Assembly: GCF_028681615.1 (NCBI RefSeq)
Contig: NZ_JAQUHV010000002.1
Location: forward strand, 1 to 64,000
Direction: 5' to 3'
Source of the DNA: Sulfuricurvum sp.
Lineage (GTDB): Bacteria > Campylobacterota > Campylobacteria > Campylobacterales > Sulfurimonadaceae
Length of the DNA stretch: 64,000 bases
The position numbers were made by a program, and so were the translations under genes. The notes beneath the pieces are model-generated. The model was not told the origin of the DNA and ran no database searches. It saw only the letters and a program-made list of their open reading frames with translations. Of the stretch, positions 1 to 64,000 are shown piece by piece; positions within the stretch are counted from its first letter, which is position 1; every line of letters begins with the position of its first letter.

Positions 1-2
1 TA

Positions 3-329
3 TTCAAACGTGAGATTTATTCTAAATCATTGATGAATACTCAATTCTGGATTCAAACTCTAGGTGTTGTATTGTATTTCACTTCTATGTGGATTGCCGG
101 TATTACACAAGGTATGATGTGGCGTGCACACGATGAGTTCGGTAACCTTGCTTACTCATTCATCGATACAGTTCAAGTATTGCACCCTTACTTCACTATC
201 CGTGCGGTTGGTGGTACATTGTACCTTGTAGGTATGTTCTTGTTTGCATTCAATATGTACAAAACAATGACAAGCTCTCGCCGTGTTGAAGAGAGTGAAC
301 TACAAAACGCGTCGCCGATGGGCGCATAA
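3..329 (+). CDS. ccoN: cbb3-type cytochrome c oxidase subunit I, C-terminal part
   Basis: This is the 3' end of the catalytic subunit of the cbb3 terminal oxidase; the 5' part lies outside the window. The frame is open from base 3 and runs straight into the first in-frame TTG and ATG, so those are internal codons and not a start. The visible residues form the last transmembrane helices of a haem-copper oxidase, with a tryptophan-rich WIAGITQGMMWR turn and a final GTLYLVGMFLFAFNMY helix typical of CcoN. The ccoO start follows 14 bases after the stop, so the two belong to one operon. The subunit would reduce O2 at the haem b3-CuB site in the inner membrane with high oxygen affinity. Confidence 0.93.
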   Translation, partial: FKREIYSKSLMNTQFWIQTLGVVLYFTSMWIAGITQGMMWRAHDEFGNLAYSFIDTVQVLHPYFTIRAVGGTLYLVGMFLFAFNMYKTMTSSRRVEESELQNASPMGA

Positions 330-343
330 CAGAAGGGGGAAAT

Positions 344-1036
344 ATGTTTCACTGGTTAGAAAAACACCCGTTCTTTTTCGCGGTAGCAGTATTTGTTACC
401 ATCGCGTTCGCGGGGCTTATTGAAATTTTGCCAAACTTTGCAGAAGCGTCTCGTCCGGTTATCGGTACGAAACCTTACAGCACGTTAGAATTGGCTGGCC
501 GTCACGTTTACATCAAAAATAGTTGTAATGCGTGTCACTCACAATTGGTTCGTCCGTTTAAATCTGAAACTGACCGTTACGGTCACTACAGCTTGAGCGG
601 TGAATATGCGTATGACCGCCCATTCCTTTGGGGTTCAAAACGTACTGGTCCGGATTTGATGCGTGTAGGAAACTACCGTACGACAGACTGGCATGAAAAC
701 CACATGAAAGATCCTGCGGCAGTCGTTCCAGGTTCAATCATGCCGGCATACCCATGGTTGTTCAAAAATACTGCGGATATCGATACTGCATATGCAGAAA
801 TGGTAACTGTTAACAAAGTATTTAAAACGCCTTATAACGAAGAACTTCCAATGGCTGACGGTTCTAAAGCAACTGTAAAAATGGCAGCAACCTTGGATGA
901 AGCACATACAGATGCTCTCGAAGAGGCAAAAGTGATTGCAGCAGACATGAAAGATCAAGATGTTAAAGATGCGGTAGCAGCGGGTCAAATCCCTGAAATC
1001 GTAGCGCTAATCGCGTACCTTAACAGCTTGAAATAA
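344..1036 (+). CDS. ccoO: cbb3-type cytochrome c oxidase subunit II (mono-haem)
   Basis: The 230-residue protein has one N-terminal membrane anchor (about residues 9-30) and one haem c site, CNACH at 61-65, followed by the SQLVRP stretch characteristic of CcoO. Methionine ligand candidates lie in the MPAYPW segment further on. CcoO is a membrane-bound mono-haem cytochrome c that passes electrons from CcoP to the CcoN active site. The ATG follows an AGAAGGGGGAA ribosome-binding region. The spacing to ccoN and ccoQ is 10-14 bases, so this is one transcriptional unit. Confidence 0.96.
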   Translation: MFHWLEKHPFFFAVAVFVTIAFAGLIEILPNFAEASRPVIGTKPYSTLELAGRHVYIKNSCNACHSQLVRPFKSETDRYGHYSLSGEYAYDRPFLWGSKRTGPDLMRVGNYRTTDWHENHMKDPAAVVPGSIMPAYPWLFKNTADIDTAYAEMVTVNKVFKTPYNEELPMADGSKATVKMAATLDEAHTDALEEAKVIAADMKDQDVKDAVAAGQIPEIVALIAYLNSLK

Positions 1037-1046
1037 GGAGCAGTGC

Positions 1047-1250
1047 GTGGATATTAGTACCTTTCAGTCATATGCGTACTTTTTCTTTACCGCCTTTATG
1101 GTGGTAGTTCTGTATGCGTACATATATCATTTGTACAGCTCGCAGTGGAAAGGGAAGCGTGATTACGAAAAGTACGGAGATCTAGCGCTGCATGATGAGA
1201 TCAACGATCATCCGATCGAAAAGATCTCAGAGAATGAAGAGAAAAAGTAG
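1047..1250 (+). CDS. ccoQ: cbb3 oxidase small subunit CcoQ
   Basis: This 67-residue protein has a single transmembrane helix near the N terminus (about residues 9-27) and a charged cytoplasmic tail rich in Lys, Asp and Glu. The start is GTG, with AAGGAG 8-13 bases upstream; no ATG fits. It lies between ccoO and ccoP, the standard position of ccoQ, whose product stabilises the interaction of CcoP with the core oxidase. Sequence conservation in this family is weak, so the call rests on size, topology and position. Confidence 0.88.
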   Translation: MDISTFQSYAYFFFTAFMVVVLYAYIYHLYSSQWKGKRDYEKYGDLALHDEINDHPIEKISENEEKK

Positions 1251-1259
1251 GAGGCATAA

Positions 1260-2189
1260 ATGAATAAGACAGTACTTGCTGCTATCATAGTTGTAATTGC
1301 AATGCTTGGCTTCACTTACGTTGCTGTCGGTGGAGCCGGCGGTATGGGTGGTGAAAATGATTGGGTTAACAAACTCGCCGTTCTCGGTGCAGTTGTCCTT
1401 GTCATTGTTACAGCATTCGTAGTCACTAAATATGTTCGACAAATGCAATTTGACCGTGCAAGCGGTAAACTTGCAGATGAAAACTGGGACGGAATCGGGG
1501 AATATAAAAACGAACTTCCTTTTGGATGGGCGGTTATCTTTCTCGGTATGACCATCTGGGCGATCTGGTATTTCCTTGTAGGATATCCGGTCAATGCATA
1601 TTCACAAATCGGTGAATATAATGAAGAAGTAGCGGCGCACGATGCAAAATTCGAAGCGCAATACGCAAATATGGATGATGCAACTCTTAAAGAGATGGGC
1701 GGATCAATCTTTATCGTACAATGTGCTCCATGTCACGGCCTTCAAGCTGACGGTATGGACGGCAAAGCGGCAAACTTGAACCACCGTATCGCTGAAGCGT
1801 CTATCAAACATGTTATTCAAAATGGATCAAACAACCAACTTCTCGGTATGGAAATGCCTATGCCGGATCGTAACGGTTTGATGAATGCAAATACCGGTGC
1901 TTTGATTACCGATGCTGAAATCGATTCTGTAGCTAAATATGTTGCAGGCGGAATGAAAGGCACTGCAGGTGCTGATGTATTTGCGGGCGTTTGTGCTGCA
2001 TGTCACGGACCTGACGGTAAAGGTATGGATATGGTTGCTCCAAATATCGCTGAGTTCAATCCTACGCTAGTAGCGAATGTATTGAAACACGGTAAAAAAG
2101 GTGTAATCGGTCAAATGCCGGCATTTAACAACTTGACAGAAGTTCAAGTAAAAGCGCTTGGTGCCTATGTCACCGGCCTTAGTAAATAA
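1260..2189 (+). CDS. ccoP: cbb3-type cytochrome c oxidase subunit III (di-haem)
   Basis: The 309-residue protein has transmembrane segments near residues 3-22, 38-56 and 90-108. Two periplasmic cytochrome c domains follow, with haem sites CAPCH (155-159) and CAACH (245-249). It takes electrons from soluble or membrane cytochrome c and hands them to CcoO. The N-terminal extra helix plus the Gly-rich GGAGGMGG loop gives a longer membrane part than the single-helix CcoP of many proteobacteria. The ATG follows a GTAGGAGGC ribosome-binding site, 9 bases after ccoQ stops. Confidence 0.96.
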   Translation: MNKTVLAAIIVVIAMLGFTYVAVGGAGGMGGENDWVNKLAVLGAVVLVIVTAFVVTKYVRQMQFDRASGKLADENWDGIGEYKNELPFGWAVIFLGMTIWAIWYFLVGYPVNAYSQIGEYNEEVAAHDAKFEAQYANMDDATLKEMGGSIFIVQCAPCHGLQADGMDGKAANLNHRIAEASIKHVIQNGSNNQLLGMEMPMPDRNGLMNANTGALITDAEIDSVAKYVAGGMKGTAGADVFAGVCAACHGPDGKGMDMVAPNIAEFNPTLVANVLKHGKKGVIGQMPAFNNLTEVQVKALGAYVTGLSK

Positions 2190-2200
2190 GGAGAGTCATA

Positions 2201-2407
2201 ATGGAAAATCGTAGTATTTTTGCATTGGACGGAATCACTGGTATGTTAATCGCGACCGTGTTGCTCCTCTCTATTCTCGCCGGTTTAACCGTGTGGGGGT
2301 TGGGTGTACAACAAGGCAGTGCGAATAACTTTTACCAACTACAAAATGAAAAAGAGATCAAAATGATTAGCACTGAAAACGCTACTCATAAGATCGATGT
2401 AAAATAA
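2201..2407 (+). CDS. DUF4006 family single-pass membrane protein
   Basis: This 68-residue protein has one hydrophobic helix (about residues 12-33) and a polar tail. Its start (MENRSIFALDGITGML) and position directly after ccoP match the DUF4006 family, which is found in campylobacterotal cco operons. It sits 11 bases after ccoP with a good AAGGAG site. A role in oxidase assembly or stability is an inference from position; no function is known to me. The family assignment is from recollection, not a search. Confidence 0.75.
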   Translation: MENRSIFALDGITGMLIATVLLLSILAGLTVWGLGVQQGSANNFYQLQNEKEIKMISTENATHKIDVK

Positions 2408-2417
2408 GGAGTTTAAT

Positions 2418-2519
2418 ATGGCAAGTATCATGGATAAACTCATCACCATCGCGTTGGTGATTTCTGCAGCTGTTACTTTGTGGGCAGTTGTTACACCGAA
2501 TCATCTTTACATCGGGTAA
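2418..2519 (+). CDS. 33-residue single-pass membrane microprotein in the cco operon
   Basis: An ATG preceded by TAAGGAGTTT opens a 33-codon frame ending in TAA at 2517. The product begins MASIMDKLITIALVISAAV and ends in VVTPNHLYIG, so it is almost entirely one transmembrane helix. It fills the gap between the DUF4006 gene and the next gene. The strong ribosome-binding site, the lack of any other frame in the gap and the membrane character support a real gene. By analogy with CcoM of Pseudomonas and CydX of bd oxidases it could be a small oxidase subunit; that is inference. Confidence 0.65.
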   Translation: MASIMDKLITIALVISAAVTLWAVVTPNHLYIG

Positions 2520-2528
2520 GGGTAGCTT

Positions 2529-3230
2529 TTGTTACTCTCGCGAGGGCTGGCGGCCCTCACCTTCATCACACTGTTTTCTTTCTCACTCAATGCGGAATAT
2601 TTATATAAAGACGATGTTGTCAATAATCCTAAATTTGCAGAACAAATCAATGCGATCGGTACAGAACTAAAAGCAAAAACAGGTGTTTCTCTTTATCTTG
2701 TTATGACACAAGATGTTGATGAGAATCAAAGCATCGCTGATTTTGAAAAGCAAATTGCTTCACAAGTAGCAGAACCTGCTGTGATTATGACATTTATAGA
2801 GCAGAAGCAGGAAATCGATATCTTAGCTCGTCCCGTCTCTTTATACAAACATTTTAACAAAGCTCAAATCCTTAGCCCTAACGCAACCTTTATCGGTTCT
2901 GTTGTCAGTGCAATTATGTTTGCACGCAGTTACGATGAGGCAAAGGAACTTATTGCTAATCGAGGCGGAACAATCTTGCCAATTTTAGCCGAAAAAACAA
3001 AAGGCAGTGAAACAGTCCAAAAGTATTCGGTTGCGATGTACAACGGATACAGCGATACGGCAGACCAAATTGCCGCAGCGCAGGGGGTTACGCTTAGTTC
3101 TTCTGCCGGAAACGGGAGTCAAAATTTTATTGATCTTATTCGGTTAATATTTTACGGTATCATTCTGTACGGTATCTCACGATACGTATACGGGCGCTTT
3201 TTTCGTCCAAAGAAGGATAATAATGTTTAA
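2529..3230 (+). CDS. TPM-like membrane-anchored protein of unknown function
   Basis: This 233-residue protein starts at TTG 2529 behind a TAAGGG site. It has a signal or anchor helix (about residues 4-20), an extracytoplasmic domain that resembles the TPM fold (an alpha/beta domain reading YLYKDDVVNNP...LKAKTGVSLYLVMT) and a C-terminal helix (about 203-221) followed by a basic tail. Its stop overlaps the fixH start by 8 bases, so it belongs to the cco operon. TPM domains occur in photosystem II repair and in oxidase or secretion contexts; a chaperone-like role in oxidase assembly is only a guess. The fold call is by eye. Confidence 0.6.
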   Translation: MLLSRGLAALTFITLFSFSLNAEYLYKDDVVNNPKFAEQINAIGTELKAKTGVSLYLVMTQDVDENQSIADFEKQIASQVAEPAVIMTFIEQKQEIDILARPVSLYKHFNKAQILSPNATFIGSVVSAIMFARSYDEAKELIANRGGTILPILAEKTKGSETVQKYSVAMYNGYSDTADQIAAAQGVTLSSSAGNGSQNFIDLIRLIFYGIILYGISRYVYGRFFRPKKDNNV

Positions 3231-3729
3231 AAATCCAGGCACAAAATGGCCTATTATTATAGCACTGGCAATAACCGGTGTAATCGGTATGTCTGTTGCA
3301 ACTGTAAAAATTGCTTCTAAATATCCGGTTGAAATGGAAAATTTTGAAATGCATAGTTATCATGATTACGATCATGGTGTCAATGATATTATTGAAGCTA
3401 AAATTGCATTTGATAAAAAGTATACTATTTCTTTTGTAACGCCTCAACTTGCAGAAAAAGGGACCGTTGTCGAGTATAAAGTAACGGATAAATCGGGCAA
3501 TCCTATTAACGATGCAAAAGTGGAAGCGGTTCTTATGCGGCCCGATGTTAATAAACACGATATTAATCTTACGAATCCTGTTGTAAGCGATGGTATTTAT
3601 GCTTTCGCCCCTGTAGATCTCCCGAAAGCGGGGCGTTGGGATATTACGGCAAAAGTTACTGTCGGGAACGATAAACGGTACTACAATCTCAAAGCGGATA
3701 CTCGCTACCCGAACACGTTCGAATTTTAA
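3223..3729 (+). CDS. fixH: FixH family protein
   Basis: The 168-residue protein has one N-terminal transmembrane helix (about residues 9-30) and a periplasmic beta-sandwich-like domain with the PVEMENFEMHSYHDYDH and GRWDITAKVTVGNDKRYY segments seen in FixH/CcoH proteins. FixH is needed for assembly of the cbb3 oxidase and is thought to act with the copper transporter CcoI/FixI. No FixG or FixI gene is visible here. It is the last gene of the cco operon in the window; a GC-rich hairpin follows at about 3756. Confidence 0.85.
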   Translation: MFKNPGTKWPIIIALAITGVIGMSVATVKIASKYPVEMENFEMHSYHDYDHGVNDIIEAKIAFDKKYTISFVTPQLAEKGTVVEYKVTDKSGNPINDAKVEAVLMRPDVNKHDINLTNPVVSDGIYAFAPVDLPKAGRWDITAKVTVGNDKRYYNLKADTRYPNTFEF

Positions 3730-3755
3730 TAATCTGCATTATCCCTTCTATTACT

Positions 3756-3776
3756 TCTCCCCTTTAGGGGAAATTT
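3756..3776 (+). terminator. Possible terminator after the cco operon
   Basis: An inverted repeat CCCC-TTTA-GGGG with flanking TCT/GGA pairs lies 27 bases after the fixH stop and is followed by a short AAATTT run. The stem is strong but the T tract is weak, so it may be an imperfect terminator or an mRNA-protecting hairpin. Confidence 0.4.
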
Positions 3777-3868
3777 ACTACAATAGTCACTATTCTAACA
3801 AATCAACATGTATATAAGTTTCTTTATTAAAATGAGTATTTGTTTTTAGAAATGAGAGGGAGCCTGCA

Positions 3869-6211
3869 GTGAATAAAGAATGCATCGTTTATCCAACTGC
3901 GAGGTGTATCCGTGAAGCGGTAGCAATTTCCGATGAATGTTTTCTTTCGCACATGATGACAATGGGAGAGTTTCTCTCAAGAGCGTATGTAGCAGTCGGG
4001 AAAACAGTTCCGGATGAAGATTTACGTCTTTTAGCCATGCACGAAGCGAGCGATTTTTCAGGATTCACGGCACTGAATATTGAACGTAATTTTTTTAGTT
4101 TCATCCAAAACTCGGAATATCTGTTTCGTTTTTTTGAAGAGTTGAGTTCGGAACAGGTTTCTGTCGAAACTCTTCAGTCGGTCGATGTATACGGTGAATA
4201 CGAAGAACACATTACGATACTCAGACGTCTGCGTGAGCGATACGGTGAAATCTGTACGCGAGAGGGGTGGGCTGATCGGATTTTCAATGCGGAACACACG
4301 ACAATCCAACATGACTTTTTACGTAATTTTGAGACGATTACTATAGTCGTCGAGGGGTATTTAACCCGATACGAGATTGCTCTATTGCGAGAGTGTGCAA
4401 GCCATTTAGAGATCATTTTGCTTTACAACACAACGGCGTATAACCGAAAAATGACGGCACGTTTTGAAGAGATGGGATTTGAACTGAAAGAGGGGATGGA
4501 ATATCGTCTATCTCTCAGCGAAATCCGGATTGTAGACGAAAATCCGCTTCGTATCAACCGCTCCGTACAATGTGAAATGTTTCATACACGATTGGCGCAA
4601 ATCGGATTTATCAAAGCCTCCGTCGAAACGTTTGTTAAAGAGGGGATAAAACCGGAAAAAATAGTCGTCGTATTGCCCGATGAAGATGCGGCAGTTATGT
4701 TGAAAGAGTTTGATAGTGAGGGAAACTTCAACTTTGCGATGGGGGAGTCATTTGCCAATACGACTCTTTTTCGCCAAATGGAGAGTATCACTCTCTTTTT
4801 AGATGAAGCAAGCGTACTCAATCGCGAACGCATCCGAAGTATCAGTGTTTCTACGATTGATTGGTTCAAAACGCATTATCCGCAAAAATTTCGTTTTTCG
4901 CAGCTGGAAGAGCTGATAGGATTGTTCGATGATGCAGATCCGGAGTCGATTGAAATGATTCTTGACGAGCTGCATCGTTTTAGTCATTTGACCCATGCGT
5001 TGGAAGAGATGGATTTTAGAGCGGTATTTCGGATATTTATGAACCGGTTGCATCAACTGAGCATTGATGACGTGCGAGGCGGAAAAATCACTGTGATGGG
5101 GTTGTTGGAGACACGGGGTGTCGCGTTTGAGGGGGTAGTCATCATCGATTTTAACGAAGGATATGTCCCTCATAAAAGTGAAAAAGACCTCTTTTTAAAT
5201 ACGAAGACCCGTGAATATGCAGGACTGCCGAGCGCGCACGACCGTGAGTCGCTCCAAAAACACTATTATACGATTCTTTGCAACCGAGCTAAAAAAGTGG
5301 TTATCGGATGTGTACAAAATGCCGAATCGGTGCCGTCTCGATTCTTGCTTCAACTGGGGATTAAACACTCTCCGACTGCGTATCGATACGAAGAGGTACT
5401 GTTTCCAAAGGCACAGTATAAAGAACGGAATATCGGACACTATGAGTGTGAATACGATTTTACGCTTCATCCGTTGTCGGCAAGCGGGCTTAAAAGCTTT
5501 TTAACGTGCAAAAGACAGTTTTACTATCGCTATATTGCCCATCTGCGCGATCATGAGTTGCCGCGTGACCTTTCAGAGGAACGTGATATCGGGAATGCAT
5601 TGCACAGTGCCTTGGAGAGACTTTTTAGCGAGAATACTCATTTTAACTCGATGAAGCAGATCAAAGAGAACTTTGACGCACTGTGGGAAGAACGAAAAAC
5701 AGATGATCCGTTGGAGCGTCACATGAGACGGTTGTGGTTGGATAAACTGGACCCTTTTTATGCGAACGAAGCATTGCGTTTTGCATCCGGGGTACAGGTT
5801 CTGTATACGGAGAAAGAATCAACCGTTTCGGTCGAGGGGATAACATTGACGGGACGGATCGACCGGATCGATGAGTATGCGGGCACTCTTGAAGTGATCG
5901 ATTATAAAAGCGGAAAATATCCGGATACGGACAAAGCGCCTAAAGAGAGCGATGTCGATTATCAGCTCAGCGTGTATGCTCTTTTAGCCGGAGCGTTAGG
6001 GCAAGTGGGAAAAGTAGGATATTACGATTTAGGCAAAGGGGAGTTGAAAATCGAGCAGTTTTTAGAAGAAAAAACGGCCAAACTGCGAGAAATATTGGCG
6101 TTTATGGCATCTCAAAAAAAATGGGAATGGGAGATGAGCGAGGACTTGAGCCGATGCCGTCACTGTCCCTATGTTTACCTTTGTCATAGAGAGGTGATGC
6201 GTGGAATTTGA
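3869..6211 (+). CDS. addB: AddB-type helicase/nuclease subunit with Fe-S cluster
   Basis: This 780-residue protein is the partner of the AddA gene downstream. The N-terminal two thirds is a divergent helicase-like region with little motif conservation, as in epsilon-type AddB. The C-terminal third is a RecB-family PD-(D/E)XK nuclease with GRIDRIDEY and VIDYKSGKYPD (catalytic Asp and Lys). Cys547 in FLTCKRQFYYRY together with Cys763, Cys766 and Cys772 in CRHCPYVYLC fits the AddB 4Fe-4S cluster. With AddA it would resect double-strand breaks for RecA. The start is GTG with a GAGAGGGAG site; addA overlaps its 3' end by 11 bases. Confidence 0.85.
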   Translation: MNKECIVYPTARCIREAVAISDECFLSHMMTMGEFLSRAYVAVGKTVPDEDLRLLAMHEASDFSGFTALNIERNFFSFIQNSEYLFRFFEELSSEQVSVETLQSVDVYGEYEEHITILRRLRERYGEICTREGWADRIFNAEHTTIQHDFLRNFETITIVVEGYLTRYEIALLRECASHLEIILLYNTTAYNRKMTARFEEMGFELKEGMEYRLSLSEIRIVDENPLRINRSVQCEMFHTRLAQIGFIKASVETFVKEGIKPEKIVVVLPDEDAAVMLKEFDSEGNFNFAMGESFANTTLFRQMESITLFLDEASVLNRERIRSISVSTIDWFKTHYPQKFRFSQLEELIGLFDDADPESIEMILDELHRFSHLTHALEEMDFRAVFRIFMNRLHQLSIDDVRGGKITVMGLLETRGVAFEGVVIIDFNEGYVPHKSEKDLFLNTKTREYAGLPSAHDRESLQKHYYTILCNRAKKVVIGCVQNAESVPSRFLLQLGIKHSPTAYRYEEVLFPKAQYKERNIGHYECEYDFTLHPLSASGLKSFLTCKRQFYYRYIAHLRDHELPRDLSEERDIGNALHSALERLFSENTHFNSMKQIKENFDALWEERKTDDPLERHMRRLWLDKLDPFYANEALRFASGVQVLYTEKESTVSVEGITLTGRIDRIDEYAGTLEVIDYKSGKYPDTDKAPKESDVDYQLSVYALLAGALGQVGKVGYYDLGKGELKIEQFLEEKTAKLREILAFMASQKKWEWEMSEDLSRCRHCPYVYLCHREVMRGI

Positions 6212-8903
6212 ACCGTTTTTAGCGTATGAAGCGAGTGCGGGGAGCGGTAAAACATTTAATCTTGTCGTCCGCTATCTGAGCCTCTTGTTTATGGGGGAAA
6301 ATCCATCTTCCATCGTTGCTTTGACTTTTACGAATAAAGCGGCCAACGAAATGCTGGAGAGGATTATCCTTACCCTCGAAGAGCTGCCGACACGAGGTGA
6401 ACTTCCTCATATCGCTCGTCTTAGCGGGCTGGATGAAGCTACTATTTTAGTGGAGAGACCTAGGGTATTGTCGCGATTTTTGCGTTCCGATATCCAAATT
6501 TCCACCATTGACAAATTCTTCGGACGGATTTTACGAAAGTTTGCTCTCAATGCCGGGCTGATGCCCACATTTAAAACGATTCAAAACCATCATGAGACGA
6601 AACTTTTAGAACGGTTTTTAAATGAAGTGGAAGTATCGCACTCAGAGGGTGCATTGGTGCATCTCTCGCTGTTAAGCGATAAACGCCTTAGCGATTTGTT
6701 CGGACTTTTGTCTGCCTTGTACTCCAAATACAAAGAGATGAATCTTGATGCCTATAACACGGCTATCGTGCCTGATGACACCACAGTACAGGCCATGGGC
6801 ATTGCCCAAGAGCTTTCCGTACTGGTTCAAAGTAAAGGTTTAAGCCCAACAGCCAATAAAGCTGTCGAAATAGAGAGCTTTGAAGAACTTTTAAAAAAAA
6901 CATGGCTTATACAACCAAGTATGAACTACTGGGTTTTTAAAAAAGGGTACGAACCCCGTATGGATGAGCTGCTTCGGGGCATACAGGATGCGGTTGCTTT
7001 GCAAATGCGCCGTCGGGAGATTTTGTATTTCAGAGAACTGTTTTCGATTCTAAAACTCTACATCAAAAGCCGTCAGGCTATGGCGGTCCAGAGCAATGAA
7101 CTGAGTTTTGATGATATTACGTTGAATGTTCATACTCTGCTACGGGAGAAATTGGAGAGTGAGTTCCTCTATTTTCGGCTTGATTCCCGTCTTAAACATC
7201 TTCTCCTTGATGAGTTTCAAGATACCAGCGTTATCCAGTTTGATATTCTCCGTCCGTTGATCGAAGAGATCCGTTCCGGTATCGGAGTCAACGAGGGGGG
7301 GAGCTTCTTTTTTGTCGGGGATGTAAAACAGTCCATTTACCGTTTCCGCGGCGGAGTAAGCGCACTGTTTCATCAGGTCGCCGAGTTGTTTGATGTTCAG
7401 GTGGAACCGCTGCGGGTTAACTACCGTTCCCTCTCCCAGATCGTCGATTTTGTCAACCGTTCGTTTGAAGGAAAAATCAAAGGATACATTCCTCAGCAAA
7501 GCCCGCAAAGTTTTGCGGGAGGATATGTCGAAGTGGTGAGTACGGATGAACTTCTGGAAACACTGAGTGAACGTATAGGATTCTTAATTGACAAAGGGGC
7601 AGCGCCTGAAGAGATCGCTATCCTCACCGCCACGAACAAAGACGGCAGTGCCGTGGAAGAGGTTTTGAGTGCGAGAGGATACGATGTCGTAACGGAAACG
7701 ACTGCCCGGTTGATTGCACAGCGGAGCGTCCGTTCCATCATCGAGTATTTGCGCTATTGTTATTTCGGTGAGCCGATCTACCGTTCCAACTGCGCGGCCT
7801 TGCTTGGAACCCAAAGTGAAGAGATAGAACGTTCCGGTATTGAAGATGTGATTACGACCGTTATCGCGTTTGTACGACAATTCAAGATTGCGGACAAAAG
7901 TGCTTTGATGTTTATCGAAACATTGCGGGGATACCGTGATATCGAAGAGATTGTTTTTGAGATTGATCGGCTGGAGACCTCTTCACCGCAAAGCGACCTT
8001 AAAGGGATTCGTATCATGACCGTGCACAAATCCAAAGGGTTGGAGTTTGAACACGTTATCGTCCTCGACCGGTTGGGAATGGCACGTTCCCGTAACGATG
8101 CGATCGTTTATGAGTATGACGGGGCTCAGCTTCTGGGGATGCATTATCGGATAAAAAATCGTGAGTCATTTGATCCCTCCTATGCACGTGCTCTCGAAGC
8201 AGAAAAGCGTTTGGAAGATGAAGATCAGCTTAATGCCCTCTATGTGGCACTGACCCGTGCGGTTGAATCGTTGGTGGTGATTATGAAAAGCAAAAACTCC
8301 TGGTTTGATCCATTAGAATTGGCCCCATCCGAATGGGGAGTGTTAGAGCTTAAAACGAAACATGTGCAGCCGCCTGAGCCTGAAAAAAGAGTTGATTTCA
8401 AAGCGCTCTCGTTTGGCAGACAGGAGGAGACACTTCGACCTGTAAAGGAAGCCACACATGATTACGGTGCGGTGCAGTTTGGATTGGCATTGCACTACAC
8501 ACTGGAGATGATGGGAGACTTTAGTGACACATCACTGGCAATTGCTCTTGAATCAACCCGTAACCGCTACGGTGCAGTCTTATATAAGGGTGCGATAGAG
8601 GAGATTGAGTCAAGAATAGGACGATTGATCGAAGATGAAACATTCCGAAGACTAATCCGCGGAAGTTGGCGTAAAGAGCAAATGATACGCCATAAGGGAA
8701 ATTTGGGCGTCATCGATTTATTGGTAGAACACGATACAGGGTGGAGGATTATCGACTACAAAAGCGGTAGAGAAGAGGAAGAAAAGCACCGTGATCAAAT
8801 ACGGCGCTATAAAGAGGCGATTCGTTCCCTTACCGGAGAAGAAGTTCAGGGATATTTGTGTTATTTGGTAGAGGGCGGTATTGAGTGGATGGAGTGCTTA
8901 TAA
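6201..8903 (+). CDS. addA: AddA-type UvrD/RecB helicase-nuclease
   Basis: The 900-residue protein has a superfamily 1 helicase core: Walker A ASAGSGKT (residues 11-18), a Q-like EASAG lead, the DEFQDTS Walker B segment, GDVKQSIYRFRGG and the late RIMTVHKSKGLEFEHV and LYVALTRAVE motifs. The C terminus holds a RecB-type nuclease with GVIDLLVEHD and RIIDYKSGR. It would unwind and degrade broken DNA ends with AddB. The start is GTG, overlapping addB by 11 bases, which implies translational coupling. It is shorter than Bacillus AddA, as is usual in Campylobacterota. Confidence 0.88.
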   Translation: MEFEPFLAYEASAGSGKTFNLVVRYLSLLFMGENPSSIVALTFTNKAANEMLERIILTLEELPTRGELPHIARLSGLDEATILVERPRVLSRFLRSDIQISTIDKFFGRILRKFALNAGLMPTFKTIQNHHETKLLERFLNEVEVSHSEGALVHLSLLSDKRLSDLFGLLSALYSKYKEMNLDAYNTAIVPDDTTVQAMGIAQELSVLVQSKGLSPTANKAVEIESFEELLKKTWLIQPSMNYWVFKKGYEPRMDELLRGIQDAVALQMRRREILYFRELFSILKLYIKSRQAMAVQSNELSFDDITLNVHTLLREKLESEFLYFRLDSRLKHLLLDEFQDTSVIQFDILRPLIEEIRSGIGVNEGGSFFFVGDVKQSIYRFRGGVSALFHQVAELFDVQVEPLRVNYRSLSQIVDFVNRSFEGKIKGYIPQQSPQSFAGGYVEVVSTDELLETLSERIGFLIDKGAAPEEIAILTATNKDGSAVEEVLSARGYDVVTETTARLIAQRSVRSIIEYLRYCYFGEPIYRSNCAALLGTQSEEIERSGIEDVITTVIAFVRQFKIADKSALMFIETLRGYRDIEEIVFEIDRLETSSPQSDLKGIRIMTVHKSKGLEFEHVIVLDRLGMARSRNDAIVYEYDGAQLLGMHYRIKNRESFDPSYARALEAEKRLEDEDQLNALYVALTRAVESLVVIMKSKNSWFDPLELAPSEWGVLELKTKHVQPPEPEKRVDFKALSFGRQEETLRPVKEATHDYGAVQFGLALHYTLEMMGDFSDTSLAIALESTRNRYGAVLYKGAIEEIESRIGRLIEDETFRRLIRGSWRKEQMIRHKGNLGVIDLLVEHDTGWRIIDYKSGREEEEKHRDQIRRYKEAIRSLTGEEVQGYLCYLVEGGIEWMECL

Positions 8904-8939
8904 AAAACTTAATTTAAGTAGATTATAAGTTTATGCTGG

Positions 8940-8945
8940 TACAAT
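8940..8945 (+). promoter_or_regulatory. Probable -10 box for rplM-rpsI
   Basis: TACAAT lies 40 bases before the rplM start, preceded by the extension TATGCTGG. No clear TTGACA is seen at the usual distance, which is normal for Campylobacterota sigma70 promoters. The call is based on position and match only. Confidence 0.45.
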
Positions 8946-8984
8946 TGCGCCACTATTTATAGAGACTTTAAAAGGAGACTCAAG

Positions 8985-9407
8985 ATGAAATTTACTAAAA
9001 TTGCTTCACCTGAGCAAATCGACCGTAAATGGGTTTTGATCGATGCAGAAGGGAAAACATTCGGTCGTTTGATGACAGATGTTGCTACTCGTCTTCGTGG
9101 AAAAGATAAACCGTATTTTACCCCAAATGTTGACTGTGGTGACTTTGTTGTAATCGTTAACGCGTCTAAAATCGTTATCAACGGTAACGGCAAATTGGCA
9201 ACTAAAGCATATCACACACACAGCGGTTACTTCGGTAGCGTTAAAAGTGAAAAATTGACAGAGCTTTTGGCTACTAACCCAGAAAAACTCTTTAAACTAG
9301 CAGCTCGCGGTATGCTTCCTAAAACAAAATTGGGTCGTGCGATGTTGAAAAAACTAAAAGTCTATGCAGGTGCTGAACACCCTCACTCTGCACAGATCGC
9401 TAAGTAA
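8985..9407 (+). CDS. rplM: 50S ribosomal protein L13
   Basis: The 140-residue protein has the full L13 pattern: [26 protein letters not shown] near the N terminus, the [17 protein letters not shown] segment and the [22 protein letters not shown] motif near the C terminus. L13 binds 23S rRNA early in large-subunit assembly. It is paired with rpsI 9 bases downstream, the usual arrangement. The ATG follows AAAAGGAG. Codon use is typical of highly expressed genes here. Confidence 0.98.
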
Positions 9408-9416
9408 GGATAAACG

Positions 9417-9806
9417 ATGGCAAAAACGTATGCAACCGGAAGAAGAAAATCTTCAATCGCTAAAGTATGGCTTGCTCCGGGTACAGGTAAAATCACTGTA
9501 AACGGTCTTTCACTCGATGCATGGCTCGGTGGTCTTGAAGCAAAAAAATTGCGTGTTACTCAACCGCTTTCTTTGACTAAACAAGATACATCGGTTGATA
9601 TCACTGCTTCTACTATGGGTGGTGGTTTCTCAGGACAATCCGATGCACTTCGTCACGGTATCTCTCGTGCACTTTGCACATTTGATCCGTCATTCCGTGC
9701 TATCTTGAAACCGTTCGGTATGCTTACTCGCGATTCACGTATCGTTGAACGTAAGAAACCGGGTAAACGCAAAGCGCGCCGTTCTCCTCAATTCTCAAAA
9801 CGTTAA
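9417..9806 (+). CDS. rpsI: 30S ribosomal protein S9
   Basis: The 129-residue protein begins with [14 protein letters not shown] and ends in the Lys/Arg tail [11 protein letters not shown], whose last residues reach the P-site tRNA in S9. The central [19 protein letters not shown] segment is diagnostic. It follows rplM with an AAGGATAA ribosome-binding site. A terminator-like hairpin follows the stop. Confidence 0.98.
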
Positions 9807-9813
9807 TCGTTTT

Positions 9814-9858
9814 TTCTCCTCTATGGGGGAGAATTTCCTCCTTTCTTTTTTTCTAAAA
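9814..9858 (+). terminator. Terminator of rplM-rpsI
   Basis: The stem TTCTCC/GGAGAA with an 8-base loop starts 7 bases after the rpsI stop. It is followed by TTT, and about 8 bases further on by a long pyrimidine run rich in T. This is consistent with Rho-independent termination, though the T tract is displaced. Confidence 0.5.
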
Positions 9859-9917
9859 AATCCTCATTTTATCTTTACTGAAACCAATCAACAGCAATCC
9901 TGTTAGTATTTACTGAC

Positions 9918-9923
9918 TATAAT
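9918..9923 (+). promoter_or_regulatory. Probable -10 box for eptA-PAP2
   Basis: A perfect TATAAT lies 27 bases before the GTG start of eptA. A -35 element is not clear. The position after a terminator and before a new operon supports it. Confidence 0.5.
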
Positions 9924-9950
9924 ACCGTAATTTATTTCAGCGGAGTCGCA

Positions 9951-11552
9951 GTGTTATTTTCTTTTTCCAAGCCCCTCAGAGCACGAACAGTTATCATTTC
10001 CGTTGCATTAATGCTGGTCGTTTTTGCGAACGGAGTCTTTTTTAAGCACGTATCTGAAGTCTATCCTCTTGCAGGCGGGAACATTCTATTCGTTCTCTCA
10101 TTGGCGATTGTGTTGTTGTGTGTAACCGTAATCGTTTTAACCTTATTGAGTTGGCGCTACACCCTCAAACCAGTCTTAATCACTATTTTGCTCGTCTCAT
10201 CTTTAGTCGCCTATTTTATGGATGCCTATGATGTCGTTATTGACAACCATATGATCCAAAACCTCTTAGAGACGAATATTAAAGAATCGGTTGATTTGCT
10301 GAGCTTCAAACAGGTGCTCTATTTTGTCCTTTTAGGGGTTATCCCCTCAGTGATTGTCTATCGCCTAAAAATTGTACCTACATCGTTTAAAGAGACTCTT
10401 GTTGACAAGGCAAAAGTGATAGGGATCGCACTTGTTTTTGCTATTGTGGTGATTTTTTCGTTCAGTAAATATTACACCTCTTTTTTCCGGGAACATAAAC
10501 CGTTGCGCTATTACGCCAATCCGGCCTACTATCTCTATTCGATCGGCCATTATGCGGCTGAAACGTTTTCTCACCCGTATTCCGGAATTGCGCCGATCGG
10601 TCAGGATGCAGTGATTTCTCCCGCCAACGAGCCGCGCAAACTGATGATACTTGTAGTCGGTGAAGCGGTGCGATGGGATCATTTCGGCCTAAACGGGTAT
10701 GCACGCGATACGACGCCGCAGCTTCGAAAAGAAGATATTATCAATTTTACCCAGTTTACCTCATGCGGAACCGAAACGGCCGTTTCGGTTCCATGTATGT
10801 TCTCTCCGTTTGGACGTGAGCATTATGAAAAAGAGCAGGCGTTGCATACGGAAAATGTTTTGGATGTACTCAAACGTGCCGGTGTGAATATCTTATGGCG
10901 CGAAAACAATTCCGATTCAAAAGGGGTTGCAAAGCGGGTTCAGTTTGAAGATTATCAAACGTCAGAAAAAAATACGATGTGCGATGACGGAGAGTGTCGT
11001 GATGAGGGGATGTTAGTCGGATTGCAAGAGTATATCGACACCCATCCGAAAGGGGACATTGTAATTGTCCTACATCAGATGGGCAATCACGGTCCTGCGT
11101 ATTACAAACGGTACCCGAAAGAATTTGAGAAATATACTCCGGTGTGCAAGACCAATCAGCTCGAGCAATGTACAAAAGATGAAATTACCAATGCGTATGA
11201 TAATACCATCCTTTATACGGATACCTTTTTGTCAAAAGTAATCGGATTGCTTAAAACGAATGATGAGCATTTTGCAACAGGGATGTTCTATCTCAGCGAT
11301 CATGGTGAATCGTTAGGGGAAAACGGTTTGTATCTGCACGGATTCCCTTATAGCATTGCCCCGGAAGCGCAAAAACATGTTCCGGCCGTAATGTGGTTTG
11401 GAAAACACTCCAACATCAACAAAGCACAAATGACGGCTTCTGCCAAAGAACCTCATAGTCAAGATTCACTCTTCCATACCCTCTTGGGCTTTATGGATGT
11501 GAATACCACCATATATCAGCCTGAACTCGATTTATTGCATGTCCGCCGTTAA
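9951..11552 (+). CDS. eptA: Lipid A phosphoethanolamine transferase, EptA family
   Basis: This 533-residue protein has five N-terminal transmembrane helices (to about residue 175) followed by a periplasmic sulfatase-fold domain. Signature segments are VVGEAVRWDHFGLNGY (Zn ligand Glu238), SCGTETAVSVPCMFS (271-285, which carries the phosphoenzyme threonine) and LSDHGESLGENGLYLHG. Several paired cysteines fit the disulphides of the family. It would add phosphoethanolamine to lipid A and so lower surface charge and cationic peptide binding. The start is GTG with a GCGGAG site. The following PAP2 gene overlaps its end by 14 bases. Confidence 0.88.
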   Translation: MLFSFSKPLRARTVIISVALMLVVFANGVFFKHVSEVYPLAGGNILFVLSLAIVLLCVTVIVLTLLSWRYTLKPVLITILLVSSLVAYFMDAYDVVIDNHMIQNLLETNIKESVDLLSFKQVLYFVLLGVIPSVIVYRLKIVPTSFKETLVDKAKVIGIALVFAIVVIFSFSKYYTSFFREHKPLRYYANPAYYLYSIGHYAAETFSHPYSGIAPIGQDAVISPANEPRKLMILVVGEAVRWDHFGLNGYARDTTPQLRKEDIINFTQFTSCGTETAVSVPCMFSPFGREHYEKEQALHTENVLDVLKRAGVNILWRENNSDSKGVAKRVQFEDYQTSEKNTMCDDGECRDEGMLVGLQEYIDTHPKGDIVIVLHQMGNHGPAYYKRYPKEFEKYTPVCKTNQLEQCTKDEITNAYDNTILYTDTFLSKVIGLLKTNDEHFATGMFYLSDHGESLGENGLYLHGFPYSIAPEAQKHVPAVMWFGKHSNINKAQMTASAKEPHSQDSLFHTLLGFMDVNTTIYQPELDLLHVRR

Positions 11553-12246
11553 AAATATTTGGGTTAGTGCCCTGATATTGCTTCTTTCGATCCTCTTTTT
11601 CGGATTGAGCGGAACCGATATCTGGGTGCAAAAACATTTTTATAATCCTAGTACCCATCAATGGATCGTGGATACCAACAATCCCGTTCTCAAATTTATT
11701 TTTTATGACGGGATCAAGCGTTTATTGATTATTCTCAATGTGTTGGTACTCATCGGATTGATTGCGTGGTGGAAAAAACCGTTTCTGCTCCCCTATAAAA
11801 GAGGATTGGTAATCGTTGTCTTATCGTCTATTTTTGTCCCTTTGCTTGTCAGCAGTTTGAAAGCGGTGACGAATATTCCATGCCCTAAAAGTTTGGAAAT
11901 TTTTGACGGAACCTATCCGCACACGTGTGTTTGGGAAAAATATCCGAGTGATTTTTGCCAAAAACAGAAACAAAAATGCTGGCCGGCAGGACATGCCAGC
12001 GGTGGATTCGCTCTATTATCGCTTATTTTTTTGTTCCGGACCCGCAAAGCGAAAATCGCCTCTGTCGCTTTGGCTATGGTGATCGGGTGGAGCATGGGAA
12101 GCTATAAGATGTTGATCGGAGATCATTTTCTGAGCCACACGTTTATAACGATGATAATGGCGTGGCTGATTATTTCAATTATTGTTGCAATTCTAAATCG
12201 TATGGAACAAAAAGGTGTGATAGCTCTGCATACTAGAGGTCTTTAA
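11539..12246 (+). CDS. PAP2-family membrane phosphatase, probably acting on lipid A or an isoprenyl phosphate
   Basis: The 235-residue protein has six predicted transmembrane helices and the three PAP2 phosphatase motifs. Motif 1 is KAVTNIPCP around residue 107, with CP instead of the usual RP. Motif 2 is PAGHASGG near residue 150, and motif 3 is GSYKMLIGDHFLSH near residue 185. It overlaps eptA by 14 bases. In Helicobacter pylori a PAP2 enzyme (LpxE) next to EptA removes the lipid A 1-phosphate before phosphoethanolamine is added, and the same pairing suggests a similar job here. An LpxT-like or undecaprenyl pyrophosphatase role cannot be excluded. The loop between motifs 1 and 2 holds four or more Cys residues. 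Confidence 0.75.
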   Translation: MSAVKNIWVSALILLLSILFFGLSGTDIWVQKHFYNPSTHQWIVDTNNPVLKFIFYDGIKRLLIILNVLVLIGLIAWWKKPFLLPYKRGLVIVVLSSIFVPLLVSSLKAVTNIPCPKSLEIFDGTYPHTCVWEKYPSDFCQKQKQKCWPAGHASGGFALLSLIFLFRTRKAKIASVALAMVIGWSMGSYKMLIGDHFLSHTFITMIMAWLIISIIVAILNRMEQKGVIALHTRGL

Positions 12247-13738
12247 ATTGTTCACGTATAGTGAGGAATTCCTCTAAATGGGCAAAAAAGATATCAATAA
12301 GCTGCGGATCGAAATGCCGTGCACGCTCTTCCCTGAATAGAGAAAAAATCCGTTCATCATCCCATGCTTTTTTGTAAACACGATCGCTTCCCAGTGCGTC
12401 AAATACATCTGCCAATGCAGTAATACGGCCATAAATATGTATCTCTTCTTCTTTTAGTCCTCTTGGGTATCCGGTCCCATCCCACTTTTCGTGATGTTCG
12501 TATGCTACTGTCGCGGCCATAAGAAGCAGTGGGCGATTCGAGTGTTTGAGCATTTCATAGCCCAATGCAGCGTGTGTATCCATGATACGGCGCTCTTCGT
12601 CATCAAATCTTCCCGGTTTGTTGAGGACTGCATCGGGAATAGCAACTTTGCCGATGTCATGCATCGGAGAAGCCTGTCTGAGCATTTCTGCCTCTTCTTC
12701 ACTGAGTCCATAGTATCGTGCAAGAAGTTTTGAATATTCTGCGACCCTTTTTACATGGTTTCCCGTTTCTTTGGAACGGCTCTCACCGATTGAACCCATC
12801 GTGAAAACGACTTCGCGCTGAGTTTCTTCAATCTCTTTGTTTAGCGTGGTAATTTCATGTAGCGCTTTATCCATACCGCCGGTCATGGTATTAAATGCAT
12901 CAGAAAGCTGGCCGATTTCATCGTCCCTGTCAACGGATACCTGTTGTGAATAGTCTTGGGTTCGAGTAATTTTTTTCGCAGTATTGGATAGGGCAATGAT
13001 AGGACGAATAAGACCGGTCGCAACATAATAGGCGGCAGTGGCAATAAAAAGAGCCCCCATGATAAGAAGCAAAATAAACCACTGTTCGTATTTATACAAC
13101 AATCTATAAGCATACCCTTTTTCCTCTTCTAAAACGATTGTTAAATCGGGTTTGTTTTGAAGGGGAAGGGAAACTTTGAGGGACTCTTCAAATATATTCG
13201 GCTGAAGTGCGATAGTTCCGTCACGGTGGCGGATGTAATAATGACGTTCAGGCGAATTGGAAAAATAGGGACGAAAATTTTCAAGTGGATACGTAACGAC
13301 GAGCATACCGATCTGTGTTTTAGTAAAACTCGAATAGATGGGAATTGAAAAAAATGGATCCAATTTTTTGATTTGAGATATGGAGCTAAAGTCACTGGAT
13401 GCAATAACTTTGTTATTGGAATCCAGCACAAAAAAATTGCCTTTCATCTTCATATCATTTTTTTTGGAGAGCAATGCGGTGCTGATTCGATGGTCCAAAT
13501 CCTGAGTATAAAGGTCATTCATGACGTCTGATTTGGCAATGTATGCCATATCGTTTTGAAGCGTTCGTAAGGATTGATCGATACGCTCGACCGTTAGACG
13601 CAACTGGGTATTCATCTCCCGTGTTACGGCGTTATACTGTTCCTGACGAAATGAATTCCCGAGCAAAACCATTGTTACGGCATACGGAATAATGCTGATA
13701 CCTAAAAAAAGGAGAATGGTTTTGAGTTTAAAACTCAT
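12233..13738 (-). CDS. Membrane sensor with HAMP and HD-GYP cyclic-di-GMP phosphodiesterase domain
   Basis: This 501-residue protein starts with a transmembrane helix (about residues 7-27), followed by a periplasmic sensory domain and a second helix near 218-240. A HAMP domain (about 243-297) precedes an HD-GYP domain with HDIGK near 360 and HHEKWDGTGYPRGL near 416. The HD-GYP domain hydrolyses cyclic di-GMP. There is no GGDEF domain. The gene overlaps the end of the PstS-like gene by 11 bases on the same strand, so the two are co-transcribed with the porin-like gene. The signal sensed is unknown; the neighbours hint at a periplasmic ligand. The 3' end overlaps the convergent PAP2 gene by 14 bases. 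Confidence 0.88.
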   Translation of the reverse strand: MSFKLKTILLFLGISIIPYAVTMVLLGNSFRQEQYNAVTREMNTQLRLTVERIDQSLRTLQNDMAYIAKSDVMNDLYTQDLDHRISTALLSKKNDMKMKGNFFVLDSNNKVIASSDFSSISQIKKLDPFFSIPIYSSFTKTQIGMLVVTYPLENFRPYFSNSPERHYYIRHRDGTIALQPNIFEESLKVSLPLQNKPDLTIVLEEEKGYAYRLLYKYEQWFILLLIMGALFIATAAYYVATGLIRPIIALSNTAKKITRTQDYSQQVSVDRDDEIGQLSDAFNTMTGGMDKALHEITTLNKEIEETQREVVFTMGSIGESRSKETGNHVKRVAEYSKLLARYYGLSEEEAEMLRQASPMHDIGKVAIPDAVLNKPGRFDDEERRIMDTHAALGYEMLKHSNRPLLLMAATVAYEHHEKWDGTGYPRGLKEEEIHIYGRITALADVFDALGSDRVYKKAWDDERIFSLFREERARHFDPQLIDIFFAHLEEFLTIREQFKDL

Positions 13739-14129
13739 AAATGGCCTTTACACTGTTATCAACCATTGAGGATGGAACATATCCGATGGCACCTTCGACA
13801 TTTTGGACAAACGCTTTGATCGATTCAAAGGACGGCTGCGTTATCGGCGGGCTGTTTCCTTGGAAATGCTGCTTTACCCAATACGCGTTTAATCTATCTC
13901 TATCCATGCCTAAAACCGTATTTTCAAAAGCGATGCGGGAGGGTTCCTGTCCGACTAAATTGAGAGGAATGATTTTCTGATCTCCCAACGAGTGACGTTT
14001 CTGTAAAAAAATATCCCGCACCTGTCCCGTAGTTAATGATGTTATAGGAACTTTTTTAGAGATAATAATACTGTATTGAGCCCCGAAAAGTATTGATCCG
14101 AGAGCCAAAAAGAAAACTACCTGTTTCAT
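13728..14129 (-). CDS. Small PstS-like periplasmic protein
   Basis: The 133-residue protein has a signal peptide (about residues 1-17, ending FGA). It is followed by a single lobe resembling phosphate-type substrate-binding proteins: VPITSLTTGQVRDIFLQKRHSL, DQKIIPLNL and a C-terminal VEGAIGYVPSS. This pattern is typical of short PstS-like proteins that occur next to porins or signalling genes. It lacks the second lobe of a full transport protein, so a signalling or scaffold role next to the HD-GYP sensor is more likely than import. The start codon overlaps the stop of the porin-like gene by one base. Confidence 0.65.
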   Translation of the reverse strand: MKQVVFFLALGSILFGAQYSIIISKKVPITSLTTGQVRDIFLQKRHSLGDQKIIPLNLVGQEPSRIAFENTVLGMDRDRLNAYWVKQHFQGNSPPITQPSFESIKAFVQNVEGAIGYVPSSMVDNSVKAIYEF

Positions 14130-15121
14130 CAGAACAACACCGAAAGTGAAAATAATGCACGGTTTTCGTCATTTTGGGAGTGCCATTGGTATTCTCCTTT
14201 TAAAGAGACGGGATACCAGGGGCGATAGCTGTATCCGAGGATAAATATATTATCTTTATAATCGGTATGATGATCGTTGAAATATTCATATCGGCTTATA
14301 ACAGCGTGTTCAGGTGTATATCGATACATGGCTTGAGCATAGCCTGAGAGAGCAGAGCTTTCTGTTTGATCCGGGTATGCACTTTTTGCGATCAGCCCTT
14401 CTGCCAATATCTGCCATCGTGCATCATCGTATTTAGTGCCTGCTTGAATAAAACGGGTGCGTTGATTGGTATTTGTAATGTATTCGCCGATACTTCCGTC
14501 GTTGCTCCAATCCATGGAAATTTCGTTTTCAAGTGCTAAACCGAAAAAATGCGTATTGGGGATATTGATGTATTCTTCATCTAAATCTCGGTTGTTTTGT
14601 CCAAAGAGATGATAACGTACTCCCTGTGTTTGTGGAACATACCCGTTAAAATCAACTCCGGTGAGGAATTTTGGAAAAAGTAACATACTGTAGAGCGGGT
14701 TGGATGTAGTATCGCGTAAAACATTTATCGGTTCTAGATTCCAATACCCGATAGGGGTAATTTGCTTTCCGAATCGGAGATTAACCGTGTCAGACATCCA
14801 TAAATCGCCATATACACGTTCAGCATGAAACTTTTTGTGACTCTCTTCTGATCCGTCGTTGAAATTTTTGTGGTAAAAACCAACTGCTTCAAACTCTGCC
14901 AAATACGAAAACATTGGATTAATATCACCGTATGCCATCACGGCCACGTCATCGAGTGTAAAGCTGTCATTTTGATGATTCGAGTCTAATTCGGATGAAA
15001 AATAGCCTCCTATATTCATAGCATCATTGACTGAAACACCGTGGCCCAATTGATATGGTTCAGCATGAAGAGTGAAGATCAACCCTAGGAGGCTTATGAG
15101 ACTGACCTTCATGTACTGCAT
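14129..15121 (-). CDS. Outer-membrane beta-barrel, porin-like protein
   Basis: The 330-residue protein has a signal peptide ending near residue 20 (LHAEP). The rest alternates aromatic and polar residues, with short amphipathic strands, Asp/Asn-rich turns and a C-terminal aromatic strand ending in SLSVLF, where the final Phe is the outer-membrane insertion signal. Segments such as VNLRFGKQITPIGYWN look like those of OprO/OprP or phosphate-porin-like proteins. Co-transcription with a PstS-like protein and an HD-GYP sensor suggests an envelope sensing or uptake unit. No substrate can be read from the sequence. Confidence 0.7.
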   Translation of the reverse strand: MQYMKVSLISLLGLIFTLHAEPYQLGHGVSVNDAMNIGGYFSSELDSNHQNDSFTLDDVAVMAYGDINPMFSYLAEFEAVGFYHKNFNDGSEESHKKFHAERVYGDLWMSDTVNLRFGKQITPIGYWNLEPINVLRDTTSNPLYSMLLFPKFLTGVDFNGYVPQTQGVRYHLFGQNNRDLDEEYINIPNTHFFGLALENEISMDWSNDGSIGEYITNTNQRTRFIQAGTKYDDARWQILAEGLIAKSAYPDQTESSALSGYAQAMYRYTPEHAVISRYEYFNDHHTDYKDNIFILGYSYRPWYPVSLKGEYQWHSQNDENRALFSLSVLF

Positions 15122-15199
15122 TCGACGTTCCCTTTTGAGATTTTAAATTAATAGAATTATCTATAATAATACCGTATTTTGGATGAGTTTATAAAATGC

Positions 15200-15205
15200 T
15201 ATAAT
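15200..15205 (+). promoter_or_regulatory. Extended -10 promoter element for the peptide-binding protein gene
   Basis: TATAAT preceded by TG one base upstream (TGCTATAAT) lies 23 bases before the TTG start. The opposite strand of the same intergenic region has TATTAT, which may serve the divergent porin-like gene. Confidence 0.5.
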
Positions 15206-15227
15206 CTCATCAAAAAGCAGGCATTGA

Positions 15228-16727
15228 TTGAAATTTGTACTACTTCTTTTACAAAGTGTTTGGCTGATAGCATCGACACTTCATCTCAGTGCCTCCACGA
15301 ATCCGGCACGCCTTAATCCCCTTATCGCAACCGATTCGGCGAGTGCTTCTATCTCCGGATTTATCTTTAATGCACTGGTCAAATACGATGAAAGCGGTCA
15401 AAAAATTATCGGCGATTTGGCCGAATCGTATCGCTTCGTCACCCCTACGATTATTGAGTTTAAGCTTCGACACGGGGTCAAATGGCAGGATGGAGAACCT
15501 TTCACCGCCGCAGATGTACTTTTTACGTATGATCTGATTAAATCCCCTAAAACGATTACCCCTTATGCCTCCGACTTTCGGGTCATAAAAAACGTCAGAA
15601 TCGTAGATGATTATACGGTGCGTGTAACGTATGAAAAACCGTATTTCAAAGCATTGGAAGTGTGGATGATGGGGATTGTACCGCGCCATATTCTGATTCA
15701 TGATACCGATATAATGAGTTCAACGTTTAATACTCATCCCATAGGGACGGGTCCCTATATTTTGAAACAGCTGGAGTTTTCAAAACAGATTGTTTTAGAA
15801 GCAAATCCGGAATATTTTGAACACAGACCGAAGATTGATAAAATCGTTTTTCATGTCATCAGTGATCCGATGACACGGTTTTTGATGCTGAAATCGGGTC
15901 AAATCGATGTGGATTCGCTCGAGCCGATGCAGTATGAACGGCAGCTGGATAAAAGCTTCAAAAAGAATTTTGCAACGCTGGAACTCCCTTCGCACAGCTA
16001 TACCTATTTGGGATTCAACCTCCGGCTTAAAAAATTTCAAGATCCCCGTGTCCGTCAAGCCTTATCTTTGGCCATTGACCGACAGAAATTGATCGATATT
16101 TTGTTTTTAAAACACGGACGTGTATGTACGGGTCCTTTTTTACCCGGAAGCAAAGGATTTAATGATTCTATACAAGCGCCGAAACAAAATCTGAGTCAGG
16201 CAAAAGCACTGCTCAAAGAAGCAGGGTATGATTCGGTGCATCCGTTTGAGTTTGAGATAGCAACCTCCAATTCAAATGCTATCCGTCCGTATGCCGCAGA
16301 GATCATACAACGGCAATTGCTCGAAATCGGAGTTAAAGTGACGTTGCGGGTCATGGAATGGCAGGCATTTTTAAACACGGTTGTCGCTCCGCGTAAATTT
16401 GATACCGTGTTGCTCGGATGGTCGCTCTCCCTAACCCCTGATCCGTATGCGTTGTGGCATTCCGAGAGTGATGTACAGGGAGGGTTCAATTTGGTCGGGT
16501 ATCATTCTGCCTCCACGGACAGATTGATTGAGCGGATGGAGAGTTCAACCGACCCTGAGACGATTGCCGCATTACAGCGTCAGATTTTTGCCTCTATCGT
16601 CGGGGATAATCCTTATTTGTTTTTGGTCATCCCGAATGAGATTAATGTGTACAGCCGTCGTCTTTCAGGAATCAAACCGACGATTAACGGAATTTGGGAA
16701 GATTATATTGATTGGGAGAAGAAATGA
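15228..16727 (+). CDS. Peptide/oligopeptide ABC transporter substrate-binding protein (SBP_bac_5)
   Basis: This 499-residue protein has a signal peptide (about residues 1-22) and the full family 5 binding-protein fold. The evidence is LNPLIATDSASASISGFIFNALV, the family pattern LRHGVKWQDGEPFTAADV, RQALSLAIDRQKLIDI, and PDPYALWHSES near the C terminus. It would bind peptides, nickel chelates or similar ligands in the periplasm. No permease or ATPase gene is adjacent, so its transporter must be encoded elsewhere. The start is TTG with AGCAGG upstream. The stop overlaps the HAD gene start (ATGA). Confidence 0.85.
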   Translation: MKFVLLLLQSVWLIASTLHLSASTNPARLNPLIATDSASASISGFIFNALVKYDESGQKIIGDLAESYRFVTPTIIEFKLRHGVKWQDGEPFTAADVLFTYDLIKSPKTITPYASDFRVIKNVRIVDDYTVRVTYEKPYFKALEVWMMGIVPRHILIHDTDIMSSTFNTHPIGTGPYILKQLEFSKQIVLEANPEYFEHRPKIDKIVFHVISDPMTRFLMLKSGQIDVDSLEPMQYERQLDKSFKKNFATLELPSHSYTYLGFNLRLKKFQDPRVRQALSLAIDRQKLIDILFLKHGRVCTGPFLPGSKGFNDSIQAPKQNLSQAKALLKEAGYDSVHPFEFEIATSNSNAIRPYAAEIIQRQLLEIGVKVTLRVMEWQAFLNTVVAPRKFDTVLLGWSLSLTPDPYALWHSESDVQGGFNLVGYHSASTDRLIERMESSTDPETIAALQRQIFASIVGDNPYLFLVIPNEINVYSRRLSGIKPTINGIWEDYIDWEKK

Positions 16728-17368
16728 AAAAAATTATTTTGTTTGATTTAGACGGAACTTTGATCGATTCGACCGAAGCGATTTTAGAGAGTTTCCATCA
16801 TACGCTTAAAGCTCATGGTATGGCAAAAACAGTAAGTGACGAGATGATCACATCACAGATCGGACATACGTTAGAAACAATGTTCGCAGCTGTAGGAATA
16901 GATGCCGAACGTATCGAAATGCATGTGACGACCTATAAATTGTATTACCGTAAGATATCGCGTCAAAAGACGGTGTTGCTACCCGGTGCTGCAGAAGCGA
17001 TTCGTGAAGCATCATCCTTTGCACGATTAGGAATTGTTACGACGAAGACAGGGCTGTATTCACGAGAACTGATGGAACATTTTGAGTTGATGCACTATTT
17101 TGAGACATTGGTAGGGCGGGAACATGTCGAATATGCAAAGCCCCATCCTGAGCCGATTTTTAAAGCTTTGGAGCAGATGGGAAATCCGTCTTCTCATGTG
17201 TGGATGATCGGAGATACGCTTTTGGATATCGAAGCATCCAACCGTGCAGGGATCAACTGCGTTGCGGTTACAAGCGGTTATGATAATGCAGAACAATTAC
17301 TCACATTAACAGATATTATAAAATCTGATGCTCTCGAAGCGGTTAGATACATTGCCCAGAGGGGCTGA
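16724..17368 (+). CDS. gph: HAD-family phosphatase, phosphoglycolate phosphatase-like
   Basis: The protein is a HAD hydrolase with motif I FDLDGTLIDS at its N terminus (nucleophile Asp8 and Asp10), motif II IVTTKTG, and motifs III and IV in YAKPHPEPIFKAL and MIGDTLLDIEASN. A helical cap domain lies between motifs I and II. This layout is that of Gph, which dephosphorylates 2-phosphoglycolate, but the substrate could be another small phosphate ester. The ATG at 16724 sits 2 bases after a GGGAGAAG site and overlaps the previous stop; an in-frame TTG 12 bases earlier is less likely. Confidence 0.8.
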   Translation: MKKIILFDLDGTLIDSTEAILESFHHTLKAHGMAKTVSDEMITSQIGHTLETMFAAVGIDAERIEMHVTTYKLYYRKISRQKTVLLPGAAEAIREASSFARLGIVTTKTGLYSRELMEHFELMHYFETLVGREHVEYAKPHPEPIFKALEQMGNPSSHVWMIGDTLLDIEASNRAGINCVAVTSGYDNAEQLLTLTDIIKSDALEAVRYIAQRG

Positions 17369-17436
17369 AAGTAACACTTCATCTTTGGTTTTAAAGCTCG
17401 TAGCGGGCGAAAAGCTACATTTAAGAGCAACTTTCA
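17366..17436 (+). ncRNA. Candidate structured RNA element between the HAD gene and porC
   Basis: A 7-base closing stem TGAAAGT (17366-17372) / ACTTTCA (17430-17436) encloses two nested stems: GCTC (17396-17399) / GAGC (17425-17428), and GTAGC (17400-17404) / GCTAC (17414-17418) with loop GGGCGAAAA. The element begins at the stop codon of the HAD gene and ends 55 bases before porC. There is no T tract, so it does not look like a plain terminator. It matches no riboswitch I recognise; it could be a leader element of the por operon or an mRNA-end structure. Confidence 0.35.
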
Positions 17437-17490
17437 TAGAATACACGTATTGATAAAATTCAACTTAAACTTAAGTCAGAGGGAGAATTC

Positions 17491-18048
17491 ATGCTAGAAA
17501 TTCGATGGCATAGTCGAGCCGGACAAGGTGCCGTAACAGGTGCAAAAGGTCTTGCTGACGTTGTATCTACCACCGGTAAGCATGTTCAGGCATTTGCGTT
17601 TTACGGTTCAGCGAAACGTGGAGCAGCTATGACAGCGTATAACCGTGTCGACGATAAAGTGGTTATGAACCACGAAAAATTTATGAGACCTGACTATGTT
17701 TTGGTTATTGACCCTGCGTTAGTATACGTAGCAGACATTACGGCAAACGAAAAAGATAATACTATTTATATCGTTACGACCCACATGAGTACGGATGAGC
17801 TGATTGCGTCTCAACCAAAATTGGAAGGTAGAAAAGTTTATACGGTCGACTGTATTAAAATTGCTCAAGAAACAATCGGTAAAGCGATCCCTAATACACC
17901 TATGTTGGGTGCATTGATGAAAGTATCCGGTATGTATGATATTGAGTTTTTCAAAGAGAGTATGATTAAAGTACTTAAAAAATTGCCTCAAAAAATTATC
18001 GATGCTAATATGATCGCGATTCAACGCGCGTATGATGAAGTGAAATAA
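17491..18048 (+). CDS. porC: Pyruvate:ferredoxin oxidoreductase, gamma subunit
   Basis: The 185-residue protein has the POR gamma pattern: IRWHSRAGQGAVTGAKGL at the N terminus, FYGSAKRGAAMTAYNR and PNTPMLGALMKVSG later. It is the first gene of a four-gene operon encoding the heterotetrameric enzyme. The enzyme interconverts pyruvate and acetyl-CoA plus CO2 with ferredoxin or flavodoxin as electron carrier, central to the reductive TCA cycle and to anaerobic carbon metabolism in this group. The ATG follows CAGAGGGAG. The symbol may be porG in other schemes. Confidence 0.92.
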   Translation: MLEIRWHSRAGQGAVTGAKGLADVVSTTGKHVQAFAFYGSAKRGAAMTAYNRVDDKVVMNHEKFMRPDYVLVIDPALVYVADITANEKDNTIYIVTTHMSTDELIASQPKLEGRKVYTVDCIKIAQETIGKAIPNTPMLGALMKVSGMYDIEFFKESMIKVLKKLPQKIIDANMIAIQRAYDEVK

Positions 18049-18055
18049 GGAGCAC

Positions 18056-18472
18056 ATGATGGAAAAAAAAGGATGGGATGGGTTCGAAATCGGTGCCATG
18101 CTCCGATCGTTTGACGGAGCTACACGCGATATCGCGACTACGCTTCCCGAAAATCGCCCTTATTCAGTATCAAACTCATTTACGGCGAGTGTTGCTGACT
18201 GGCGTATTGAAAAACCTTTGTTTAACAAAGACTACTGCATTGATTGTCAGTTCTGCTGGGTTTATTGTCCGGATATGTCGATCATTGCTCGTGATAAAAA
18301 AATGATCGGAATCGATTTTGACCATTGTAAAGGGTGCGGGATCTGCGTAGAAGTATGTCCGACAAACCCAAAATCATTATTGATGTTCCCTGAACAAAAA
18401 GATGAAGAAACAGCGCTTGCCGAATGGCCTAAAAAAGAGAAAAAAGCTGATACCGAAGTGAAGGAAGACTAA
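18056..18472 (+). CDS. porD: Pyruvate:ferredoxin oxidoreductase, delta (ferredoxin-like) subunit
   Basis: The 138-residue protein carries two 4Fe-4S motifs, CIDCQFCWVYCPD and CKGCGICVEVCP, that relay electrons from the TPP site to external ferredoxin. The N-terminal 45 residues and the Lys/Glu-rich tail are typical of the campylobacterotal subunit. It starts 8 bases after porC behind TAAGGAG; a second ATG follows immediately. Its stop overlaps the porA start by one base. Confidence 0.93.
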   Translation: MMEKKGWDGFEIGAMLRSFDGATRDIATTLPENRPYSVSNSFTASVADWRIEKPLFNKDYCIDCQFCWVYCPDMSIIARDKKMIGIDFDHCKGCGICVEVCPTNPKSLLMFPEQKDEETALAEWPKKEKKADTEVKED

Positions 18473-19692
18473 TGGCAGATACAATGGAACTACGCGATAT
18501 TGAAGTCTGGGACGGTAATATGGCGGCAAGCCAAGCGCTTCGTCAGGTACAAGTTGACGTTGTTGCTGCTTACCCGATTACCCCATCGACTCCTATCGTA
18601 GAAAATTATGCCGGTTTTACGGCAAACGGCTATGTTGACGGTGAATTCGTTATGACAGAATCAGAACACGGTGCAATGTCATGTTGTATCGGTGCTGCTG
18701 CTGCGGGCGGACGTGTAGCAACTGCTACCAGTTCACAAGGATTTGCGTTGATGGTAGAGACTCTTTACTCTGCATCGGGAATGCGCTTACCGATCGTTCT
18801 TAACGTTGTTAACCGTGCTATCGGTGCGCCGTTGAACGTAAACGGCGACCATTCGGATATGTATATGGGACGCGATAGCGGTTGGATTCAACTTGATTCG
18901 TATTGCCCGCAAAACGCATATGATTTGAACTTCATTGCGTTTAGAGTATCAGAAGACCATGATGTCCGTTTACCGGCTATGGTTCATCAAGACGGATTTA
19001 TGACGTCTCACACGGCTCAAGGGGTTCACACCCTAACAGACGAAGCGGCATACAATTTCGTGGGTCAATACAAACCGATGAACGATATGCTCGATCTTGA
19101 CCATCCGGTAACCCATGGGGTACAAACGGAAGAAGATTGGCATTTCGAACACAAAGCACGTCAGCAACATGCTTTGATGACCGCAGTATTGCCAAAAATC
19201 CAAGCAGCATTTGATGATTTTGAAAAATTGACCGGTCGTAAATATAACATTGTTGAAGCTTACGATATGGAAGATGCGGAAGTAGCAGTCGTCTGTATGG
19301 GTACGTCGGTTGAAACGGCTCGCGAAGTGGCTGAAGAGATGCGCGCTCAGGGTATCAAAGCGGGTGTTGTCGGTATCCGTGTATTCCGTCCATGGCCGTT
19401 GGAACAACTTGCGGCTGTACTCAAAGACGTTAAAGCGATTGCAGCATTGGATCGCTCAAGCCCGCACGGTACGGTTGGAGCACTTTTCAATGAGATTTCA
19501 GGTACGTTGTTTAACACCGATACCAAAGCGGTATTGACGAACTATATCTACGGATTGGGCGGACGTGACTTGACCAAAGCACACTTAGTGAGTATCTATA
19601 CAGATCTTAAAGCAAATGCGGATGCCGGTAAAGTTACCACTCCGTTACAGCAGTACATCGGTCTTCGCGGACCGAAACTCTCTTTTTTCTAA
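18472..19692 (+). CDS. porA: Pyruvate:ferredoxin oxidoreductase, alpha subunit
   Basis: The 406-residue protein has the POR alpha hallmarks: AAYPITPSTPIVE near the N terminus, MTESEHGAMSCCIGAAAAGGR, ATSSQGFALMVETLYSASG, and the late ALDRSSPHGTVGALF segment. It holds the pyrimidine-binding part of the TPP site and the CoA-contacting domain. It overlaps porD by one base and is followed by porB 10 bases later, which indicates a tightly coupled operon. Confidence 0.95.
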   Translation: MADTMELRDIEVWDGNMAASQALRQVQVDVVAAYPITPSTPIVENYAGFTANGYVDGEFVMTESEHGAMSCCIGAAAAGGRVATATSSQGFALMVETLYSASGMRLPIVLNVVNRAIGAPLNVNGDHSDMYMGRDSGWIQLDSYCPQNAYDLNFIAFRVSEDHDVRLPAMVHQDGFMTSHTAQGVHTLTDEAAYNFVGQYKPMNDMLDLDHPVTHGVQTEEDWHFEHKARQQHALMTAVLPKIQAAFDDFEKLTGRKYNIVEAYDMEDAEVAVVCMGTSVETAREVAEEMRAQGIKAGVVGIRVFRPWPLEQLAAVLKDVKAIAALDRSSPHGTVGALFNEISGTLFNTDTKAVLTNYIYGLGGRDLTKAHLVSIYTDLKANADAGKVTTPLQQYIGLRGPKLSFF

Positions 19693-19701
19693 GGAGCCCT
19701 T

Positions 19702-20658
19702 ATGTCAGAAATTAAAAAAATTAAAAACCTCAAAGAGTTCTCCACTTCGGCGGATCGCTTTGAAGGGGCTAACCTTCTTTGCCCGGGCTGTGCCCACTCG
19801 ATTATCGTCCGTGAAGTGTTAAATGCAACGAACGATGATTTGATCCTTGCAGCTTCAACAGGATGTTTGGAAGTATGTACGGCAGTTTATCCATATACTT
19901 CATGGGATGCTTCATGGATTCACATCGGATTCGAAAACGGCTCATCTGCAGTAGCAGGTGCGGAAGCGATGTATAAAGCGCTTAAAACCAAAGGTCGTTT
20001 AAAACAACCGGATCGCGTACCTAAATTCGTCGCATTCGGCGGTGACGGTGCAACGTACGATATCGGTTTCCAATGGATTTCAGGATGTTTCGAGCGCGGA
20101 CATAACATGATGTACGTATGTTTGGACAATGAAGTGTATGCAAATACCGGTGGACAGCGTTCATCATCTACACCTATCGGTGCGTCGGCTACTACAACTC
20201 CTGCCGGACGCGTGAGCTACGGTGAGAAGAAAAACAAAAAAGACATGATGGGAATTATGGCGGCACACGGTGCTCCATACGTCGCGCAAGTCGCTCCGAA
20301 CAAATGGAAAGATATGGTCGCAAAAATCCAAAAAGGATTTGCAGCAGAGGGTCCGGTTTTCATCAATGCGATGTCTGCATGTACGACCGAGTGGAAATTT
20401 GCGCCGGAAGATACAATCGCCATCTCTGATTTGGCAACCGATTCATTGGTATTCCCATTGTATGAAATCATCAACGGTACGGAATTGAACATTACGTACC
20501 GTCCTAAAAATATTATCCCGGTTCGTGATTATCTTGGTGCACAAGGGCGTTTCAAACACCTTTTCACCAAACAATACGAATACCTTATCGATGAGTGGCA
20601 AACACGTGTCGATAAAGAGTGGGAACGTCTTCAACGTCGTGAAGAGGCACGTGTCTAA
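19702..20658 (+). CDS. porB: Pyruvate:ferredoxin oxidoreductase, beta subunit
   Basis: The 318-residue protein binds TPP diphosphate and Mg2+ through GGDGATYDIGFQW and LDNEVYANTGGQRSSSTP. It has the Fe-S cysteines of the family in LLCPGCAHS and STGCLEVC, plus a late Cys in MSACTTEW. It completes the four-subunit enzyme. A small hairpin GTGTC/GACAC spans the stop codon (about 20650-20665), and a pyrimidine-rich stretch ending in a T run follows. Confidence 0.95.
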   Translation: MSEIKKIKNLKEFSTSADRFEGANLLCPGCAHSIIVREVLNATNDDLILAASTGCLEVCTAVYPYTSWDASWIHIGFENGSSAVAGAEAMYKALKTKGRLKQPDRVPKFVAFGGDGATYDIGFQWISGCFERGHNMMYVCLDNEVYANTGGQRSSSTPIGASATTTPAGRVSYGEKKNKKDMMGIMAAHGAPYVAQVAPNKWKDMVAKIQKGFAAEGPVFINAMSACTTEWKFAPEDTIAISDLATDSLVFPLYEIINGTELNITYRPKNIIPVRDYLGAQGRFKHLFTKQYEYLIDEWQTRVDKEWERLQRREEARV

Positions 20659-20776
20659 CAGACACCTGCTTCCACGCTTTACCCCCGCTTTTCTTCTCTA
20701 CATACCCTTTTTTTAAATTATCTTGGAACTCTCTTTGCTTTATCGTTATTACTAAAACAATTATTGGATTATTATA

Positions 20777-20980
20777 ATGTATCGTATGACCTATAACCAC
20801 CTAAATGCTACCGGATGTTCCGCCCGAGGGATTGCCAAACGAGAAAGTAAAGAAGAACTGTTAAAACTGGCCGAAGAACTCAAAGAATCGATTTGTAATG
20901 TCGAAATTCGTCCAATTGAAGGAACGATAGAAAAAAGATTGCCAATGGAACTTTTTTCTAATATGAAAGAACTGCGCTGA
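20777..20980 (+). CDS. Hypothetical 67-residue protein
   Basis: This small soluble protein is rich in Lys, Glu and Leu, with a predicted helical middle (SKEELLKLAEELKESI). The first residues, MYRMTYNHLNATGCSARGIA, contain one Cys. No family is recognised. A TATAAT-like sequence (ATTATAATG) sits right at the ATG, so the true start may be the second Met, and the ribosome-binding site is poor. It stands alone between por and the DUF2202 gene. The amino-acid composition is plausible for a real protein, but support is limited. Confidence 0.5.
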   Translation: MYRMTYNHLNATGCSARGIAKRESKEELLKLAEELKESICNVEIRPIEGTIEKRLPMELFSNMKELR

Positions 20981-21067
20981 ATTTTTTATAAATCATTGAC
21001 AAGTTGCTAACACTTCGCTAACACATCAATGGTATCTTTTCTCTAAATAAAAGAAAAAAGGTTAAAG

Positions 21068-21598
21068 ATGAAGAGAAGTATACGACTTGCCATAGTTACG
21101 TTGTTTGTGTTGGTTTGGTCTTTATATGCAAAGACGACAACTTCAAGTGTTGGATTGTCTGATACGCAAAAAGCAGCATTATTATTTATGTATCAGGAAG
21201 AGAAAGTTGCCCGAGATGTATACATTACCTTGGGTACTAAATATCCGAGTGCATCTACATTTTCAAATATTGCTTTATCAGAACAAACGCATATGGATTC
21301 TGTAGAAAACCTATGTAAGAAATACAATGTAGATATTTCAAAAATAAATGAGGCTGTGATTGGAGTATTTGTACTTCCGGAATTGCAAAATTTATATAAT
21401 ATCCTTATCGTTCAAGGATCGACTTCTTTATCTGCAGGATTAAATGTCGGTGTGGCGATTGAAGAAAAAGACATTACCGATATCGTTACATATGAGCAAG
21501 GTATGCCTGCAGATGTAGTGCAAGTATTTGAAAACCTGCGTGCAGGTTCCTATAATCATTTATCAGCATTTCAAACTGCCTTGACGGCTATTAAATAA
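21068..21598 (+). CDS. DUF2202 domain protein, secreted
   Basis: The 176-residue protein has a signal peptide (about residues 1-21, ending LYA). It is followed by a helical domain with the DUF2202 pattern: LSDTQKAALLFMYQEEKVARDVY, FSNIALSEQTHMDSVENL, and YNHLSAFQTAL at the C terminus. The EE and E..H residues resemble a ferritin-like four-helix bundle with possible metal ligands. The function of the family is unknown to me. AAAAAGGTTAAAG precedes the ATG. A strong hairpin follows the stop. Confidence 0.78.
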   Translation: MKRSIRLAIVTLFVLVWSLYAKTTTSSVGLSDTQKAALLFMYQEEKVARDVYITLGTKYPSASTFSNIALSEQTHMDSVENLCKKYNVDISKINEAVIGVFVLPELQNLYNILIVQGSTSLSAGLNVGVAIEEKDITDIVTYEQGMPADVVQVFENLRAGSYNHLSAFQTALTAIK

Positions 21599-21628
21599 AT
21601 CAGGAGCGCTTGATTGCGCTACTGATTT
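21597..21628 (+). terminator. Strong hairpin after the DUF2202 gene
   Basis: A near-perfect inverted repeat AAATCAG-G-AGCGC / GCGCT-A-CTGATTT with loop TTGATT begins inside the stop codon. It gives twelve base pairs with one mismatch. There is no T run, so it may protect the mRNA 3' end or work in both directions. Confidence 0.5.
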
Positions 21629-21772
21629 AAATCTTCCCGCACTATTTTTTATCTTCCGGTATCTTCTAACATTCGAAAAATAAGATCTTTTTATTAGTCA
21701 TCAAATTACAGTGATGTAAGGATGAAATATGTTACTATTGCCAAAATTAAAGATCGTTTTTCAAGGATTTTC

Positions 21773-22276
21773 ATGCCATTACTCGATAGCTTTACCGTTG
21801 ATCACACTATTATGCCCGCACCTGCCGTACGACGTGCCAAAGGGATGAAAACGCCCAAAGGCGATGATATCACCGTATTTGACCTGCGTTTCTGCCGTCC
21901 TAACGAAGCCATCTTGTCACAAGAGGGCATCCATACGATGGAACATTTGTTTGCAGGATTTATGCGAGATCATCTCAACTCTGATAAGACGGAGATTATC
22001 GATATCTCTCCGATGGGATGCCGAACCGGTTTTTATATGAGTGTTATCGGGACTCCTAGCGAAGAAGAGGTCGCGGAAGCGTGGGAAGCATCGATGAAGG
22101 ATGTTCTCGCCGTTGAAAAACAAAGTGATATTCCTGAGCTGAACATTTACCAGTGCGGGACCTACACAATGCATTCACTCGAAGATGCAAAAGCGATAGC
22201 AACCGAAATCTTACGCAAAGATATCGATATCATGGATAACGAAGCGTTAAAGCTTGATATAGCAAAGGTCGATTGA
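21773..22276 (+). CDS. luxS: S-ribosylhomocysteine lyase
   Basis: The 167-residue enzyme cleaves S-ribosylhomocysteine to homocysteine and the autoinducer-2 precursor, and so recycles S-adenosylmethionine by-products. The metal ligands His54 and His58 with the catalytic Glu57 (HTMEH) and the third ligand Cys128 (YQCGTY) are present, as is catalytic Cys83 (MGCRTGFY). An in-frame ATG 51 bases upstream would add 17 residues. The start at 21773 is chosen because it gives the standard [11 protein letters not shown] terminus and follows an AAGGAT site. Two small genes of unknown function lie downstream. Confidence 0.96.
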
Positions 22277-22278
22277 TC

Positions 22279-22581
22279 ATGCTGCTTTTATTACCGATGA
22301 ACGGGGATGATACCCAAGGGAGCGAACTGACCGGAATTTTATCGGCAACCCATTGGGCAACGGTCGAAGTTGAAGAGGGACAAGTTGTCGAGATTAATTT
22401 CTACACCGACCGGTCCGAAATCGAAGGATGGCTCGATGCGGTAATCGTTACAGGGAACTACGAGCCGGTGATGGAGTTTATCGACAATCAGATGATGGTC
22501 TTAGTCGCCCATACACAGCGTAGTATCGATGACATCGTCGAAGCCTATTTATTCAGAGAACTTCACGATTTATCATTGTGA
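22279..22581 (+). CDS. Hypothetical 100-residue protein downstream of luxS
   Basis: The small acidic protein begins MLLLLPMNGDDTQGSEL. It has an alternating beta-strand pattern (WATVEVEEGQVVEINFY) and a later DIVEAYLFRELHDL helix. The arrangement recalls the NifX/FeMo-cofactor-binding fold, where a strand with HFG-like residues precedes VEVEEGKV, but the match is too weak to assign. The ATG is 3 bases after the luxS stop with AAAGG upstream, so it is co-transcribed with luxS. Confidence 0.6.
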   Translation: MLLLLPMNGDDTQGSELTGILSATHWATVEVEEGQVVEINFYTDRSEIEGWLDAVIVTGNYEPVMEFIDNQMMVLVAHTQRSIDDIVEAYLFRELHDLSL

Positions 22582-22675
22582 TTTTAACGCCATCGGAATG
22601 CATCCCGATTGGCTGCGTTAACACTGGGTTTCCCTCAGCGGGAAGCTCACGCACATAAGTGCTTGAAAATCCACT
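22582..22675. repeat. Dispersed structured repeat, copy C (divergent)
   Basis: The sequence opens with ATTTTAACG and a hairpin ATCGG (22592-22596) / CCGAT (22605-22609). A second hairpin TTCCC (22630-22634) / GGGAA (22640-22644) follows. The plan is the same as at 26532-26617 and 59006-59083: TTTTAACG, first stem with an 8-9 base loop, then a second GC-rich stem. The stem sequences differ but remain paired. This copy lacks the 26-base core shared by the other two, so membership is less certain. Confidence 0.4.
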
Positions 22676-22688
22676 AAAAGTGAATTTT

Positions 22689-23174
22689 ATGACTTCATTT
22701 TGCGATCTGTTTCAAACCTCGCCTCAGATGAAGATTCTGGTGGCGACTTCTCATGCCGATAGTCTTATTGAAGAGGTATGTACCTTTTTGGAACCGTTTA
22801 ATGCGACGGTCGATCTTTCCCTTTACCCGGGGGAGCATGATGAGTATTCTTCTGCCGTTATCGGTAAGTGTGATGCGATTAAAGATTTTAGTTCTCCGAT
22901 CCGTTCGGCCACACGTGATTATGAAACCATCATCCTCCAAGATGTTTTACACCTTCATACCTTCCCGCTAAAACTATTACAGCTTGTATACCGTTCTTTG
23001 GAAAACTCCGCTGAGGTTATTATTGTTCAAGAGCGCGGAGTGATGGAGACTTCAGACATCGAAGCTTTATTGGAAAAAGCAGAATTTCGTGCGGCAAATA
23101 CGATCATCGATTTGATAGAGGGAAATGATGTGATTGTAGCTAAAAAGATGCATATGTGGGGTAATGGGCTATGA
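22689..23174 (+). CDS. Hypothetical protein, possibly a degenerate methyltransferase-like domain
   Basis: Starting at ATG 22689, the product is 161 residues and begins MTSFCDLFQTSPQ. It has alternating strands and helices: MKILVATSHADSL, ETIILQDVLHLHTFPLKLLQLVYRSLENSAEVIIV, and a final strand DVIVAKKMHMWGNG. This resembles the second half of a Rossmann-type methyltransferase, but no SAM-binding glycine motif is seen. An in-frame ATG or alternative start 30 bases earlier also exists; the later one lacks a strong ribosome-binding site. The function is unknown. It is followed 36 bases later by the integrase remnant. Confidence 0.55.
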   Translation: MTSFCDLFQTSPQMKILVATSHADSLIEEVCTFLEPFNATVDLSLYPGEHDEYSSAVIGKCDAIKDFSSPIRSATRDYETIILQDVLHLHTFPLKLLQLVYRSLENSAEVIIVQERGVMETSDIEALLEKAEFRAANTIIDLIEGNDVIVAKKMHMWGNGL

Positions 23175-23210
23175 TAAAATTTTAATGCAATGAAATCCGA
23201 AAGGTGTTGT

Positions 23211-23327
23211 ATGGCTGGCTATAAAGGTATCTCCAGAGAAATAATGAAAGATGGCTCGAAAACTATTATGTTCCGCTGGATCAAGGCCCAATTTTTATAT
23301 CACTTGTTTTCATACAAATTTTATTGA
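23211..23327 (+). pseudogene. 5' remnant of a phage-type integrase gene
   Basis: A good ribosome-binding site (AAAGGTG) and ATG at 23211 open a frame reading MAGYKGISREIMKDGSK followed by TIMFRWIK. This is the beginning of the arm-type DNA-binding domain of tyrosine recombinases from this group. After that the similarity ends abruptly and the frame stops at 23325. The remaining 300 or more residues of a recombinase are missing. The 3' part overlaps the end of the convergent Cys-rich gene. I read it as the scar of a deleted mobile element; the match is by eye. Confidence 0.55.
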
Positions 23328-23688
23328 ACTCGTCATACTTATCGCACGTAGTTCGCACAAATAACTTCTTGGCCGGATAGAAAGTACACTTTGTTTGATA
23401 ATGACACCTGCTGAAGAACTCTTCCCAGTGCTGACATTCTTCAATACATTCAAGATTTTTGTATGTATACGTCGTTGTTTCAAACAGACACTTTTTATTA
23501 AAATCGTCCCAATACTGGCAGTCCTTAAGAGCCAAGGCTACACCATCAGTTAACGGTTGACCGCAAGTGACGGTGAGGTCTCCCTGATGGTATTTTTCTC
23601 CCGTTTCGAGAGTGATTTTTTTTGCTTCAACATGACCCGCCAAAAACATCAGCACTGCAATTAAACTTATAAACACATGTCTTTTCAT
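23281..23688 (-). CDS. Secreted Cys-rich protein with three CX9C repeats
   Basis: The 135-residue protein has a signal peptide (about residues 1-22, ending HVEA). The mature part holds nine cysteines, at 42, 57, 67, 81, 85, 95, 101, 115 and 125. Three segments share the pattern C-x-x-[WY]-[DE]-[DE]-F-x-x-x-C: 57-67 (CQYWDDFNKKC), 85-95 (CQHWEEFFSRC) and 115-125 (CDKYDEFNKIC). Each would form a small disulphide-linked loop in the periplasm or outside the cell. No known family is recognised. It lies inside the decayed element, opposite in direction to the integrase remnant. AGGAGATCC precedes the ATG. Confidence 0.7.
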   Translation of the reverse strand: MKRHVFISLIAVLMFLAGHVEAKKITLETGEKYHQGDLTVTCGQPLTDGVALALKDCQYWDDFNKKCLFETTTYTYKNLECIEECQHWEEFFSRCHYQTKCTFYPAKKLFVRTTCDKYDEFNKICMKTSDIKIGP

Positions 23689-23719
23689 ACTTGGATCTCC
23701 TGTTATAATAATTTATTTA

Positions 23720-23905
23720 TTATCTAGATTCTCTGGGATCAATCAGTTTTTTTTTCTCTAAGTTTTTAGCCCCATCATTGACCGTGTCTTTGCTCCATTG
23801 GGCGTTATCAATCGTATCATTTTTTGCACCTTGCCATGTCTCACCACATCCACTAATCATGACTACCACGAAGAGAAGCATTATAAACGTTAAACTCTTT
23901 TTCAT
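23720..23905 (-). CDS. Small lipoprotein, entericidin-like size
   Basis: Starting from the ATG at 23905 the protein is 61 residues, with a lipoprotein signal peptide MKKSLTFIMLLFVVVMISGC whose Cys20 would be lipidated. The mature part is short, polar and charged (TWQGAKNDTIDNAQWSKD then a Lys/Glu stretch), similar in layout to entericidin and related small lipoproteins. An in-frame start 24 codons earlier would place a second hydrophobic segment before the signal peptide, so it is rejected. It lies between the Cys-rich gene and the HTH remnant. Confidence 0.65.
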   Translation of the reverse strand: MKKSLTFIMLLFVVVMISGCGETWQGAKNDTIDNAQWSKDTVNDGAKNLEKKKLIDPRESR

Positions 23906-24010
23906 TTTGAATGAGTAAAAATGTTGTAGCATTGCAAATAACAATACTATACAGTAATTTTTAATTTTTTGAAACATACTAAATCTATTTTTAGAGGCAG
24001 ATTTTATTAA

Positions 24011-24100
24011 CCGTTACCGTATCATCAGAAAGTAACAGGTGGCAAAGTGGATTATGTGGTCGATGAAGTGGAGAAATGGTTTGCCAAATATAGTTTGTGA
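24011..24100 (+). pseudogene. 3' remnant of an excisionase/AlpA-type HTH protein
   Basis: An open frame without a start reads PLPYHQKVTGGKVDYVVDEV then EKWFAKYSL and a TGA stop. A GG-K-x-x-Y-x-x-x-E-V-E-x-W pattern is how the wing and last helix of AlpA- or MerR-type excisionase proteins end. It is preceded by a stop codon in frame, so the N-terminal helix-turn-helix is gone. Together with the integrase remnant at 23211 it marks the two ends of an element that lost its middle. The assignment is by eye on a short piece. Confidence 0.35.
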
Positions 24101-24174
24101 AGGTAAAAAGGTAGAATAGGTTTGAAAAGATATAATACGAAAAGTTTCGAAGTGTCACAATCAAGGAAAAACAA

Positions 24175-24822
24175 ATGGAGTTCAATTATTTTGTCCACTT
24201 ACAGACACTCCTGCATTATTCGGTCGGTTTGATCACCATCCTAAACCCCATCGCAGCTGCGGCCATTATGATTTCCTCCTCCCCATCTGCTCTTACTAAA
24301 GAAGATACGGAAGAGATTAGTCAAAAAGCTACATGGACGGTTATGATTGCTTCATTTGTAACCATTTTTTTAGGGAATGCTATTTTTGAACTTTTTGGGA
24401 TTACCCCCTCTTCTGTGATGGTGATCGGTGGCATTGTTTTGCTATTGATGTCTATTAATATGCTGCAGGGAAAAATCCCCGAAACATCACACTCACTCGA
24501 AGAGTCAAAAGAGGCGATATTGAAAGAAAATATCTCTATTATCCCTATCGGAATCCCCATTTTATTTGGTCCGGGGCTGATATCTACCCTCATGATTTTT
24601 AAAGCAAAAAGTGTTAATTTCATAGATATTTCTTTACTCGTTATGGCTGTGGTAATCTCCGGTTTGATTATTTATTTAACATTGAAAAATGCTATCTTTT
24701 TGACAAGAGTTCTGGGTGTTGTCGGATTGAAAATTATGACGAGGATTATGGGATTGGTGGTCGGAGCGATTGCGGCTCAATTTATCGTTTTTGGGATTAA
24801 AGCTCTGTGGCAGCCTCTTTAA
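24175..24822 (+). CDS. MarC family integral membrane protein
   Basis: The 215-residue protein has six transmembrane helices and the MarC/UPF0056 pattern: LITILNPIAAAAIMISSSP in the first helix, GIPILFGPGLISTLMIF in the fourth and RIMGLVVGAIAAQFIVFGI near the C terminus. The family was named for a presumed link to antibiotic resistance that was later withdrawn; its function is open and transport is likely. AAGGAAAAACA precedes the ATG. It appears to be transcribed alone. Confidence 0.85.
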   Translation: MEFNYFVHLQTLLHYSVGLITILNPIAAAAIMISSSPSALTKEDTEEISQKATWTVMIASFVTIFLGNAIFELFGITPSSVMVIGGIVLLLMSINMLQGKIPETSHSLEESKEAILKENISIIPIGIPILFGPGLISTLMIFKAKSVNFIDISLLVMAVVISGLIIYLTLKNAIFLTRVLGVVGLKIMTRIMGLVVGAIAAQFIVFGIKALWQPL

Positions 24823-24859
24823 AGATATAATTTGATGAAGAATAAATGTGGAGAAACCG

Positions 24860-25609
24860 ATGGCAAAAGAGTGGGTAAAGAGTGAAGACGGCAGTTATAC
24901 CGCATACAGCAGTGAATATGACGAACATTACCATTCGACCAAAGACGGTGCTCTGAACGAATCGCTCAAAAAACATATCGAACCCGCCTTTACACTTTAT
25001 AGTAAAAAAGATCACCTTCGACTCATCGATATCTGTTTCGGTTTGGGGTTTAATACCCTCCTTAGTCTCTATTATCGTGATACCTTTTTCCCAAATACGA
25101 CTCTCGAAATCTACTCCCCCGAACTCGACGGTGATCTTGTATCCTCACTTGTCGACTTTCCCTATCCCGAAATCTTTGAACCGTATCGAAACATCATCAC
25201 CGATATTGCGACGCTGGGCGGGTATGAGGATGAACGGACACAAATTACAGTTGAGATTATCGATGCGCGAGTTGCCATGCGCGATCTCGATGGTGAGTGG
25301 GATATCTGTTATCAGGATGCCTTTAGTCCTTCGGTTAATCCCGTACTCTGGACACGGGAGTATTTCGCCGATATTGCTAGGCTGATGGGTGACGATGGGA
25401 TTATTACGACGTATTCGACAGCGCTTGCGACGCGGCTGGCCCTGTATGAAAACGGATTGAACGTCTATTTGAATAGGGGTGAGGGGTATCGTAATGCGAC
25501 GATTGCTTCAAAACGGGAATTCGTTGAGTATGAGAAGGTCGATATGGCGCATAAGATCACTTGCAACCCCAATGCTAAAAGTCTTAGCGACGAAAGTTTG
25601 GCTCTTTAA
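24860..25609 (+). CDS. MnmC-like SAM-dependent tRNA methyltransferase domain protein
   Basis: Starting at ATG 24860 (GGAG 6 bases upstream; an in-frame GTG four codons earlier overlaps that site), the product is 249 residues. It has the MnmC N-terminal pattern: YHSTKDGALNESLKKHIEPA, the SAM-binding strand LIDICFGLGFNTLLS and the catalytic-region YQDAFSPSVNPVLWTREYF with TTYSTALATR. The enzyme family makes the methyl group of mnm5s2U at tRNA wobble positions. The FAD oxidase half of the enterobacterial fusion is absent, so this is the single-domain form. Its end overlaps the convergent 103-residue gene by 26 bases. Confidence 0.8.
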   Translation: MAKEWVKSEDGSYTAYSSEYDEHYHSTKDGALNESLKKHIEPAFTLYSKKDHLRLIDICFGLGFNTLLSLYYRDTFFPNTTLEIYSPELDGDLVSSLVDFPYPEIFEPYRNIITDIATLGGYEDERTQITVEIIDARVAMRDLDGEWDICYQDAFSPSVNPVLWTREYFADIARLMGDDGIITTYSTALATRLALYENGLNVYLNRGEGYRNATIASKREFVEYEKVDMAHKITCNPNAKSLSDESLAL

Positions 25610-25895
25610 GGCGATAATGCTCGATGAGGTGGCGCAGGCGGTTTTCGTTAAAGCGCCAAAAGTGTTTCGAATCAAAATCATGGTGCACTGTCATCATTTG
25701 AAACAGAGATTCTTCGTCCAGATGGGAGTGGGAATTGTTACACTCGACCATAATCCGCTCTAACAGTTCTACTGATTCGGGTGTCGTATCGTCATCGGCC
25801 AATCGGGTTTTCGGGAAAAAGAGATAGAGTTTGTAGAAGGCAAGCACAAGCCCTCCGACAAAGGCTCCCATCATGATCCATTCAATGGTTTTCAT
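25584..25895 (-). CDS. Hypothetical membrane-anchored 103-residue protein
   Basis: The protein has one N-terminal transmembrane helix (about residues 5-25) and a cytoplasmic helical tail rich in His, Glu and Asn, ending HLIEHYRLKEPNFRR. No family is recognised. It starts 6 bases after the ribE stop on the same strand, so the two are co-transcribed. Its 3' end overlaps the MnmC-like gene from the other strand. Confidence 0.6.
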   Translation of the reverse strand: MKTIEWIMMGAFVGGLVLAFYKLYLFFPKTRLADDDTTPESVELLERIMVECNNSHSHLDEESLFQMMTVHHDFDSKHFWRFNENRLRHLIEHYRLKEPNFRR

Positions 25896-25900
25896 AACGG

Positions 25901-26515
25901 TTAATATAAGGCGCTGATGTGGTCAACATCATTCCAACTCATCGTTTTTGTATTGGATGAGGTGAGGATATGACGCATATAGCGGGCAAATACATCGGTT
26001 TCGATGTTGACCCGCGTCCCTTTTTTATAGGTTCCGAAGAGAGTTTCACGCATCGTGATGGGGATAATGGTGAGTCGGAACGCATCCCCCATCACTTCAT
26101 TGACTGTGAGACTGATACCGTCGATGGTGATGGAACCTTTCGGAGGGATGAGAGGGATAAACTCGGCATCGACATCGACGATCACGTCATAGCTGTTACC
26201 GTTGTCGGTGATGGATCGGATCGTTCCGATGGTATCGACGTGTCCTTGGACAATATGTCCCTCAAATCGATCTCCCATCATCATAGCCGGTTCGATATGA
26301 ACTTTGCCGGAGAATTTTTCGGTGGCGATATGGGAGAGGGTTTCGGGGGAGAGTTCGACGGAAAAACCGTCACTCTCGATACTGACCACCGAGAGGCAGG
26401 TACCGTTGATTGCGATGGAGTCGCCGAGTTTGGGTTTATGGGCGGCTTTCAGAGCTAGACGGTTACCGCCGAAACTTTTTACTGTTGCCATCTCCCGAAT
26501 CAAACCTGTAAACAT
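25901..26515 (-). CDS. ribE: Riboflavin synthase
   Basis: The 204-residue enzyme dismutates two molecules of 6,7-dimethyl-8-ribityllumazine to riboflavin. Two tandem lumazine-binding repeats are visible. The first begins MFTGLIREMATVKSFGG with IAINGTCLSVVSIESDGFSVEL; the second has GHIVQGHVDTIGTI and SITIDGISLTVNEV. The start at 26515 gives the invariant MFTGLI terminus; upstream in-frame codons (11 residues) overlap the repeat element and are not used. The following 103-residue gene is in the same operon. Confidence 0.93.
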   Translation of the reverse strand: MFTGLIREMATVKSFGGNRLALKAAHKPKLGDSIAINGTCLSVVSIESDGFSVELSPETLSHIATEKFSGKVHIEPAMMMGDRFEGHIVQGHVDTIGTIRSITDNGNSYDVIVDVDAEFIPLIPPKGSITIDGISLTVNEVMGDAFRLTIIPITMRETLFGTYKKGTRVNIETDVFARYMRHILTSSNTKTMSWNDVDHISALY

Positions 26516-26531
26516 CAAACCCCTTTTACCA

Positions 26532-26617
26532 CTAATTTTGAACGCCAAAGGAATAAAATCCCTTTGACTGCGCTAGCCGCTAAGGCGCTAAAGCTTGCCT
26601 CATTACGAGGCAGAATT
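26532..26617. repeat. Dispersed structured repeat, copy A
   Basis: This intergenic element between the Sel1 gene and ribE has a hairpin CAAAGG (26546-26551) / CCTTTG (26561-26566) with a 9-base loop. A GCCGCTAAGGC mini-hairpin follows, then a second hairpin TGCCTC (26596-26601) / GAGGCA (26607-26612). From GCCGCTAAGGC through the TGCCTC arm it is identical at 25 of 26 positions to the copy at 59044-59069. The first stems differ in sequence between copies but keep pairing. Confidence 0.6.
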
Positions 26618-26619
26618 AT

Positions 26620-27303
26620 TTAAAAAACTATTTTACCCTCTTCTTGCAAAGAACGGATAATGCTTTTCGCTTTTTCATGACCGTTGTAGGCTGCTTTTCG
26701 GCACCATTCCAGTGCAGTGTCGTTATTCATATCGCATCCGAGCCCCTGATCGTACATCAGCCCAAGATTGTACTGTCCTTCGGCGAGGTTGGCATTGGCG
26801 GCACGGGAAAAACAGATAAAGGCTCTGGCGTAGTCTTGCGGTACGCCATGCCCTTCTTTATAAAGGACACCGAGGTTGTTGAAGGCATTGGCATTCCCCC
26901 GTTTAGCGGCCTCTTCGTACCAAAATGCCGCTTCGGAGAAATTTTGGACACATCCGAGACCCCGCTCCAATGCCAAAGCCGCTTCAAATTGTGCCTGAGG
27001 GAATTCGAGTATGGCGGCACGAAGCATCAACTCATACGATTTGAATTGATCGTGCTCAACGACCACGCCATCCGCGTACATGAGTGCAATATTGTAAAGT
27101 GCGGCAGGTTCATTTAACTCTGCAGCCTGAGAATAAAGGAGAAAGGAACGCTCTAGCGAACTCTCAACCCCCAGCCCTTTTTGGTGCATGTATCCCAGCG
27201 AGGAGAGGGCCGTAGGGTTGTTTTGGATAGCCAGTGTTTCGAAAAGTTCTAAAGCTTTAGAATAATTTTGGGCATTAAATGCGTCGAAAGCTTCTTGGAT
27301 CAT
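26620..27303 (-). CDS. Sel1-repeat (TPR-like) protein
   Basis: The 227-residue protein is built from about six Sel1 repeats of 36 residues. The recognisable cores are SSLGYMHQKGLGVESSLERSF, YNIALMYADGVVVEHDQ, NNLGVLYKEGHGVPQDYARAF and YNLGLMYDQGLGCDMN. There is no signal peptide, so it is likely cytoplasmic, unlike the Cys-rich secreted HcpA-type Sel1 proteins of Helicobacter. Such solenoids bind partner proteins; the partner is unknown. It is on the minus strand upstream of ribE, separated by repeat copy A. Confidence 0.85.
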   Translation of the reverse strand: MIQEAFDAFNAQNYSKALELFETLAIQNNPTALSSLGYMHQKGLGVESSLERSFLLYSQAAELNEPAALYNIALMYADGVVVEHDQFKSYELMLRAAILEFPQAQFEAALALERGLGCVQNFSEAAFWYEEAAKRGNANAFNNLGVLYKEGHGVPQDYARAFICFSRAANANLAEGQYNLGLMYDQGLGCDMNNDTALEWCRKAAYNGHEKAKSIIRSLQEEGKIVF

Positions 27304-27345
27304 AGTTCTTTTTTCTCTTTTTCGCGGATTATAGCCAAGTGCACT

Positions 27346-27543
27346 TTAGCGGCGCACTTTTCTGCTTTCGCGCTGTTTTTCTTTAAGCTTGCTCACAACG
27401 TCTTTGAGTTCCTCTTTCTTTTTGAGGAGCTCTTCTCGGACAAGGTACTCATCTCCGCCGTCGACTTCGGGGTCGTATTCGAGGGGTTCGGGGCTGTAAT
27501 TTTTCAGCATCTCTTCCAATGTTAGGGCTTTGTCGTTATTCAT
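27346..27543 (-). CDS. Small charged helical protein
   Basis: Starting at the ATG at 27543, the protein is 65 residues. The N-terminal half is acidic ([19 protein letters not shown]). The C-terminal half is a Lys/Glu/Arg coiled-coil-like helix ([18 protein letters not shown]). A GTG three codons earlier is also possible. No family is known to me. It ends 42 bases before the Sel1 gene start on the same strand. Confidence 0.55.
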
Positions 27544-27624
27544 GGCAATCACTCGTCATTAAAAGTTTTGCTTAATTGTAGAGTATTTTTCCTTTGTATT
27601 TTTATAGGTTTCAACATGAGAAGC

Positions 27625-27630
27625 TATAAT
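27625..27630 (+). promoter_or_regulatory. Probable -10 box for mnmG
   Basis: TATAAT in the context AAGCTATAATTGC lies 31 bases before the mnmG start. The -35 region is unclear. Confidence 0.5.
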
Positions 27631-27660
27631 TGCATTAATAATCTATGTAAAGAAGTAATA

Positions 27661-29535
27661 ATGACATATGACGTAATCGTCGTTGGCGGAGGACACGCCG
27701 GAATCGAAGCGGCACTCGCTTCGGCACGTATGGGACAAAATACCCTGATGGTCTCGATTTTAGCTGAGCAGGTGGGAGCGACGAGCTGTAACCCTGCCGT
27801 CGGCGGACTGGCAAAAGGACATTTGGTACGCGAACTCGATGCGCTTGGCGGAGAGATGGGATTACTCACCGATGAAGCGGGTATCCAGTTTCGTATTCTC
27901 AACATAACGAAAGGGCCAGCTGTGCGCGGAAGCCGTGCACAGATCGACATGGATCGCTACCGTGTGATTGCCCGTAACAAGATACTCACAACCCCGAATA
28001 TGTCTTTGATACAGGAGACAGTCAATGCCCTCATCATCGAAGAGGGGACAGTCGTCGGAGTCCGCACCCATTTGCTAAACGAATACCGCGCAAAGAAGGT
28101 GATTTTGACGACGGGGACATTTCTGAATGGGGTGGTGCATATCGGAGAGATCACTCAGGAGGCGGGACGTTTCGGCGAATTCCCGGCGAAAGGGCTTACC
28201 GATTCTCTCCGCGAAGCGGGACTGAATGTCGGGCGGCTTAAAACAGGAACCTGCCCACGCGTCGATAGCTCATCCATCGATTTTAGCGTCATGGAGATCC
28301 AAGACGGCGATGAACTCCCGAATCCGTTTAGTTTCCGCACCGATCGAGTTGAATTTGCACGGACGAAAAAACAGCTCCCGTGCTACATCGCCTACACTAA
28401 CGAAGAGACCCATAGCCTGATCGAGGGGAACTTCCACCGCGCGCCACTTTTTACAGGTCAGATCGAGGGGGTAGGGCCGCGTTATTGCCCTAGCATTGAA
28501 GATAAGATCAACCGCTTCCGTGACAAAGAGCGTCACCATCTCTTTATCGAACCTCAAACAGCAGAGAATACCGAATGCTATATCAACGGGATGTCCACGT
28601 CACTTCCCCCTGATGTTCAGCGTGCCATGATCCATTCGGTACATGGGATGGAGAATGCGAAAATCGTTCGATACGGCTATGCGATCGAGTACGATTACGT
28701 CGATCCGACCGAGCTGAAACACACGCTGGAGACGAAAAAAGTCAAAAATCTCTACTGTGCCGGACAGATTAACGGAACGACGGGGTACGAGGAGGCGGCT
28801 GCACAGGGGATGATGGCGGGGATCAATGCCGCTCTTAGTCTCCAAGGCAAAGAGCCTCTCGTTTTGCGCCGGGATGAAGCCTACATTGGGGTATTGATCG
28901 ATGATTTGGTGACCAAAGGGACGAAAGAACCATACCGCATGTTCACCTCCCGCGCCGAATATCGACTGTTGCTTCGTGAAGAGACTGCCGATTTGCGTTT
29001 GGGACGTTACGGTCATGCGTTGGGGCTCATCGATGATGCCCAGATGGCACGTATCGAGATGAAACGAACTCAGATTGCTGATGGGCTGAAATTGCTCGAA
29101 GAGACCGTCTATACTCCGAACAAAGAGTTTTTGGCATTTTTGGCTTCAATCGATGAAGAACATATCACCGATAAACTCACCGCTACGCAGCTTGTCTCGC
29201 GTAAAAGTTTTGAACTCGAAAAATTGGTAAAACTGATCCCAAGTTTTGCGGAACTCGATCCCTATATCCAAGAGCAGATCCTAATCGAAGCCAAATACGC
29301 CCGTTACGTCGAGAAACAAAGCGATGATATCGAGCGGATGTCCAAAATGCTTCATATCGCTATTCCGGAAAATTTTGATTTTAAAACGGTTTCGGGACTC
29401 TCCAATGAGATCGTAGATAAACTCTTTAAATTCAATCCGCCGACGTTGCAGGCGGCATCCCAAATCAGCGGTATGACCCCTGCCGCTCTTGATATACTCC
29501 ATATCTACATTAAAATGGCACAACGAAAAAATTAA
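27661..29535 (+). CDS. mnmG: tRNA uridine-5-carboxymethylaminomethyl modification enzyme MnmG
   Basis: The 624-residue FAD enzyme acts with MnmE to modify U34 of several tRNAs. It has the FAD-binding [19 protein letters not shown], the family signature [41 protein letters not shown], and C-terminal helices ending in [15 protein letters not shown]. The longer open frame reaches back to 27568, but the ATG at 27661 gives the standard [12 protein letters not shown] terminus and follows AAAGAAG. It is followed 11 bases later by the 289-residue gene. Confidence 0.96.
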
Positions 29536-29546
29536 GGATATCTAAT

Positions 29547-30416
29547 ATGCGTTATTTTTATTATGTCCATACGGGACACCGTATCGGACTTGACCGTTTT
29601 CACCGTGCTGTTGCTATTGTTACCGAACTGCAAAAAGAGATTGATATTACCCTCCTTTGTTCCGATTTTCGGATTGCGGCAGAAGCAAAAGAATTTGGGA
29701 TCAAACGCTCGGTCGGAGTCGATTTGGTTCGGAATATCCCTCAAATCGCTCATCACGGTGACAAGATCATTTTTGATTCGGCAGAGATCAACCCTACGCT
29801 TTTGGAGGATATGACGCAGTTCTTTTCCACTTTTATCCGTATCAGTGATGATGTTTCAGATACCAAGCACGACAAAGAATTTCTGATTTCTCCTTATCTG
29901 GAAGGTGAGGGGATTTGTAAAGCGGTTATCGTCAATGAACGTTATTATGAAGCACTTCCCAAAACAATTCCCCTTTCACTCTTTTACGGAGATGATGATT
30001 ACGAAAAAGATTTAGAAGCCAACCAATCCCTTTTTGCCCCATTACATATGGATTTATTGATGGGCTTTTACCATTTTCTCGGATATGACAATGCTCTAAA
30101 AGAGAGTTTTAAAACGATTTACGACTCGGAATCGTACGATGAAGTAATTCGAAAAAGCGATATTTTGGTCAGCGGATCTCCCCAAGCGGTACTTCAAAAC
30201 TTAATAAGCGGCGGTAAACCGATTTATTTACAACGCGTTGACTATACAAATGATTTTATTCCGTTATTTGAGTCGCTTTCAATCCCGATTATTACAGAAT
30301 TATCCCAAGAACAGCTTATGCAAACGATAAATAAAGCTATATCAAATTCTTATCACACATTTGAAAAAAGTAACACTAAAGTAATTGAATTCATAAGAAA
30401 AACTTTCAATTTATAG
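29547..30416 (+). CDS. Hypothetical protein with a UDP-glycosyltransferase/PseG-like look
   Basis: The 289-residue protein starts MRYFYYVHTGHRIGLDRFHRA and has an alternating alpha/beta pattern (DITLLCSDFRIAAEAKEFG, DKIIFDSAEINPTLLEDM). Near the C terminus it has SDILVSGSPQAVLQNLISGGKPIYLQ and a FIPLFESLSIPIITE strand. This layout matches the two Rossmann lobes of GT-B enzymes such as PseG/MurG, in which a late Gly-rich loop precedes a conserved Asp/Glu. No family is recognised with confidence. It follows mnmG closely and has AAGGATATCTA before the ATG. Confidence 0.6.
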   Translation: MRYFYYVHTGHRIGLDRFHRAVAIVTELQKEIDITLLCSDFRIAAEAKEFGIKRSVGVDLVRNIPQIAHHGDKIIFDSAEINPTLLEDMTQFFSTFIRISDDVSDTKHDKEFLISPYLEGEGICKAVIVNERYYEALPKTIPLSLFYGDDDYEKDLEANQSLFAPLHMDLLMGFYHFLGYDNALKESFKTIYDSESYDEVIRKSDILVSGSPQAVLQNLISGGKPIYLQRVDYTNDFIPLFESLSIPIITELSQEQLMQTINKAISNSYHTFEKSNTKVIEFIRKTFNL

Positions 30417-30470
30417 AAACTTAAACCTTTTTAACTTATGATGTAGGGTTAAATTTCCAAATTAAGTGAG

Positions 30471-30977
30471 ATGGCTATGATGGACGAAAGCAGAAGAGGG
30501 TTTATTGGTAAAGCCTTTGGTGCCGTTGCCGCAGTCGGAGGGGTTGCCTCTCTCATTGCGATGAAAAAAACATGGGATCCGCTTCCAAGCGTTATGTCTG
30601 CCGGTTTTACAACGGTAGACGTATCAGGCTTGGAAGCCAACAAACTCGATATCGTTGTATGGCGGGGTAAACCGGTATTTATCCTCAAATACACCGAAGA
30701 TATGAAACCGACAGATGGCCGCAGTGTCAAAGTCGGTGATCATTACTATGCTGTTATGATCGGTCTTTGTACACACCTCGGTTGTATCCCGGGTTATGAA
30801 GAAGACAAAAAACTATTCAAATGTGCTTGTCACGGTGGTGAGTACAGTCCGGACGGTGTTAATACGTTTGGACCTCCTCCGCGTCCGCTCGATATTCCTC
30901 CGTTCAAAATTGACGGTACAACCCTCGTCCTAGGCGATGAAGGTCCGGAATACAAAAAAATGACGGCGAAAGCGTAA
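30471..30977 (+). CDS. petA: Ubiquinol/menaquinol-cytochrome c reductase Rieske iron-sulfur subunit
   Basis: The 168-residue protein starts with a twin-arginine signal (SRRGFIGKAFGAVAAVGG) that also serves as membrane anchor. The 2Fe-2S ligands are in CTHLGC (Cys100, His102, with Cys105 for the disulphide) and CACHGG (Cys118, Cys120, His121). It transfers electrons from the quinol site to PetC in the bc1 complex. It is the first gene of the petABC operon; petB begins 10 bases after its stop. Confidence 0.95.
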   Translation: MAMMDESRRGFIGKAFGAVAAVGGVASLIAMKKTWDPLPSVMSAGFTTVDVSGLEANKLDIVVWRGKPVFILKYTEDMKPTDGRSVKVGDHYYAVMIGLCTHLGCIPGYEEDKKLFKCACHGGEYSPDGVNTFGPPPRPLDIPPFKIDGTTLVLGDEGPEYKKMTAKA

Positions 30978-30987
30978 GGGGGGCGAA

Positions 30988-32238
30988 ATGGCAAAATTTA
31001 AAAAAGCAGATTCTATGCTTGAGTGGTTTGACCAACGCCTTGGCGTTGTCAATTTCGCGAAAGTGATGATGACGGAATATTGGATTCCGAAAAATATCAA
31101 TTTCTTGTGGGCAATGGGTGTATTGTTAACCATGCTCTTTACGATGCTTTTAGTATCAGGTATTTTCTTGTTGATGTATTACAAACCGGACGTTAATATG
31201 GCGTTTGACAGTGTAAACTACACTATCATGCAAGAAGTAGCGTACGGCTGGTTGTTCCGCCATATTCATGCGGTAGGTGCTTCGGTTGTTTTCTTGATTA
31301 TCTATATCCATATGTTTACAGGTATCTATTACGGCTCTTACAAAAAGGGACGTGAAATGATCTGGATTTCAGGGATGTTGTTGTTCATGCTCTTCTCGGC
31401 AGAAGGGTTCAGCGGATATATGCTTCCATGGGGGCAAATGTCATATTGGGCGGCATACGTTATTACTGAAATCTTCGGCGGTATCCCTTTCATCGGTGAT
31501 GATTTGGTTGTTTGGATTCGCGGTAACTTCTATGTAGCGGATGCGACGTTGACTCGTTTCTTCATGTTGCACGTATTGTTGATTCCATTGGCGATTTTGG
31601 GTGCTATCGTATTCCACTTCTATTCACTTCGTTTCCCTCACGTTAATAATGAAAAAGGTGAGTTCTTTGATTATGAGGCAGAATCAGAAAAATACCTTGC
31701 AGGTGATAAAAAAGGGTCTAAAGTTATCCCTTTCTGGCCGGTATTCTTGTCAAAAGACGTATTCGTTATGGGTGTGTTTTTGATTTTCTTCTTCTATTTG
31801 GTGTTCTTCCATTACAGTTTTGCAATGGATCCGATCAACTTTGACAAAGCAAACGGTCTTAAAACTCCGGCACATATTTATCCTGAGTGGTATTTCTTGT
31901 GGAGCTACGAAGTATTGCGTGGTTGGTTCTTTGAAATTGCGGGTATTTCAGGTAAATCTCTTGGATTGATGGCGTTTGGTTTTGCTAACGTTATTTTCCT
32001 TGTAATTCCTTGGTTAGATCGTTCGCCTACGGTTAAACCGGCTAATCAACGTCCATTCTTCAAATATTGGTTCTGGATTTTGATGGTAGATTTAATGGTA
32101 TTGACAGAGTTTGGTAAATTGCCTCCGACCGGTCCTAATGCATGGGTTGGTTTCGGTGCGTCATTGACGTTCTTGGTATTGTTCCTCTCATTACCGTTCA
32201 TTACGAAGATGGAAGCTAAAAAGGCAGGTAGAAAATAA
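30988..32238 (+). CDS. petB: Cytochrome b of the bc1 complex
   Basis: The 416-residue protein is full-length cytochrome b with about eight to ten transmembrane helices. The haem-ligand helices carry FRHIHAVGASVVFLIIYIHM and the paired His in FMLHVLLIPLAILGAIVFHFYS. The Qo-site motif PEWYF is present (HIYPEWYFLWSYEVLRG). GYMLPWGQMSYW is also diagnostic. It moves electrons between the two quinone sites. GGGGCG precedes the ATG; its stop overlaps petC by one base. Confidence 0.96.
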   Translation: MAKFKKADSMLEWFDQRLGVVNFAKVMMTEYWIPKNINFLWAMGVLLTMLFTMLLVSGIFLLMYYKPDVNMAFDSVNYTIMQEVAYGWLFRHIHAVGASVVFLIIYIHMFTGIYYGSYKKGREMIWISGMLLFMLFSAEGFSGYMLPWGQMSYWAAYVITEIFGGIPFIGDDLVVWIRGNFYVADATLTRFFMLHVLLIPLAILGAIVFHFYSLRFPHVNNEKGEFFDYEAESEKYLAGDKKGSKVIPFWPVFLSKDVFVMGVFLIFFFYLVFFHYSFAMDPINFDKANGLKTPAHIYPEWYFLWSYEVLRGWFFEIAGISGKSLGLMAFGFANVIFLVIPWLDRSPTVKPANQRPFFKYWFWILMVDLMVLTEFGKLPPTGPNAWVGFGASLTFLVLFLSLPFITKMEAKKAGRK

Positions 32239-33116
32239 TGAAAGAATTTAAAATTTTAGCCGTAATCCTGATTCTTGTCGGGATTACGTATTATGGAATC
32301 GAACCGTATGCACATAGCGTCATGCATCCTGAAGTGGCTCCAGCCGATTTTACGTTCCAAGATGTTAAAAATGTAGATACCAAATTAACCGGTAATGCTG
32401 AAAACGGAAAAGCGCTTGTAGAAGCAAACTGTATCGCTTGTCATGCGATCGAAGCGGCAGGTCACCCTGCTGTTATGAGTAACGCCGATGCGGCTGCATC
32501 ATACGGTGTTGTTCCGCCGGATTTGAGTCATGCAGGACGCATCTATGATGCAAACTTCTTGGCGAATTTTGTATTTGATCCGGTCAGTGCAATGCATTTA
32601 CAACACAAATACAATGCAGAGAGTGGGAAACAATTCCCGATGCCTGCTTACAACTGGATGGCTCCTCAAGACATTATGGACATTGTTGCTTATTTACAAT
32701 CAATTGCTGTAAAAGTAAGCGATGATAAAGCGGGCCATAAAGCGACTTTTGAAGCAGCATGCGGACGTTGTCACAATATGCAATATGCCGGAATTGAAGC
32801 AACGACTCCTGAAGAGAACCTAAAAACCTATATGGGTACAACACCTCCGGATTTGTCTCAGTACATTAAAAGCCGTGGTGAACACTACCTTCACAGTTTT
32901 GTAAACGATCCTCAAGTATTGCTCAAAGGGACTTCAATGCCGCGTGTGGGCTTGAATGAAAAAGCGCAAGAAGAAGTTATCGCGTATATGGAAGAGATCG
33001 GTGACTCTAAAAAAGCAGAACGTAACAGTCTCGGTATCTGGGTAATGGCATACATGGTAGTGTTCGCGTTCCTTGCCTATCTATGGAAACGCAAAATTTG
33101 GGAGGAGGTGCACTAA
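32238..33116 (+). CDS. petC: Di-haem cytochrome c subunit of the bc1 complex
   Basis: The 292-residue protein replaces mono-haem cytochrome c1 in Campylobacterota. It has an N-terminal anchor (residues 5-22), haem sites CIACH (65-69) and CGRCH (175-179), and a C-terminal helix (GIWVMAYMVVFAFLAYLW) followed by a basic tail. It passes electrons to soluble cytochrome c and then to the cbb3 oxidase encoded at the start of the window. Its start overlaps petB by one base. Confidence 0.94.
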   Translation: MKEFKILAVILILVGITYYGIEPYAHSVMHPEVAPADFTFQDVKNVDTKLTGNAENGKALVEANCIACHAIEAAGHPAVMSNADAAASYGVVPPDLSHAGRIYDANFLANFVFDPVSAMHLQHKYNAESGKQFPMPAYNWMAPQDIMDIVAYLQSIAVKVSDDKAGHKATFEAACGRCHNMQYAGIEATTPEENLKTYMGTTPPDLSQYIKSRGEHYLHSFVNDPQVLLKGTSMPRVGLNEKAQEEVIAYMEEIGDSKKAERNSLGIWVMAYMVVFAFLAYLWKRKIWEEVH

Positions 33117-33141
33117 GGTGCACCTTTACGAGGAGTAACAG

Positions 33142-33537
33142 ATGAAAATGATTAAAATTTTGGCTCTCTCTGCCCTTATCACTTCAGGTGCTATGGCAGA
33201 CGATACTTTGGCTCTTAATATGAGTCAAATGGAAAACGGTTTGAGCAACGTTCAGAAAGGATTTCTTTACAATTCCCCTGCATTGATCAAAGGCGGAGTT
33301 AGCGAGATTCAAAAAGCAGATGCTCTTTTCCACGATGTCGATGCCACTAAAAAGTATCTTCCAAAAGACAAACAGCATATGAGTAATATCGCGTTTAATG
33401 CGGCAAAACGTATTGACAGCGCATCCAATGATTTAATTAAAGCATTGGATAAAAAAGAGTATTCTAAAGCTCACAAATCGTATTCTGAAATCGTGGATGC
33501 GTGTACCGCATGTCACGCAGTCGTCCGCGGCTGGTAA
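33142..33537 (+). CDS. Cytochrome c'-like periplasmic protein
   Basis: The 131-residue protein has a signal peptide (about residues 1-19, ending AMA) and a helical body. It ends with a haem c site CTACH (121-125) six residues from the C terminus. A C-terminal CxxCH on a four-helix bundle is the cytochrome c' layout, which in other bacteria binds NO or acts as an electron carrier. It follows petC by 25 bases with GAGGAG upstream and a strong terminator after it, so it is the last gene of the bc1 operon. Its function here is unproven. Confidence 0.75.
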   Translation: MKMIKILALSALITSGAMADDTLALNMSQMENGLSNVQKGFLYNSPALIKGGVSEIQKADALFHDVDATKKYLPKDKQHMSNIAFNAAKRIDSASNDLIKALDKKEYSKAHKSYSEIVDACTACHAVVRGW

Positions 33538-33543
33538 TATTGT

Positions 33544-33568
33544 AACCCCCTCCGGGGGTTCTTCCTCT
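33544..33568 (+). terminator. Terminator of the petABC operon
   Basis: A perfect inverted repeat AACCCCC-TCC-GGGGGTT begins 6 bases after the stop and is followed by CTTCCTCT. The stem is strong; the tail is pyrimidine-rich but not pure T. Confidence 0.65.
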
Positions 33569-33653
33569 AATTCCCCCAATAAATAAAACTCAAAACAACT
33601 TTTAGGTACTATCGCGCATTGCTCCTAATTTTAGGATTTTTTCAAGGATATAT

Positions 33654-34619
33654 GTGTTAATAGATAGTTATGGCAGAACGGTCGATTATTTACGTGTTTC
33701 AGTGACGGAACGGTGTAATTTTCGCTGTCAATACTGCATGCCGGAAAAACCTTTTTCATGGGTTCCAAAAGAAAATTTGCTCAGTTTTGAAGAGTTGTTT
33801 GAATTCATCAAAGTTTCAATAGATGAAGGAATAAAAAAAATTCGTATCACCGGCGGTGAACCGCTGCTTCGAGAAGATCTCGATAAATTCATCAAACTGA
33901 TTTATGATTATAAAAACGATATTGATTTGGCGATGACTACCAACGCATTTTTGCTAAAAGGGTCTGCACAAAAACTTTATGATGCAGGATTGCGTCGTCT
34001 GAATGTGTCGATCGATTCGCTCAAACCGGAGGTTGCCGAAACCATTGCAAAAAAAGATGTACTTCGACAGGTTCTTGAAGGCGTTGAAGAAGCATTGCGC
34101 GTCGGTTTGAAAGTCAAAGTGAATATGGTTCCGATGAAAGGGCTCAATGAGTCCGAAGTTCTCGATGTTTTGGAATACTGCAAAGCCAGAGGGATGGTAG
34201 TCCGGTTTATCGAATATATGGAAAATGTCCATGCCGAAGTAGATATCAAAGGGATGAACAGCATCGAATTACTAGACATAATCGGAAGCCGTTATTCGTA
34301 TGTAGACGAAGGATTTGACGGTCACTCACCGTCGCACTATTATAAACTTGAAGACGGTTATGAGTTCGGGATCATTGAACCGCATAAGGACGATTTTTGT
34401 ACCAAATGCAATCGTATCCGTTTAACGGCTGAGGGGAATTTGATCCCATGTCTCTATTTTGATGAAGCGATGTCGATCCGTGATGCGGTAAGACGCGGAG
34501 ATATCAAAGAAGCGGCATTAGTGCTCAAAGAGGTGATTCGGACGAAGCCGGAAAAAAATCGCTGGAGCGAAGGAGATTCCGAAGTTTCAAGCCGTGCGTT
34601 TTACGAAACCGGGGGGTGA
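33654..34619 (+). CDS. moaA: GTP 3',8-cyclase (molybdenum cofactor)
   Basis: The 321-residue radical SAM enzyme starts the molybdopterin pathway. The N-terminal cluster is CNFRCQYC (Cys21, 25, 28), followed by [13 protein letters not shown]. The C-terminal second cluster is in [19 protein letters not shown]. The start is GTG with CAAGGA upstream; the next in-frame ATG would remove the cluster. The extreme C terminus lacks the usual Gly-Gly tail, ending YETGG instead, which keeps the double glycine. Confidence 0.95.
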
Positions 34620-34620
34620 G

Positions 34621-35379
34621 ATGCTTTATTTAGTAGAACATTTTTACTCCGTTCAGGGTGAGGGTAAATATACGGGCGTTCCGTCTTTGTTTTTTAGATT
34701 TGGCGGCTGCAATCTCAAATGCGAAGGGTTCGGATGCCGCGAGAGTGCACCGGACGGTTCGGAAATTTTGGGATGTGATACGGTTTATGCCGTCGATCGC
34801 AAAGCATTCGGCGAATTGTGGCAGGAGATTGAAGAGCTTCAAACATTGATTTGGATTATGAACGGATACCGTTTGCCCCCTCATGTCGACGTCGTACTGA
34901 CAGGTGGAGAACCGCTGATCTATGCGAATGAGCCGATTTTTGTCGAATTCATCGATTATCTGATCGGTCACGGCCATCGGGTGACATTTGAGACCAATGC
35001 GACGATTGCTCCCGATTTTAAACGTTTTCCTTTTTACAAACAGGCAACCTATGCTCTTTCGGTAAAACTCTCAAACAGCGGTGAACCAATAGAGAAACGG
35101 ATCAAGCCTGAGGTGTATGGGGAAATTATCGCTAACGCAAAAGAGAGTTTTTTTAAATTTACCGTGGATGAACCCTCTCTGGTAAGCCATATCGAATCCG
35201 AAATCGATGAGATCATTGCCCTTCATCCTTATACGCCGGTGTATTGTATGCCGCTCGGAGGCGACAAAGCCCACATCGAAGCGAACTGCGAAGCGGTAAT
35301 CGAGTTTTGCAAGCTGCGCGGATTTATCTATTCGGATCGATTACACATTCGCATCTGGGATCAGAACCACGGGGTATAA
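34621..35379 (+). CDS. queE: 7-carboxy-7-deazaguanine synthase
   Basis: The 252-residue radical SAM enzyme makes the 7-deazaguanine core of queuosine precursors from carboxytetrahydropterin. It has SVQGEGKYTGVPSLFFRFGG, then CNLKCEGFGC (Cys30, 34, 39: spacing CX3CX4C, not the canonical CX3CX2C) and VLTGGEPL. The start at 34621 gives the standard MLYLVEHFYS terminus and follows GGGGGTGAG; an earlier in-frame ATG lies inside moaA. The final codons DQNHGV-stop are duplicated 4.96 kb downstream, just before queD, because an island is inserted here. Confidence 0.9.
   Translation: MLYLVEHFYSVQGEGKYTGVPSLFFRFGGCNLKCEGFGCRESAPDGSEILGCDTVYAVDRKAFGELWQEIEELQTLIWIMNGYRLPPHVDVVLTGGEPLIYANEPIFVEFIDYLIGHGHRVTFETNATIAPDFKRFPFYKQATYALSVKLSNSGEPIEKRIKPEVYGEIIANAKESFFKFTVDEPSLVSHIESEIDEIIALHPYTPVYCMPLGGDKAHIEANCEAVIEFCKLRGFIYSDRLHIRIWDQNHGV
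35350..35379 (+). repeat. attL-like direct repeat (3' end of queE)
   Basis: The last 30 bases of queE match 40306-40335 at 23 positions. The longest shared core is GGGATCA followed by GGGGTATA with only third-codon changes between. An attachment site in the 3' end of a protein-coding gene leaves the gene intact on integration. Confidence 0.65.
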
Positions 35380-35636
35380 TTTTCAAAAGTCCTACATATA
35401 GGGCAAATCCCCCTAAAATAGGCACTTCAAAGACCTTCAAAATTTAAGAAAAATCAATTTAGTTAGTCAAATTTAGTCATTTTTACCCATCTAAAGTGGC
35501 AAAAAAGTGGCAAAAACTAAAAATTTTTCGGATAATTCAGCACTCATTAGAATTGCTATAAGCCATACAATGATTCGTTCATAAGCATAAAAAGATATAA
35601 TTTTTAATATACGCATATTATGAAACGAGAATAGCA
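35380..35636. other. Left non-coding edge of the island
   Basis: This stretch has no gene. It contains CCCTAAAATAGG at 35411-35422 and two AGTGGC arm-type repeats 11 bases apart (35495 and 35506). A TATAAT sequence near 35595, with AT-rich flanks, could be the promoter of the ABC-3C operon, which starts about 40 bases downstream. Confidence 0.5.
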
Positions 35637-36560
35637 ATGGCTTCAATAGAAACATTGACAGATAAATTAAAATTATCTTTTTTTGAAAAAGATGGTAATG
35701 AATTTGAAAAATTCGTTGTAAGTGCATACAAAATATCTTATCCAGAATTAATGGCAGTCAAACCTCAAGGTTCAAAAGGTGATGGTGCTAATGATGGATA
35801 CATGTCAGGTGAGTTGCTTTTACAAGTGTATGCTCCAGAAAAAATTGAAGCAGATACTGCTATTAAAAAAATGAATCATGATTTTGATAGAGCGAAATCA
35901 TATGGATGGAGCTTTAAAGAATGGCATTTTGTACTTAATGATAAATTGAAAAACTTGCCAACAGATATTCATTTGGCTATCGATCAACTGAAAACTGATA
36001 ATCCAGATTACATTATCAAACTGATAGATGGGCAAACTTTTCAGAATAAAATATTAGGTCTATTAAATCATAATAGACTAATGGTGTATATTTTGTTAAA
36101 TGCCGACAAAGATATTAGTGAGTTTGGAGACTTTGAAAAGGTAGAAAAAGTCATAGATGCAATATCTCAGGAAAGTGGAATTAGAAATATTAAAGCTACG
36201 GAATACTTGAATTTTTCAAAAGAAGTCTTTCTCCCTGATGGCATAAAAAAACTTGAAATCAACATAGATGAAGAAAACAATCCCGAATTATTCAAATTTT
36301 TTGGATCACATATTGAAAAGTCTCAAGAAGTTATGGAAGAATTCATTCCTCAGATAGGACTTGACCTATTCACTTCTATTGGAAATTACATTCAACAAGA
36401 TTATAAAAAATATGAACGTATTATGAAACCTGAACAAGCGCTAATTAAAACCTGTGAAGCTATATATTCAAAACTTGAAAATGACAAAAATTTAGAAACA
36501 GCATTATGGGTTGTAATGGCTTATTTCTTTGACATATGTGACATAGGAAAAATAGAATGA
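35637..36560 (+). CDS. ABC-3C system protein with N-terminal nuclease-like domain and C-terminal partner domain
   Basis: The 307-residue protein begins with a domain of about 105 residues containing EFEKFVVSAY, then GDGANDGY (49-55) and LLQVYAPE (61-68). The GD-x-x-x-D-G-[YF] ... Q-V-Y-A-P-E pattern occurs at the N terminus of many bacterial conflict proteins and resembles a restriction-endonuclease-like fold, although the usual catalytic Lys after Gln is replaced by Tyr. The rest is helical, as expected for the C-terminal component of ABC-three-component systems. Its stop overlaps the 77-residue gene (ATGA), which in turn overlaps the ATPase gene, so the three are translationally coupled. 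Effector activity is inferred. Confidence 0.65.
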   Translation: MASIETLTDKLKLSFFEKDGNEFEKFVVSAYKISYPELMAVKPQGSKGDGANDGYMSGELLLQVYAPEKIEADTAIKKMNHDFDRAKSYGWSFKEWHFVLNDKLKNLPTDIHLAIDQLKTDNPDYIIKLIDGQTFQNKILGLLNHNRLMVYILLNADKDISEFGDFEKVEKVIDAISQESGIRNIKATEYLNFSKEVFLPDGIKKLEINIDEENNPELFKFFGSHIEKSQEVMEEFIPQIGLDLFTSIGNYIQQDYKKYERIMKPEQALIKTCEAIYSKLENDKNLETALWVVMAYFFDICDIGKIE

Positions 36561-36790
36561 TAATGGGCAATAAAATTATCAAAGTTGAAGATGCCTTTAT
36601 CACAATAGGAGGATATATTTTATCAATCCTAAAAAATAAAGAACTTCAAGTGGATACTTTGTATTCTAAATTTTTAGAAATCTATCCCAAACATATTAGT
36701 TTTGAACAATTTACATATGCAATAGATTTTTTATTTATGATTAATAAAATCAGAATAAAACATGATGATGTTTTGGAGATTGTATTATGA
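36557..36790 (+). CDS. ABC-3C middle component, MC6-like
   Basis: The 77-residue protein reads as a small winged-helix-like unit: NKIIKVEDAFITIGGYILSI, LYSKFLEIYPKHISFEQFTY and AIDFLFMINKIRIKHDDVLE. This pattern (conserved Ile/Leu-rich helix, then FxxxxxALDFLYxLxxIxxxxxxL) matches middle components of ABC-three-component systems as I recall them, type 6. It overlaps both neighbours by 4 bases. The role would be to link the effector to the ATPase. A database profile is needed to fix the subtype. Confidence 0.6.
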   Translation: MIMGNKIIKVEDAFITIGGYILSILKNKELQVDTLYSKFLEIYPKHISFEQFTYAIDFLFMINKIRIKHDDVLEIVL

Positions 36791-38436
36791 GACTGATTCA
36801 ATTAAGTAGTAGCGATCCAAGATTTAAAGCTATAACTTTTACACCCGGACTAAATATAATAGTCGGTGAAAAGGTTTTAACTGACGATAAGAAGAAAACA
36901 TCTAATGGGATTGGTAAAAGCTTATCATTAATTTGTATTGATTTTTTGTTGGGAAAAGGCAGTCAAAGTAAAGAAATCAAAAAACTAAAAGAAGTTTTGG
37001 AAAAAGAAAAAATAATTTTAACTCTCAATTTTGAACATAATGGCGTATTTTATGAAGTTTCAAGAAGTCATAATAAAATATGGCTGAATGATGTTGAATA
37101 TAAAAAAGATGGTGACTACACTGATTTTTTAAACACATTGGTAAAAGAAGATACTTTTAGAAATATTTTTTGTCGATTTTTTAGAACTGATAAAAAGAGT
37201 TATCAAGACGCCATATCTCAAGTTAGTCAAGAAGCACCATATAGTAATAATAAAATTAATGCATATTTATTAGGTTTAAATTTATCATATTTAGAAAAGA
37301 AAAAAGAGTTAAAAGTAAAAAATGATAGGTTAAAAGTTTTAATCAAAGAACTTAATGCTATTGAAAAAACTATCAATAAAGAAAAAGAATTTGAACTTGG
37401 CGAAAGATTACAAAAAATTGAAAAAGATTTAGAAAATTTTGAAATAGCAGAAGATTTTAATGATCTAAAAAAAGAAGCAGATAGCTTAACTGCCGAACTT
37501 CAAAAAGTTAGAAATCTTATTGCATTCAATAATAGGGAAATACGAAATAAAAAAAATATAATTAGCGTAAATCAGCAAACTAATATTGATATAGACAAAC
37601 TTACTAGTATGTATGAAGAAGCAAAGTTCTTCTTAGGAGAAGATGTTTTAGCTCATATTCAAGCCGTAAAAGGATTTCATGAAACTCTTTTTAGCAATAG
37701 AAGAACTAAAGCCATCAACGACATTGCAGTTCATGAAAAAGAAGTAATAGCACTTGAAAGTCAATCAGTTGCTATTGATTTAAGAAGAAGTGAGATTTTC
37801 AAGTATCTTGAGAATAAAGGTGCATTAGAAGAATATCATTCGCTAAACAAAGAAAAAGATAAAATAAAATTGACCCTTGAAGAAATTCAAAGAAATCAAA
37901 AAACACTAAAAGCTTTTAAAAAAGAACAAGCAGATATTAAAATTGAAATAGATCAATTTAAAAGAGATCTTATTGAACTTGAAGACAAAATCAAAGATAG
38001 AATAGAGTTTTTAGGAAAAAGTTTTAGGGAAATATCAGAAGAACATTATGATGATAAGCCAGGGCTTTTAGAAATCAAAATTAATGAAGATTTTAAGACC
38101 GAAAAGCTTTACAACATAGAAGCGAATATCAAAGGAGATGGAAGTGACGGCATTAATGAAATGAAAATATTCATTTATGATATGCTCATTTATAAATTAA
38201 ATCCAACTCTTATTTGCTTAGTAGGACATGATAATAGGCTTTTTGATATGGTTGATGAAAGGCAAATAGCAAAAGCATTTCACTATGTTTCCAATAATTT
38301 GTCTCAATATATTTGTTCTATTAGTGATACGAAGATAGATGAAGTGAAAAAACATATATCATTAAATTGGGACGAAGTGATAAAAAGGAATCTAAGTGAA
38401 AAAGATAAACTTTTTGGTTTTGACTTTGATCAATAA
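36787..38436 (+). CDS. DUF2326 ABC-type ATPase of an ABC-3C system
   Basis: The 549-residue protein is SMC/RecN-like. It starts FTPGLNIIVGEK with a Walker A variant TSNGIGKS (38-45), then SLICIDFLLGKG. A long central coiled coil rich in Lys and Glu runs from about 160 to 400. The C-terminal DUF2326 region has the Walker B/D-loop segment CLVGHDNRLFDMVDERQ, with GHD at 480-482, and ends with CSISDTKID. In this family the Walker B acidic residue is carried by the HD motif. ATP-driven sensing of unusual DNA or replication products is the proposed role for the family; for this protein it is inference. Confidence 0.82.
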   Translation: MRLIQLSSSDPRFKAITFTPGLNIIVGEKVLTDDKKKTSNGIGKSLSLICIDFLLGKGSQSKEIKKLKEVLEKEKIILTLNFEHNGVFYEVSRSHNKIWLNDVEYKKDGDYTDFLNTLVKEDTFRNIFCRFFRTDKKSYQDAISQVSQEAPYSNNKINAYLLGLNLSYLEKKKELKVKNDRLKVLIKELNAIEKTINKEKEFELGERLQKIEKDLENFEIAEDFNDLKKEADSLTAELQKVRNLIAFNNREIRNKKNIISVNQQTNIDIDKLTSMYEEAKFFLGEDVLAHIQAVKGFHETLFSNRRTKAINDIAVHEKEVIALESQSVAIDLRRSEIFKYLENKGALEEYHSLNKEKDKIKLTLEEIQRNQKTLKAFKKEQADIKIEIDQFKRDLIELEDKIKDRIEFLGKSFREISEEHYDDKPGLLEIKINEDFKTEKLYNIEANIKGDGSDGINEMKIFIYDMLIYKLNPTLICLVGHDNRLFDMVDERQIAKAFHYVSNNLSQYICSISDTKIDEVKKHISLNWDEVIKRNLSEKDKLFGFDFDQ

Positions 38437-38487
38437 GATTTACAACAAAGAAAAAATCAAATAACCTTTTCAGTCAAATAATAAAAG

Positions 38488-39759
38488 TTATACTGCTTCA
38501 TGACTTATTTTTCGTAGGTTTTCTACATAATCATCAATAATGATATCAGGAACTTTTACACCATTAACTTCTTTTAAAGTTGATAGCTTTTCAATAATTA
38601 ATTCTATGCTAAACGATGCAATTACTAAAAGTGCAATTATTTGATGCATAGCCATGGATTGGAATTGTTGATCTTTTTTTACTTCGTTAAAATGTATTTT
38701 GGCAATATCAAATTCGTGAATATCTTTATTAGAAGCACCGTTTGAATGTAATGAATTTCTCATATCAATTATTTTCAAAAACATATCAATTAGGTTAATA
38801 TTTTGTTTGTTTTCTTGCTTGAAAAGTTCTATATATGCAGGAGATGACTCTTTACATCTGTGCATTATCTCTTTGGAAATTATTACAAAATCGATAGAGT
38901 GATTGATATCTAATTCATTAAAAATACGAGCTATATATTCTTGTTTTTTGGTAATTTTCTTTTTTCCTATGCTCTCATCAGTCATTTTAAAAGTTTTAAT
39001 AATTACACTTAAAAAATGTTCGAAATTAAAATAAATTTCATTTAATACACTGAGTCTATACTGCACTTCTTTTTGTATAAATATTATGTCGATAGTTTCT
39101 TTTATTGTATAAGAAAAATTGGTAATACTATCTAATAATTGATTTTCAATATTATTCATGTTTAATTTATAATCTTGATATTTATTCATAGTAGTAAGTT
39201 CTGTTCTGCCGAAAGTTGTTCTTCGAATATCATTACCTTTAAAGTTATATACATTTTGATGCACAGGAGAGCGGTATGAAAATTCATGTAATAAAAACAA
39301 CATTTCATATTGAGGTATATTGTTATGACCAATTAGAAAAGAAGTTTTTGTATGGTCTATTATCTCATCTAAAATATATTCATTTAATAGTTTTCTAGTA
39401 TTAATATACTGTTCTTGTGAAAAAAAGCCATTGTGGTATTGTTCGGTTAAAGTTTGTAAAAATTGTTTTAATCCATAATCCAGTTCTTTCATATGAAGTA
39501 TATTATGCTCTCTAGCATAAAAGTGTCCGATGATTTTTAGTTCCCCGATTATTTTTGTCATAAATAATGAAGTTCTTAAATCTTGATGAGGTTTAGTTGT
39601 AGTTTGTCTATGAACATTTACTTGAAGTGGCATGCCCATATGATCTTCTAATATTTTTAAAGTTCCTTCACAATATGTATCAATGATTTCAATCGGGGAT
39701 AAAGACAATAACCATTGTTTTTGTTCATCATTGATTTCTATAATTGGATCAGTTTTCAA
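38488..39759 (-). CDS. Unknown 423-residue protein with HEPN-like RNxxH motif
   Basis: The protein is almost wholly helical with no transmembrane segment or signal peptide until one hydrophobic helix near 372-388 (IIALLVIASFSIELII). MRNSLHSNG at 333-341 (Arg334, His338) resembles the RN-x-x-(x)-H motif of HEPN ribonucleases, although the spacing is one residue shorter than the usual Rx4-6H. The start is TTG with AGGA 8 bases upstream. It is convergent to the ABC-3C operon, so it may be a separate cargo gene. No family is recognised. Confidence 0.7.
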   Translation of the reverse strand: MKTDPIIEINDEQKQWLLSLSPIEIIDTYCEGTLKILEDHMGMPLQVNVHRQTTTKPHQDLRTSLFMTKIIGELKIIGHFYAREHNILHMKELDYGLKQFLQTLTEQYHNGFFSQEQYINTRKLLNEYILDEIIDHTKTSFLIGHNNIPQYEMLFLLHEFSYRSPVHQNVYNFKGNDIRRTTFGRTELTTMNKYQDYKLNMNNIENQLLDSITNFSYTIKETIDIIFIQKEVQYRLSVLNEIYFNFEHFLSVIIKTFKMTDESIGKKKITKKQEYIARIFNELDINHSIDFVIISKEIMHRCKESSPAYIELFKQENKQNINLIDMFLKIIDMRNSLHSNGASNKDIHEFDIAKIHFNEVKKDQQFQSMAMHQIIALLVIASFSIELIIEKLSTLKEVNGVKVPDIIIDDYVENLRKISHEAV

Positions 39760-40338
39760 TAGGATTTCCTAAACTATATTTATTTTAATGATTATAGATA
39801 GAAATTCTTTATTTTGGGATGGCTTTAACGAGTGATAATATTCTAAACTTTGGAATAGTGATAGACTGGTAGAAAATTTTGTCTAAGCAAAGTATATATT
39901 AAATGATAAAACAAGCTCAAAGGAAGAAGCTATTAGACTTCTATTTTAAATACCAGCATTCGGAATACAGATGCGAGTGTTCCTACATTGAATAATATAT
40001 GTCGGCATAAAAGTGGCAAAAAAACATAGTTATACCCTTTGAAAGTCCGTAAAATAGGGTGTTTAATTTTTATATCCGTATCTGGGCATGAAATCATAGT
40101 ATTCAAAATGGATAAAAGGTAGCAAAAAGTGGCAAAAAGTGGCACAATTTTTTAATAGCACCTTTAAAAACCCTAAAATAGGTAGTTTATGATAAATTTC
40201 CGTATCTGGGTTATGAATGCGTATGTTAAAGAGTGGCAAAAAAGTGGCATATTTTTCCCACTGTTTTTACAAATCCCTAATACAGGTGGTTTCAAGGGTG
40301 AAGTGCCTATCAGGGATCAAAATCATGGGGTATAGTTT
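39760..40338. other. Right non-coding edge of the island with att/arm-site array
   Basis: About 580 bases without a convincing gene. From 40012 to 40335 it holds three units in the same order: AGTGGC arm repeats (40012; 40128 and 40138; 40232 and 40243), CCCTAAAATAGG or close variant (40047, 40171, 40275), and a queE-like CGTATCTGGG or CCTATCAGGG core (40077, 40201, 40306). The 39760-40010 part is AT-rich with a 30-codon open frame of no known type. Confidence 0.6.
40012..40335 (+). repeat. Three tandem att/arm-site units
   Basis: Spacing from the last CCCTAAAATAGG to the att core is 29, 29 and 31 bases in the three units, and from arm repeat to CCCTAAAATAGG it is 35-43. The unit length is about 105-125 bases. 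Only the last unit keeps the full queE 3' end (DQNHGV-stop). The order and spacing point to repeated integration or an expanded attR. Confidence 0.6.
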
Positions 40339-40920
40339 ATGATAATCCGAAAACTTTTTAAATTTGAAAACGCCCATATCGTTCGCGGATGCTCTACACA
40401 GCGGTGCCGTGCTTCGATTCATGGCCATTCATACAAAGTCGAAGTGCTGTTCGAATCCAAATATCTCGATCACGGTCAGATGGTATACGATTTCGGTCTA
40501 ATGAAGCAGGGGATGAAAGAGCTGATTGACAGTTTTGATCATGCGGTCGCTATCTGGGACGGTGATGATGGCGAGTATATCGAAGCGATGAAAGAACATT
40601 CCAATCGATGGGTACTTCTTCCTGTGTCCCCTTCATGCGAACAGTTTAGCCGCGTGATATTTTTGATGCTGGATCGTCTGTTGTCTTCCACCGACATGAT
40701 CAACGGAGAGCAGGAAGTGAGACTTCACAGTATTATCGTGCACGAAACCGAAACGGGGTATGCGCAATGTTTTGAAGAAGATGCCTATTCGGAGCGGATG
40801 GGAGTCATACCGTTGGAATCGATCCTGTTTAGTGATGAAGTCCGCCAAGGGTGGAGCGATCCTCGGTTGTGGCAGAAAATATTAGCCGGTGAAACGTTTT
40901 TAAATCCTCAAACTGTTTAG
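40339..40920 (+). CDS. queD: 6-carboxytetrahydropterin synthase QueD
   Basis: The 193-residue protein has the QueD/PTPS features FENAHIVRGCSTQRCRASIH, GHSYKVEV (zinc His ligands), and MVYDFGLMKQGMKELIDSFDHAV. The catalytic Cys lies in the GCSTQRC segment. It makes carboxytetrahydropterin, the substrate of QueE. The protein is longer than the 120-residue E. coli enzyme, with an extra C-terminal part after HETETGYA. Before the island inserted, queE and queD would have been adjacent or nearly overlapping (GGGGTATAG then TTTATG). Confidence 0.9.
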   Translation: MIIRKLFKFENAHIVRGCSTQRCRASIHGHSYKVEVLFESKYLDHGQMVYDFGLMKQGMKELIDSFDHAVAIWDGDDGEYIEAMKEHSNRWVLLPVSPSCEQFSRVIFLMLDRLLSSTDMINGEQEVRLHSIIVHETETGYAQCFEEDAYSERMGVIPLESILFSDEVRQGWSDPRLWQKILAGETFLNPQTV

Positions 40921-42134
40921 AAGGTAATCAGGGAGTTCTGTACCGGAGAACTCATACACCAACGCGTAGGGATAACTTTGATCTCCGCATCCTTCTCGAA
41001 CCCATCCACTGATGCATCTACCATCATATACGCGTTCGCCTGTGACAGCGGCAATACCATTCCGGGCCCGAATTTAGGGCTTGGGGTAAATGCCGTTCCG
41101 TCAAACCATCCGGGAATCAAAGCACGACGCCCTTTTTTCATTTTAAACGGTTCTACGATTTTAGTGGTGATCGCAGAGAGATACTTGTCGGTTCTGCCGC
41201 TTAGGGCAAGGATGGCACTTTGACCGAAAAGCTCGAAGCAAAGCGCTGCTGCAAGAGGATTCCCGGGGAGGTTGAGAATCACCGTTTTCCCGATCCGTCC
41301 GAATGTCGTCGGTTTACCGGGTTTGATGTCAACCGATTCAAAAGCACTTTCGAACCCGAGTGATTGAAACGCTTTTTTGGTGAAATCGGCATCTCCGACA
41401 CTCACTCCGCCGGAGGTAATGATCAAATCGGCATTCAAAGCGCTTTTGATGTGATTTTGGATCGATTCGAGAGTGTCTTCCGCTGTTGCGGTAGAGATGA
41501 CATCACACCCGAGTTCACGGGCGCGTGATGCAAATGTAGGGGTATTGGTATTGTAGAGCTGATTGGCACCTAAGGTCTCATAATGCATTTTAAGCTCATT
41601 GCCCGAAGAAAAAATAGCAACACTCGGACGGCGATAGAGCTTGACATGCGTAATCCCCTGAGATGCCAAGAGGGAAATATGATGGGCACATAGAAAGGTT
41701 CCCTTAGTCAGAAGGGTCGTACCTGCTTGGATATCTTCACCTTTGAGACGGATATGTTGGGAGGGCTTGATAAAAGTAGGTAAGGTGACCTGATCTCCAT
41801 GGACGACGACCTCTTCGATGGGGACAATCGCTTCACACCCCTGCGGAATTTTGGCCCCGGTCATAATGCGGATACATTGGTCTTCCACAAGACGGAATTC
41901 ATCTTTGTCTCCAGCAAATATTACACATGACTGCAGCAGAGTTTTTCCTGCATCTGCGGTACGTACGGCGTATCCGTCCATGGCGGTATTGTCAAAAGAG
42001 GGGAGGGAATATTCGGCTACGATGTTTTCAGCCAGTACACGATGGATACTGTTTTCGATCGGTGCGATTTCGATTCCCAATGGCAAGGAGAGTTTGTATA
42101 CCTGTTCAAATGCCTCTTCTACACTGATTGCCAT
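40917..42134 (-). CDS. moeA: Molybdopterin molybdenumtransferase
   Basis: The 405-residue enzyme inserts molybdate into adenylylated molybdopterin. It has AEYSLPSFDNTAMDGYAVR, RIMTGAKIPQGCEAIVPIEE, VAIFSSGNEL, ITSGGVSVGDADFTK and VILNLPGNPLAAALCFELF, all in MoeA order. It is convergent with queD, overlapping it by 4 bases. The C terminus reads to SLITF. With moaA upstream, the region hosts two molybdenum-cofactor genes. Confidence 0.93.
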   Translation of the reverse strand: MAISVEEAFEQVYKLSLPLGIEIAPIENSIHRVLAENIVAEYSLPSFDNTAMDGYAVRTADAGKTLLQSCVIFAGDKDEFRLVEDQCIRIMTGAKIPQGCEAIVPIEEVVVHGDQVTLPTFIKPSQHIRLKGEDIQAGTTLLTKGTFLCAHHISLLASQGITHVKLYRRPSVAIFSSGNELKMHYETLGANQLYNTNTPTFASRARELGCDVISTATAEDTLESIQNHIKSALNADLIITSGGVSVGDADFTKKAFQSLGFESAFESVDIKPGKPTTFGRIGKTVILNLPGNPLAAALCFELFGQSAILALSGRTDKYLSAITTKIVEPFKMKKGRRALIPGWFDGTAFTPSPKFGPGMVLPLSQANAYMMVDASVDGFEKDAEIKVIPTRWCMSSPVQNSLITF

Positions 42135-42201
42135 GGAGATCCTTTTTGCAACTGCTATTTTCTAGTATCAATTATAGGGGATTTTAGGTAAAATCCCCTT
42201 T

Positions 42202-42612
42202 ATGGAAGAAATGTATAAAATTGGAATAGAAATCCACTATGCGGGTGTTATTGTCCTGATGGGGATAGTCGGTTTTAATATCGCTATGCTTGCCTTGTCA
42301 CAGCAGATTGTCCGTTATGCACAACGAATGCGGGTTGTAATGCCGATTTCAGGCTCGTTGATTGCGATGCTGATATTGACGGGCGCAGTTATGATGGCGG
42401 CAAAACATTTGCATTTTACGTTGCCTAACATTGCCATGATCGTCGCAAGCATCGTGATGATCATCTTGGAAGCCAAACGGTATAAAACCCTCAAACGCCG
42501 AACGGACATTACCAAAGAGGGCGCTTTTGCAGAGTATAAGAAAAAAGCGTTCCGTTTTTTGGGTATTGAAATGGTGATGCTTCTTTTGATTACTGCGTGG
42601 ATGTTGGCGTGA
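42202..42612 (+). CDS. Hypothetical membrane protein, four helices
   Basis: The 136-residue protein has four predicted transmembrane helices: AGVIVLMGIVGFNIAMLALS, ISGSLIAMLILTGAVMMA, NIAMIVASIVMIILEA and FLGIEMVMLLLITAWMLA. A basic loop (KRYKTLKRRTD) lies before the last. It resembles small conserved membrane proteins of Campylobacterota with no known role. The stop overlaps the proposed GTG start of rsmE (GTGA). Confidence 0.65.
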   Translation: MEEMYKIGIEIHYAGVIVLMGIVGFNIAMLALSQQIVRYAQRMRVVMPISGSLIAMLILTGAVMMAAKHLHFTLPNIAMIVASIVMIILEAKRYKTLKRRTDITKEGAFAEYKKKAFRFLGIEMVMLLLITAWMLA

Positions 42613-43277
42613 AATTTGTTTTGAATCCGGATGCGGGCTCTTCGGAGCTGAGCATTTCGGGTGAAGATTATAAATATTTGATTAAAGTTCGTCGGCATAG
42701 GGTCGGGGATACGGTATGTTTTCGCACGAAAGAAAAATTGAGCGAGGAGTATCGCTACCATTTGGAACGGACAGATGGGAAAAATGCCTATTTTTCTCTT
42801 CAAAGTCACCATCACGCCCCATGCGTCAATGCACGGAAACTTCATATCGGATGGTGTCTGATCGATCCGAAGACGGTCGAAAAAACGTTGCCGATGCTGA
42901 CTGAGTTGGGGGTGGAAAAAATCACCTTCATTCATTGTCACCGTTCGCAGCAGAATTTCAGACTCGATTATGAACGGATGACACGGCTTATGGAAAGCTC
43001 GATTATGCAATGCGGACGAACCTCTTTAATCGAGTTGGGCGAATCCCCGGCATTAAGCACATTTTTAAAAGCGCATCCAGATGCTGTTATTTTTGATTTC
43101 GGCGGAGAGACCTTAAAATCGGATGAGAACATCGAGACCGTCGTGATCGGATGTGAGGGGGGATTTGATGAGAGTGAACGGAAACAGTTTTCGGATTACC
43201 GCGTACGGCTCTTTTCTTCACCGATGATTTTGCGCTCCGAGACAGCAGCCGTTGCAATAGCATCACGGATATTGTAA
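42609..43277 (+). CDS. rsmE: 16S rRNA (uracil1498-N3)-methyltransferase
   Basis: The protein has the RsmE pattern: KFVLNPDAGSSELSISGEDY at the start, RRHRVGD (PUA-like part), LIDPKTVEKTLPMLTELGVEKI, SIMQCGRTSLIEL and the SPOUT knot VIGCEGGFDESERKQF followed by RLFSSPMILRSETAAVAIASRIL. It methylates U1498 in the decoding site. The GTG at 42609 overlaps the previous stop and gives a normal N terminus; an ATG 12 bases upstream is possible. Length from GTG is 222 residues. Confidence 0.88.
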   Translation: MKFVLNPDAGSSELSISGEDYKYLIKVRRHRVGDTVCFRTKEKLSEEYRYHLERTDGKNAYFSLQSHHHAPCVNARKLHIGWCLIDPKTVEKTLPMLTELGVEKITFIHCHRSQQNFRLDYERMTRLMESSIMQCGRTSLIELGESPALSTFLKAHPDAVIFDFGGETLKSDENIETVVIGCEGGFDESERKQFSDYRVRLFSSPMILRSETAAVAIASRIL

Positions 43278-43294
43278 AAAAAGAAATTTTTCGT

Positions 43295-43300
43295 TATAAT
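43295..43300 (+). promoter_or_regulatory. Probable -10 box for rpmE
   Basis: TATAAT lies 81 bases before the rpmE ATG, leaving an untranslated leader of about 70-75 bases. Confidence 0.5.
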
Positions 43301-43304
43301 TCGC

Positions 43305-43380
43305 CTCCAATTATCCGCCCCCGTACGGATATAAAACTATACAGACCGACGTACAACGCCGTCGATCACAAGGCAAACTT
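43305..43380 (+). ncRNA. Candidate structured leader of rpmE
   Basis: Two hairpins lie in the leader: TATCCG (43312-43317) / CGGATA (43326-43331), and CGACG (43347-43351) / CGTCG (43360-43364) with an 8-base loop. The second stem lies 16 bases before the start codon, where L31 could bind its own mRNA. Leader autoregulation of L31 is known in other phyla; this leader is not one I recognise. Confidence 0.35.
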
Positions 43381-43584
43381 ATGAAAAAAGATCTTCACCC
43401 GAACATCGTAGAATGTTCTGTTAGCTGCGCATGCGGTAATACATTCACAACTACAAGTACTAAAGACGCGATCCGTGTCGATATCTGCAGCGCTTGTCAT
43501 CCGTTTTATACCGGTTCTGAGCGTCAAGTAGATACAGCAGGACGTATTGATAAATTCAAAAAACGTTACGCATTAAATTCGTAA
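43381..43584 (+). CDS. rpmE: 50S ribosomal protein L31, zinc-binding type
   Basis: The 67-residue protein begins [19 protein letters not shown] and has CACG...[10 protein letters not shown] with the four Cys ligands of the zinc-containing (C+) form. L31 bridges the two ribosomal subunits. CACAAGGC precedes the ATG. It is followed by rsmI with a short intergenic region. Confidence 0.95.
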
Positions 43585-43626
43585 TTTAAACCTTTGCCTC
43601 TTTGGGGGCAGAAACCGAGCACTCTT

Positions 43627-44430
43627 ATGCTAAGCCTCGTTCCCACTCCCATCGGAAATATTTCTGATATTTCGCTTCGTTCCCTCGACGTTTTATCCGC
43701 TGCTGATGTCATCCTTTGTGAAGATACCCGTGTCACCAAAAAACTGATTCATTTACTTAAAGAACGCCATAATCTGACAACTGCGGAACCGCAATTTTTG
43801 AGTCTGCATTCCCATAATGAAGCGGATTTTGTTTCCAAACTCACTCCCGAATTTTTTAATGCCAACATTGTCTATGTGAGCGATGCTGGAATGCCGGGGA
43901 TCAGTGATCCTGGGCAGATACTGGTACGTTATTGTTTGGATCAGGGTATCGATTACGATATCCTACCGGGTGCAAATGCGGCACTTACCGCTTTCGTAGC
44001 CAGCGGATTTGTGGAGACTAAAATGCTCTTTTTCGGGTTTTTGCCGCACAAAGGGAATGACCGTTCTTCAGCGCTTCAAGAAGCACTATTTAACGGATAT
44101 ACGACGATACTGTACGAATCCCCTAAGCGTCTCGATAAATTGCTCTCAGAATTAGTGATTGCTGCTCCTGAACGGCAGGTTTTTTTAGCAAAAGAACTTT
44201 CCAAACGGTATCAGAAATTTTATCGCGGAACTGCATCCGAGTTGATTCCTCAAATGGAGAAAGAGATACGGGGGGAGTGGGTCGTAGTGATCGAAGCGTC
44301 CGAAGCCAAAGGTTCATCTTTGAGCGAGCAGGATATTCTTGCTCTGGATATTCCCAAAAAAGCCGCTTCAAAATTGATCGCCAAGATTACCGGCGAGAAT
44401 CCCAAAGAGTGCTATCAACGCCTCTTATAA
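43627..44430 (+). CDS. rsmI: 16S rRNA (cytidine1402-2'-O)-methyltransferase
   Basis: Starting at ATG 43627, the protein is 267 residues and begins MLSLVPTPIGNISDISLRSL, the standard RsmI terminus. Further family segments are ADVILCEDTRVTKKL, VYVSDAGMPGISDPGQILV, DILPGANAALTAFVASGF and TTILYESPKRLDKLLSEL. It methylates the ribose of C1402 in the 30S P site. Eleven earlier in-frame codons exist but give no better ribosome-binding site. Confidence 0.93.
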   Translation: MLSLVPTPIGNISDISLRSLDVLSAADVILCEDTRVTKKLIHLLKERHNLTTAEPQFLSLHSHNEADFVSKLTPEFFNANIVYVSDAGMPGISDPGQILVRYCLDQGIDYDILPGANAALTAFVASGFVETKMLFFGFLPHKGNDRSSALQEALFNGYTTILYESPKRLDKLLSELVIAAPERQVFLAKELSKRYQKFYRGTASELIPQMEKEIRGEWVVVIEASEAKGSSLSEQDILALDIPKKAASKLIAKITGENPKECYQRLL

Positions 44431-44449
44431 TCTTAGGATATAATACAAC

Positions 44450-45127
44450 ATGCTTATATATGGAAAACAACCGGTTTACTACGCACTAGAACGTCATAAA
44501 GAGCGCATCAAAGTTCTTTATCTGGCAAAAGAGATTGAGAAAAAAGAGTATTCGCTGCTTATGAAAATGGGCTTTGAAATTAAACGGATCCCTGAAAAAG
44601 CCGCTCAGGCAATGGTAAAAGGGGGAAATCACCAAGGTTATATTGCCGAGATTTCCCAAGTTGTCCCATACGCCTCTCCTTTTCTCAAAAAATGCGATTT
44701 TGTGGTGATTCTCAGTTCGATTACCGACATGGGGAATATCGGTTCCCTCATACGCAGTGCTTATGCACTAGGGGTACAGGCAATCGTGATCAGCGGTATT
44801 AAAGAGCCGAATCTGGAGCCGATGATCCGTACCAGCAGTGGTGCCGCACTTGATCTTCCGATTGTCATTATTCATAATATTCATGACGTACTGCATGAAC
44901 TGAAACAATCAGGATTTCAGGTGTACGGAGCGGTCATGGACGGACAGGATATACGAGAGACTACGTTTGCCGCTAAACGTGCATTGGTATTGGGTAACGA
45001 GGGAGAGGGACTCAGCGGCAGAGTTCAAAAAAGTCTCGATGTCGGTGTTTCTATACCGATGGCCCATGATTTTGATTCTTTAAATGTCGGTGTTGCCGGC
45101 GCAATTTTGATGGAGAGAATGAGATGA
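44450..45127 (+). CDS. rlmB: TrmH-family rRNA 2'-O-methyltransferase, RlmB-like
   Basis: The 225-residue protein has an N-terminal substrate domain (LIYGKQPVYYALERHKERIK) and a SPOUT domain with ILSSITDMGNIGSLIRSAYALGVQAI, EPMIRTSSGAALDLPI, ALVLGNEGEGLSGRVQ and SIPMAHDFDSLNVGVAGAILM. This is the pattern of RlmB, which modifies G2251 of 23S rRNA. It ends overlapping the next gene (ATGA). Confidence 0.88.
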   Translation: MLIYGKQPVYYALERHKERIKVLYLAKEIEKKEYSLLMKMGFEIKRIPEKAAQAMVKGGNHQGYIAEISQVVPYASPFLKKCDFVVILSSITDMGNIGSLIRSAYALGVQAIVISGIKEPNLEPMIRTSSGAALDLPIVIIHNIHDVLHELKQSGFQVYGAVMDGQDIRETTFAAKRALVLGNEGEGLSGRVQKSLDVGVSIPMAHDFDSLNVGVAGAILMERMR

Positions 45128-45930
45128 AACAACCTAGTACGTTCGAAGATTTACAGGCTCTGGGGACAGAGAAAATTCATGAACGAACCCACATTTCCCG
45201 TGATAAAGTAGAATTGGTTTTGACCAAATCCTTCGGGGAGATAGGGCGTGTTCAATTTATGGGTTTTATGTCAATTTTAGAGCGTGAATATGGGATTGAT
45301 CTGAATGAAATCAAGGAAGAATACACAAAGTTTTACCAAGATCATGTAGCCACACTTCCCCCTAAACAGTCGGTTATATTGCAATCTTCTTCAAACTCTA
45401 AACCCAAATGGATACTTATCGGAGCCGTTTTAATTGCGATGCTGATGATCGCCGGATACATTGCGCAAAGCAAAATGTCCAATGAACCTCATGAAGAGGT
45501 GATGAAACTGACGGTACCTCCAATGGTGCTCAAGGACAGTATGATCGATACCAACGTGACAGATACCAATGAGACAAATGTGACGGTAACGGCGGTAAGC
45601 AGTGAGAAAAACACGACCAAGTCGAGTATACCGGAACCCACGATCTCCGGAAAAGAGCTTGTTATCCATCCGATTTATAAAGTTTGGTATGGGATGATCG
45701 ATATGGCATCCGGCAAGAGAATTCAAAAAATTACTGCGGATCCGATCCGCATTGATACCACAAAAAATTGGCTCATTTTTTTAGGGCACGGACGATTGGA
45801 AGTTGAGTCTACATCGGGGAAAATTGAGTTTAAACAAACGGATCCGATCCGCTTTATTTGTGAAAACGGTGTCTTGAAAGAATTGAGCAAAGATGAGTTT
45901 ATCGAACGAAACGGTGGCCAAGACTGGTAA
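45124..45930 (+). CDS. Single-pass membrane protein with a periplasmic RodZ-like C-terminal domain
   Basis: The 268-residue protein has a cytoplasmic N-terminal helical region (residues 1-80, LQALGTEKIHERTHISRDKV, a helix-turn-helix-like unit). One transmembrane helix (about 99-115, WILIGAVLIAMLMIAGYIA) follows, then a Thr/Asn-rich linker and a beta-rich periplasmic domain with VIHPIYKVWYGMIDMASGK and NWLIFLGHGRLEVES. The layout recalls RodZ, which links a cytoplasmic HTH to the cell wall machinery, but the similarity is only in topology. It overlaps the TrmH gene and is in the same operon. Confidence 0.55.
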   Translation: MKQPSTFEDLQALGTEKIHERTHISRDKVELVLTKSFGEIGRVQFMGFMSILEREYGIDLNEIKEEYTKFYQDHVATLPPKQSVILQSSSNSKPKWILIGAVLIAMLMIAGYIAQSKMSNEPHEEVMKLTVPPMVLKDSMIDTNVTDTNETNVTVTAVSSEKNTTKSSIPEPTISGKELVIHPIYKVWYGMIDMASGKRIQKITADPIRIDTTKNWLIFLGHGRLEVESTSGKIEFKQTDPIRFICENGVLKELSKDEFIERNGGQDW

Positions 45931-45940
45931 AGGTTGTTGC

Positions 45941-46570
45941 ATGAAACGTTTACTCCTATTTCTTTTTGTCCCTTATATTCTTTGGGGGTATTCGATACAT
46001 ACACAGATCACGTTCAGCGGTGAACCGAGAGTGAGTTTAAGAACCATTACCCAAGCATTTAACGCCTTGGGATATAAGTTCGATGTTGCGTCTTTGAATG
46101 TTCAAAACGGTTCTGGATTGATTGAGGGGACAGCGAGCGGAAATAGAACGTTCACACCGGAAGTTCTGGGTGAGAACCTAAAAGAGCAGGGGATTCAGAT
46201 TGACAGTGCTAATGCAGATCAAAACGGACTCACCTTAGTTTTAAATACCGAAAATGCCATCTGGAATGTTCCCTTGATCGGAAGCGACGAAGGTTCAGAA
46301 CTTAAACGGGTCAACAGTGCCCAGTGGTTCCGCGTTGAACAGGGGCAGAATATCCGCATTGTAGCCCCTTATACAAGTAAATGGTATCCGGAAATTGCCG
46401 TATTGGACAGCTCAATGCACGTCTTGGATTCATTTCGTTCATTGGAACCTAAAGACGAGTATCAATTTGAACTTCCGCAAAATGCCTATTATCTTAAAAT
46501 TTCCAATGCACAGGGGATGAAAGTGATTCATGAAGGGATGTGGATCGAGTCGATGAGTCCGGGACGATAA
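45941..46570 (+). CDS. Secreted beta-rich hypothetical protein
   Basis: Starting at ATG 45941 the protein is 209 residues, with a signal peptide MKRLLLFLFVPYILWG. It has a FRV-like first domain (SGEPRVSLRTITQAFNALG) and a beta-sandwich-like part (WFRVEQGQNIRIVAPYTSKWYP, EYQFELPQNAYYLKISNA). It is probably periplasmic. It begins 10 bases after the previous stop and shares its operon. No family is recognised. Confidence 0.6.
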   Translation: MKRLLLFLFVPYILWGYSIHTQITFSGEPRVSLRTITQAFNALGYKFDVASLNVQNGSGLIEGTASGNRTFTPEVLGENLKEQGIQIDSANADQNGLTLVLNTENAIWNVPLIGSDEGSELKRVNSAQWFRVEQGQNIRIVAPYTSKWYPEIAVLDSSMHVLDSFRSLEPKDEYQFELPQNAYYLKISNAQGMKVIHEGMWIESMSPGR

Positions 46571-46641
46571 GTCTGCACATTATATAAAAACTAAGCCTCT
46601 TATGCTAAAATGGCGCAATTTTTTAATCACAGGTTGTAGCC

Positions 46642-47865
46642 ATGTTTGATGAAATCCAATTTGACCGGATTAGACGCCTCCCGAAATATGTATTTGCCGA
46701 AGTAAACGAGCTTAAAATGGCGCGCAGACGTGCCGGAGCCGACGTTATTGATTTTAGTATGGGAAATCCTGACGGGGACACGCCGAAACATATTCGCGAA
46801 AAGTTGATCGAATCGGCGCAGAAAACCAAAACACACGGATATTCGGTTTCCAAAGGGATACCAAAACTGCGACAAGCGATTTGTGACTGGTACAAACGCC
46901 GTTATGACGTTGACCTTAATCCGGATACCGAAGCGGTAGCGACTATGGGTTCAAAAGAGGGGTATGCCCATCTTGCCTACGCCATCACTAATCCGGGAGA
47001 TGTAGCGGTAGTTCCTGATCCGACCTATCCGATTCACTCATACGGATTCATTTTAGCGGGCGGAAACGTTCAAAAAATGGAATTGCCGTTTGATGAAGAT
47101 TACAAAGTCGATGAAGATCTTTTCTTTGAACGATTGGAACAAGCGTTTCATATCTCTTTTCCTAAACCGAAATTTGTGGTAGTCAACTTCCCGCATAATC
47201 CGACTACCGCAACGGTTACTCCGGAATTTTATACCCGTATCGTTGAGATGGCAAAACGCGAGCGTTTCTATATCATCAGTGATATCGCGTACGGCGATTT
47301 GACGTTTGACGGATACAAAACTCCGTCAATTATGTCCGTTCCGGGTGCAAAAGATGTAGCGGTTGAAAGTTTTACCCTCTCTAAAAGTTACAATATGGCG
47401 GGTTGGCGTGTAGGATTCTTTGTCGGAAATCCGAAGCTGATCGGCGCATTGCAAAAAATCAAAAGCTGGTTGGATTACGGGATGTTTACCCCGATCCAAG
47501 TAGCCGCAACCGTGGCACTTCAAGGCGATCAAACGTGTGTTCAGGAGATCACCGATAAATACGACCACCGTCAAGATGTTTTGATCGAGGCGTTTAACCG
47601 TGCAGGCTGGCCGGTCCGCCGTAACCAAGCTTCAATGTTTGTATGGGCAAAAATTCCTGAATGTGCCCGTCATTTGGGAAGTTTGGAATTTTCAAAACGT
47701 CTTTTGGTCGAAGCGAACGTAGCAGTGGCTCCGGGGATCGGATTCGGAGATTACGGCGATGATTATGTCCGTATTGCACTGATCGAAAATGACAAACGTA
47801 TCCGTCAAGCGGCTAAAAACATCAAACAGTTTTTAAGTACCTTGGATTGTAAGGGTGCTGAGTGA
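46642..47865 (+). CDS. PLP-dependent class I/II aminotransferase
   Basis: The 407-residue enzyme has the fold-type I pattern: DFSMGNPDGDTPKHIREK at the N terminus, ATMGSKEGYAHLAYAI, VPDPTYPIHSYGFILAGG, FPHNPTTATVTPEFY, and the PLP lysine in TLSKSYNMAGWRVGF. The substrate is not certain: Ala/Asp or LL-diaminopimelate type enzymes share these segments. In Campylobacterota a gene like this lies just before hom, which fits a role in aspartate-family amino-acid metabolism. GGTTGTAGCC precedes the ATG; hom overlaps by 4 bases. Confidence 0.85.
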   Translation: MFDEIQFDRIRRLPKYVFAEVNELKMARRRAGADVIDFSMGNPDGDTPKHIREKLIESAQKTKTHGYSVSKGIPKLRQAICDWYKRRYDVDLNPDTEAVATMGSKEGYAHLAYAITNPGDVAVVPDPTYPIHSYGFILAGGNVQKMELPFDEDYKVDEDLFFERLEQAFHISFPKPKFVVVNFPHNPTTATVTPEFYTRIVEMAKRERFYIISDIAYGDLTFDGYKTPSIMSVPGAKDVAVESFTLSKSYNMAGWRVGFFVGNPKLIGALQKIKSWLDYGMFTPIQVAATVALQGDQTCVQEITDKYDHRQDVLIEAFNRAGWPVRRNQASMFVWAKIPECARHLGSLEFSKRLLVEANVAVAPGIGFGDYGDDYVRIALIENDKRIRQAAKNIKQFLSTLDCKGAE

Positions 47866-49121
47866 CACGTGTCGGCGTTATCGGAGTCGGCACGGTCGGG
47901 CGTTCTGTCGTACAGATTCTTGAAGAGAATAAAAACATCATTTCAGCACGTGCCGGGGATGAAATCGTAGTCAAAAGCGGTGTTGTACGAAATCTTGAAA
48001 AAGCATCCGGTCTCTCTATCGCATTGTCGCAAAATCCATACGATATCGTCGATGACCCTGAAATCGACGTTGTTGTTGAGTTAATGGGAGGCGTTGAACT
48101 TCCATTCGAAATCGTTAAAAAAGCATTGCAAAACGGCAAAGCGGTGGTAACAGCGAACAAAGCCCTTTTAGCTTACCATCGTTATGAGCTTCAAGAGATT
48201 GCCGGGGATATCCCTTTTGAATTTGAAGCGAGTGTCGCCGGCGGAATTCCGATTATCAATGCGCTGCGCGACGGGCTTTCGGCGAATCATATCCTCTCCA
48301 TTATGGGAATTATGAACGGCACGTGTAACTTTATGATGACAAAAATGATGTCGGAAGGGGTTGCATTTGAAGATGTGTTGGCCGAAGCACAGCGATTAGG
48401 ATATGCCGAAGCAGATCCTACATTCGATATCGGCGGATTTGATGCAGCACATAAACTTCTTATTCTCGCATCGATTGCGTACGGTATCGATGCAAAACCT
48501 GAAGAGATATTGATTGAAGGGATCGAAGGGATTACGCAAACGGATATCGCATTCGCAAAAGAGTTTGGATACACAATCAAACTTTTAGGAATTGCCAAAC
48601 GCGAGGGTGACGAAGTTGAACTTCGAGTTCATGCGGCGTTGGTGGACGAAGATGCAATGATCGCAAAAATAGACGGTGTGATGAACGGCATCAGCGTAGT
48701 GGGTGACCGTGTCGGTGAAACCCTCTATTACGGACCGGGTGCCGGCGGAAATGCAACGGCGAGTGCGGTAGTGGCGAACATTATCGATATTGTCCGTTCC
48801 GGTAAACGCTCACCGATGCTTGGATTCAATCATCCGCTTGAAGAAGGGCTGCGGCTAAAAAATCGGGACGATATCCGCTCAAAATATTATCTCCGTCTCA
48901 GGGTGTCCGATAAACCGGGGATATTGGCACAAATCACGAGACTCTTCGCCGATCAGATGATATCGATTGAGGCTGTTATTCAACGCCCTTCCGAAACCGA
49001 ATGCGCTCATTTGCTCTTTGCCACGCACGAAGCGACAGAACGATCCATTCATGCGCTTATGAATCAACTTGAAACGTTGGATGCCGTTCTTGAGTCTCCG
49101 TTTATGATACGAATTGTGTAA
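47862..49121 (+). CDS. hom: Homoserine dehydrogenase
   Basis: The 419-residue enzyme makes homoserine for Thr and Met synthesis. It has the NAD(P) motif VGVIGVGTVGRSVVQILEE, ANKALLAYH, the catalytic-domain EFEASVAGGIPIINALRDG and GIMNGTCNFMMTKM, and a C-terminal ACT domain (LRVSDKPGILAQITRLFADQMISIE), probably for feedback by threonine. The start is GTG, overlapping the aminotransferase stop (GTGA). Confidence 0.94.
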   Translation: MTRVGVIGVGTVGRSVVQILEENKNIISARAGDEIVVKSGVVRNLEKASGLSIALSQNPYDIVDDPEIDVVVELMGGVELPFEIVKKALQNGKAVVTANKALLAYHRYELQEIAGDIPFEFEASVAGGIPIINALRDGLSANHILSIMGIMNGTCNFMMTKMMSEGVAFEDVLAEAQRLGYAEADPTFDIGGFDAAHKLLILASIAYGIDAKPEEILIEGIEGITQTDIAFAKEFGYTIKLLGIAKREGDEVELRVHAALVDEDAMIAKIDGVMNGISVVGDRVGETLYYGPGAGGNATASAVVANIIDIVRSGKRSPMLGFNHPLEEGLRLKNRDDIRSKYYLRLRVSDKPGILAQITRLFADQMISIEAVIQRPSETECAHLLFATHEATERSIHALMNQLETLDAVLESPFMIRIV

Positions 49122-49317
49122 AGACGATTCGTATACCTCCTCCATTTTATACCTTAATAAAAATTTAACCTTAAATACTGTATTATACGCGTCCACTTTG
49201 CCCTCTCGGACAAATAGAATTGAATGTTTATAACTGCGTTCAATCGTAGTTACAAGTATTGGTGTGATCAATTTCCACCTACGAGAAGCAAGTGATTTAA
49301 ATCAACGGAGCCTACCG
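49122..49317 (+). promoter_or_regulatory. Leader and probable promoter of the rpmJ-rplQ operon
   Basis: The 196-base gap holds TATTATAC near 49181-49188, an AT-rich run before it, and a long leader that includes the CTTTGCCCTCTCGGACAAA segment. No open frame of interest is seen. It is the only place from which the operon could be transcribed in this window. Box assignments are uncertain. Confidence 0.4.
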
Positions 49318-49431
49318 ATGAAAGTACGTTCTTCAGTGAAGAAAATGTGCGATGATTGTAAAGTCATCAAACGTAAAGGGATTGTGCGCGTAATCTGCAA
49401 AACCCCAAAACATAAACAAAGACAAGGATAA
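49318..49431 (+). CDS. rpmJ: 50S ribosomal protein L36
   Basis: The 37-residue protein reads [20 protein letters not shown] then [17 protein letters not shown], with the zinc ligands in CDDC, Cys27 and His32. It precedes rpsM by 2 bases, the common arrangement. AACGGAGCC precedes the ATG. infA, which precedes rpmJ in many bacteria, is not here; hom lies upstream instead. Confidence 0.95.
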
Positions 49432-49433
49432 GC

Positions 49434-49805
49434 ATGGCACGTATTGCTGGTGTGGACTTACCTAAGAAAAAACGTTTGGAGTATGCATTAACTTATATCT
49501 ATGGTATCGGTTTACATACGTCACGAAAAATTTTGGATGCTACAGGGCTCGATTACAACAAGCGTGTATTCGAACTCAGCGAAGATGAAGCGGCAACAAT
49601 CGCTAAAGAAATCCGAAGCAGCGGAATCGCTGTAGAGGGTGACCTTCGTAAGCAAGTCGCTATGGATATTAAAGCGTTGATGGATCTTGGTTCTTACCGT
49701 GGTCTTCGTCACCGTAAAGGTCTCCCATGCCGTGGTCAAAAAACCAAAACCAATGCTCGTACACGCAAAGGTAAGAAGAAAACCGTCGGCTCAGCCACAA
49801 AGTAA
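49434..49805 (+). CDS. rpsM: 30S ribosomal protein S13
   Basis: The 123-residue protein begins with [19 protein letters not shown] and has the [12 protein letters not shown] helix and the C-terminal [19 protein letters not shown], all S13 hallmarks. S13 forms part of the head bridge to the large subunit. It is directly after rpmJ and 11 bases before rpsK. Confidence 0.98.
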
Positions 49806-49816
49806 GGGATTAGAGT

Positions 49817-50209
49817 ATGGCAAAAAGAAAAGCAACCCGTAAAAAAATCGTAAAGAAGAATATTGCACGAGGTATCGTACATATCTTGGCATCATTCAAC
49901 AATACCCTTGTAACGGTAACAGATGAAATGGGTAATATGATCGCATGGAGTTCGGCTGGAGCCCTTGGTTTCAAAGGTTCTAAAAAATCGACTCCGTTCG
50001 CTGCGCAACAAGCAGTAGAATCAGCGTTGGAAAAAGCAATGGTCCACGGAATTAAAGAAGTGGGAATTAAAGTTCAAGGTCCAGGTTCTGGACGTGAAAC
50101 AGCAGTTAAAAGTGTTGGTGCGATCGAAGGTTTACGAGTTTCATTTATGAAAGACGTTACTCCACTACCACACAATGGATGTCGTGCGCCTAAGCGCCGA
50201 CGCGTCTAA
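49817..50209 (+). CDS. rpsK: 30S ribosomal protein S11
   Basis: The 130-residue protein contains the S11 core [53 protein letters not shown] and the C-terminal [17 protein letters not shown]11 shapes the platform near the decoding site. It follows rpsM by 11 bases. Confidence 0.98.
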
Positions 50210-50220
50210 GGAGGTTTGTA

Positions 50221-50847
50221 ATGGCAAGATATAGAGGACCCGTAGAAAAAATCGAAAGAAGATTCGGTGTAAGCCTTGGACTAAAAGGTGAGCGTCGTCT
50301 TGCAGGTAAAAGTGCCCTTGACAAACGTCCATATGGACCTGGCCAACACGGTCAACGCCGTACAAAAATTTCTGAATACGGTACACAGCTTCGCGAAAAA
50401 CAAAAAGCGAAATTTATGTACGGTTTGAGTGAAAAACAAATGCGTTCATTGTTTGCTGAAGCAAAACGTCGTACAGGTAATACCGGTACGAACTTGGTAA
50501 TGCTTCTTGAGCAACGTCTTGATAATGTTGTTTATCGCATGGGATTTGCAACAACTCGTCGTTTTGCACGCCAATTGGTTAACCACGGTCATATTTTGGT
50601 TGACGGCAAACGTGTTGATATTCCATCATACCGTGTAAAACCGGGTCAAAAAGTGGAAATCCACGAGAAAAGTAAAAAGAACAACCAAATCGTTCGTGCG
50701 ATTGAATTGACAAACCAAACCGGTCTTGCGGCATGGGTTGACATCGATCAAGAAAAAGCGTTCGGTATTTTCACACGTCTTCCAGAACGTGAAGAGGTTG
50801 TTATTCCAGTTGAAGAACGTCTAATCGTCGAGCTTTACTCGAAATAA
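50221..50847 (+). CDS. rpsD: 30S ribosomal protein S4
   Basis: The 208-residue protein begins [19 protein letters not shown], has the [20 protein letters not shown] segment and an S4 RNA-binding domain ([20 protein letters not shown]). It is a primary 16S rRNA binder and in other bacteria represses its own operon. TAAGGAGGTTTGTA precedes the ATG. It lacks the N-terminal CxxC zinc site (C- form). Confidence 0.98.
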
Positions 50848-50870
50848 TCATTAAAGAAAGGGCGTTCAGC

Positions 50871-51863
50871 ATGAAAAAAATTAAGACATCACCACTTCTT
50901 CCGAAAGAGTTTGTCGTCGAGCAAATCAGCGCGAATGAAGCGAATATTATCGCCTATCCGTTTGAAACCGGGTTTGCGGTTTCACTCGCTCATCCACTTC
51001 GCCGCTTTTTGCTAAGCAGTTCGGTCGGATACGCACCTATCGGTATTAAAATTGAGGGTGCTAAGCATGAGTTTGACTCTGTGCGCGGTATGCTTGAAGA
51101 CATTTCGGATTTTATCATTAACCTCAAAGGGGTTCGTTTCAAATTGAAAAACGGACTCAAAGAGAAAGAGATCACTTACAGCTTCGCAGGCCCTTGTGAA
51201 ATCCATGGAAGTGATTTGGATAATGATGATGTTGAAGTGGTAACGCCAAATGCATTTTTGGCAACGTTGAATGAAGATGCAACGTTGACTTTCTCCGTTA
51301 AAATTCATCAGGGTATCGGTTACGCACCGAGTGAAGATGTACGGGATGTTTTGAGTGAGGGTTATATCGCTTTAGATGCGTATTTTACACCGGTACGCCG
51401 TGCAACGTATGCAATCGAAAACGTTCTTGTCGAAGACAACCCGAATTTTGAAAAAGTGGTCATTAACATTCTTACCGACGGACAAATTTCTCCGGTTGAT
51501 GCATTTAAAAATGCATTGGAAGTAATGTACGCACAAATGGCTGTATTTAACAGTGAAGTGAGTATCAAAGCACCAGCTGCAGCTGAACGCGGTGACGAGC
51601 ATCCTGAACTTAAACGTTTGGGTGCACGCATTGAAGACCTTGGTCTAAGTGCTCGCAGTTTCAACTGTTTAGATCGCTCTAATATCAAATACATCGGTGA
51701 AATCGTAATGATGAGCCAAAATGATTTGAAAGAAGTGAAAAACCTCGGCAAAAAATCGTTTGAAGAGATTTTAGAAAAAATCACAGAATACGGTTATGCT
51801 GTCGGACAAGATTTGGCTGATGATTTGATCAGTGCAATTAAAAAGAAAATCGAAGCTGAATAA
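50871..51863 (+). CDS. rpoA: RNA polymerase alpha subunit
   Basis: The 330-residue protein has the N-terminal dimerisation domain with [20 protein letters not shown] and [11 protein letters not shown], and the C-terminal domain with [20 protein letters not shown] and [15 protein letters not shown], which contacts UP elements and activators. It follows rpsD, and rplQ follows, the standard alpha operon. Confidence 0.98.
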
Positions 51864-51890
51864 GCTTTAATACAATATAGGAAGTATCTC

Positions 51891-52241
51891 ATGAGACATC
51901 GTCACGGATACCGCAAGCTAGGTCGAACGAGCGCACATCGTGAAGCTTTGTTGACTAACCTTAGCATTGCGTTGATTGAACACGGTAAAATCGAAACTAC
52001 GTTGATCAAAGCAAAAGAACTTCGTTCATTTGCTGAAAAATTGATTACAACTGCACGTGTCGGTGATGCTAATGCACACCGTTCAGTGTTTGCTGTATTG
52101 CAAAATAAAGAAGCAACAAAACAGCTTATTAATGAAGTTGCTCCTAAATATTCTGAGCGTAACGGCGGGTATACTCGTATCGTTAAAACTCGTATCCGCC
52201 GCGGTGATGCTACACCGATGGCATACATTGAACTCGTTTAA
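51891..52241 (+). CDS. rplQ: 50S ribosomal protein L17
   Basis: The 116-residue protein begins [20 protein letters not shown] and has the [14 protein letters not shown] and [20 protein letters not shown] segments of L17. It closes the ribosomal operon; a nine-base-pair hairpin spans its stop codon. Confidence 0.98.
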
Positions 52242-52250
52242 CGAGTTCAA
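52228..52250 (+). terminator. Hairpin spanning the rplQ stop codon
   Basis: Perfect 9-base stem TTGAACTCG / CGAGTTCAA with loop TTTAA. There is no T run after it, so it may mark the operon end through mRNA stability and not as a classical terminator. A smaller GAGC-TTC-GCTC hairpin follows near 52270. Confidence 0.45.
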
Positions 52251-52368
52251 TAACCATCACCCCCTTAAATCGAGCTTCGCTCTAAAACTATCCTTTTCGC
52301 ATTAGTGCATGTTTAGCCCATTTCTTATACTATACCGCGATATTTGAGCTTTAAAAGGTACAATAACC

Positions 52369-52644
52369 ATGATTCCATTTAGCGATGAAGAACTGATTCA
52401 GCCGGTTCGTAACGTCATAGATAAAATTCGACCAAGCCTTGCACTAGACGGTGGTGATATAGCATTCCTTACAGTAAAGAATGGAACGGTTTATGTACAA
52501 CTACAAGGTGCATGCATTGGATGTTCAAGCAGCGGAAATACATTGAAATATGGCGTTGAGCGTCAGCTACGGATGGATATCCATCCAGAATTGACTGTCA
52601 TTAATGTACCGCAAGGTATGGAACATCAAATCGATGCATTATAA
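52369..52644 (+). CDS. NifU C-terminal domain (Nfu) iron-sulfur carrier
   Basis: The 91-residue protein is a stand-alone Nfu domain with IRPSLALDGGDIAFLTV and the cluster-binding CIGC (Cys49, Cys52) in GACIGCSSSGNTLKYGVE. It would carry and deliver 4Fe-4S clusters to client enzymes, of which this window encodes several (POR, MoaA, QueE). It stands between rplQ and the TPR gene. Confidence 0.9.
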   Translation: MIPFSDEELIQPVRNVIDKIRPSLALDGGDIAFLTVKNGTVYVQLQGACIGCSSSGNTLKYGVERQLRMDIHPELTVINVPQGMEHQIDAL

Positions 52645-52691
52645 TTTAAAGAAATTGAGCCGATATTAGAATAAACATAGGAGGGATTACT

Positions 52692-53285
52692 ATGAAAACA
52701 ACTAATTTAACCAAAACCCTCAATCAAGCAAATGAACATTTTTTGGCGGGTAAATACAGTGATGCACTGCGTGAGTATTCGTTGGCACTGAAGGATTATC
52801 CTGAGTCCAAAGAAGCCTATAACGGTGCAATATTGTCGGATATGGCAATGAGTGGAGAGAGTGCAGGTGAAGCACTGTTCGATTACTATACAATTCTCCG
52901 CAATGAAGACGTGGAATCAGCCGATATTATTATTTCTGAAATTTTAGAGACTATGGACGGTACACTCGATCAGCTCTCAGGGCTGTTCGATGATACGGTT
53001 AAACAACGATTGGCATATGAAGACGGTATTATGTATACTGAATTCAAAGAACTTGTAAAAGATGAAAACGATTTTAATCGTATTTTTGAAAACATAATGT
53101 TTTCAACTCGTGTTATTATTACCGAGAAAGAAGATTTCGTCGATTTTTTAGATAATCTAATCGATCATGGATACAAAGAGATGGCGCTTAGTTATTTGGA
53201 AAGTGCTCTCGGTGTCTATCCGAACGATCGACAGCTTCGAAATTTATTACGCCGTTTAGCGAAGGGGAAAAGAATTGAAAATTGA
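52692..53285 (+). CDS. TPR-like hypothetical protein
   Basis: The 197-residue protein has one or two tetratricopeptide units at the N terminus (LNQANEHFLAGKYSDALREY, SLALKDYPESKEAYNGAIL) and at the C terminus (YLESALGVYPNDRQLRNLLRRL), with an acidic helical middle. No signal peptide is seen. It is likely a cytoplasmic interaction protein. GGAGGGATTACT precedes the ATG. murE overlaps its end by 11 bases. Confidence 0.65.
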   Translation: MKTTNLTKTLNQANEHFLAGKYSDALREYSLALKDYPESKEAYNGAILSDMAMSGESAGEALFDYYTILRNEDVESADIIISEILETMDGTLDQLSGLFDDTVKQRLAYEDGIMYTEFKELVKDENDFNRIFENIMFSTRVIITEKEDFVDFLDNLIDHGYKEMALSYLESALGVYPNDRQLRNLLRRLAKGKRIEN

Positions 53286-54570
53286 GATTGAGGGTCAACC
53301 CTATCAATATATCAGTGAAAATTCCGGAGATTGTGGGTCAGAATGCGCTTTTTTACTCACAAAACAAAATGAAAAATACAAACAAGATGCGATTGCTCGT
53401 GGTGCTCACTCGATCATTACACCATCAGAGTGCTGGGATCTTTTTGGATTAGAGCTAATCTGTGTTATCGGGATTACCGGTACAAACGGTAAAACGACAA
53501 CGGCCAGTGCAATTTATTCATTGATGCTAGATTTGGGTCATAAAGCAGCGATGCAAGGGACTCGCGGATTTTTCATGAATGATGCTCCAGTGGAGGGAAA
53601 AACACTTACAACCCCTACTGTATTGAATACCTATCGACATATGGCACAAGCGATTTCAGCTGGGTGTGAGTATTTTATTATGGAAGTCAGTTCACATGCA
53701 ATCGAGCAAGAACGGATTGCAGGTATTACCTTCGGTCTAAAGATTTTGACCAATATCACCCAAGATCATCTTGATTATCATGAAAGCATCGAAGAGTATA
53801 CCCGTATCAAAAATCTTTTCTTCCAGGATGAATCGAAAAAACTGATCAATAGAGACGAACCGAAGGCAGATTTTAATATTATCAATGCTTTTACGTACAG
53901 CGTCGAAAATCCTTCAACGTATAAAATTATTGCGTATTCATTGAATAATGGTGTCAGCGGTATACTCAAGCATTTTGAAGAGCACGTTCCGTTTGTTACT
54001 TCATTGCACGGGTTTTTTAACCTCTATAATATTACTGCCGCATTTGCTGCAGTCCATATAGTGACCGGTGAGAGCTTGGAAAAAATTGCGGATGCGATTG
54101 AGAATTTCGGAGGGGTCAGCGGACGGATGGAAGTTGTCAGTGAATCCCCTTTGGTTATTGTTGATTTCGCCCATACTCCAGATGGAATGGAGCAGGTACT
54201 GAACGCTCTTAAAGAGAAGGAAGTGTTGGTCGTTTTTGGGGCAGGCGGTGATCGTGATCGCACTAAACGCCCGTTAATGGGACGTGTTGCCTCCATTTAT
54301 GCGAAAAAACTGTATGTAACGAGTGACAATCCTCGTTTTGAAGACCCGGATGCTATCATTGAAGATATTTTATCGGGGATTGAAGATAAAAGTAACGTAT
54401 ATGTTGATGTCAATCGGCGCAATGCTATCGCACAGGCCATAAAAGATCGCACCGGCGATGAAGTCATTTTGATTTTAGGCAAAGGGGATGAAACGGCTCA
54501 AATCATTTATGACCAATATTTGCCGTTTGATGACCGTGTTGTTGCTAAAGAGCTCTTGGCAACCCTTTAG
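53275..54570 (+). CDS. murE: UDP-MurNAc-tripeptide synthetase, meso-diaminopimelate-adding
   Basis: The 431-residue ligase adds the third residue to the peptidoglycan stem. The ATP loop is VIGITGTNGKTTTASAIYSL. Further signatures are MEVSSHAIEQERIAG, TNITQDHLDYH, and FGAGGDRDRTKRPLMG. SDNPRFEDP is the meso-DAP-specific DNPR motif. The start is TTG with AAGGGGAAAAG; the protein lacks much of the usual N-terminal uridine-binding domain, as in other Campylobacterota. Confidence 0.93.
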   Translation: MKIEIEGQPYQYISENSGDCGSECAFLLTKQNEKYKQDAIARGAHSIITPSECWDLFGLELICVIGITGTNGKTTTASAIYSLMLDLGHKAAMQGTRGFFMNDAPVEGKTLTTPTVLNTYRHMAQAISAGCEYFIMEVSSHAIEQERIAGITFGLKILTNITQDHLDYHESIEEYTRIKNLFFQDESKKLINRDEPKADFNIINAFTYSVENPSTYKIIAYSLNNGVSGILKHFEEHVPFVTSLHGFFNLYNITAAFAAVHIVTGESLEKIADAIENFGGVSGRMEVVSESPLVIVDFAHTPDGMEQVLNALKEKEVLVVFGAGGDRDRTKRPLMGRVASIYAKKLYVTSDNPRFEDPDAIIEDILSGIEDKSNVYVDVNRRNAIAQAIKDRTGDEVILILGKGDETAQIIYDQYLPFDDRVVAKELLATL

Positions 54571-54696
54571 AAGTACTAAATTAACCCTTAAACAGTATAA
54601 TTGTTTGATGGAGCTTAATATGCACTCTTTTATTTTGGCTATAATGCCGTAATTATTTTGCGGTGTATAGTACATCGATTTCACAAGGAGCGTTTG

Positions 54697-55071
54697 ATGG
54701 GTATCCCTCAACCGGCATTTTATATTTTCAAATGTGAGCAAAGTTCCCCTCCGGGCATGCCAAAACCAAGTTGTGTTAATCCACAAACTCAGGATCTTTT
54801 TCAGCATTTGGCACAAACTTTGATGCAAAAAGGGTTGATTGCTACGGTACAACCGATTCGTACTTCATGTATGAACCGCTGCAATGTCGGACCAATTATG
54901 CTTGTTGAGCCGGGACATGTGATGTATTCAGGATTGACGAAAGCTAAAATTGATGAAATTATTGAAAAACACATTATCGGTGGTGAAGTGGTGAAGGAGT
55001 ACGTTATTCCTGAAGAGCTATGGGATGCACCGATCACACCAGCCGATATGATGAAGCAGATGGGACGCTAA
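54697..55071 (+). CDS. Thioredoxin-like 2Fe-2S ferredoxin
   Basis: Starting at ATG 54697 behind AAGGAG, the protein is 124 residues and begins MGIPQPAFYIFKCEQSSPPG. The [2Fe-2S] ligands lie at Cys13, Cys26 and in the CMNRCNVGP segment, in the pattern of Aquifex-type thioredoxin-like ferredoxins and NuoE. The later part (MLVEPGHVMYSGLTKAKIDE) completes that fold. Its redox partner is not evident. Confidence 0.82.
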   Translation: MGIPQPAFYIFKCEQSSPPGMPKPSCVNPQTQDLFQHLAQTLMQKGLIATVQPIRTSCMNRCNVGPIMLVEPGHVMYSGLTKAKIDEIIEKHIIGGEVVKEYVIPEELWDAPITPADMMKQMGR

Positions 55072-55074
55072 TCG

Positions 55075-55440
55075 ATGTTAATCGAAATGCTTTATAGTAA
55101 AATTCACCGTGCTACGGTTACCGACGCTAATCTTAATTACGTCGGTTCCATCACCATTGATGAAGAACTTCTTGAAGCCTCCAAAATGCGTGTCGGCCAA
55201 AAAGTTGAGATACTGAACATCAATAACGGTGAACGCTTCTCAACCTACATCATTCTCGGTGAACGCGGCCAACGCGATATTTGTCTAAACGGTGCTGCGG
55301 CACGAAAAGTGCATAAAGGCGATAAAATTATTATCGTCGCATATGCCACTTACAATGATCACGAACTCGAAAACTATAAACCTACTGTCGTGTTGGTTGA
55401 TGATGAGAATACTATAACCGAAATAATCGAGAAGATATAA
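55075..55440 (+). CDS. panD: Aspartate 1-decarboxylase proenzyme
   Basis: The 121-residue proenzyme makes beta-alanine for coenzyme A. It self-cleaves between Gly24 and Ser25 (YVGSITID), giving a pyruvoyl group on Ser25. The Tyr58-type [29 protein letters not shown] segment is present. It begins 3 bases after the ferredoxin stop. Confidence 0.95.
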
Positions 55441-55483
55441 GCTCCGTCATGGTACTATTTCGCTAAAAAATAGTGGGATAATC

Positions 55484-56332
55484 ATGGAGCAGTTTGAATC
55501 GTTTTTGGTAGAGCATTTGCCTTCTGCTGCGAGTTTCCACCCCCATTATGAATTATCGTTACATCAAATGCTAATCAGTGGCGGAAAACGGTTTCGGCCT
55601 GCACTTCTCCTCGGGGTTGTCCGTGCGTATAATCCCCTATTAACCCAGAGTGCTTATCATGCCGCATTCGCAATTGAATTGCTTCATACGTATTCGTTGA
55701 TTCACGATGATTTGCCTTCTATGGACAATGCGGATTTACGACGCGGTATTCTTACTTTGCATAAAACGTATGACGAAACAACGGCCGTTTTGGCTGGAGA
55801 TGCACTCAATACGTATGCTTTTGAGGTACTTTCCAATGCACCGCTATCGGATCGCGTGATCGTGAAACTGGTACGATCCTTGGCTCATAACGGTGGATTG
55901 AACGGAATGGTATTGGGACAAGCAATCGATTGTTATTTTGAGAATCAACGGTTGGAACTGGACCAGGTAAAAATGCTTCATATTCACAAAACGGGCAAAT
56001 TGATCGCTGCGTCGCTCCAAATGGGAGCTATGATCGTCGGGCGTGATGATATTGCAGATGAACTTTATGATTTCGGAATCGATTTGGGGCTACTCTTCCA
56101 AATCCAAGACGACATTTTAGATGTCACGCAAGATGAAGTCAAGGCCGGTAAAACGACCAATAATGATGAGTCAAAAAACAGTTTTGTAACATTGCTGGGA
56201 TTTGATTCAGCGATGCGAGAAGCAGATACTTTGGCTAAAAAAATAACAAAACGGATGGAAAGTTTTGATGAGAATCTGCAATGCGAATTGTCACCAACAC
56301 TCAATCATTACATTAATCGACACAAGGACTAA
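55484..56332 (+). CDS. ispA: Polyprenyl synthetase, farnesyl/geranylgeranyl diphosphate type
   Basis: The 282-residue enzyme has GGKRFRPALLLGV, the first Asp-rich motif SLIHDDLPSMDNADLRRG, and the second FQIQDDILDVTQDEVKAGKTTN. The short spacing before the first Asp motif, with HTYSL, fits a short-chain (C15) enzyme. It supplies isoprenoids for quinones and undecaprenol. It lies 4 bases before tkt. Confidence 0.92.
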   Translation: MEQFESFLVEHLPSAASFHPHYELSLHQMLISGGKRFRPALLLGVVRAYNPLLTQSAYHAAFAIELLHTYSLIHDDLPSMDNADLRRGILTLHKTYDETTAVLAGDALNTYAFEVLSNAPLSDRVIVKLVRSLAHNGGLNGMVLGQAIDCYFENQRLELDQVKMLHIHKTGKLIAASLQMGAMIVGRDDIADELYDFGIDLGLLFQIQDDILDVTQDEVKAGKTTNNDESKNSFVTLLGFDSAMREADTLAKKITKRMESFDENLQCELSPTLNHYINRHKD

Positions 56333-56335
56333 ACA

Positions 56336-58252
56336 ATGAGTACTACAATGCGCCAAAAAATGGCAGATACGATCCGCTTTTTAGCGGCAGATATGGTTCA
56401 ACAGGCTAATTCAGGACACCCGGGCGCTCCTATGGGGTTGGCAGACATTGCAGTGGTTCTTTCAGAACACCTTAATCACAATCCAAAAAATCCAAAATGG
56501 CTCAATCGTGACCGTTTGGTGTTCTCTGGCGGGCACGGAACAGGGCTTATTTATTCTCTTTATTATTTGTGGGGATACGGACTTGAGATCGATGATCTGA
56601 AAAATTTCCGTCAACTCGATTCCAAAACTCCGGGGCATCCGGAATACGGTCATACTGCGGGAATTGAAATTACGACGGGTCCTTTGGGCCAGGGTGTTGC
56701 CAATGCTGTCGGTTTTGCAATGGCTTCAGCGTATGTCGGTAATAAAGTGAACTCTGAAACCGCTGCATTGATTGATCATAATGTGTATTGTCTTTGCGGT
56801 GATGGTGACCTTGAAGAGGGTATCAGCTACGAAGCGTGTTCGATTGCCGGCCATATGGGACTTGATAATCTTATTTTGATTTACGATTCAAACCGCATTA
56901 CCATCGAAGGCTCTACCGAACTTAGCCTCAGTGAAAATATACGAGATCGTTTCGAGTCTCAAAACTGGGCAGTATTAGAGATCGACGGACACAATTTTGA
57001 AGAGATTGACGGCGCATTGACTCAAGCCAAAACAATTTCTCGACCGGTATTGATTATTGCCAATACGACTATCGCCAAAGGGGGCGATAAAATGGAAGGG
57101 TCTCACCATGCGCACGGTGCACCTCTTGGGCATGATGTGATTAAAGCGGCAAAAATGGCGGCCGGTTTCGACCCGGAAGCGACATTCGCGGTAGATGCGG
57201 ATGTGATGGAGCGTTTCCGATGCGCGATCGAAAAAGGGGACTTGGCAGAGCGTGAATGGAATCACCGCATAAAAGAACTTCCGCTTTCTGAACAAAATGA
57301 AGCGTATGAACAGTTGATGAATCCAGATTTTACACGCATTAGTTGGCCGACGTTTGAGAAAGCGGATGCTACTCGCAATACGAACGGTATCATTTTGAAT
57401 GCGATTGCCAAAGCAATCCCAGGATTCCTTGGCGGATCTGCAGATTTGGGACCTTCTAACAAAACCGAATTGAAAGATATGGGTGATTTCCCAAAAGGGA
57501 AAAATATCCATTTCGGTATTCGTGAACATGCTATGGCATCAATCACAAATGCGATGGCATTGTACGGACCGATTATGCCTTTTAGTGCTACTTTCTTTGT
57601 TTTCAGCGATTACCTCAAGCCAGCAGCTCGTATTGCGGCGTTGAGCGGCATCCAGCAGTTTTTCATTTGGACGCATGACAGCATCGGTGTCGGAGAAGAC
57701 GGTCCTACCCATCAGCCGATCGAACATTTGAGTCAGTTTAGATCATTGCCGAATTTTTATGTCTATCGTCCGGCAGATGGAGCGGAGAACGTTAAATGCT
57801 GGCAAAAAGCTCTTTCGATGAAACATTCTCCGTCGGCATTTGTCTGTTCTCGCCAAAACCTCCCGCTCCTACCGAGTGCAGTTCGCGGTGATGTCCAAAA
57901 CGGCGGTTATTTACTTGTAGAGCGTTCGGATGCAACGGTTACCTTGATGGCATCAGGCTCTGAAGTCGGTTTGGCAATTGAGACTGCGGGACTTCTCCAA
58001 GAGCGCGGGATTGCTGCGAATGTCGTAAGTGTTCCGTGTTTTGATTTGTTGTTGGAACAATCGCAAAGTTATATCGATTCGATTATTAAATCGGGAACCA
58101 AACGTGTTGCGATCGAAGCAGCCCGCGGGTTGGAATGGTACCGTTTTGCCGAAACGGTTATTGCGATGGATAGTTTCGGTGCAAGTGCACCGGCAGAACA
58201 ATTGTTTGAGCGATTTGGATTTAATGCGGAAGTTATCGCATCCAAAATTTGA
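56336..58252 (+). CDS. tkt: Transketolase
   Basis: The 638-residue TPP enzyme has RFLAADMVQQANSGHPGAPMG, SGGHGTGLIYSLYYLWGY, the TPP motif CLCGDGDLEEGISYEACS, the central FGIREHAMASITNAMALYG and the C-terminal HDSIGVGEDGPTHQPIEHL. It exchanges two-carbon units in the pentose phosphate pathway. Its stop overlaps the next ATG (TGATG). Confidence 0.95.
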   Translation: MSTTMRQKMADTIRFLAADMVQQANSGHPGAPMGLADIAVVLSEHLNHNPKNPKWLNRDRLVFSGGHGTGLIYSLYYLWGYGLEIDDLKNFRQLDSKTPGHPEYGHTAGIEITTGPLGQGVANAVGFAMASAYVGNKVNSETAALIDHNVYCLCGDGDLEEGISYEACSIAGHMGLDNLILIYDSNRITIEGSTELSLSENIRDRFESQNWAVLEIDGHNFEEIDGALTQAKTISRPVLIIANTTIAKGGDKMEGSHHAHGAPLGHDVIKAAKMAAGFDPEATFAVDADVMERFRCAIEKGDLAEREWNHRIKELPLSEQNEAYEQLMNPDFTRISWPTFEKADATRNTNGIILNAIAKAIPGFLGGSADLGPSNKTELKDMGDFPKGKNIHFGIREHAMASITNAMALYGPIMPFSATFFVFSDYLKPAARIAALSGIQQFFIWTHDSIGVGEDGPTHQPIEHLSQFRSLPNFYVYRPADGAENVKCWQKALSMKHSPSAFVCSRQNLPLLPSAVRGDVQNGGYLLVERSDATVTLMASGSEVGLAIETAGLLQERGIAANVVSVPCFDLLLEQSQSYIDSIIKSGTKRVAIEAARGLEWYRFAETVIAMDSFGASAPAEQLFERFGFNAEVIASKI

Positions 58253-59004
58253 TGAACGATTCAGAAGAATATCTGGCTAAAAAGCGTTTTTTTGATTCGC
58301 TGATTACCCTTTACGGACGTAACGTCGCCGTTGAAGTATTACGGGATGATGAAGTTCAGATCCATAAGCTTCATCTCTCCAAAAGCAACCGCAGTGATGA
58401 GACGATCGAAGAAATTTTGGCTTTGGCCGAAATGCGGGGAGTGGAGATCAAATACCACACGAAAGAGTCGCTTTCACGTATTTCTAAAAACAGTGCACAG
58501 GATCAGGGTGTCGCTATAGACGTCATTTCACGCAATTATCGAAGTGCGGCTGATATTGAAACAGATTTACCTGGTTCTTTTCGTCTGCTGGCTCTGGACG
58601 GGATTAACAATCCCCAAAATTTGGGGATGATTGTCCGCTCTGCCGCAGCCAGTAAGATCGACGGAATCATTTTACCCCGTCGAAACAGTACCAAACTCTC
58701 TCCGTTGGTAATGAAAGCAAGTGCCGGTACACTGTTTAAAATCCCGATCTATTACTGTGAAGATTTAACGGATATTCTTGGACTTAAAAATACTGCAATC
58801 ATCACTCTCTCATCCCATGCGCAAGATGATATCCATACGTTGAAAATTCCGGCACGCGCTATTTTTGTATTGGGCAATGAAACGGAAGGTGTGAGTGATG
58901 CAGTGATGCGTGCTTCAACACACAGTGTCTCTATTGAGATGCATCGAGGTGTCGAATCGCTTAATGTTGCCGTGACGGCAGGAATCGTTAGTTTTTTACC
59001 GTAA
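58252..59004 (+). CDS. TrmH-family RNA methyltransferase
   Basis: The 250-residue protein has an N-terminal substrate-binding part (LAKKRFFDSLITLYGRNV) and a SPOUT domain with LLALDGINNPQNLGMIVRSA, SPLVMKASAGTLFKIPIY, FVLGNETEGVSDAVM and SIEMHRGVESLNVAVTAGIV. It methylates ribose 2'-OH on rRNA or tRNA; the target is unknown. The start at 58252 overlaps the tkt stop; an earlier TTG is less likely. Confidence 0.85.
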   Translation: MNDSEEYLAKKRFFDSLITLYGRNVAVEVLRDDEVQIHKLHLSKSNRSDETIEEILALAEMRGVEIKYHTKESLSRISKNSAQDQGVAIDVISRNYRSAADIETDLPGSFRLLALDGINNPQNLGMIVRSAAASKIDGIILPRRNSTKLSPLVMKASAGTLFKIPIYYCEDLTDILGLKNTAIITLSSHAQDDIHTLKIPARAIFVLGNETEGVSDAVMRASTHSVSIEMHRGVESLNVAVTAGIVSFLP

Positions 59005-59005
59005 T

Positions 59006-59083
59006 TTTAACGTTATCGGAGCAAAGCCCCGACAACTACGCTTGCCGCTAAGGCACTAAAGCTTGCCTCCTTGAGGCAGAATA
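59006..59083. repeat. Dispersed structured repeat, copy B
   Basis: It lies between two convergent genes. The first hairpin is TCGG (59016-59019) / CCGA (59029-59032); GCCGCTAAGGC follows at 59044; the second hairpin is TGCCTC (59064-59069) / GAGGCA (59073-59078). The 26 bases from GCCGCTAAGGC through TGCCTC match copy A at 25 positions. Confidence 0.6.
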
Positions 59084-59087
59084 GTGC

Positions 59088-59408
59088 TTATGAGAGCATA
59101 AGCTCATAAGGACGGCGGATGTCTTCAACGACTTCTCCGACACTCATGTGTCGGCTTTTACGTAAAAATTCCCGTCCCTGAAAAAAGATCAGTACAGTCG
59201 GAATGGCAAAAACGCTAAAATAGGAAGCAATTTCAGGTGTTTCCGAAATATCGATACTCTCTATTTCGAAAATCGGAAATTCGGTGCTGATAGCTTCAAC
59301 GAGTTTTGGTTTGAGGGCATGGCATACATTGCAGGTCGGTGCGCTAAAATAGAGCATTACCGCATCATGGGTAGTAAGGGTTTGGTTAATTGTGTCTAAG
59401 GTTTGCAT
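59088..59408 (-). CDS. Thioredoxin-like protein
   Basis: The 106-residue protein has a thioredoxin fold with the active site CNVCHALKP (normal CxxC, the second residues being Asn-Val) and the cis-Pro strand FAIPTVLIFFQ. No signal peptide is seen, so it is cytoplasmic. It might reduce disulphides or protect enzymes from oxidation. It is divergent from the radical SAM gene, with only 16 bases between the two start codons. Confidence 0.85.
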   Translation of the reverse strand: MQTLDTINQTLTTHDAVMLYFSAPTCNVCHALKPKLVEAISTEFPIFEIESIDISETPEIASYFSVFAIPTVLIFFQGREFLRKSRHMSVGEVVEDIRRPYELMLS

Positions 59409-59424
59409 AAAGGTATTATAGCTA

Positions 59425-60312
59425 ATGAAATTTCATCGTGCCTATATTGAAATAACCAATGTGTGTGGATTGTCCTGCAGTTTCTGCCCTCCGAAGAGTC
59501 AACCGACCTTGACGATGGAGCTGCCTTTTTTCCAATCTGTTGTAGAGCAGCTCCGAGAGTATACGGATGAGATCGCCTTGCATGTGATGGGTGATCCCAT
59601 GGTGCTTAGTAATCTGAAGAGTTATCTTGATATTGCGTATGCGTGCGGATTGAAAGTGATGATTACCACCAGCGGATTTTATCTCGATTCTATGCGGCGA
59701 GAGGCTCTTTTTCATCCTGCACTTCGACAAGTGAATATTTCGTTGAACAGTTTCAATAAAAACAGTGTTGCGCGAACGTTCGAAGCATACATGGAAAACA
59801 TACTCACACTCTGTGATGAGAAGCTTTCGCAGCAAAGCGATTTCTTTATTAATTTGAGGCTTTGGAATCTCGATGAGGTTCAGAGTGAAAAAGAGTTTAA
59901 TACGAATCTATTTTCCCTTTTAGAGAATCATTTTGGGCTTCAAGAAGGCGAAATCGTTTCTCAGATGAACGGTGAACGACAATCGATTCGATTGGCATCC
60001 AAAATTTTGCTCCATTTTGACCGCTATTTTGAATGGCCGAGTTTGAGCAATACCGTTCTTAGTGACGGATATTGTCATGGTTTAAGCAAACAAATCGCTA
60101 TTTTGGCAGACGGCCGAGTCGTGCCGTGCTGTTTGGACGGGGAAGGAATTATGGACCTAGGTAACCTTCGAGCAACAAATTTGGGTAAAATTCTGATATC
60201 GAAACGCTCCCTTGCCATCAGAGAAGGGTTTGCCAAAGGGCAATGCAGCGAGGAGCTGTGTCAAAAATGCAGTTATAAAGAGCGATTTAGGAAAGGACTA
60301 TCCAATGATTAA
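59425..60312 (+). CDS. Radical SAM/SPASM protein
   Basis: The 295-residue protein has a radical SAM cluster CGLSCSFC (Cys14, 18, 21) and a C-terminal SPASM-type Cys set: CHGLSKQIAILADGRVVPCC and CSEELCQKCSYKERF. The middle holds LHVMGDPMVLSNL and VNISLNSFNKN. SPASM proteins modify peptides or nucleotides, or mature enzymes; the substrate is unknown. corA overlaps its end by 8 bases. Confidence 0.8.
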   Translation: MKFHRAYIEITNVCGLSCSFCPPKSQPTLTMELPFFQSVVEQLREYTDEIALHVMGDPMVLSNLKSYLDIAYACGLKVMITTSGFYLDSMRREALFHPALRQVNISLNSFNKNSVARTFEAYMENILTLCDEKLSQQSDFFINLRLWNLDEVQSEKEFNTNLFSLLENHFGLQEGEIVSQMNGERQSIRLASKILLHFDRYFEWPSLSNTVLSDGYCHGLSKQIAILADGRVVPCCLDGEGIMDLGNLRATNLGKILISKRSLAIREGFAKGQCSEELCQKCSYKERFRKGLSND

Positions 60313-61258
60313 ATGTTATGTCCGTAATGAAAATGCAATTGCGTTTATCGATACGATGTCGGAACTTGACGGCGACGTAATCGAAAAAGTGATCTGGATT
60401 GATATGCTAATGCCGACGTATGATGAGATTGTTTTCATCGAAAATACGTTTAATATTAAATTCCCGACCAAACAAGAGACCGAAGAGATTGAGATCAGTT
60501 CGCGTTATTGGGAAGAGAACGATCGTATTGAAATCAATAGCTATTTCTTGGTTACGTCAACTCCACATTCGCATAATGAAACGGTATCATTTATCCTTTA
60601 CCGGGATCTTTTGATTTCGATCCGATACACGACACTTTATACATTTGATGAATTTAACCGCAAATTCTTTGCCACACCGAAACAGTTTGAGACCGGGTAC
60701 GATATTTTTTGCCAGATTTTAGATATCCGTATCGATGCCGATGCCGATATCATTGAAAAACTTTCAAAAGATATTACCCGTGTCCGTAAACATGTTTTGA
60801 CCGACTATACAAACGAAGACGAAGAGATATTGGAACGTATTTCATCATTAGAAGACCTGAATATGCAGATACGTGAAAATCTAAACGATAAGCAGCGTAT
60901 TTTGAGTGCTTTTTTGAAGTCGAGCAAATACAAACATTCTCTTAAGCACGACGTTACCGTCATGCTTAAAGACATTAAGTCGCTGATTGACTATACCGAC
61001 TTCAATTTTGAGCGTCTTGATTATCTCCAAAATATTTTCGTCGGTGTTTTGAGCATTGAACAAAATAAAGTCATCAAAATGTTTACGATCGTCAATGTCG
61101 TATTTCTCCCTCCAACCTTGATTGCAAGTATTTATGGGATGAACTTTGATCTTTTACCGGAATTGCATTGGCAGTACGGCTATCTGCTCTCTATCATCAT
61201 GATGATTATTTCATCGATATTGCCGGTCTATATCTTTAAACGAAAAGGTTGGATTTAA
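60305..61258 (+). CDS. corA: CorA-type magnesium/cobalt transporter
   Basis: Starting at ATG 60305, the protein is 317 residues: a large cytoplasmic helical domain and two C-terminal transmembrane helices with the invariant GMN motif in SIYGMNFDLLPEL and a basic C terminus (KRKGWI). It forms a pentameric channel for Mg2+ uptake. The upstream 31 in-frame codons lie inside the radical SAM gene and are not used. AAGGAC precedes the ATG. Confidence 0.93.
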   Translation: MIKCYVRNENAIAFIDTMSELDGDVIEKVIWIDMLMPTYDEIVFIENTFNIKFPTKQETEEIEISSRYWEENDRIEINSYFLVTSTPHSHNETVSFILYRDLLISIRYTTLYTFDEFNRKFFATPKQFETGYDIFCQILDIRIDADADIIEKLSKDITRVRKHVLTDYTNEDEEILERISSLEDLNMQIRENLNDKQRILSAFLKSSKYKHSLKHDVTVMLKDIKSLIDYTDFNFERLDYLQNIFVGVLSIEQNKVIKMFTIVNVVFLPPTLIASIYGMNFDLLPELHWQYGYLLSIIMMIISSILPVYIFKRKGWI

Positions 61259-61337
61259 AGATATAAATCAACTTAAGTACTAAATATGGTACTATTTTAA
61301 ACACGGCTTTTTGATAGCTATTATAAAGGATACAATT

Positions 61338-62489
61338 TTGGATAGGCGGATACGCTATTTTATTGAAGATTATTGGGACATCTTTATAGGTGTAGTTTCA
61401 ATCGCATTAGCTTTTATATTTAACGCTCAACATGAATCTTCTCTTTCAACAGTGTTCGCGGCAATCGGAATTGCCGCACTCTCTCTAACGGTTGCCGAAG
61501 TGGCCGATATCCTCTCTGAACGTCTTCATGAACCTTACGGAAGCTTTGTCCTTACGTTCAGCGCGGTAGCCGTCGAAATCATCCTTCTGTATGTTATTTT
61601 ACTCGAAGTACGTCATTCTCCTGAAGTGTTAGAGACCGTCAAAGGGGGGATTATCTCCGCTGTTATTGTGGATTTGAATGTCTTGTTGGGGCTTGCCGTC
61701 TTTTTAGGTGGCTTGGCCTTTACCCAGCAACAGCATAATAAAGAGACTTCCAGTGCCTATACGACCGTTTTATTTGTTGCGTCCAGTGCTTTATTGGTTC
61801 CGGGACTTCTTAGCCATACGGATCATGGGATTGATTCATTGACGCATGTAAGCCATTTGATTGCCGGAGTCTTGCTTCTTTTTTACATTATTATTTTTAT
61901 TTTTCAAACCCGAACCCATACCCATTTTTTTAAAGCGACCGCACGAAGCCGTTTCTTCCGTCTCAAACGAAAGCTTCAAGAAGAGGAAGATGCCGAAATC
62001 GATGAAAACGATTCCAGTGATTATATTTTTGAACACCTAAGTACGCCTATTAATTTTATTGCAATCTTCGGTTTAATTGCCGTTATTGCATTCGGCGCGG
62101 AGATATTTGCAGGGAACGGGGTTGTAATAGCACGTGAACATGGTATATCGGCCGGCTTGGCCGGTCTTGTAATCGCAATTATTAGTGTTTCTCCTGAAAT
62201 CTTTACTGCAGTACGTGCTGCACGTAACGACCAGATTCAGCGGGTTGTTAATATTGCGATGGGGGCATCGACGGTATCTATTATCCTTACTGTACCTATT
62301 CTGATGCTATTGGCCTATTTTTCAGGGATCAATCTGACGCTTGATTTTAATCCGCTCCAAATCGGTGCACTGCTGCTGACCATTCTATTGGTCTGGAAAA
62401 CAACGGATGAGGGTGAGACGAACTATTTCGAGGGGGCGTCACATATGATGTTTTTCCTTAGTTACGCCATTATTGCCGCCTATTACTGA
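61338..62489 (+). CDS. chaA: Ca2+/H+ antiporter, ChaA-like
   Basis: The protein has about eleven transmembrane helices and two alpha-repeat-like segments: SERLHEPYGSFVLTFSAVAVEIILL and a later GLVIAIISVSPEIFTAVRAA. Both contain the Glu residues used by the CaCA family. An acidic loop (EEEDAEIDENDSSD) lies between the halves. The TTG at 61338 is chosen because AAAGGA lies 7 bases upstream; an earlier TTG at 61311 has none. It would extrude Ca2+ or Na+ in exchange for H+. Confidence 0.78.
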   Translation: MDRRIRYFIEDYWDIFIGVVSIALAFIFNAQHESSLSTVFAAIGIAALSLTVAEVADILSERLHEPYGSFVLTFSAVAVEIILLYVILLEVRHSPEVLETVKGGIISAVIVDLNVLLGLAVFLGGLAFTQQQHNKETSSAYTTVLFVASSALLVPGLLSHTDHGIDSLTHVSHLIAGVLLLFYIIIFIFQTRTHTHFFKATARSRFFRLKRKLQEEEDAEIDENDSSDYIFEHLSTPINFIAIFGLIAVIAFGAEIFAGNGVVIAREHGISAGLAGLVIAIISVSPEIFTAVRAARNDQIQRVVNIAMGASTVSIILTVPILMLLAYFSGINLTLDFNPLQIGALLLTILLVWKTTDEGETNYFEGASHMMFFLSYAIIAAYY

Positions 62490-63226
62490 TGGTTATTTTA
62501 TTTGCACCCAGCGAAGGGAAAAAAGAGGGAGGGACGCATCCTGCATTAAGTCCCGATAAACTTATATTCTCTGAGCTTTATTCAAAACGTCTCGATGTCA
62601 TTAAACAGTATGAAGATGTGATCCGTAATGGCAATAATGAAGCTCTTTTTGAGCTTTTTGGAATTAAAGATACCAAAGAATATGAACGTTATCGTGTCCC
62701 ATTTTCTTCAGCTCCGACAATGAAAGCGATAGAGCGTTATGACGGTGTTGCCTATGATTATCTGGATTATCAAAGCCTTTCTTCTGAATCTAAAGAGTAT
62801 CTTGATGTTAATGTTATCCTTTTCTCCAATCTTTTCGGACCGATTCGATCAGGCGATTTTATCCCCGATTATAAGCTTAAACAAGGTGCAGCGATTGGGG
62901 CATTTGCACCTGATAAATATTACAAAGAACATTTTTCCGTCGCATTGAATGATCTGGTCGGTGATCAGGAAATATTAGATTTACGTGCAGGGTTTTACGA
63001 TAAATTTTATATTCCAACAAAACAAACGACAACGTTGAAGTTTTTAAAAGAGGGAAAAGTGGTGAGCCATTGGGCGAAAGCTTACCGTGGTATCATACTG
63101 CGTAAAGTTGCTGAACATCAAATAAGAACAATTGAAGAACTTTTAGCCTTGAATATTGAGGGGTTATTTTTGAATGAAATTGTTGAGACAAAAAAGAAAA
63201 AAGAGGTTATTTATACAATCGTATAA
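62489..63226 (+). CDS. yaaA: YaaA-family peroxide stress protein
   Basis: The 245-residue protein begins MVILFAPSEGKKEGG and has the YaaA segments FSSAPTMKAIERYDGVAYDY, FSNLFGPIRSGDFIPDYKLK and DLRAGFYDKFY. In E. coli YaaA lowers free iron and limits Fenton damage under peroxide stress, and has DNA-binding activity. It overlaps the antiporter stop by one base. Confidence 0.88.
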   Translation: MVILFAPSEGKKEGGTHPALSPDKLIFSELYSKRLDVIKQYEDVIRNGNNEALFELFGIKDTKEYERYRVPFSSAPTMKAIERYDGVAYDYLDYQSLSSESKEYLDVNVILFSNLFGPIRSGDFIPDYKLKQGAAIGAFAPDKYYKEHFSVALNDLVGDQEILDLRAGFYDKFYIPTKQTTTLKFLKEGKVVSHWAKAYRGIILRKVAEHQIRTIEELLALNIEGLFLNEIVETKKKKEVIYTIV

Positions 63227-63243
63227 TTTTCTTTAAAATACGC

Positions 63244-63272
63244 TTGACATTTTAGTAAAGAGTGTATATAAT
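63244..63272 (+). promoter_or_regulatory. Sigma70 promoter of the tRNA-tuf cluster
   Basis: TTGACA (63244-63249) and TATAAT (63267-63272) are separated by 17 bases, a consensus match in both boxes. It lies 21 bases before the first tRNA. Such a perfect promoter is unusual in this group, where the -35 box is often absent, and fits high stable-RNA expression. Confidence 0.85.
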
Positions 63273-63292
63273 TTCGGCTCCATTTCACCAAT

Positions 63293-63369
63293 GCCGGCAT
63301 AGCTCAGTTGGCTAGAGCAATTGATTTGTAATCAATAGGCCCGGGGTTCAAATCCTCGTGCCGGCACCA
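63293..63369 (+). tRNA. tRNA-Thr (anticodon TGT)
   Basis: Acceptor GCCGGCA pairs with TGCCGGC, and the encoded CCA follows. The anticodon arm is ATTGA-TTTGTAA-TCAAT with TGT. The T arm has GGTTCAAATC. It is the first gene of the Thr-Tyr-Gly-Thr-tuf cluster. Confidence 0.95.
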
Positions 63370-63424
63370 TTGAATGAAATCGGAACGCATTACATTTATC
63401 AGTGTTAGACCAGATTATGGCCGT

Positions 63425-63510
<86 letters not shown>

Positions 63511-63513
63511 TCT

Positions 63514-63590
<77 letters not shown>

Positions 63591-63690
63591 CTGGGAGCTG
63601 AAGTATACATTTCATAATTACTACTTCATCATTACCTTAAAACGTAAAATAGTTTTTAAGCTTCCAAATACATATTTATCATTGTTTTAT

Positions 63691-63765
<75 letters not shown>

Positions 63766-63859
63766 GTAATAATTTTGTAATTTTTGAAAGCTTGAAAGCT
63801 ATTTCAGCTGTTTTTTGGTATAATTCCAATTTCATTTACACATTCAGTCGGAGGACACT

Positions 63860-64000
63860 ATGGCAAAAGAGAAGTTTCAGCGTAATAAACCACATTGTAA
63901 CATCGGAACAATCGGTCACGTTGACCACGGTAAAACTACATTAACAGCAGCTATTACAGCTGTACTTGCAGTAACAAACGGTGCTGCAATGATGGATTAC
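63860..64000 (+). CDS. tuf: Elongation factor Tu, N-terminal part
   Basis: The frame from ATG 63860 is open to the window end and reads [20 protein letters not shown] then [17 protein letters not shown]. This is the EF-Tu start with the GTP-binding P-loop [18 protein letters not shown] precedes the ATG. The rest lies outside the window. EF-Tu delivers aminoacyl-tRNA to the ribosome; its location after the tRNA cluster is standard. Confidence 0.97.

Follow-up and report, generated by a model that had tools for sequence, protein, structure and literature searches.

CcoY, a small single-helix protein of the cbb3 oxidase operon in Sulfuricurvum and its campylobacterotal relatives

The stretch of DNA analysed here (the window, 64,000 nucleotides of Sulfuricurvum sp.) starts at base 1 of its contig, inside a cbb3 oxidase operon whose genes are all located on the forward (+) strand. 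The contig start cuts the first frame, the 3' end of ccoN (30 to 329), which is assigned from its context just before ccoO (344 to 1036; PF02433, E=7e-86; TIGR00781, E=3e-82), and these are followed by ccoQ (1047 to 1250; PF05545, E=2e-15; TIGR02736, E=2e-26) and ccoP (1260 to 2189). The ccoP product matches PF14715, PF13442 and TIGR00782 (E=5e-38, 131 bits against a cut-off of 180), and its nearest relatives are Sulfuricurvum proteins with 98 and 97% identity. Behind ccoP lie ccoX (2201 to 2407; DUF4006, PF13179, E=3e-29; named as in the consulted parts of PMC8267372), the small frame ccoY (2418 to 2519), ccoZ (2529 to 3230, with a TTG start) and ccoH, or FixH (3223 to 3729; PF05751, E=3e-11). 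The ccoZ product is a membrane protein of predicted TPM fold; the Pfam TPM domain is found at 14.3 bits, below its cut-off of 22.1, but the modelled structure (pLDDT 71, moderate confidence) resembles TPM domains, the best matches being other TPM proteins with Z up to 15.9. The model also superposes on the TPM-type chain of the mycobacterial bcc-aa3 supercomplex (8hcr_J, Z 12.1, rmsd 2.5 over 111 residues), in agreement with the comparison of CcoZ with MSMEG_4692 in the available text of PMC8267372. Against the library of solved structures CcoZ gave no match by sequence, and DUF4006 gave matches only at E 0.68 and 0.81.

The ccoY frame runs from an ATG at 2418-2420 to a TAA at 2517-2519 on the + strand and encodes 33 amino acids, MASIMDKLITIALVISAAVTLWAVVTPNHLYIG, with one transmembrane helix; sequence, profile, selection and an orthologue in a C. 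jejuni-type locus, all described below, support the assignment. It is preceded by the Shine-Dalgarno sequence TAAGGAG (2405 to 2411, +), a 7-nt match at a spacing of 6 nt to the ATG, which shares bases with the stop codon of ccoX, while TAAGGG, the presumed ribosome-binding sequence of ccoZ, shares bases with the stop codon of ccoY. The frame is thus located 10 nt downstream of the DUF4006 gene and 9 nt upstream of the TPM-like gene, and the overlap of Shine-Dalgarno sequences with the preceding stops indicates that ccoX, ccoY and ccoZ are packed head to tail. In the AlphaFold2 model a helix comprises residues 2-25 and a short second helix residues 27-30, with a mean pLDDT of 92 and 97 in the first and second blocks of ten residues. 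No Pfam or NCBIfam family was matched by the peptide with an E of 0.1 or less. The preliminary description of this DNA had placed a 33-codon frame with a hydrophobic helix and a strong ribosome-binding site between DUF4006 and a TPM-like gene, and in all of these particulars it was accurate, the second neighbour being sub-threshold in Pfam and backed by its fold.

Selection on the frame was analysed by comparing the window sequence with distinct Sulfuricurvum-type frames in 17 comparisons, which were confined to 33-residue peptides starting with MAS or MAK, used identical DNA once and included the window sequence in every pair. The results showed a pN/pS of 0.13 (pS 0.47, pN 0.063), and 63 amino-acid changes were observed, whereas placing the same nucleotide changes at random 500 times gave a mean of 183 and a minimum of 164. 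Both alternative frames of the same strand are interrupted by stops in 18 of 18 sequences, and those of the opposite strand in 11, 16 and 18 of 18. The ccoY frame is, therefore, a real gene under purifying selection, and a chance ORF is ruled out by this selection and by its conservation behind DUF4006.

That conservation extends to much of the phylum. Of 115 loci with DUF4006, 109 have a hydrophobic ORF of 27-40 amino acids with a Shine-Dalgarno sequence directly behind that gene, whereas such an ORF follows other long ORFs at 8 of 740 control positions; the count scores position, length and hydropathy, homology not being a criterion, and the 115 loci are not independent, since two routes of retrieval brought in some of them from one genome or from genomes that are almost identical. 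Five loci are without DUF4006 (L014, L040, L043, L075 and L121), and L001 was omitted as a duplicate of L002. In three of the six misses (L021, L070, L073) the ORF is present just outside the rule, and in two others (L090 and L091; profile matches 6e-10 and 4e-12) a ccoY-like ORF follows an intervening CcoG-like gene, so that ccoX and ccoY need not adjoin. This intervening gene, found in two genomes of family f8, encodes about 480 amino acids and was named by eye from its sequence. The last miss, L120, contains a 36-residue frame further downstream that was picked by eye and gives no profile match. Its locus, from genus g43 of family f2, has a weak DUF4006 match, with the ccoY-like frame about 450 bases downstream and ending in SPYHYLHAV.

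At the level of genomes, DUF4006 is present in 380 of the 397 examined in the phylum, and 16 of the 17 genomes that are devoid of it are also devoid of CcoO/FixO, which suggests that the accessory block follows the oxidase. The position of ccoY was examined in the fetched loci, a subset of these 380 genomes. When the single window peptide was used as query, a match at E<=1, weak matches included, was obtained in 253 of the 397 genomes, and the 25-row profile A1 raised this to 309 at the same threshold, some of the weakest being probably due to chance; family f5, without DUF4006 and without CcoO, still gives profile matches at E 0.02-0.3. The only DUF4006-less genome with CcoO is G230, whose locus (L121, 3,275 bases) gave neither a DUF4006 nor a small-ORF match; the assembly consists of 150 contigs, and a contig break may explain the missing DUF4006.

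Several sequence forms are found within the family. The main form, of 29-33 amino acids, mostly reads M(D/E)K-(helix)-TPNHL(Y/F)(I/V)G. In family f7, which we take to be the Arcobacter type, 8 of 9 peptides share a form of 30 residues in which the end is preceded by (F/L)D-x-x-(K/R) or a similar pattern. The 17 distinct peptides of family f2, presumably the Helicobacter type, have 33-37 amino acids, with EK near the start in 16 of them. Ranking by profile, which took in 41 of 44 later loci, those with a positional ORF, placed this ORF first in its own locus in 10/10 loci of f3, 9/9 of f7, 2/2 of f9 and 2/2 of f6. In f2 it ranked first in 9 of 18 loci, with E below 0.01 in only 4 of 18; hence it is their position, more than their sequence, that supports the orthology of the f2 peptides. 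The C-terminal histidine of the main form is missing from 8 of 9 f7 peptides and from 10 of the 17 distinct f2 peptides. Its absence there argues against metal or haem binding by this residue in all members of the family, and that idea was rejected.

The same gene has been described in Campylobacter jejuni. According to the accessible parts of Garg et al. 2021 (PMC8267372), the order there is ccoNOQP, ccoX (DUF4006), ccoY, ccoZ (TPM) and ccoH, and the genes between ccoP and ccoH were deleted singly and named. Of these, ccoX (cj1486c, DUF4006) is essential for oxidase activity; ccoY (cj1485c) encodes 33 residues with a central transmembrane helix, and its deletion reduced oxidase activity significantly without abolishing it; and ccoZ (cj1484c) encodes a TPM/DUF5130 protein of 200 residues (same excerpts of PMC8267372). 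The order in the window, as judged from Pfam matches and the fold of CcoZ, is identical to the published one, and the window peptide has the size (33 amino acids) and the central transmembrane helix given for CcoY in those excerpts. In the literature searched, cj1485c is named in this paper and in one other, a transcriptome study that annotates it as putatively periplasmic and gives it a value of -1.68 (consulted portion of PMC7099621). The main text of a Ribo-seq census of C. jejuni, in the portion consulted, makes no mention of Cj1485 or Cj1486 (PMC11955535).

A direct comparison was made possible by locus L077 (genome G247, a single contig), which carries at the place of ccoY a 33-residue ORF, MNKALEYLIVIGLVVAAAITAWSVLTVNHLHIG. 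The window peptide matches this ORF with E=1.3e-6 and 53% identity over residues 4-33, profile A1 with E=7.7e-13, and a 55-peptide profile with E=2.2e-13 and rank 1 of the 89 ORFs in the locus, that profile including one other peptide, from L023/L024, of the family f3 to which L077 belongs. All six screening primers given for cj1484c-cj1486c in the available text of PMC8267372 are contained in L077 with <=2 mismatches each, and two deletion primers, with 0 and 1 mismatches, lie 26 nt upstream and 103 nt downstream of the ccoY ATG. A third deletion primer overlaps the ccoY start with 3 mismatches in 26. Locus L083, from another genome, likewise contains an exact match to one screening primer of the six. 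L077 would, on these primers, be C. jejuni or a very close relative. Same order, same size and sequence homology with the L077 ORF identify the window frame as ccoY, the Sulfuricurvum orthologue of cj1485c. The two versions differ in their tails, TVNHLHIG in L077 and TPNHLYIG in the window, and the deletion phenotype belongs to the C. jejuni protein, whereas Sulfuricurvum CcoY is known here from its sequence. Selection at the protein level and recurrence of the frame in relatives, which the preliminary description had proposed as checks, both came out in its favour, and its idea that the frame encodes a small, conserved membrane protein linked to cbb3 holds. Deletion in C. jejuni lowers activity. 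The idea that the gene was unrecorded is ruled out, ccoY having been named in 2021 (parts consulted of PMC8267372). Hence ccoY is known since then from C. jejuni, and in this window it is an ordinary gene.

We consider it very probable that the whole of these observations is explained by a ccoY orthologue, located in a conserved ccoX-ccoY-ccoZ-ccoH block, whose product is a one-helix helper of the oxidase. The gene is the second of this accessory block behind ccoNOQP and is probably co-translated within the cco operon. CcoY would probably be inserted as one membrane helix with the N-terminus inside and the C-terminus (TPNHLYIG) outside; this topology is not settled by charge, since the charges near its N-terminus are balanced and the main form has an uncharged tail. 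Once inserted, it would most likely pack against the oxidase and the accessory proteins CcoX, CcoZ and CcoH, and would help assembly or stability, with full oxidase activity as the outcome. That the role is a stabilising one we hold to be about evenly balanced with its being something else. The fold common to CcoZ and the mycobacterial TPM subunit counts in favour of this explanation. Against it stand the partial character of the deletion phenotype in C. jejuni and the absence of CcoY from the complex components listed there by mass spectrometry (excerpts of PMC8267372), and also the imperfect primer matches of L077, the weak sequence likeness to the f2 peptides and the lack of the tail histidine in many f7 and f2 peptides. 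A catalytic part is a poorer fit to a partial loss of activity than a helper of assembly or stability, or a subunit at the periphery.

In the closest competing view, somewhat less probable than not, CcoY would not be an assembly helper but would stay in the mature cbb3 oxidase as a permanent structural subunit, doing there what CcoM does in Pseudomonas. CcoM of the Pseudomonas stutzeri cbb3 oxidase is, like CcoY, very small (36 amino acids) and has a single transmembrane helix, as AlphaFold2 predicts for CcoY, but CcoM is a demonstrated subunit and CcoY a candidate. The association of ccoY with the oxidase argues in the same direction, and so does the reduced activity of the C. jejuni deletion. 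However, CcoM is described as needed for stability and not for activity, while CcoY affects activity (consulted parts of PMC8267372). Moreover, mass spectrometry in C. jejuni listed nine components of a putative complex, and CcoY is absent from that list in the accessible text (PMC8267372), although a membrane peptide of 33 amino acids is easily missed by this method. Among the literature matches listed, none places CcoY physically in the oxidase.

The solved structures lend this rival no support. When CcoO was compared with them, five distinct sequences were matched (3mk7/5djq, 9g6b, 8smr, 6xkw and 9g83), so that the library covers, through its CcoO chain, entry 5djq, presumably the CcoM-containing oxidase of P. 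stutzeri. The CcoY sequence alone nevertheless gave no match there at E up to 10, and the CcoY profile gave one, 6bhp at E=0.64, which was taken as chance. Hence, no relative of CcoY was found among the solved structures, and kinship with CcoM or CydX is unsupported by them. Other very small and mostly single-helix oxidase proteins are CioY of C. jejuni and CydX of Escherichia coli. CioY is also campylobacterotal (consulted portion of PMC11955535), but both belong to other oxidases, CioAB and CydAB, encoded in another operon, whereas CcoY belongs to the cco operon. Any resemblance in function between CcoY and CcoM or CydX would be no more than an analogy.

A second possibility, which we regard as unlikely, is that CcoY acts mainly at the interface between the oxidase and cytochrome bc (Qcr), together with CcoX and CcoZ, and would promote a supercomplex. 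The modelled CcoZ next to it shares the TPM fold with the mycobacterial supercomplex subunit (8hcr_J, as given above), and Garg et al. suggest, in the parts consulted, that CcoXYZ might interact with Qcr and the oxidase (PMC8267372). However, CcoZ has better matches among other TPM proteins, function does not follow from fold, and in C. jejuni the existence of the supercomplex is still to be proven according to the same excerpts (PMC8267372). Among the literature matches listed from 2021 on, there is no cryo-EM structure of a campylobacterotal cbb3 oxidase or of such a supercomplex. Among the solved cbb3 enzymes are those of Pseudomonas and Rhodobacter. We give a similarly low probability to a combined reading, in which CcoY would be a stoichiometric subunit across the phylum that bridges oxidase and cytochrome bc together with CcoX and CcoZ and has no counterpart in those solved enzymes. 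Finally, the frame might act as a leader or serve for coupling, its translation merely setting the expression of ccoZ while the peptide stays idle. This reading agrees with the tight spacing and with the presumed ccoZ ribosome-binding sequence overlapping the ccoY stop, but is practically excluded by the strong protein-level selection, by the conserved C-terminal TPNHL[YF][IV]G of the main form and by the retention of ccoY in the two loci where a CcoG-like gene splits it from ccoX.

The description of one C. jejuni gene is thereby extended to much of the phylum, a ccoY-like frame being located behind DUF4006, directly or further on, in each of the 115 loci, in one of them only by eye. This suggests that campylobacterotal cbb3 oxidases normally come with the accessory block, and that so small a gene, of 29-37 amino acids, merits systematic annotation. 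The motif of CcoY could be used to find it, and the question of whether the protein is a subunit could be addressed in non-pathogenic relatives.

Behind ccoH the window contains two large overlapping frames of 780 and 900 amino acids (3869 to 8903) which, by reading only, resemble a nuclease-helicase pair of the AddB/AddA type. The first may correspond to cj1482c, and a similar frame is located behind ccoH in L077.

Follow-up and report, generated by a model that had tools for sequence, protein, structure and literature searches.

A phage-defence island at the 3' end of queE in Sulfuricurvum with three homologous att-like units at its right end

The 64,000-nt stretch analysed here (the window) belongs to a Sulfuricurvum genome of 2.66 Mb and contains a low-GC island of 4.95 kb, which sits in the 3' end of queE and carries phage-defence genes. 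The island spans 35350-40335 and is flanked on the left by queE (34594-35379, + strand), whose product, 7-carboxy-7-deazaguanine synthase, had its best matches to NCBIfam QueE models below the cut-off, and on the right by queD (40339-40920, + strand; Pfam PTPS, 1.2e-23). The GC content was 25-28% over most of the island compared with ~43% around it. Among 41 genomes of the genus Sulfuricurvum, searched with one genome per species, queE was present in 38, and 23 of the 41 had a near-empty site, at which queD lies directly 3' of queE with a gap of ~40-120 nt. At these 23 sites the 3' terminus of queE is CGTATCTGGGATCAAAATCATGGGGTATAA with variants. Because the near-empty sites end in this sequence with queD close by, we delimited the island to 35350-40335 and concluded that its left end restores the final codons of queE, the 3' end of the gene being the target and restored at attL. 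Other, unrelated inserts were found in the queE-queD gap of some relatives (L047, L052, L053, L054, L030 and L050); they comprise toxin-antitoxin-like pairs, receptor genes and unknown ORFs and are devoid of paired arm repeats.

The cargo of the window island consists of four genes. A 77-aa protein (36557-36790, + strand) was assigned to ABC-3C middle component 6 (Pfam MC6, E 3e-16), and the Rad50/SMC-like ATPase encoded downstream (36787-38436, + strand) matched Pfam DUF2326 with 1.5e-25 and PADLOC PDC-M68B with 6.7e-75. A middle component and a DUF2326-type ATPase thus share one operon, which defines an ABC-three-component (ABC-3C) system. The 307-aa protein encoded at 35637-36560 (+ strand) had no family match and is, judged by its position, the likely effector of the operon. 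The 423-aa protein of the minus strand (38488-39759) had no match in Pfam, NCBIfam, PADLOC or PHROGs and only sub-threshold matches in the PDB; it is a candidate for a new defence gene. Family searches gave no recombinase match among the cargo ORFs and no transfer genes among the four genes, two of which had no match of any kind. Between the cargo and the right end lies TCAAAGGAAGAAGCTATTA (39917-39935, + strand), which encodes SKEEAI in one frame and is identical in four queE islands despite diverged surroundings. A 69-nt DNA search yielded strong matches in these four islands only among 228 family genomes, and the element may be a remnant or a cis element. That the remnant SKEEAIKLLF is an integrase 3' terminus was considered and rejected: the integrase of the related island in genome G058 (see below) and its relatives is located at the left end and has a different C-terminal end.

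The left end of the island is composed of the attL core CGCATCTGGGATCAGAACCACGGGGTATAA (35350-35379), the same segment that closes queE beside queD at the 23 near-empty sites, the elements CCTACATATAGG and CCCTAAAATAGG (35391-35422), which are aligned across six islands, and a pair of arm repeats, AAAGTGGCAAAAAAGTGGCA (35493-35512), all on the + strand. Comparison of both ends with the near-empty sites showed that the window island has kept attL as well as attR, and arm repeats are found beside the core at both ends. Every attL and attR core read had GGGATCARAA in common. Crossover most likely occurs inside this segment, because the bases to its right in attL and to its left in attR are island-specific in several islands.

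According to the original prediction, the right edge of the island holds three att/arm-site units. Three homologous repeat units are indeed present within 39990-40335, each with AGTGGCA arm repeats, then CCTAAAATAGG, then a queE-like core. The window contains six copies of AAAGTGGCA compared with 0.62 expected, a number reached in none of 100 shuffles; four copies lie in the interval 40012-40335 and two at the opposite end of the island (35493-35512). CCCTAAAATAGG occurs once per unit with up to two mismatches, at 40047, 40171 and 40275, and an exact copy is located at the left end at 35411. When the 95-nt units W1, W2 and W3 were aligned in pairs, the z-scores against dinucleotide shuffles were 6.5 (W1-W2), 7.7 (W2-W3) and 5.7 (W1-W3), none of 300 shuffles scoring as well, and the best ungapped pair of copies extends over 48 nt with 75% identity. 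The predicted spacings of 29, 29 and 31 are correct when measured from the start of CCTAAAATAGG to the start of the core. Arms were present in all units as expected, in numbers that had to be revised, and two kinds of queE-like core occur, CGTATCTGGG (units 1 and 2) and CCTATCAGGGATCAAAATCATGGGGTATAG (unit 3). Unit 1 (40009-40086, + strand) is of the internal class with one good arm, CCGTAAAATAGG and the core ATATCCGTATCTGGG. Unit 2 (40116-40210, + strand), also internal, consists of three arms (two good, one degenerate), CCCTAAAATAGG and the core TTTCCGTATCTGGG. Unit 3 (40230-40335, + strand) is of the terminal class with two arms, CCCTAATACAGG and the attR core CCTATCAGGGATCAAAATCATGGGGTATAG; it is the true right end and the only one of the three that forms an island-chromosome junction. 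Among the right-end units the crossover sequence GGGATCARAA is confined to the terminal unit and absent from the internal cores. Hairpins at the internal cores were not clearly stronger than in shuffled sequences.

Islands at the queE site were found in six of the 41 genus genomes, i.e. in the window genome, G013, G020, G027, G031 and G032, the left ends of the latter five being homologous to that of the window island and located at the same position. A sequence model built from the six left ends (R1) scored 118-135 bits on these, 66 bits on G058, a genome of another genus, and at most 26 bits on the rest. The cargo differs between islands and is mostly defence: ABC-3C (MC6 and DUF2326 ATPase) in the window, a metallophosphatase-nSTAND protein (PDC-S60) in G020, LeoA and LeoBC in G027, PDC-M11A in G031, and AbiD with a SIR2 protein in G032; the G013 island, cut by a contig end, encodes an unknown protein. 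No integrase ORF was recognised in the five complete islands (window, G020, G027, G031 and G032). The end arms agree between both ends of each island and differ among islands, with AGTGGCA in the window, AGTGGGA in G020, G027 and G032, and AGTGTCA in G031. This agreement would be consistent with a single protein recognising both ends. The non-core left ends of the window and G031 islands were 85.7% identical, while queE was 75.6% identical over 160 nt compared; for G027 and G013 the corresponding values were 84.9% and 75.8%. Left ends that are about 10 percentage points closer than the host queE in two pairs suggest that the islands moved horizontally between species.

The relative in G058, from a neighbouring genus, has a homologous left end at queE, in which the homologous arm pair directly precedes the ATG of a tyrosine integrase of 409 aa (PF00589 and PHROG integrase; start ~40 nt past the arms), followed by an FtsK-like gene; the contig stops before the right end of the island. 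Related integrases of the family likewise have paired arms just 5' of the ATG with a sequence that varies by integrase (GTGTATA, GTACATA, GTTGTATA). An order-wide search added three more relatives with different arms, none of which is at queE as judged from the upstream sequence read. In the search of 228 family genomes an integrase of the G058 type had no match in any of the six genomes with queE islands. Within the genus no present helper integrase associated with AGTGG arms turned up, and the genomes searched gave none with AGTGGCA arms. In IMG/VR neither the attR core of the queE islands had a match nor was a relative of the G058 integrase confirmed, and the queE-island left end had no match in plasmids. 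The sole double-arm match in IMG/VR, contig L121, carries AAAGTGGGAAAAAAGTGGGAAAA directly after the stop codon of an integrase and near a tuf gene (~11736-11765, reverse complement). The contig is unrelated and was rejected as kin; arms next to an integrase are nevertheless supportive of an arm function.

Both ends were readable in four islands of the same integrase class at a gene ending in KMHMWGNGL. The right end of each is a single unit, two arms followed by CCTAAAATAGG and the core, and thus one unit is the normal state, as had been expected for a single insertion. Separately, the window contains a decayed second island of this integrase class at 23175-24100, 3' of a gene ending in KMHMWGNGL (22659-23174). 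Its remains are the relic of an integrase start, MAGYKGISREIMKDGSKTIMFR, at 23211 and, at 23960-24082, the tail of an HTH_17/excisionase-like gene (tblastn 5.7e-13).

At queE the number of right-end units varies between species, again as predicted, with three in the window, two each in G020 and G031, and one each in G027 and G032. A terminal unit like unit 3 is present in G020, G027 and G031 and, more diverged, in G032. Internal units were closer across species than to their neighbours in the same array: G020_1 and G031_1 were 75% identical compared with 63% for G020_1 and G020_2 and 56% for G031_1 and G031_2. In a tree of the 95-nt units, which is weak and has support of 86/99 for the key branch, W1, W2, G020_1 and G031_1 fell on one side of that branch. 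These four internal units have all kept the core CGTATYTGGG. Because internal and terminal classes are common to several species, the two-unit right end is probably older than the divergence of these islands and travels with the element; the internal class was present before the islands of three species split from their ancestor. An additional internal unit distinguishes the window island from those of G020 and G031; since the divergence between W1 and W2 is about the same as that of either from G020_1, this extra copy is not recent. The arms of the internal units match the end arms in the window and G031 islands. In G020 they have diverged from the island's own end arms, which favours decay.

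The same arms at the left end and the recurrence of the layout across species bear out the assignment of the repeats as att/arm-site units of an island in queE. We consider it probable that the window island is a non-autonomous element resembling a cis-mobilizable element (CIME) with one true attR and two old, diverged internal copies. Each unit is laid out as one right arm of an integrase, consisting of arm-binding repeats, a CCTA-N-TAGG element and a core site. Site-specific recombination of the tyrosine-recombinase type would have brought the island into the 3' end of queE, and its insertion and any renewed movement would proceed only with an integrase supplied in trans, e.g. by an autonomous relative like that in G058. 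The internal units are probably old copies of the right end that arose by accretion or local duplication and were carried along afterwards. Where their arms match, in the islands of the window and G031, they may still be bound by integrase; lacking the crossover segment, they should not recombine with queE. The island ends would then serve as a frame for the exchange of defence cargo. Mobility of the queE islands is what we infer from these sequence comparisons. No excision, circular form or transfer was seen, and since an integrase for AGTGGCA arms was not found either, the islands could be fixed relics that remained after loss of the integrase.

CIMEs have kept attL and attR and lost the genes for integration and transfer, and they depend on the recombinase of another element for movement (PMC5704250). 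The window island resembles them in having attL and attR but neither an integrase nor transfer genes, the integrase class being absent from the genome. On sequence grounds it would qualify as a CIME, apart from descent from an ICE or IME and mobilisation. With respect to descent, the G058 relative comprises an integrase and an FtsK-like gene as far as the contig reads. In contrast to CIMEs as described, the queE islands of several species have their ends and site in common and differ in defence cargo; in the window, moreover, extra att-like units with no element bodies between them are present at the right end.

One proposal of the original prediction was that successive integrations at the same site each left an att remnant. 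In this reading, each unit would be the right end of a separate element that inserted at queE and lost its body afterwards, through tandem accretion and subsequent deletion. Islands and decayed CIMEs are well known to accrete at a single att site (PMC5704250), the host-like core of unit 1 is followed by GAAATCATAGTAT, which resembles the end of queE, and the internal cores match the host queE across 10-15 nt. However, the sequence between the units contains no left-end or body remnant. Intact or decayed bodies between att sites are expected from tandem accretion (PMC5704250), and because nothing is found there this is not accretion in the strict sense. In addition, the internal and terminal classes common to several species speak against repeated integration at this very locus. 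We regard this explanation as unlikely; an old, ancestral accretion is possible, and a history local to the window strain is disfavoured.

Also unlikely in our view is a functional multi-site right arm, in which extra integrase-binding sites would be retained to tune the direction or efficiency of recombination. The match of internal and end arms in the window and G031 and the conservation of CGTATYTGGG in four out of four internal units argue for it, while the diverged internal arms of G020 and the single units of G027, G032 and the four integrase-bearing relatives argue against it. An expanded landing array that draws in further elements, the second proposal of the original prediction, is very improbable: several queE-like cores do adjoin one another, but the internal ones are devoid of GGGATCARAA and no internal unit was interrupted by an insertion in any genome read. 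Finally, a plain AT-rich low-complexity repeat without att function, suggested by the AT-rich region with its A-runs, is refuted by the shuffle controls, the layout recurring at both island ends in several species and the integrase genes nearby.

The preferred reading, a CIME-like island with one true attR, has its nearest published parallel among those we found in the ssrA islands of Dehalococcoides, likewise a set of islands at one gene end. These have attachment repeats, and 15 of them are without an integration module; the authors of that study suggest that they may be cis-mobilizable elements (PMC3146451). They belong to a serine-recombinase system with whole islands between the repeats, whereas the queE islands are of the tyrosine recombinase class and the extra units lie ~110 nt apart with nothing between. 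The integrase-bearing islands of the family (G058 at queE; G019, G117 and G180 at the KMHMWGNGL gene) share with the window island the order of core, CCTA-TAGG element and paired arms, and the G058 left end is homologous to that of the window island. Unlike the window island, they encode an integrase that follows the left arms directly; in some the right end has an HTH_17/excisionase-like gene, and in the four read at both ends there is one right unit instead of three.

Integration hotspots are known to accumulate defence genes, mostly within elements that encode an integrase themselves. Small islands that share their ends, lack an integrase and nearly all differ in their defence system would show shuffling of defence without a mobility gene. 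Tentatively, such integrase-less cassettes might spread between species via the integrases of passing islands, with the arm sequence as a code that pairs integrase and cassette and the internal units as extra binding sites or points of cargo exchange. TIGER/Islander requires an integrase to call an island, and integrase-dependent finders of this kind would miss the queE islands (PMC12424338). In the literature searched, of which the coverage is incomplete, we found no published description of them.

Two further occurrences of related motifs were observed. A CCCTAAAAATAGGG-like motif is located mid-locus between ruvC-like and dnaA-like genes, named from reading their translations alone, in several genomes of the genus (L062, L064, L066 and L070) and is possibly an origin-linked site that shares the motif with the islands. 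In L067 (G025:C58, ~3084-3111) a 3' end resembling that of a tRNA (CGCCACCA) comes after CCCTAAAAATAGGC, which may mark the right end of a related island inserted at a tRNA gene.
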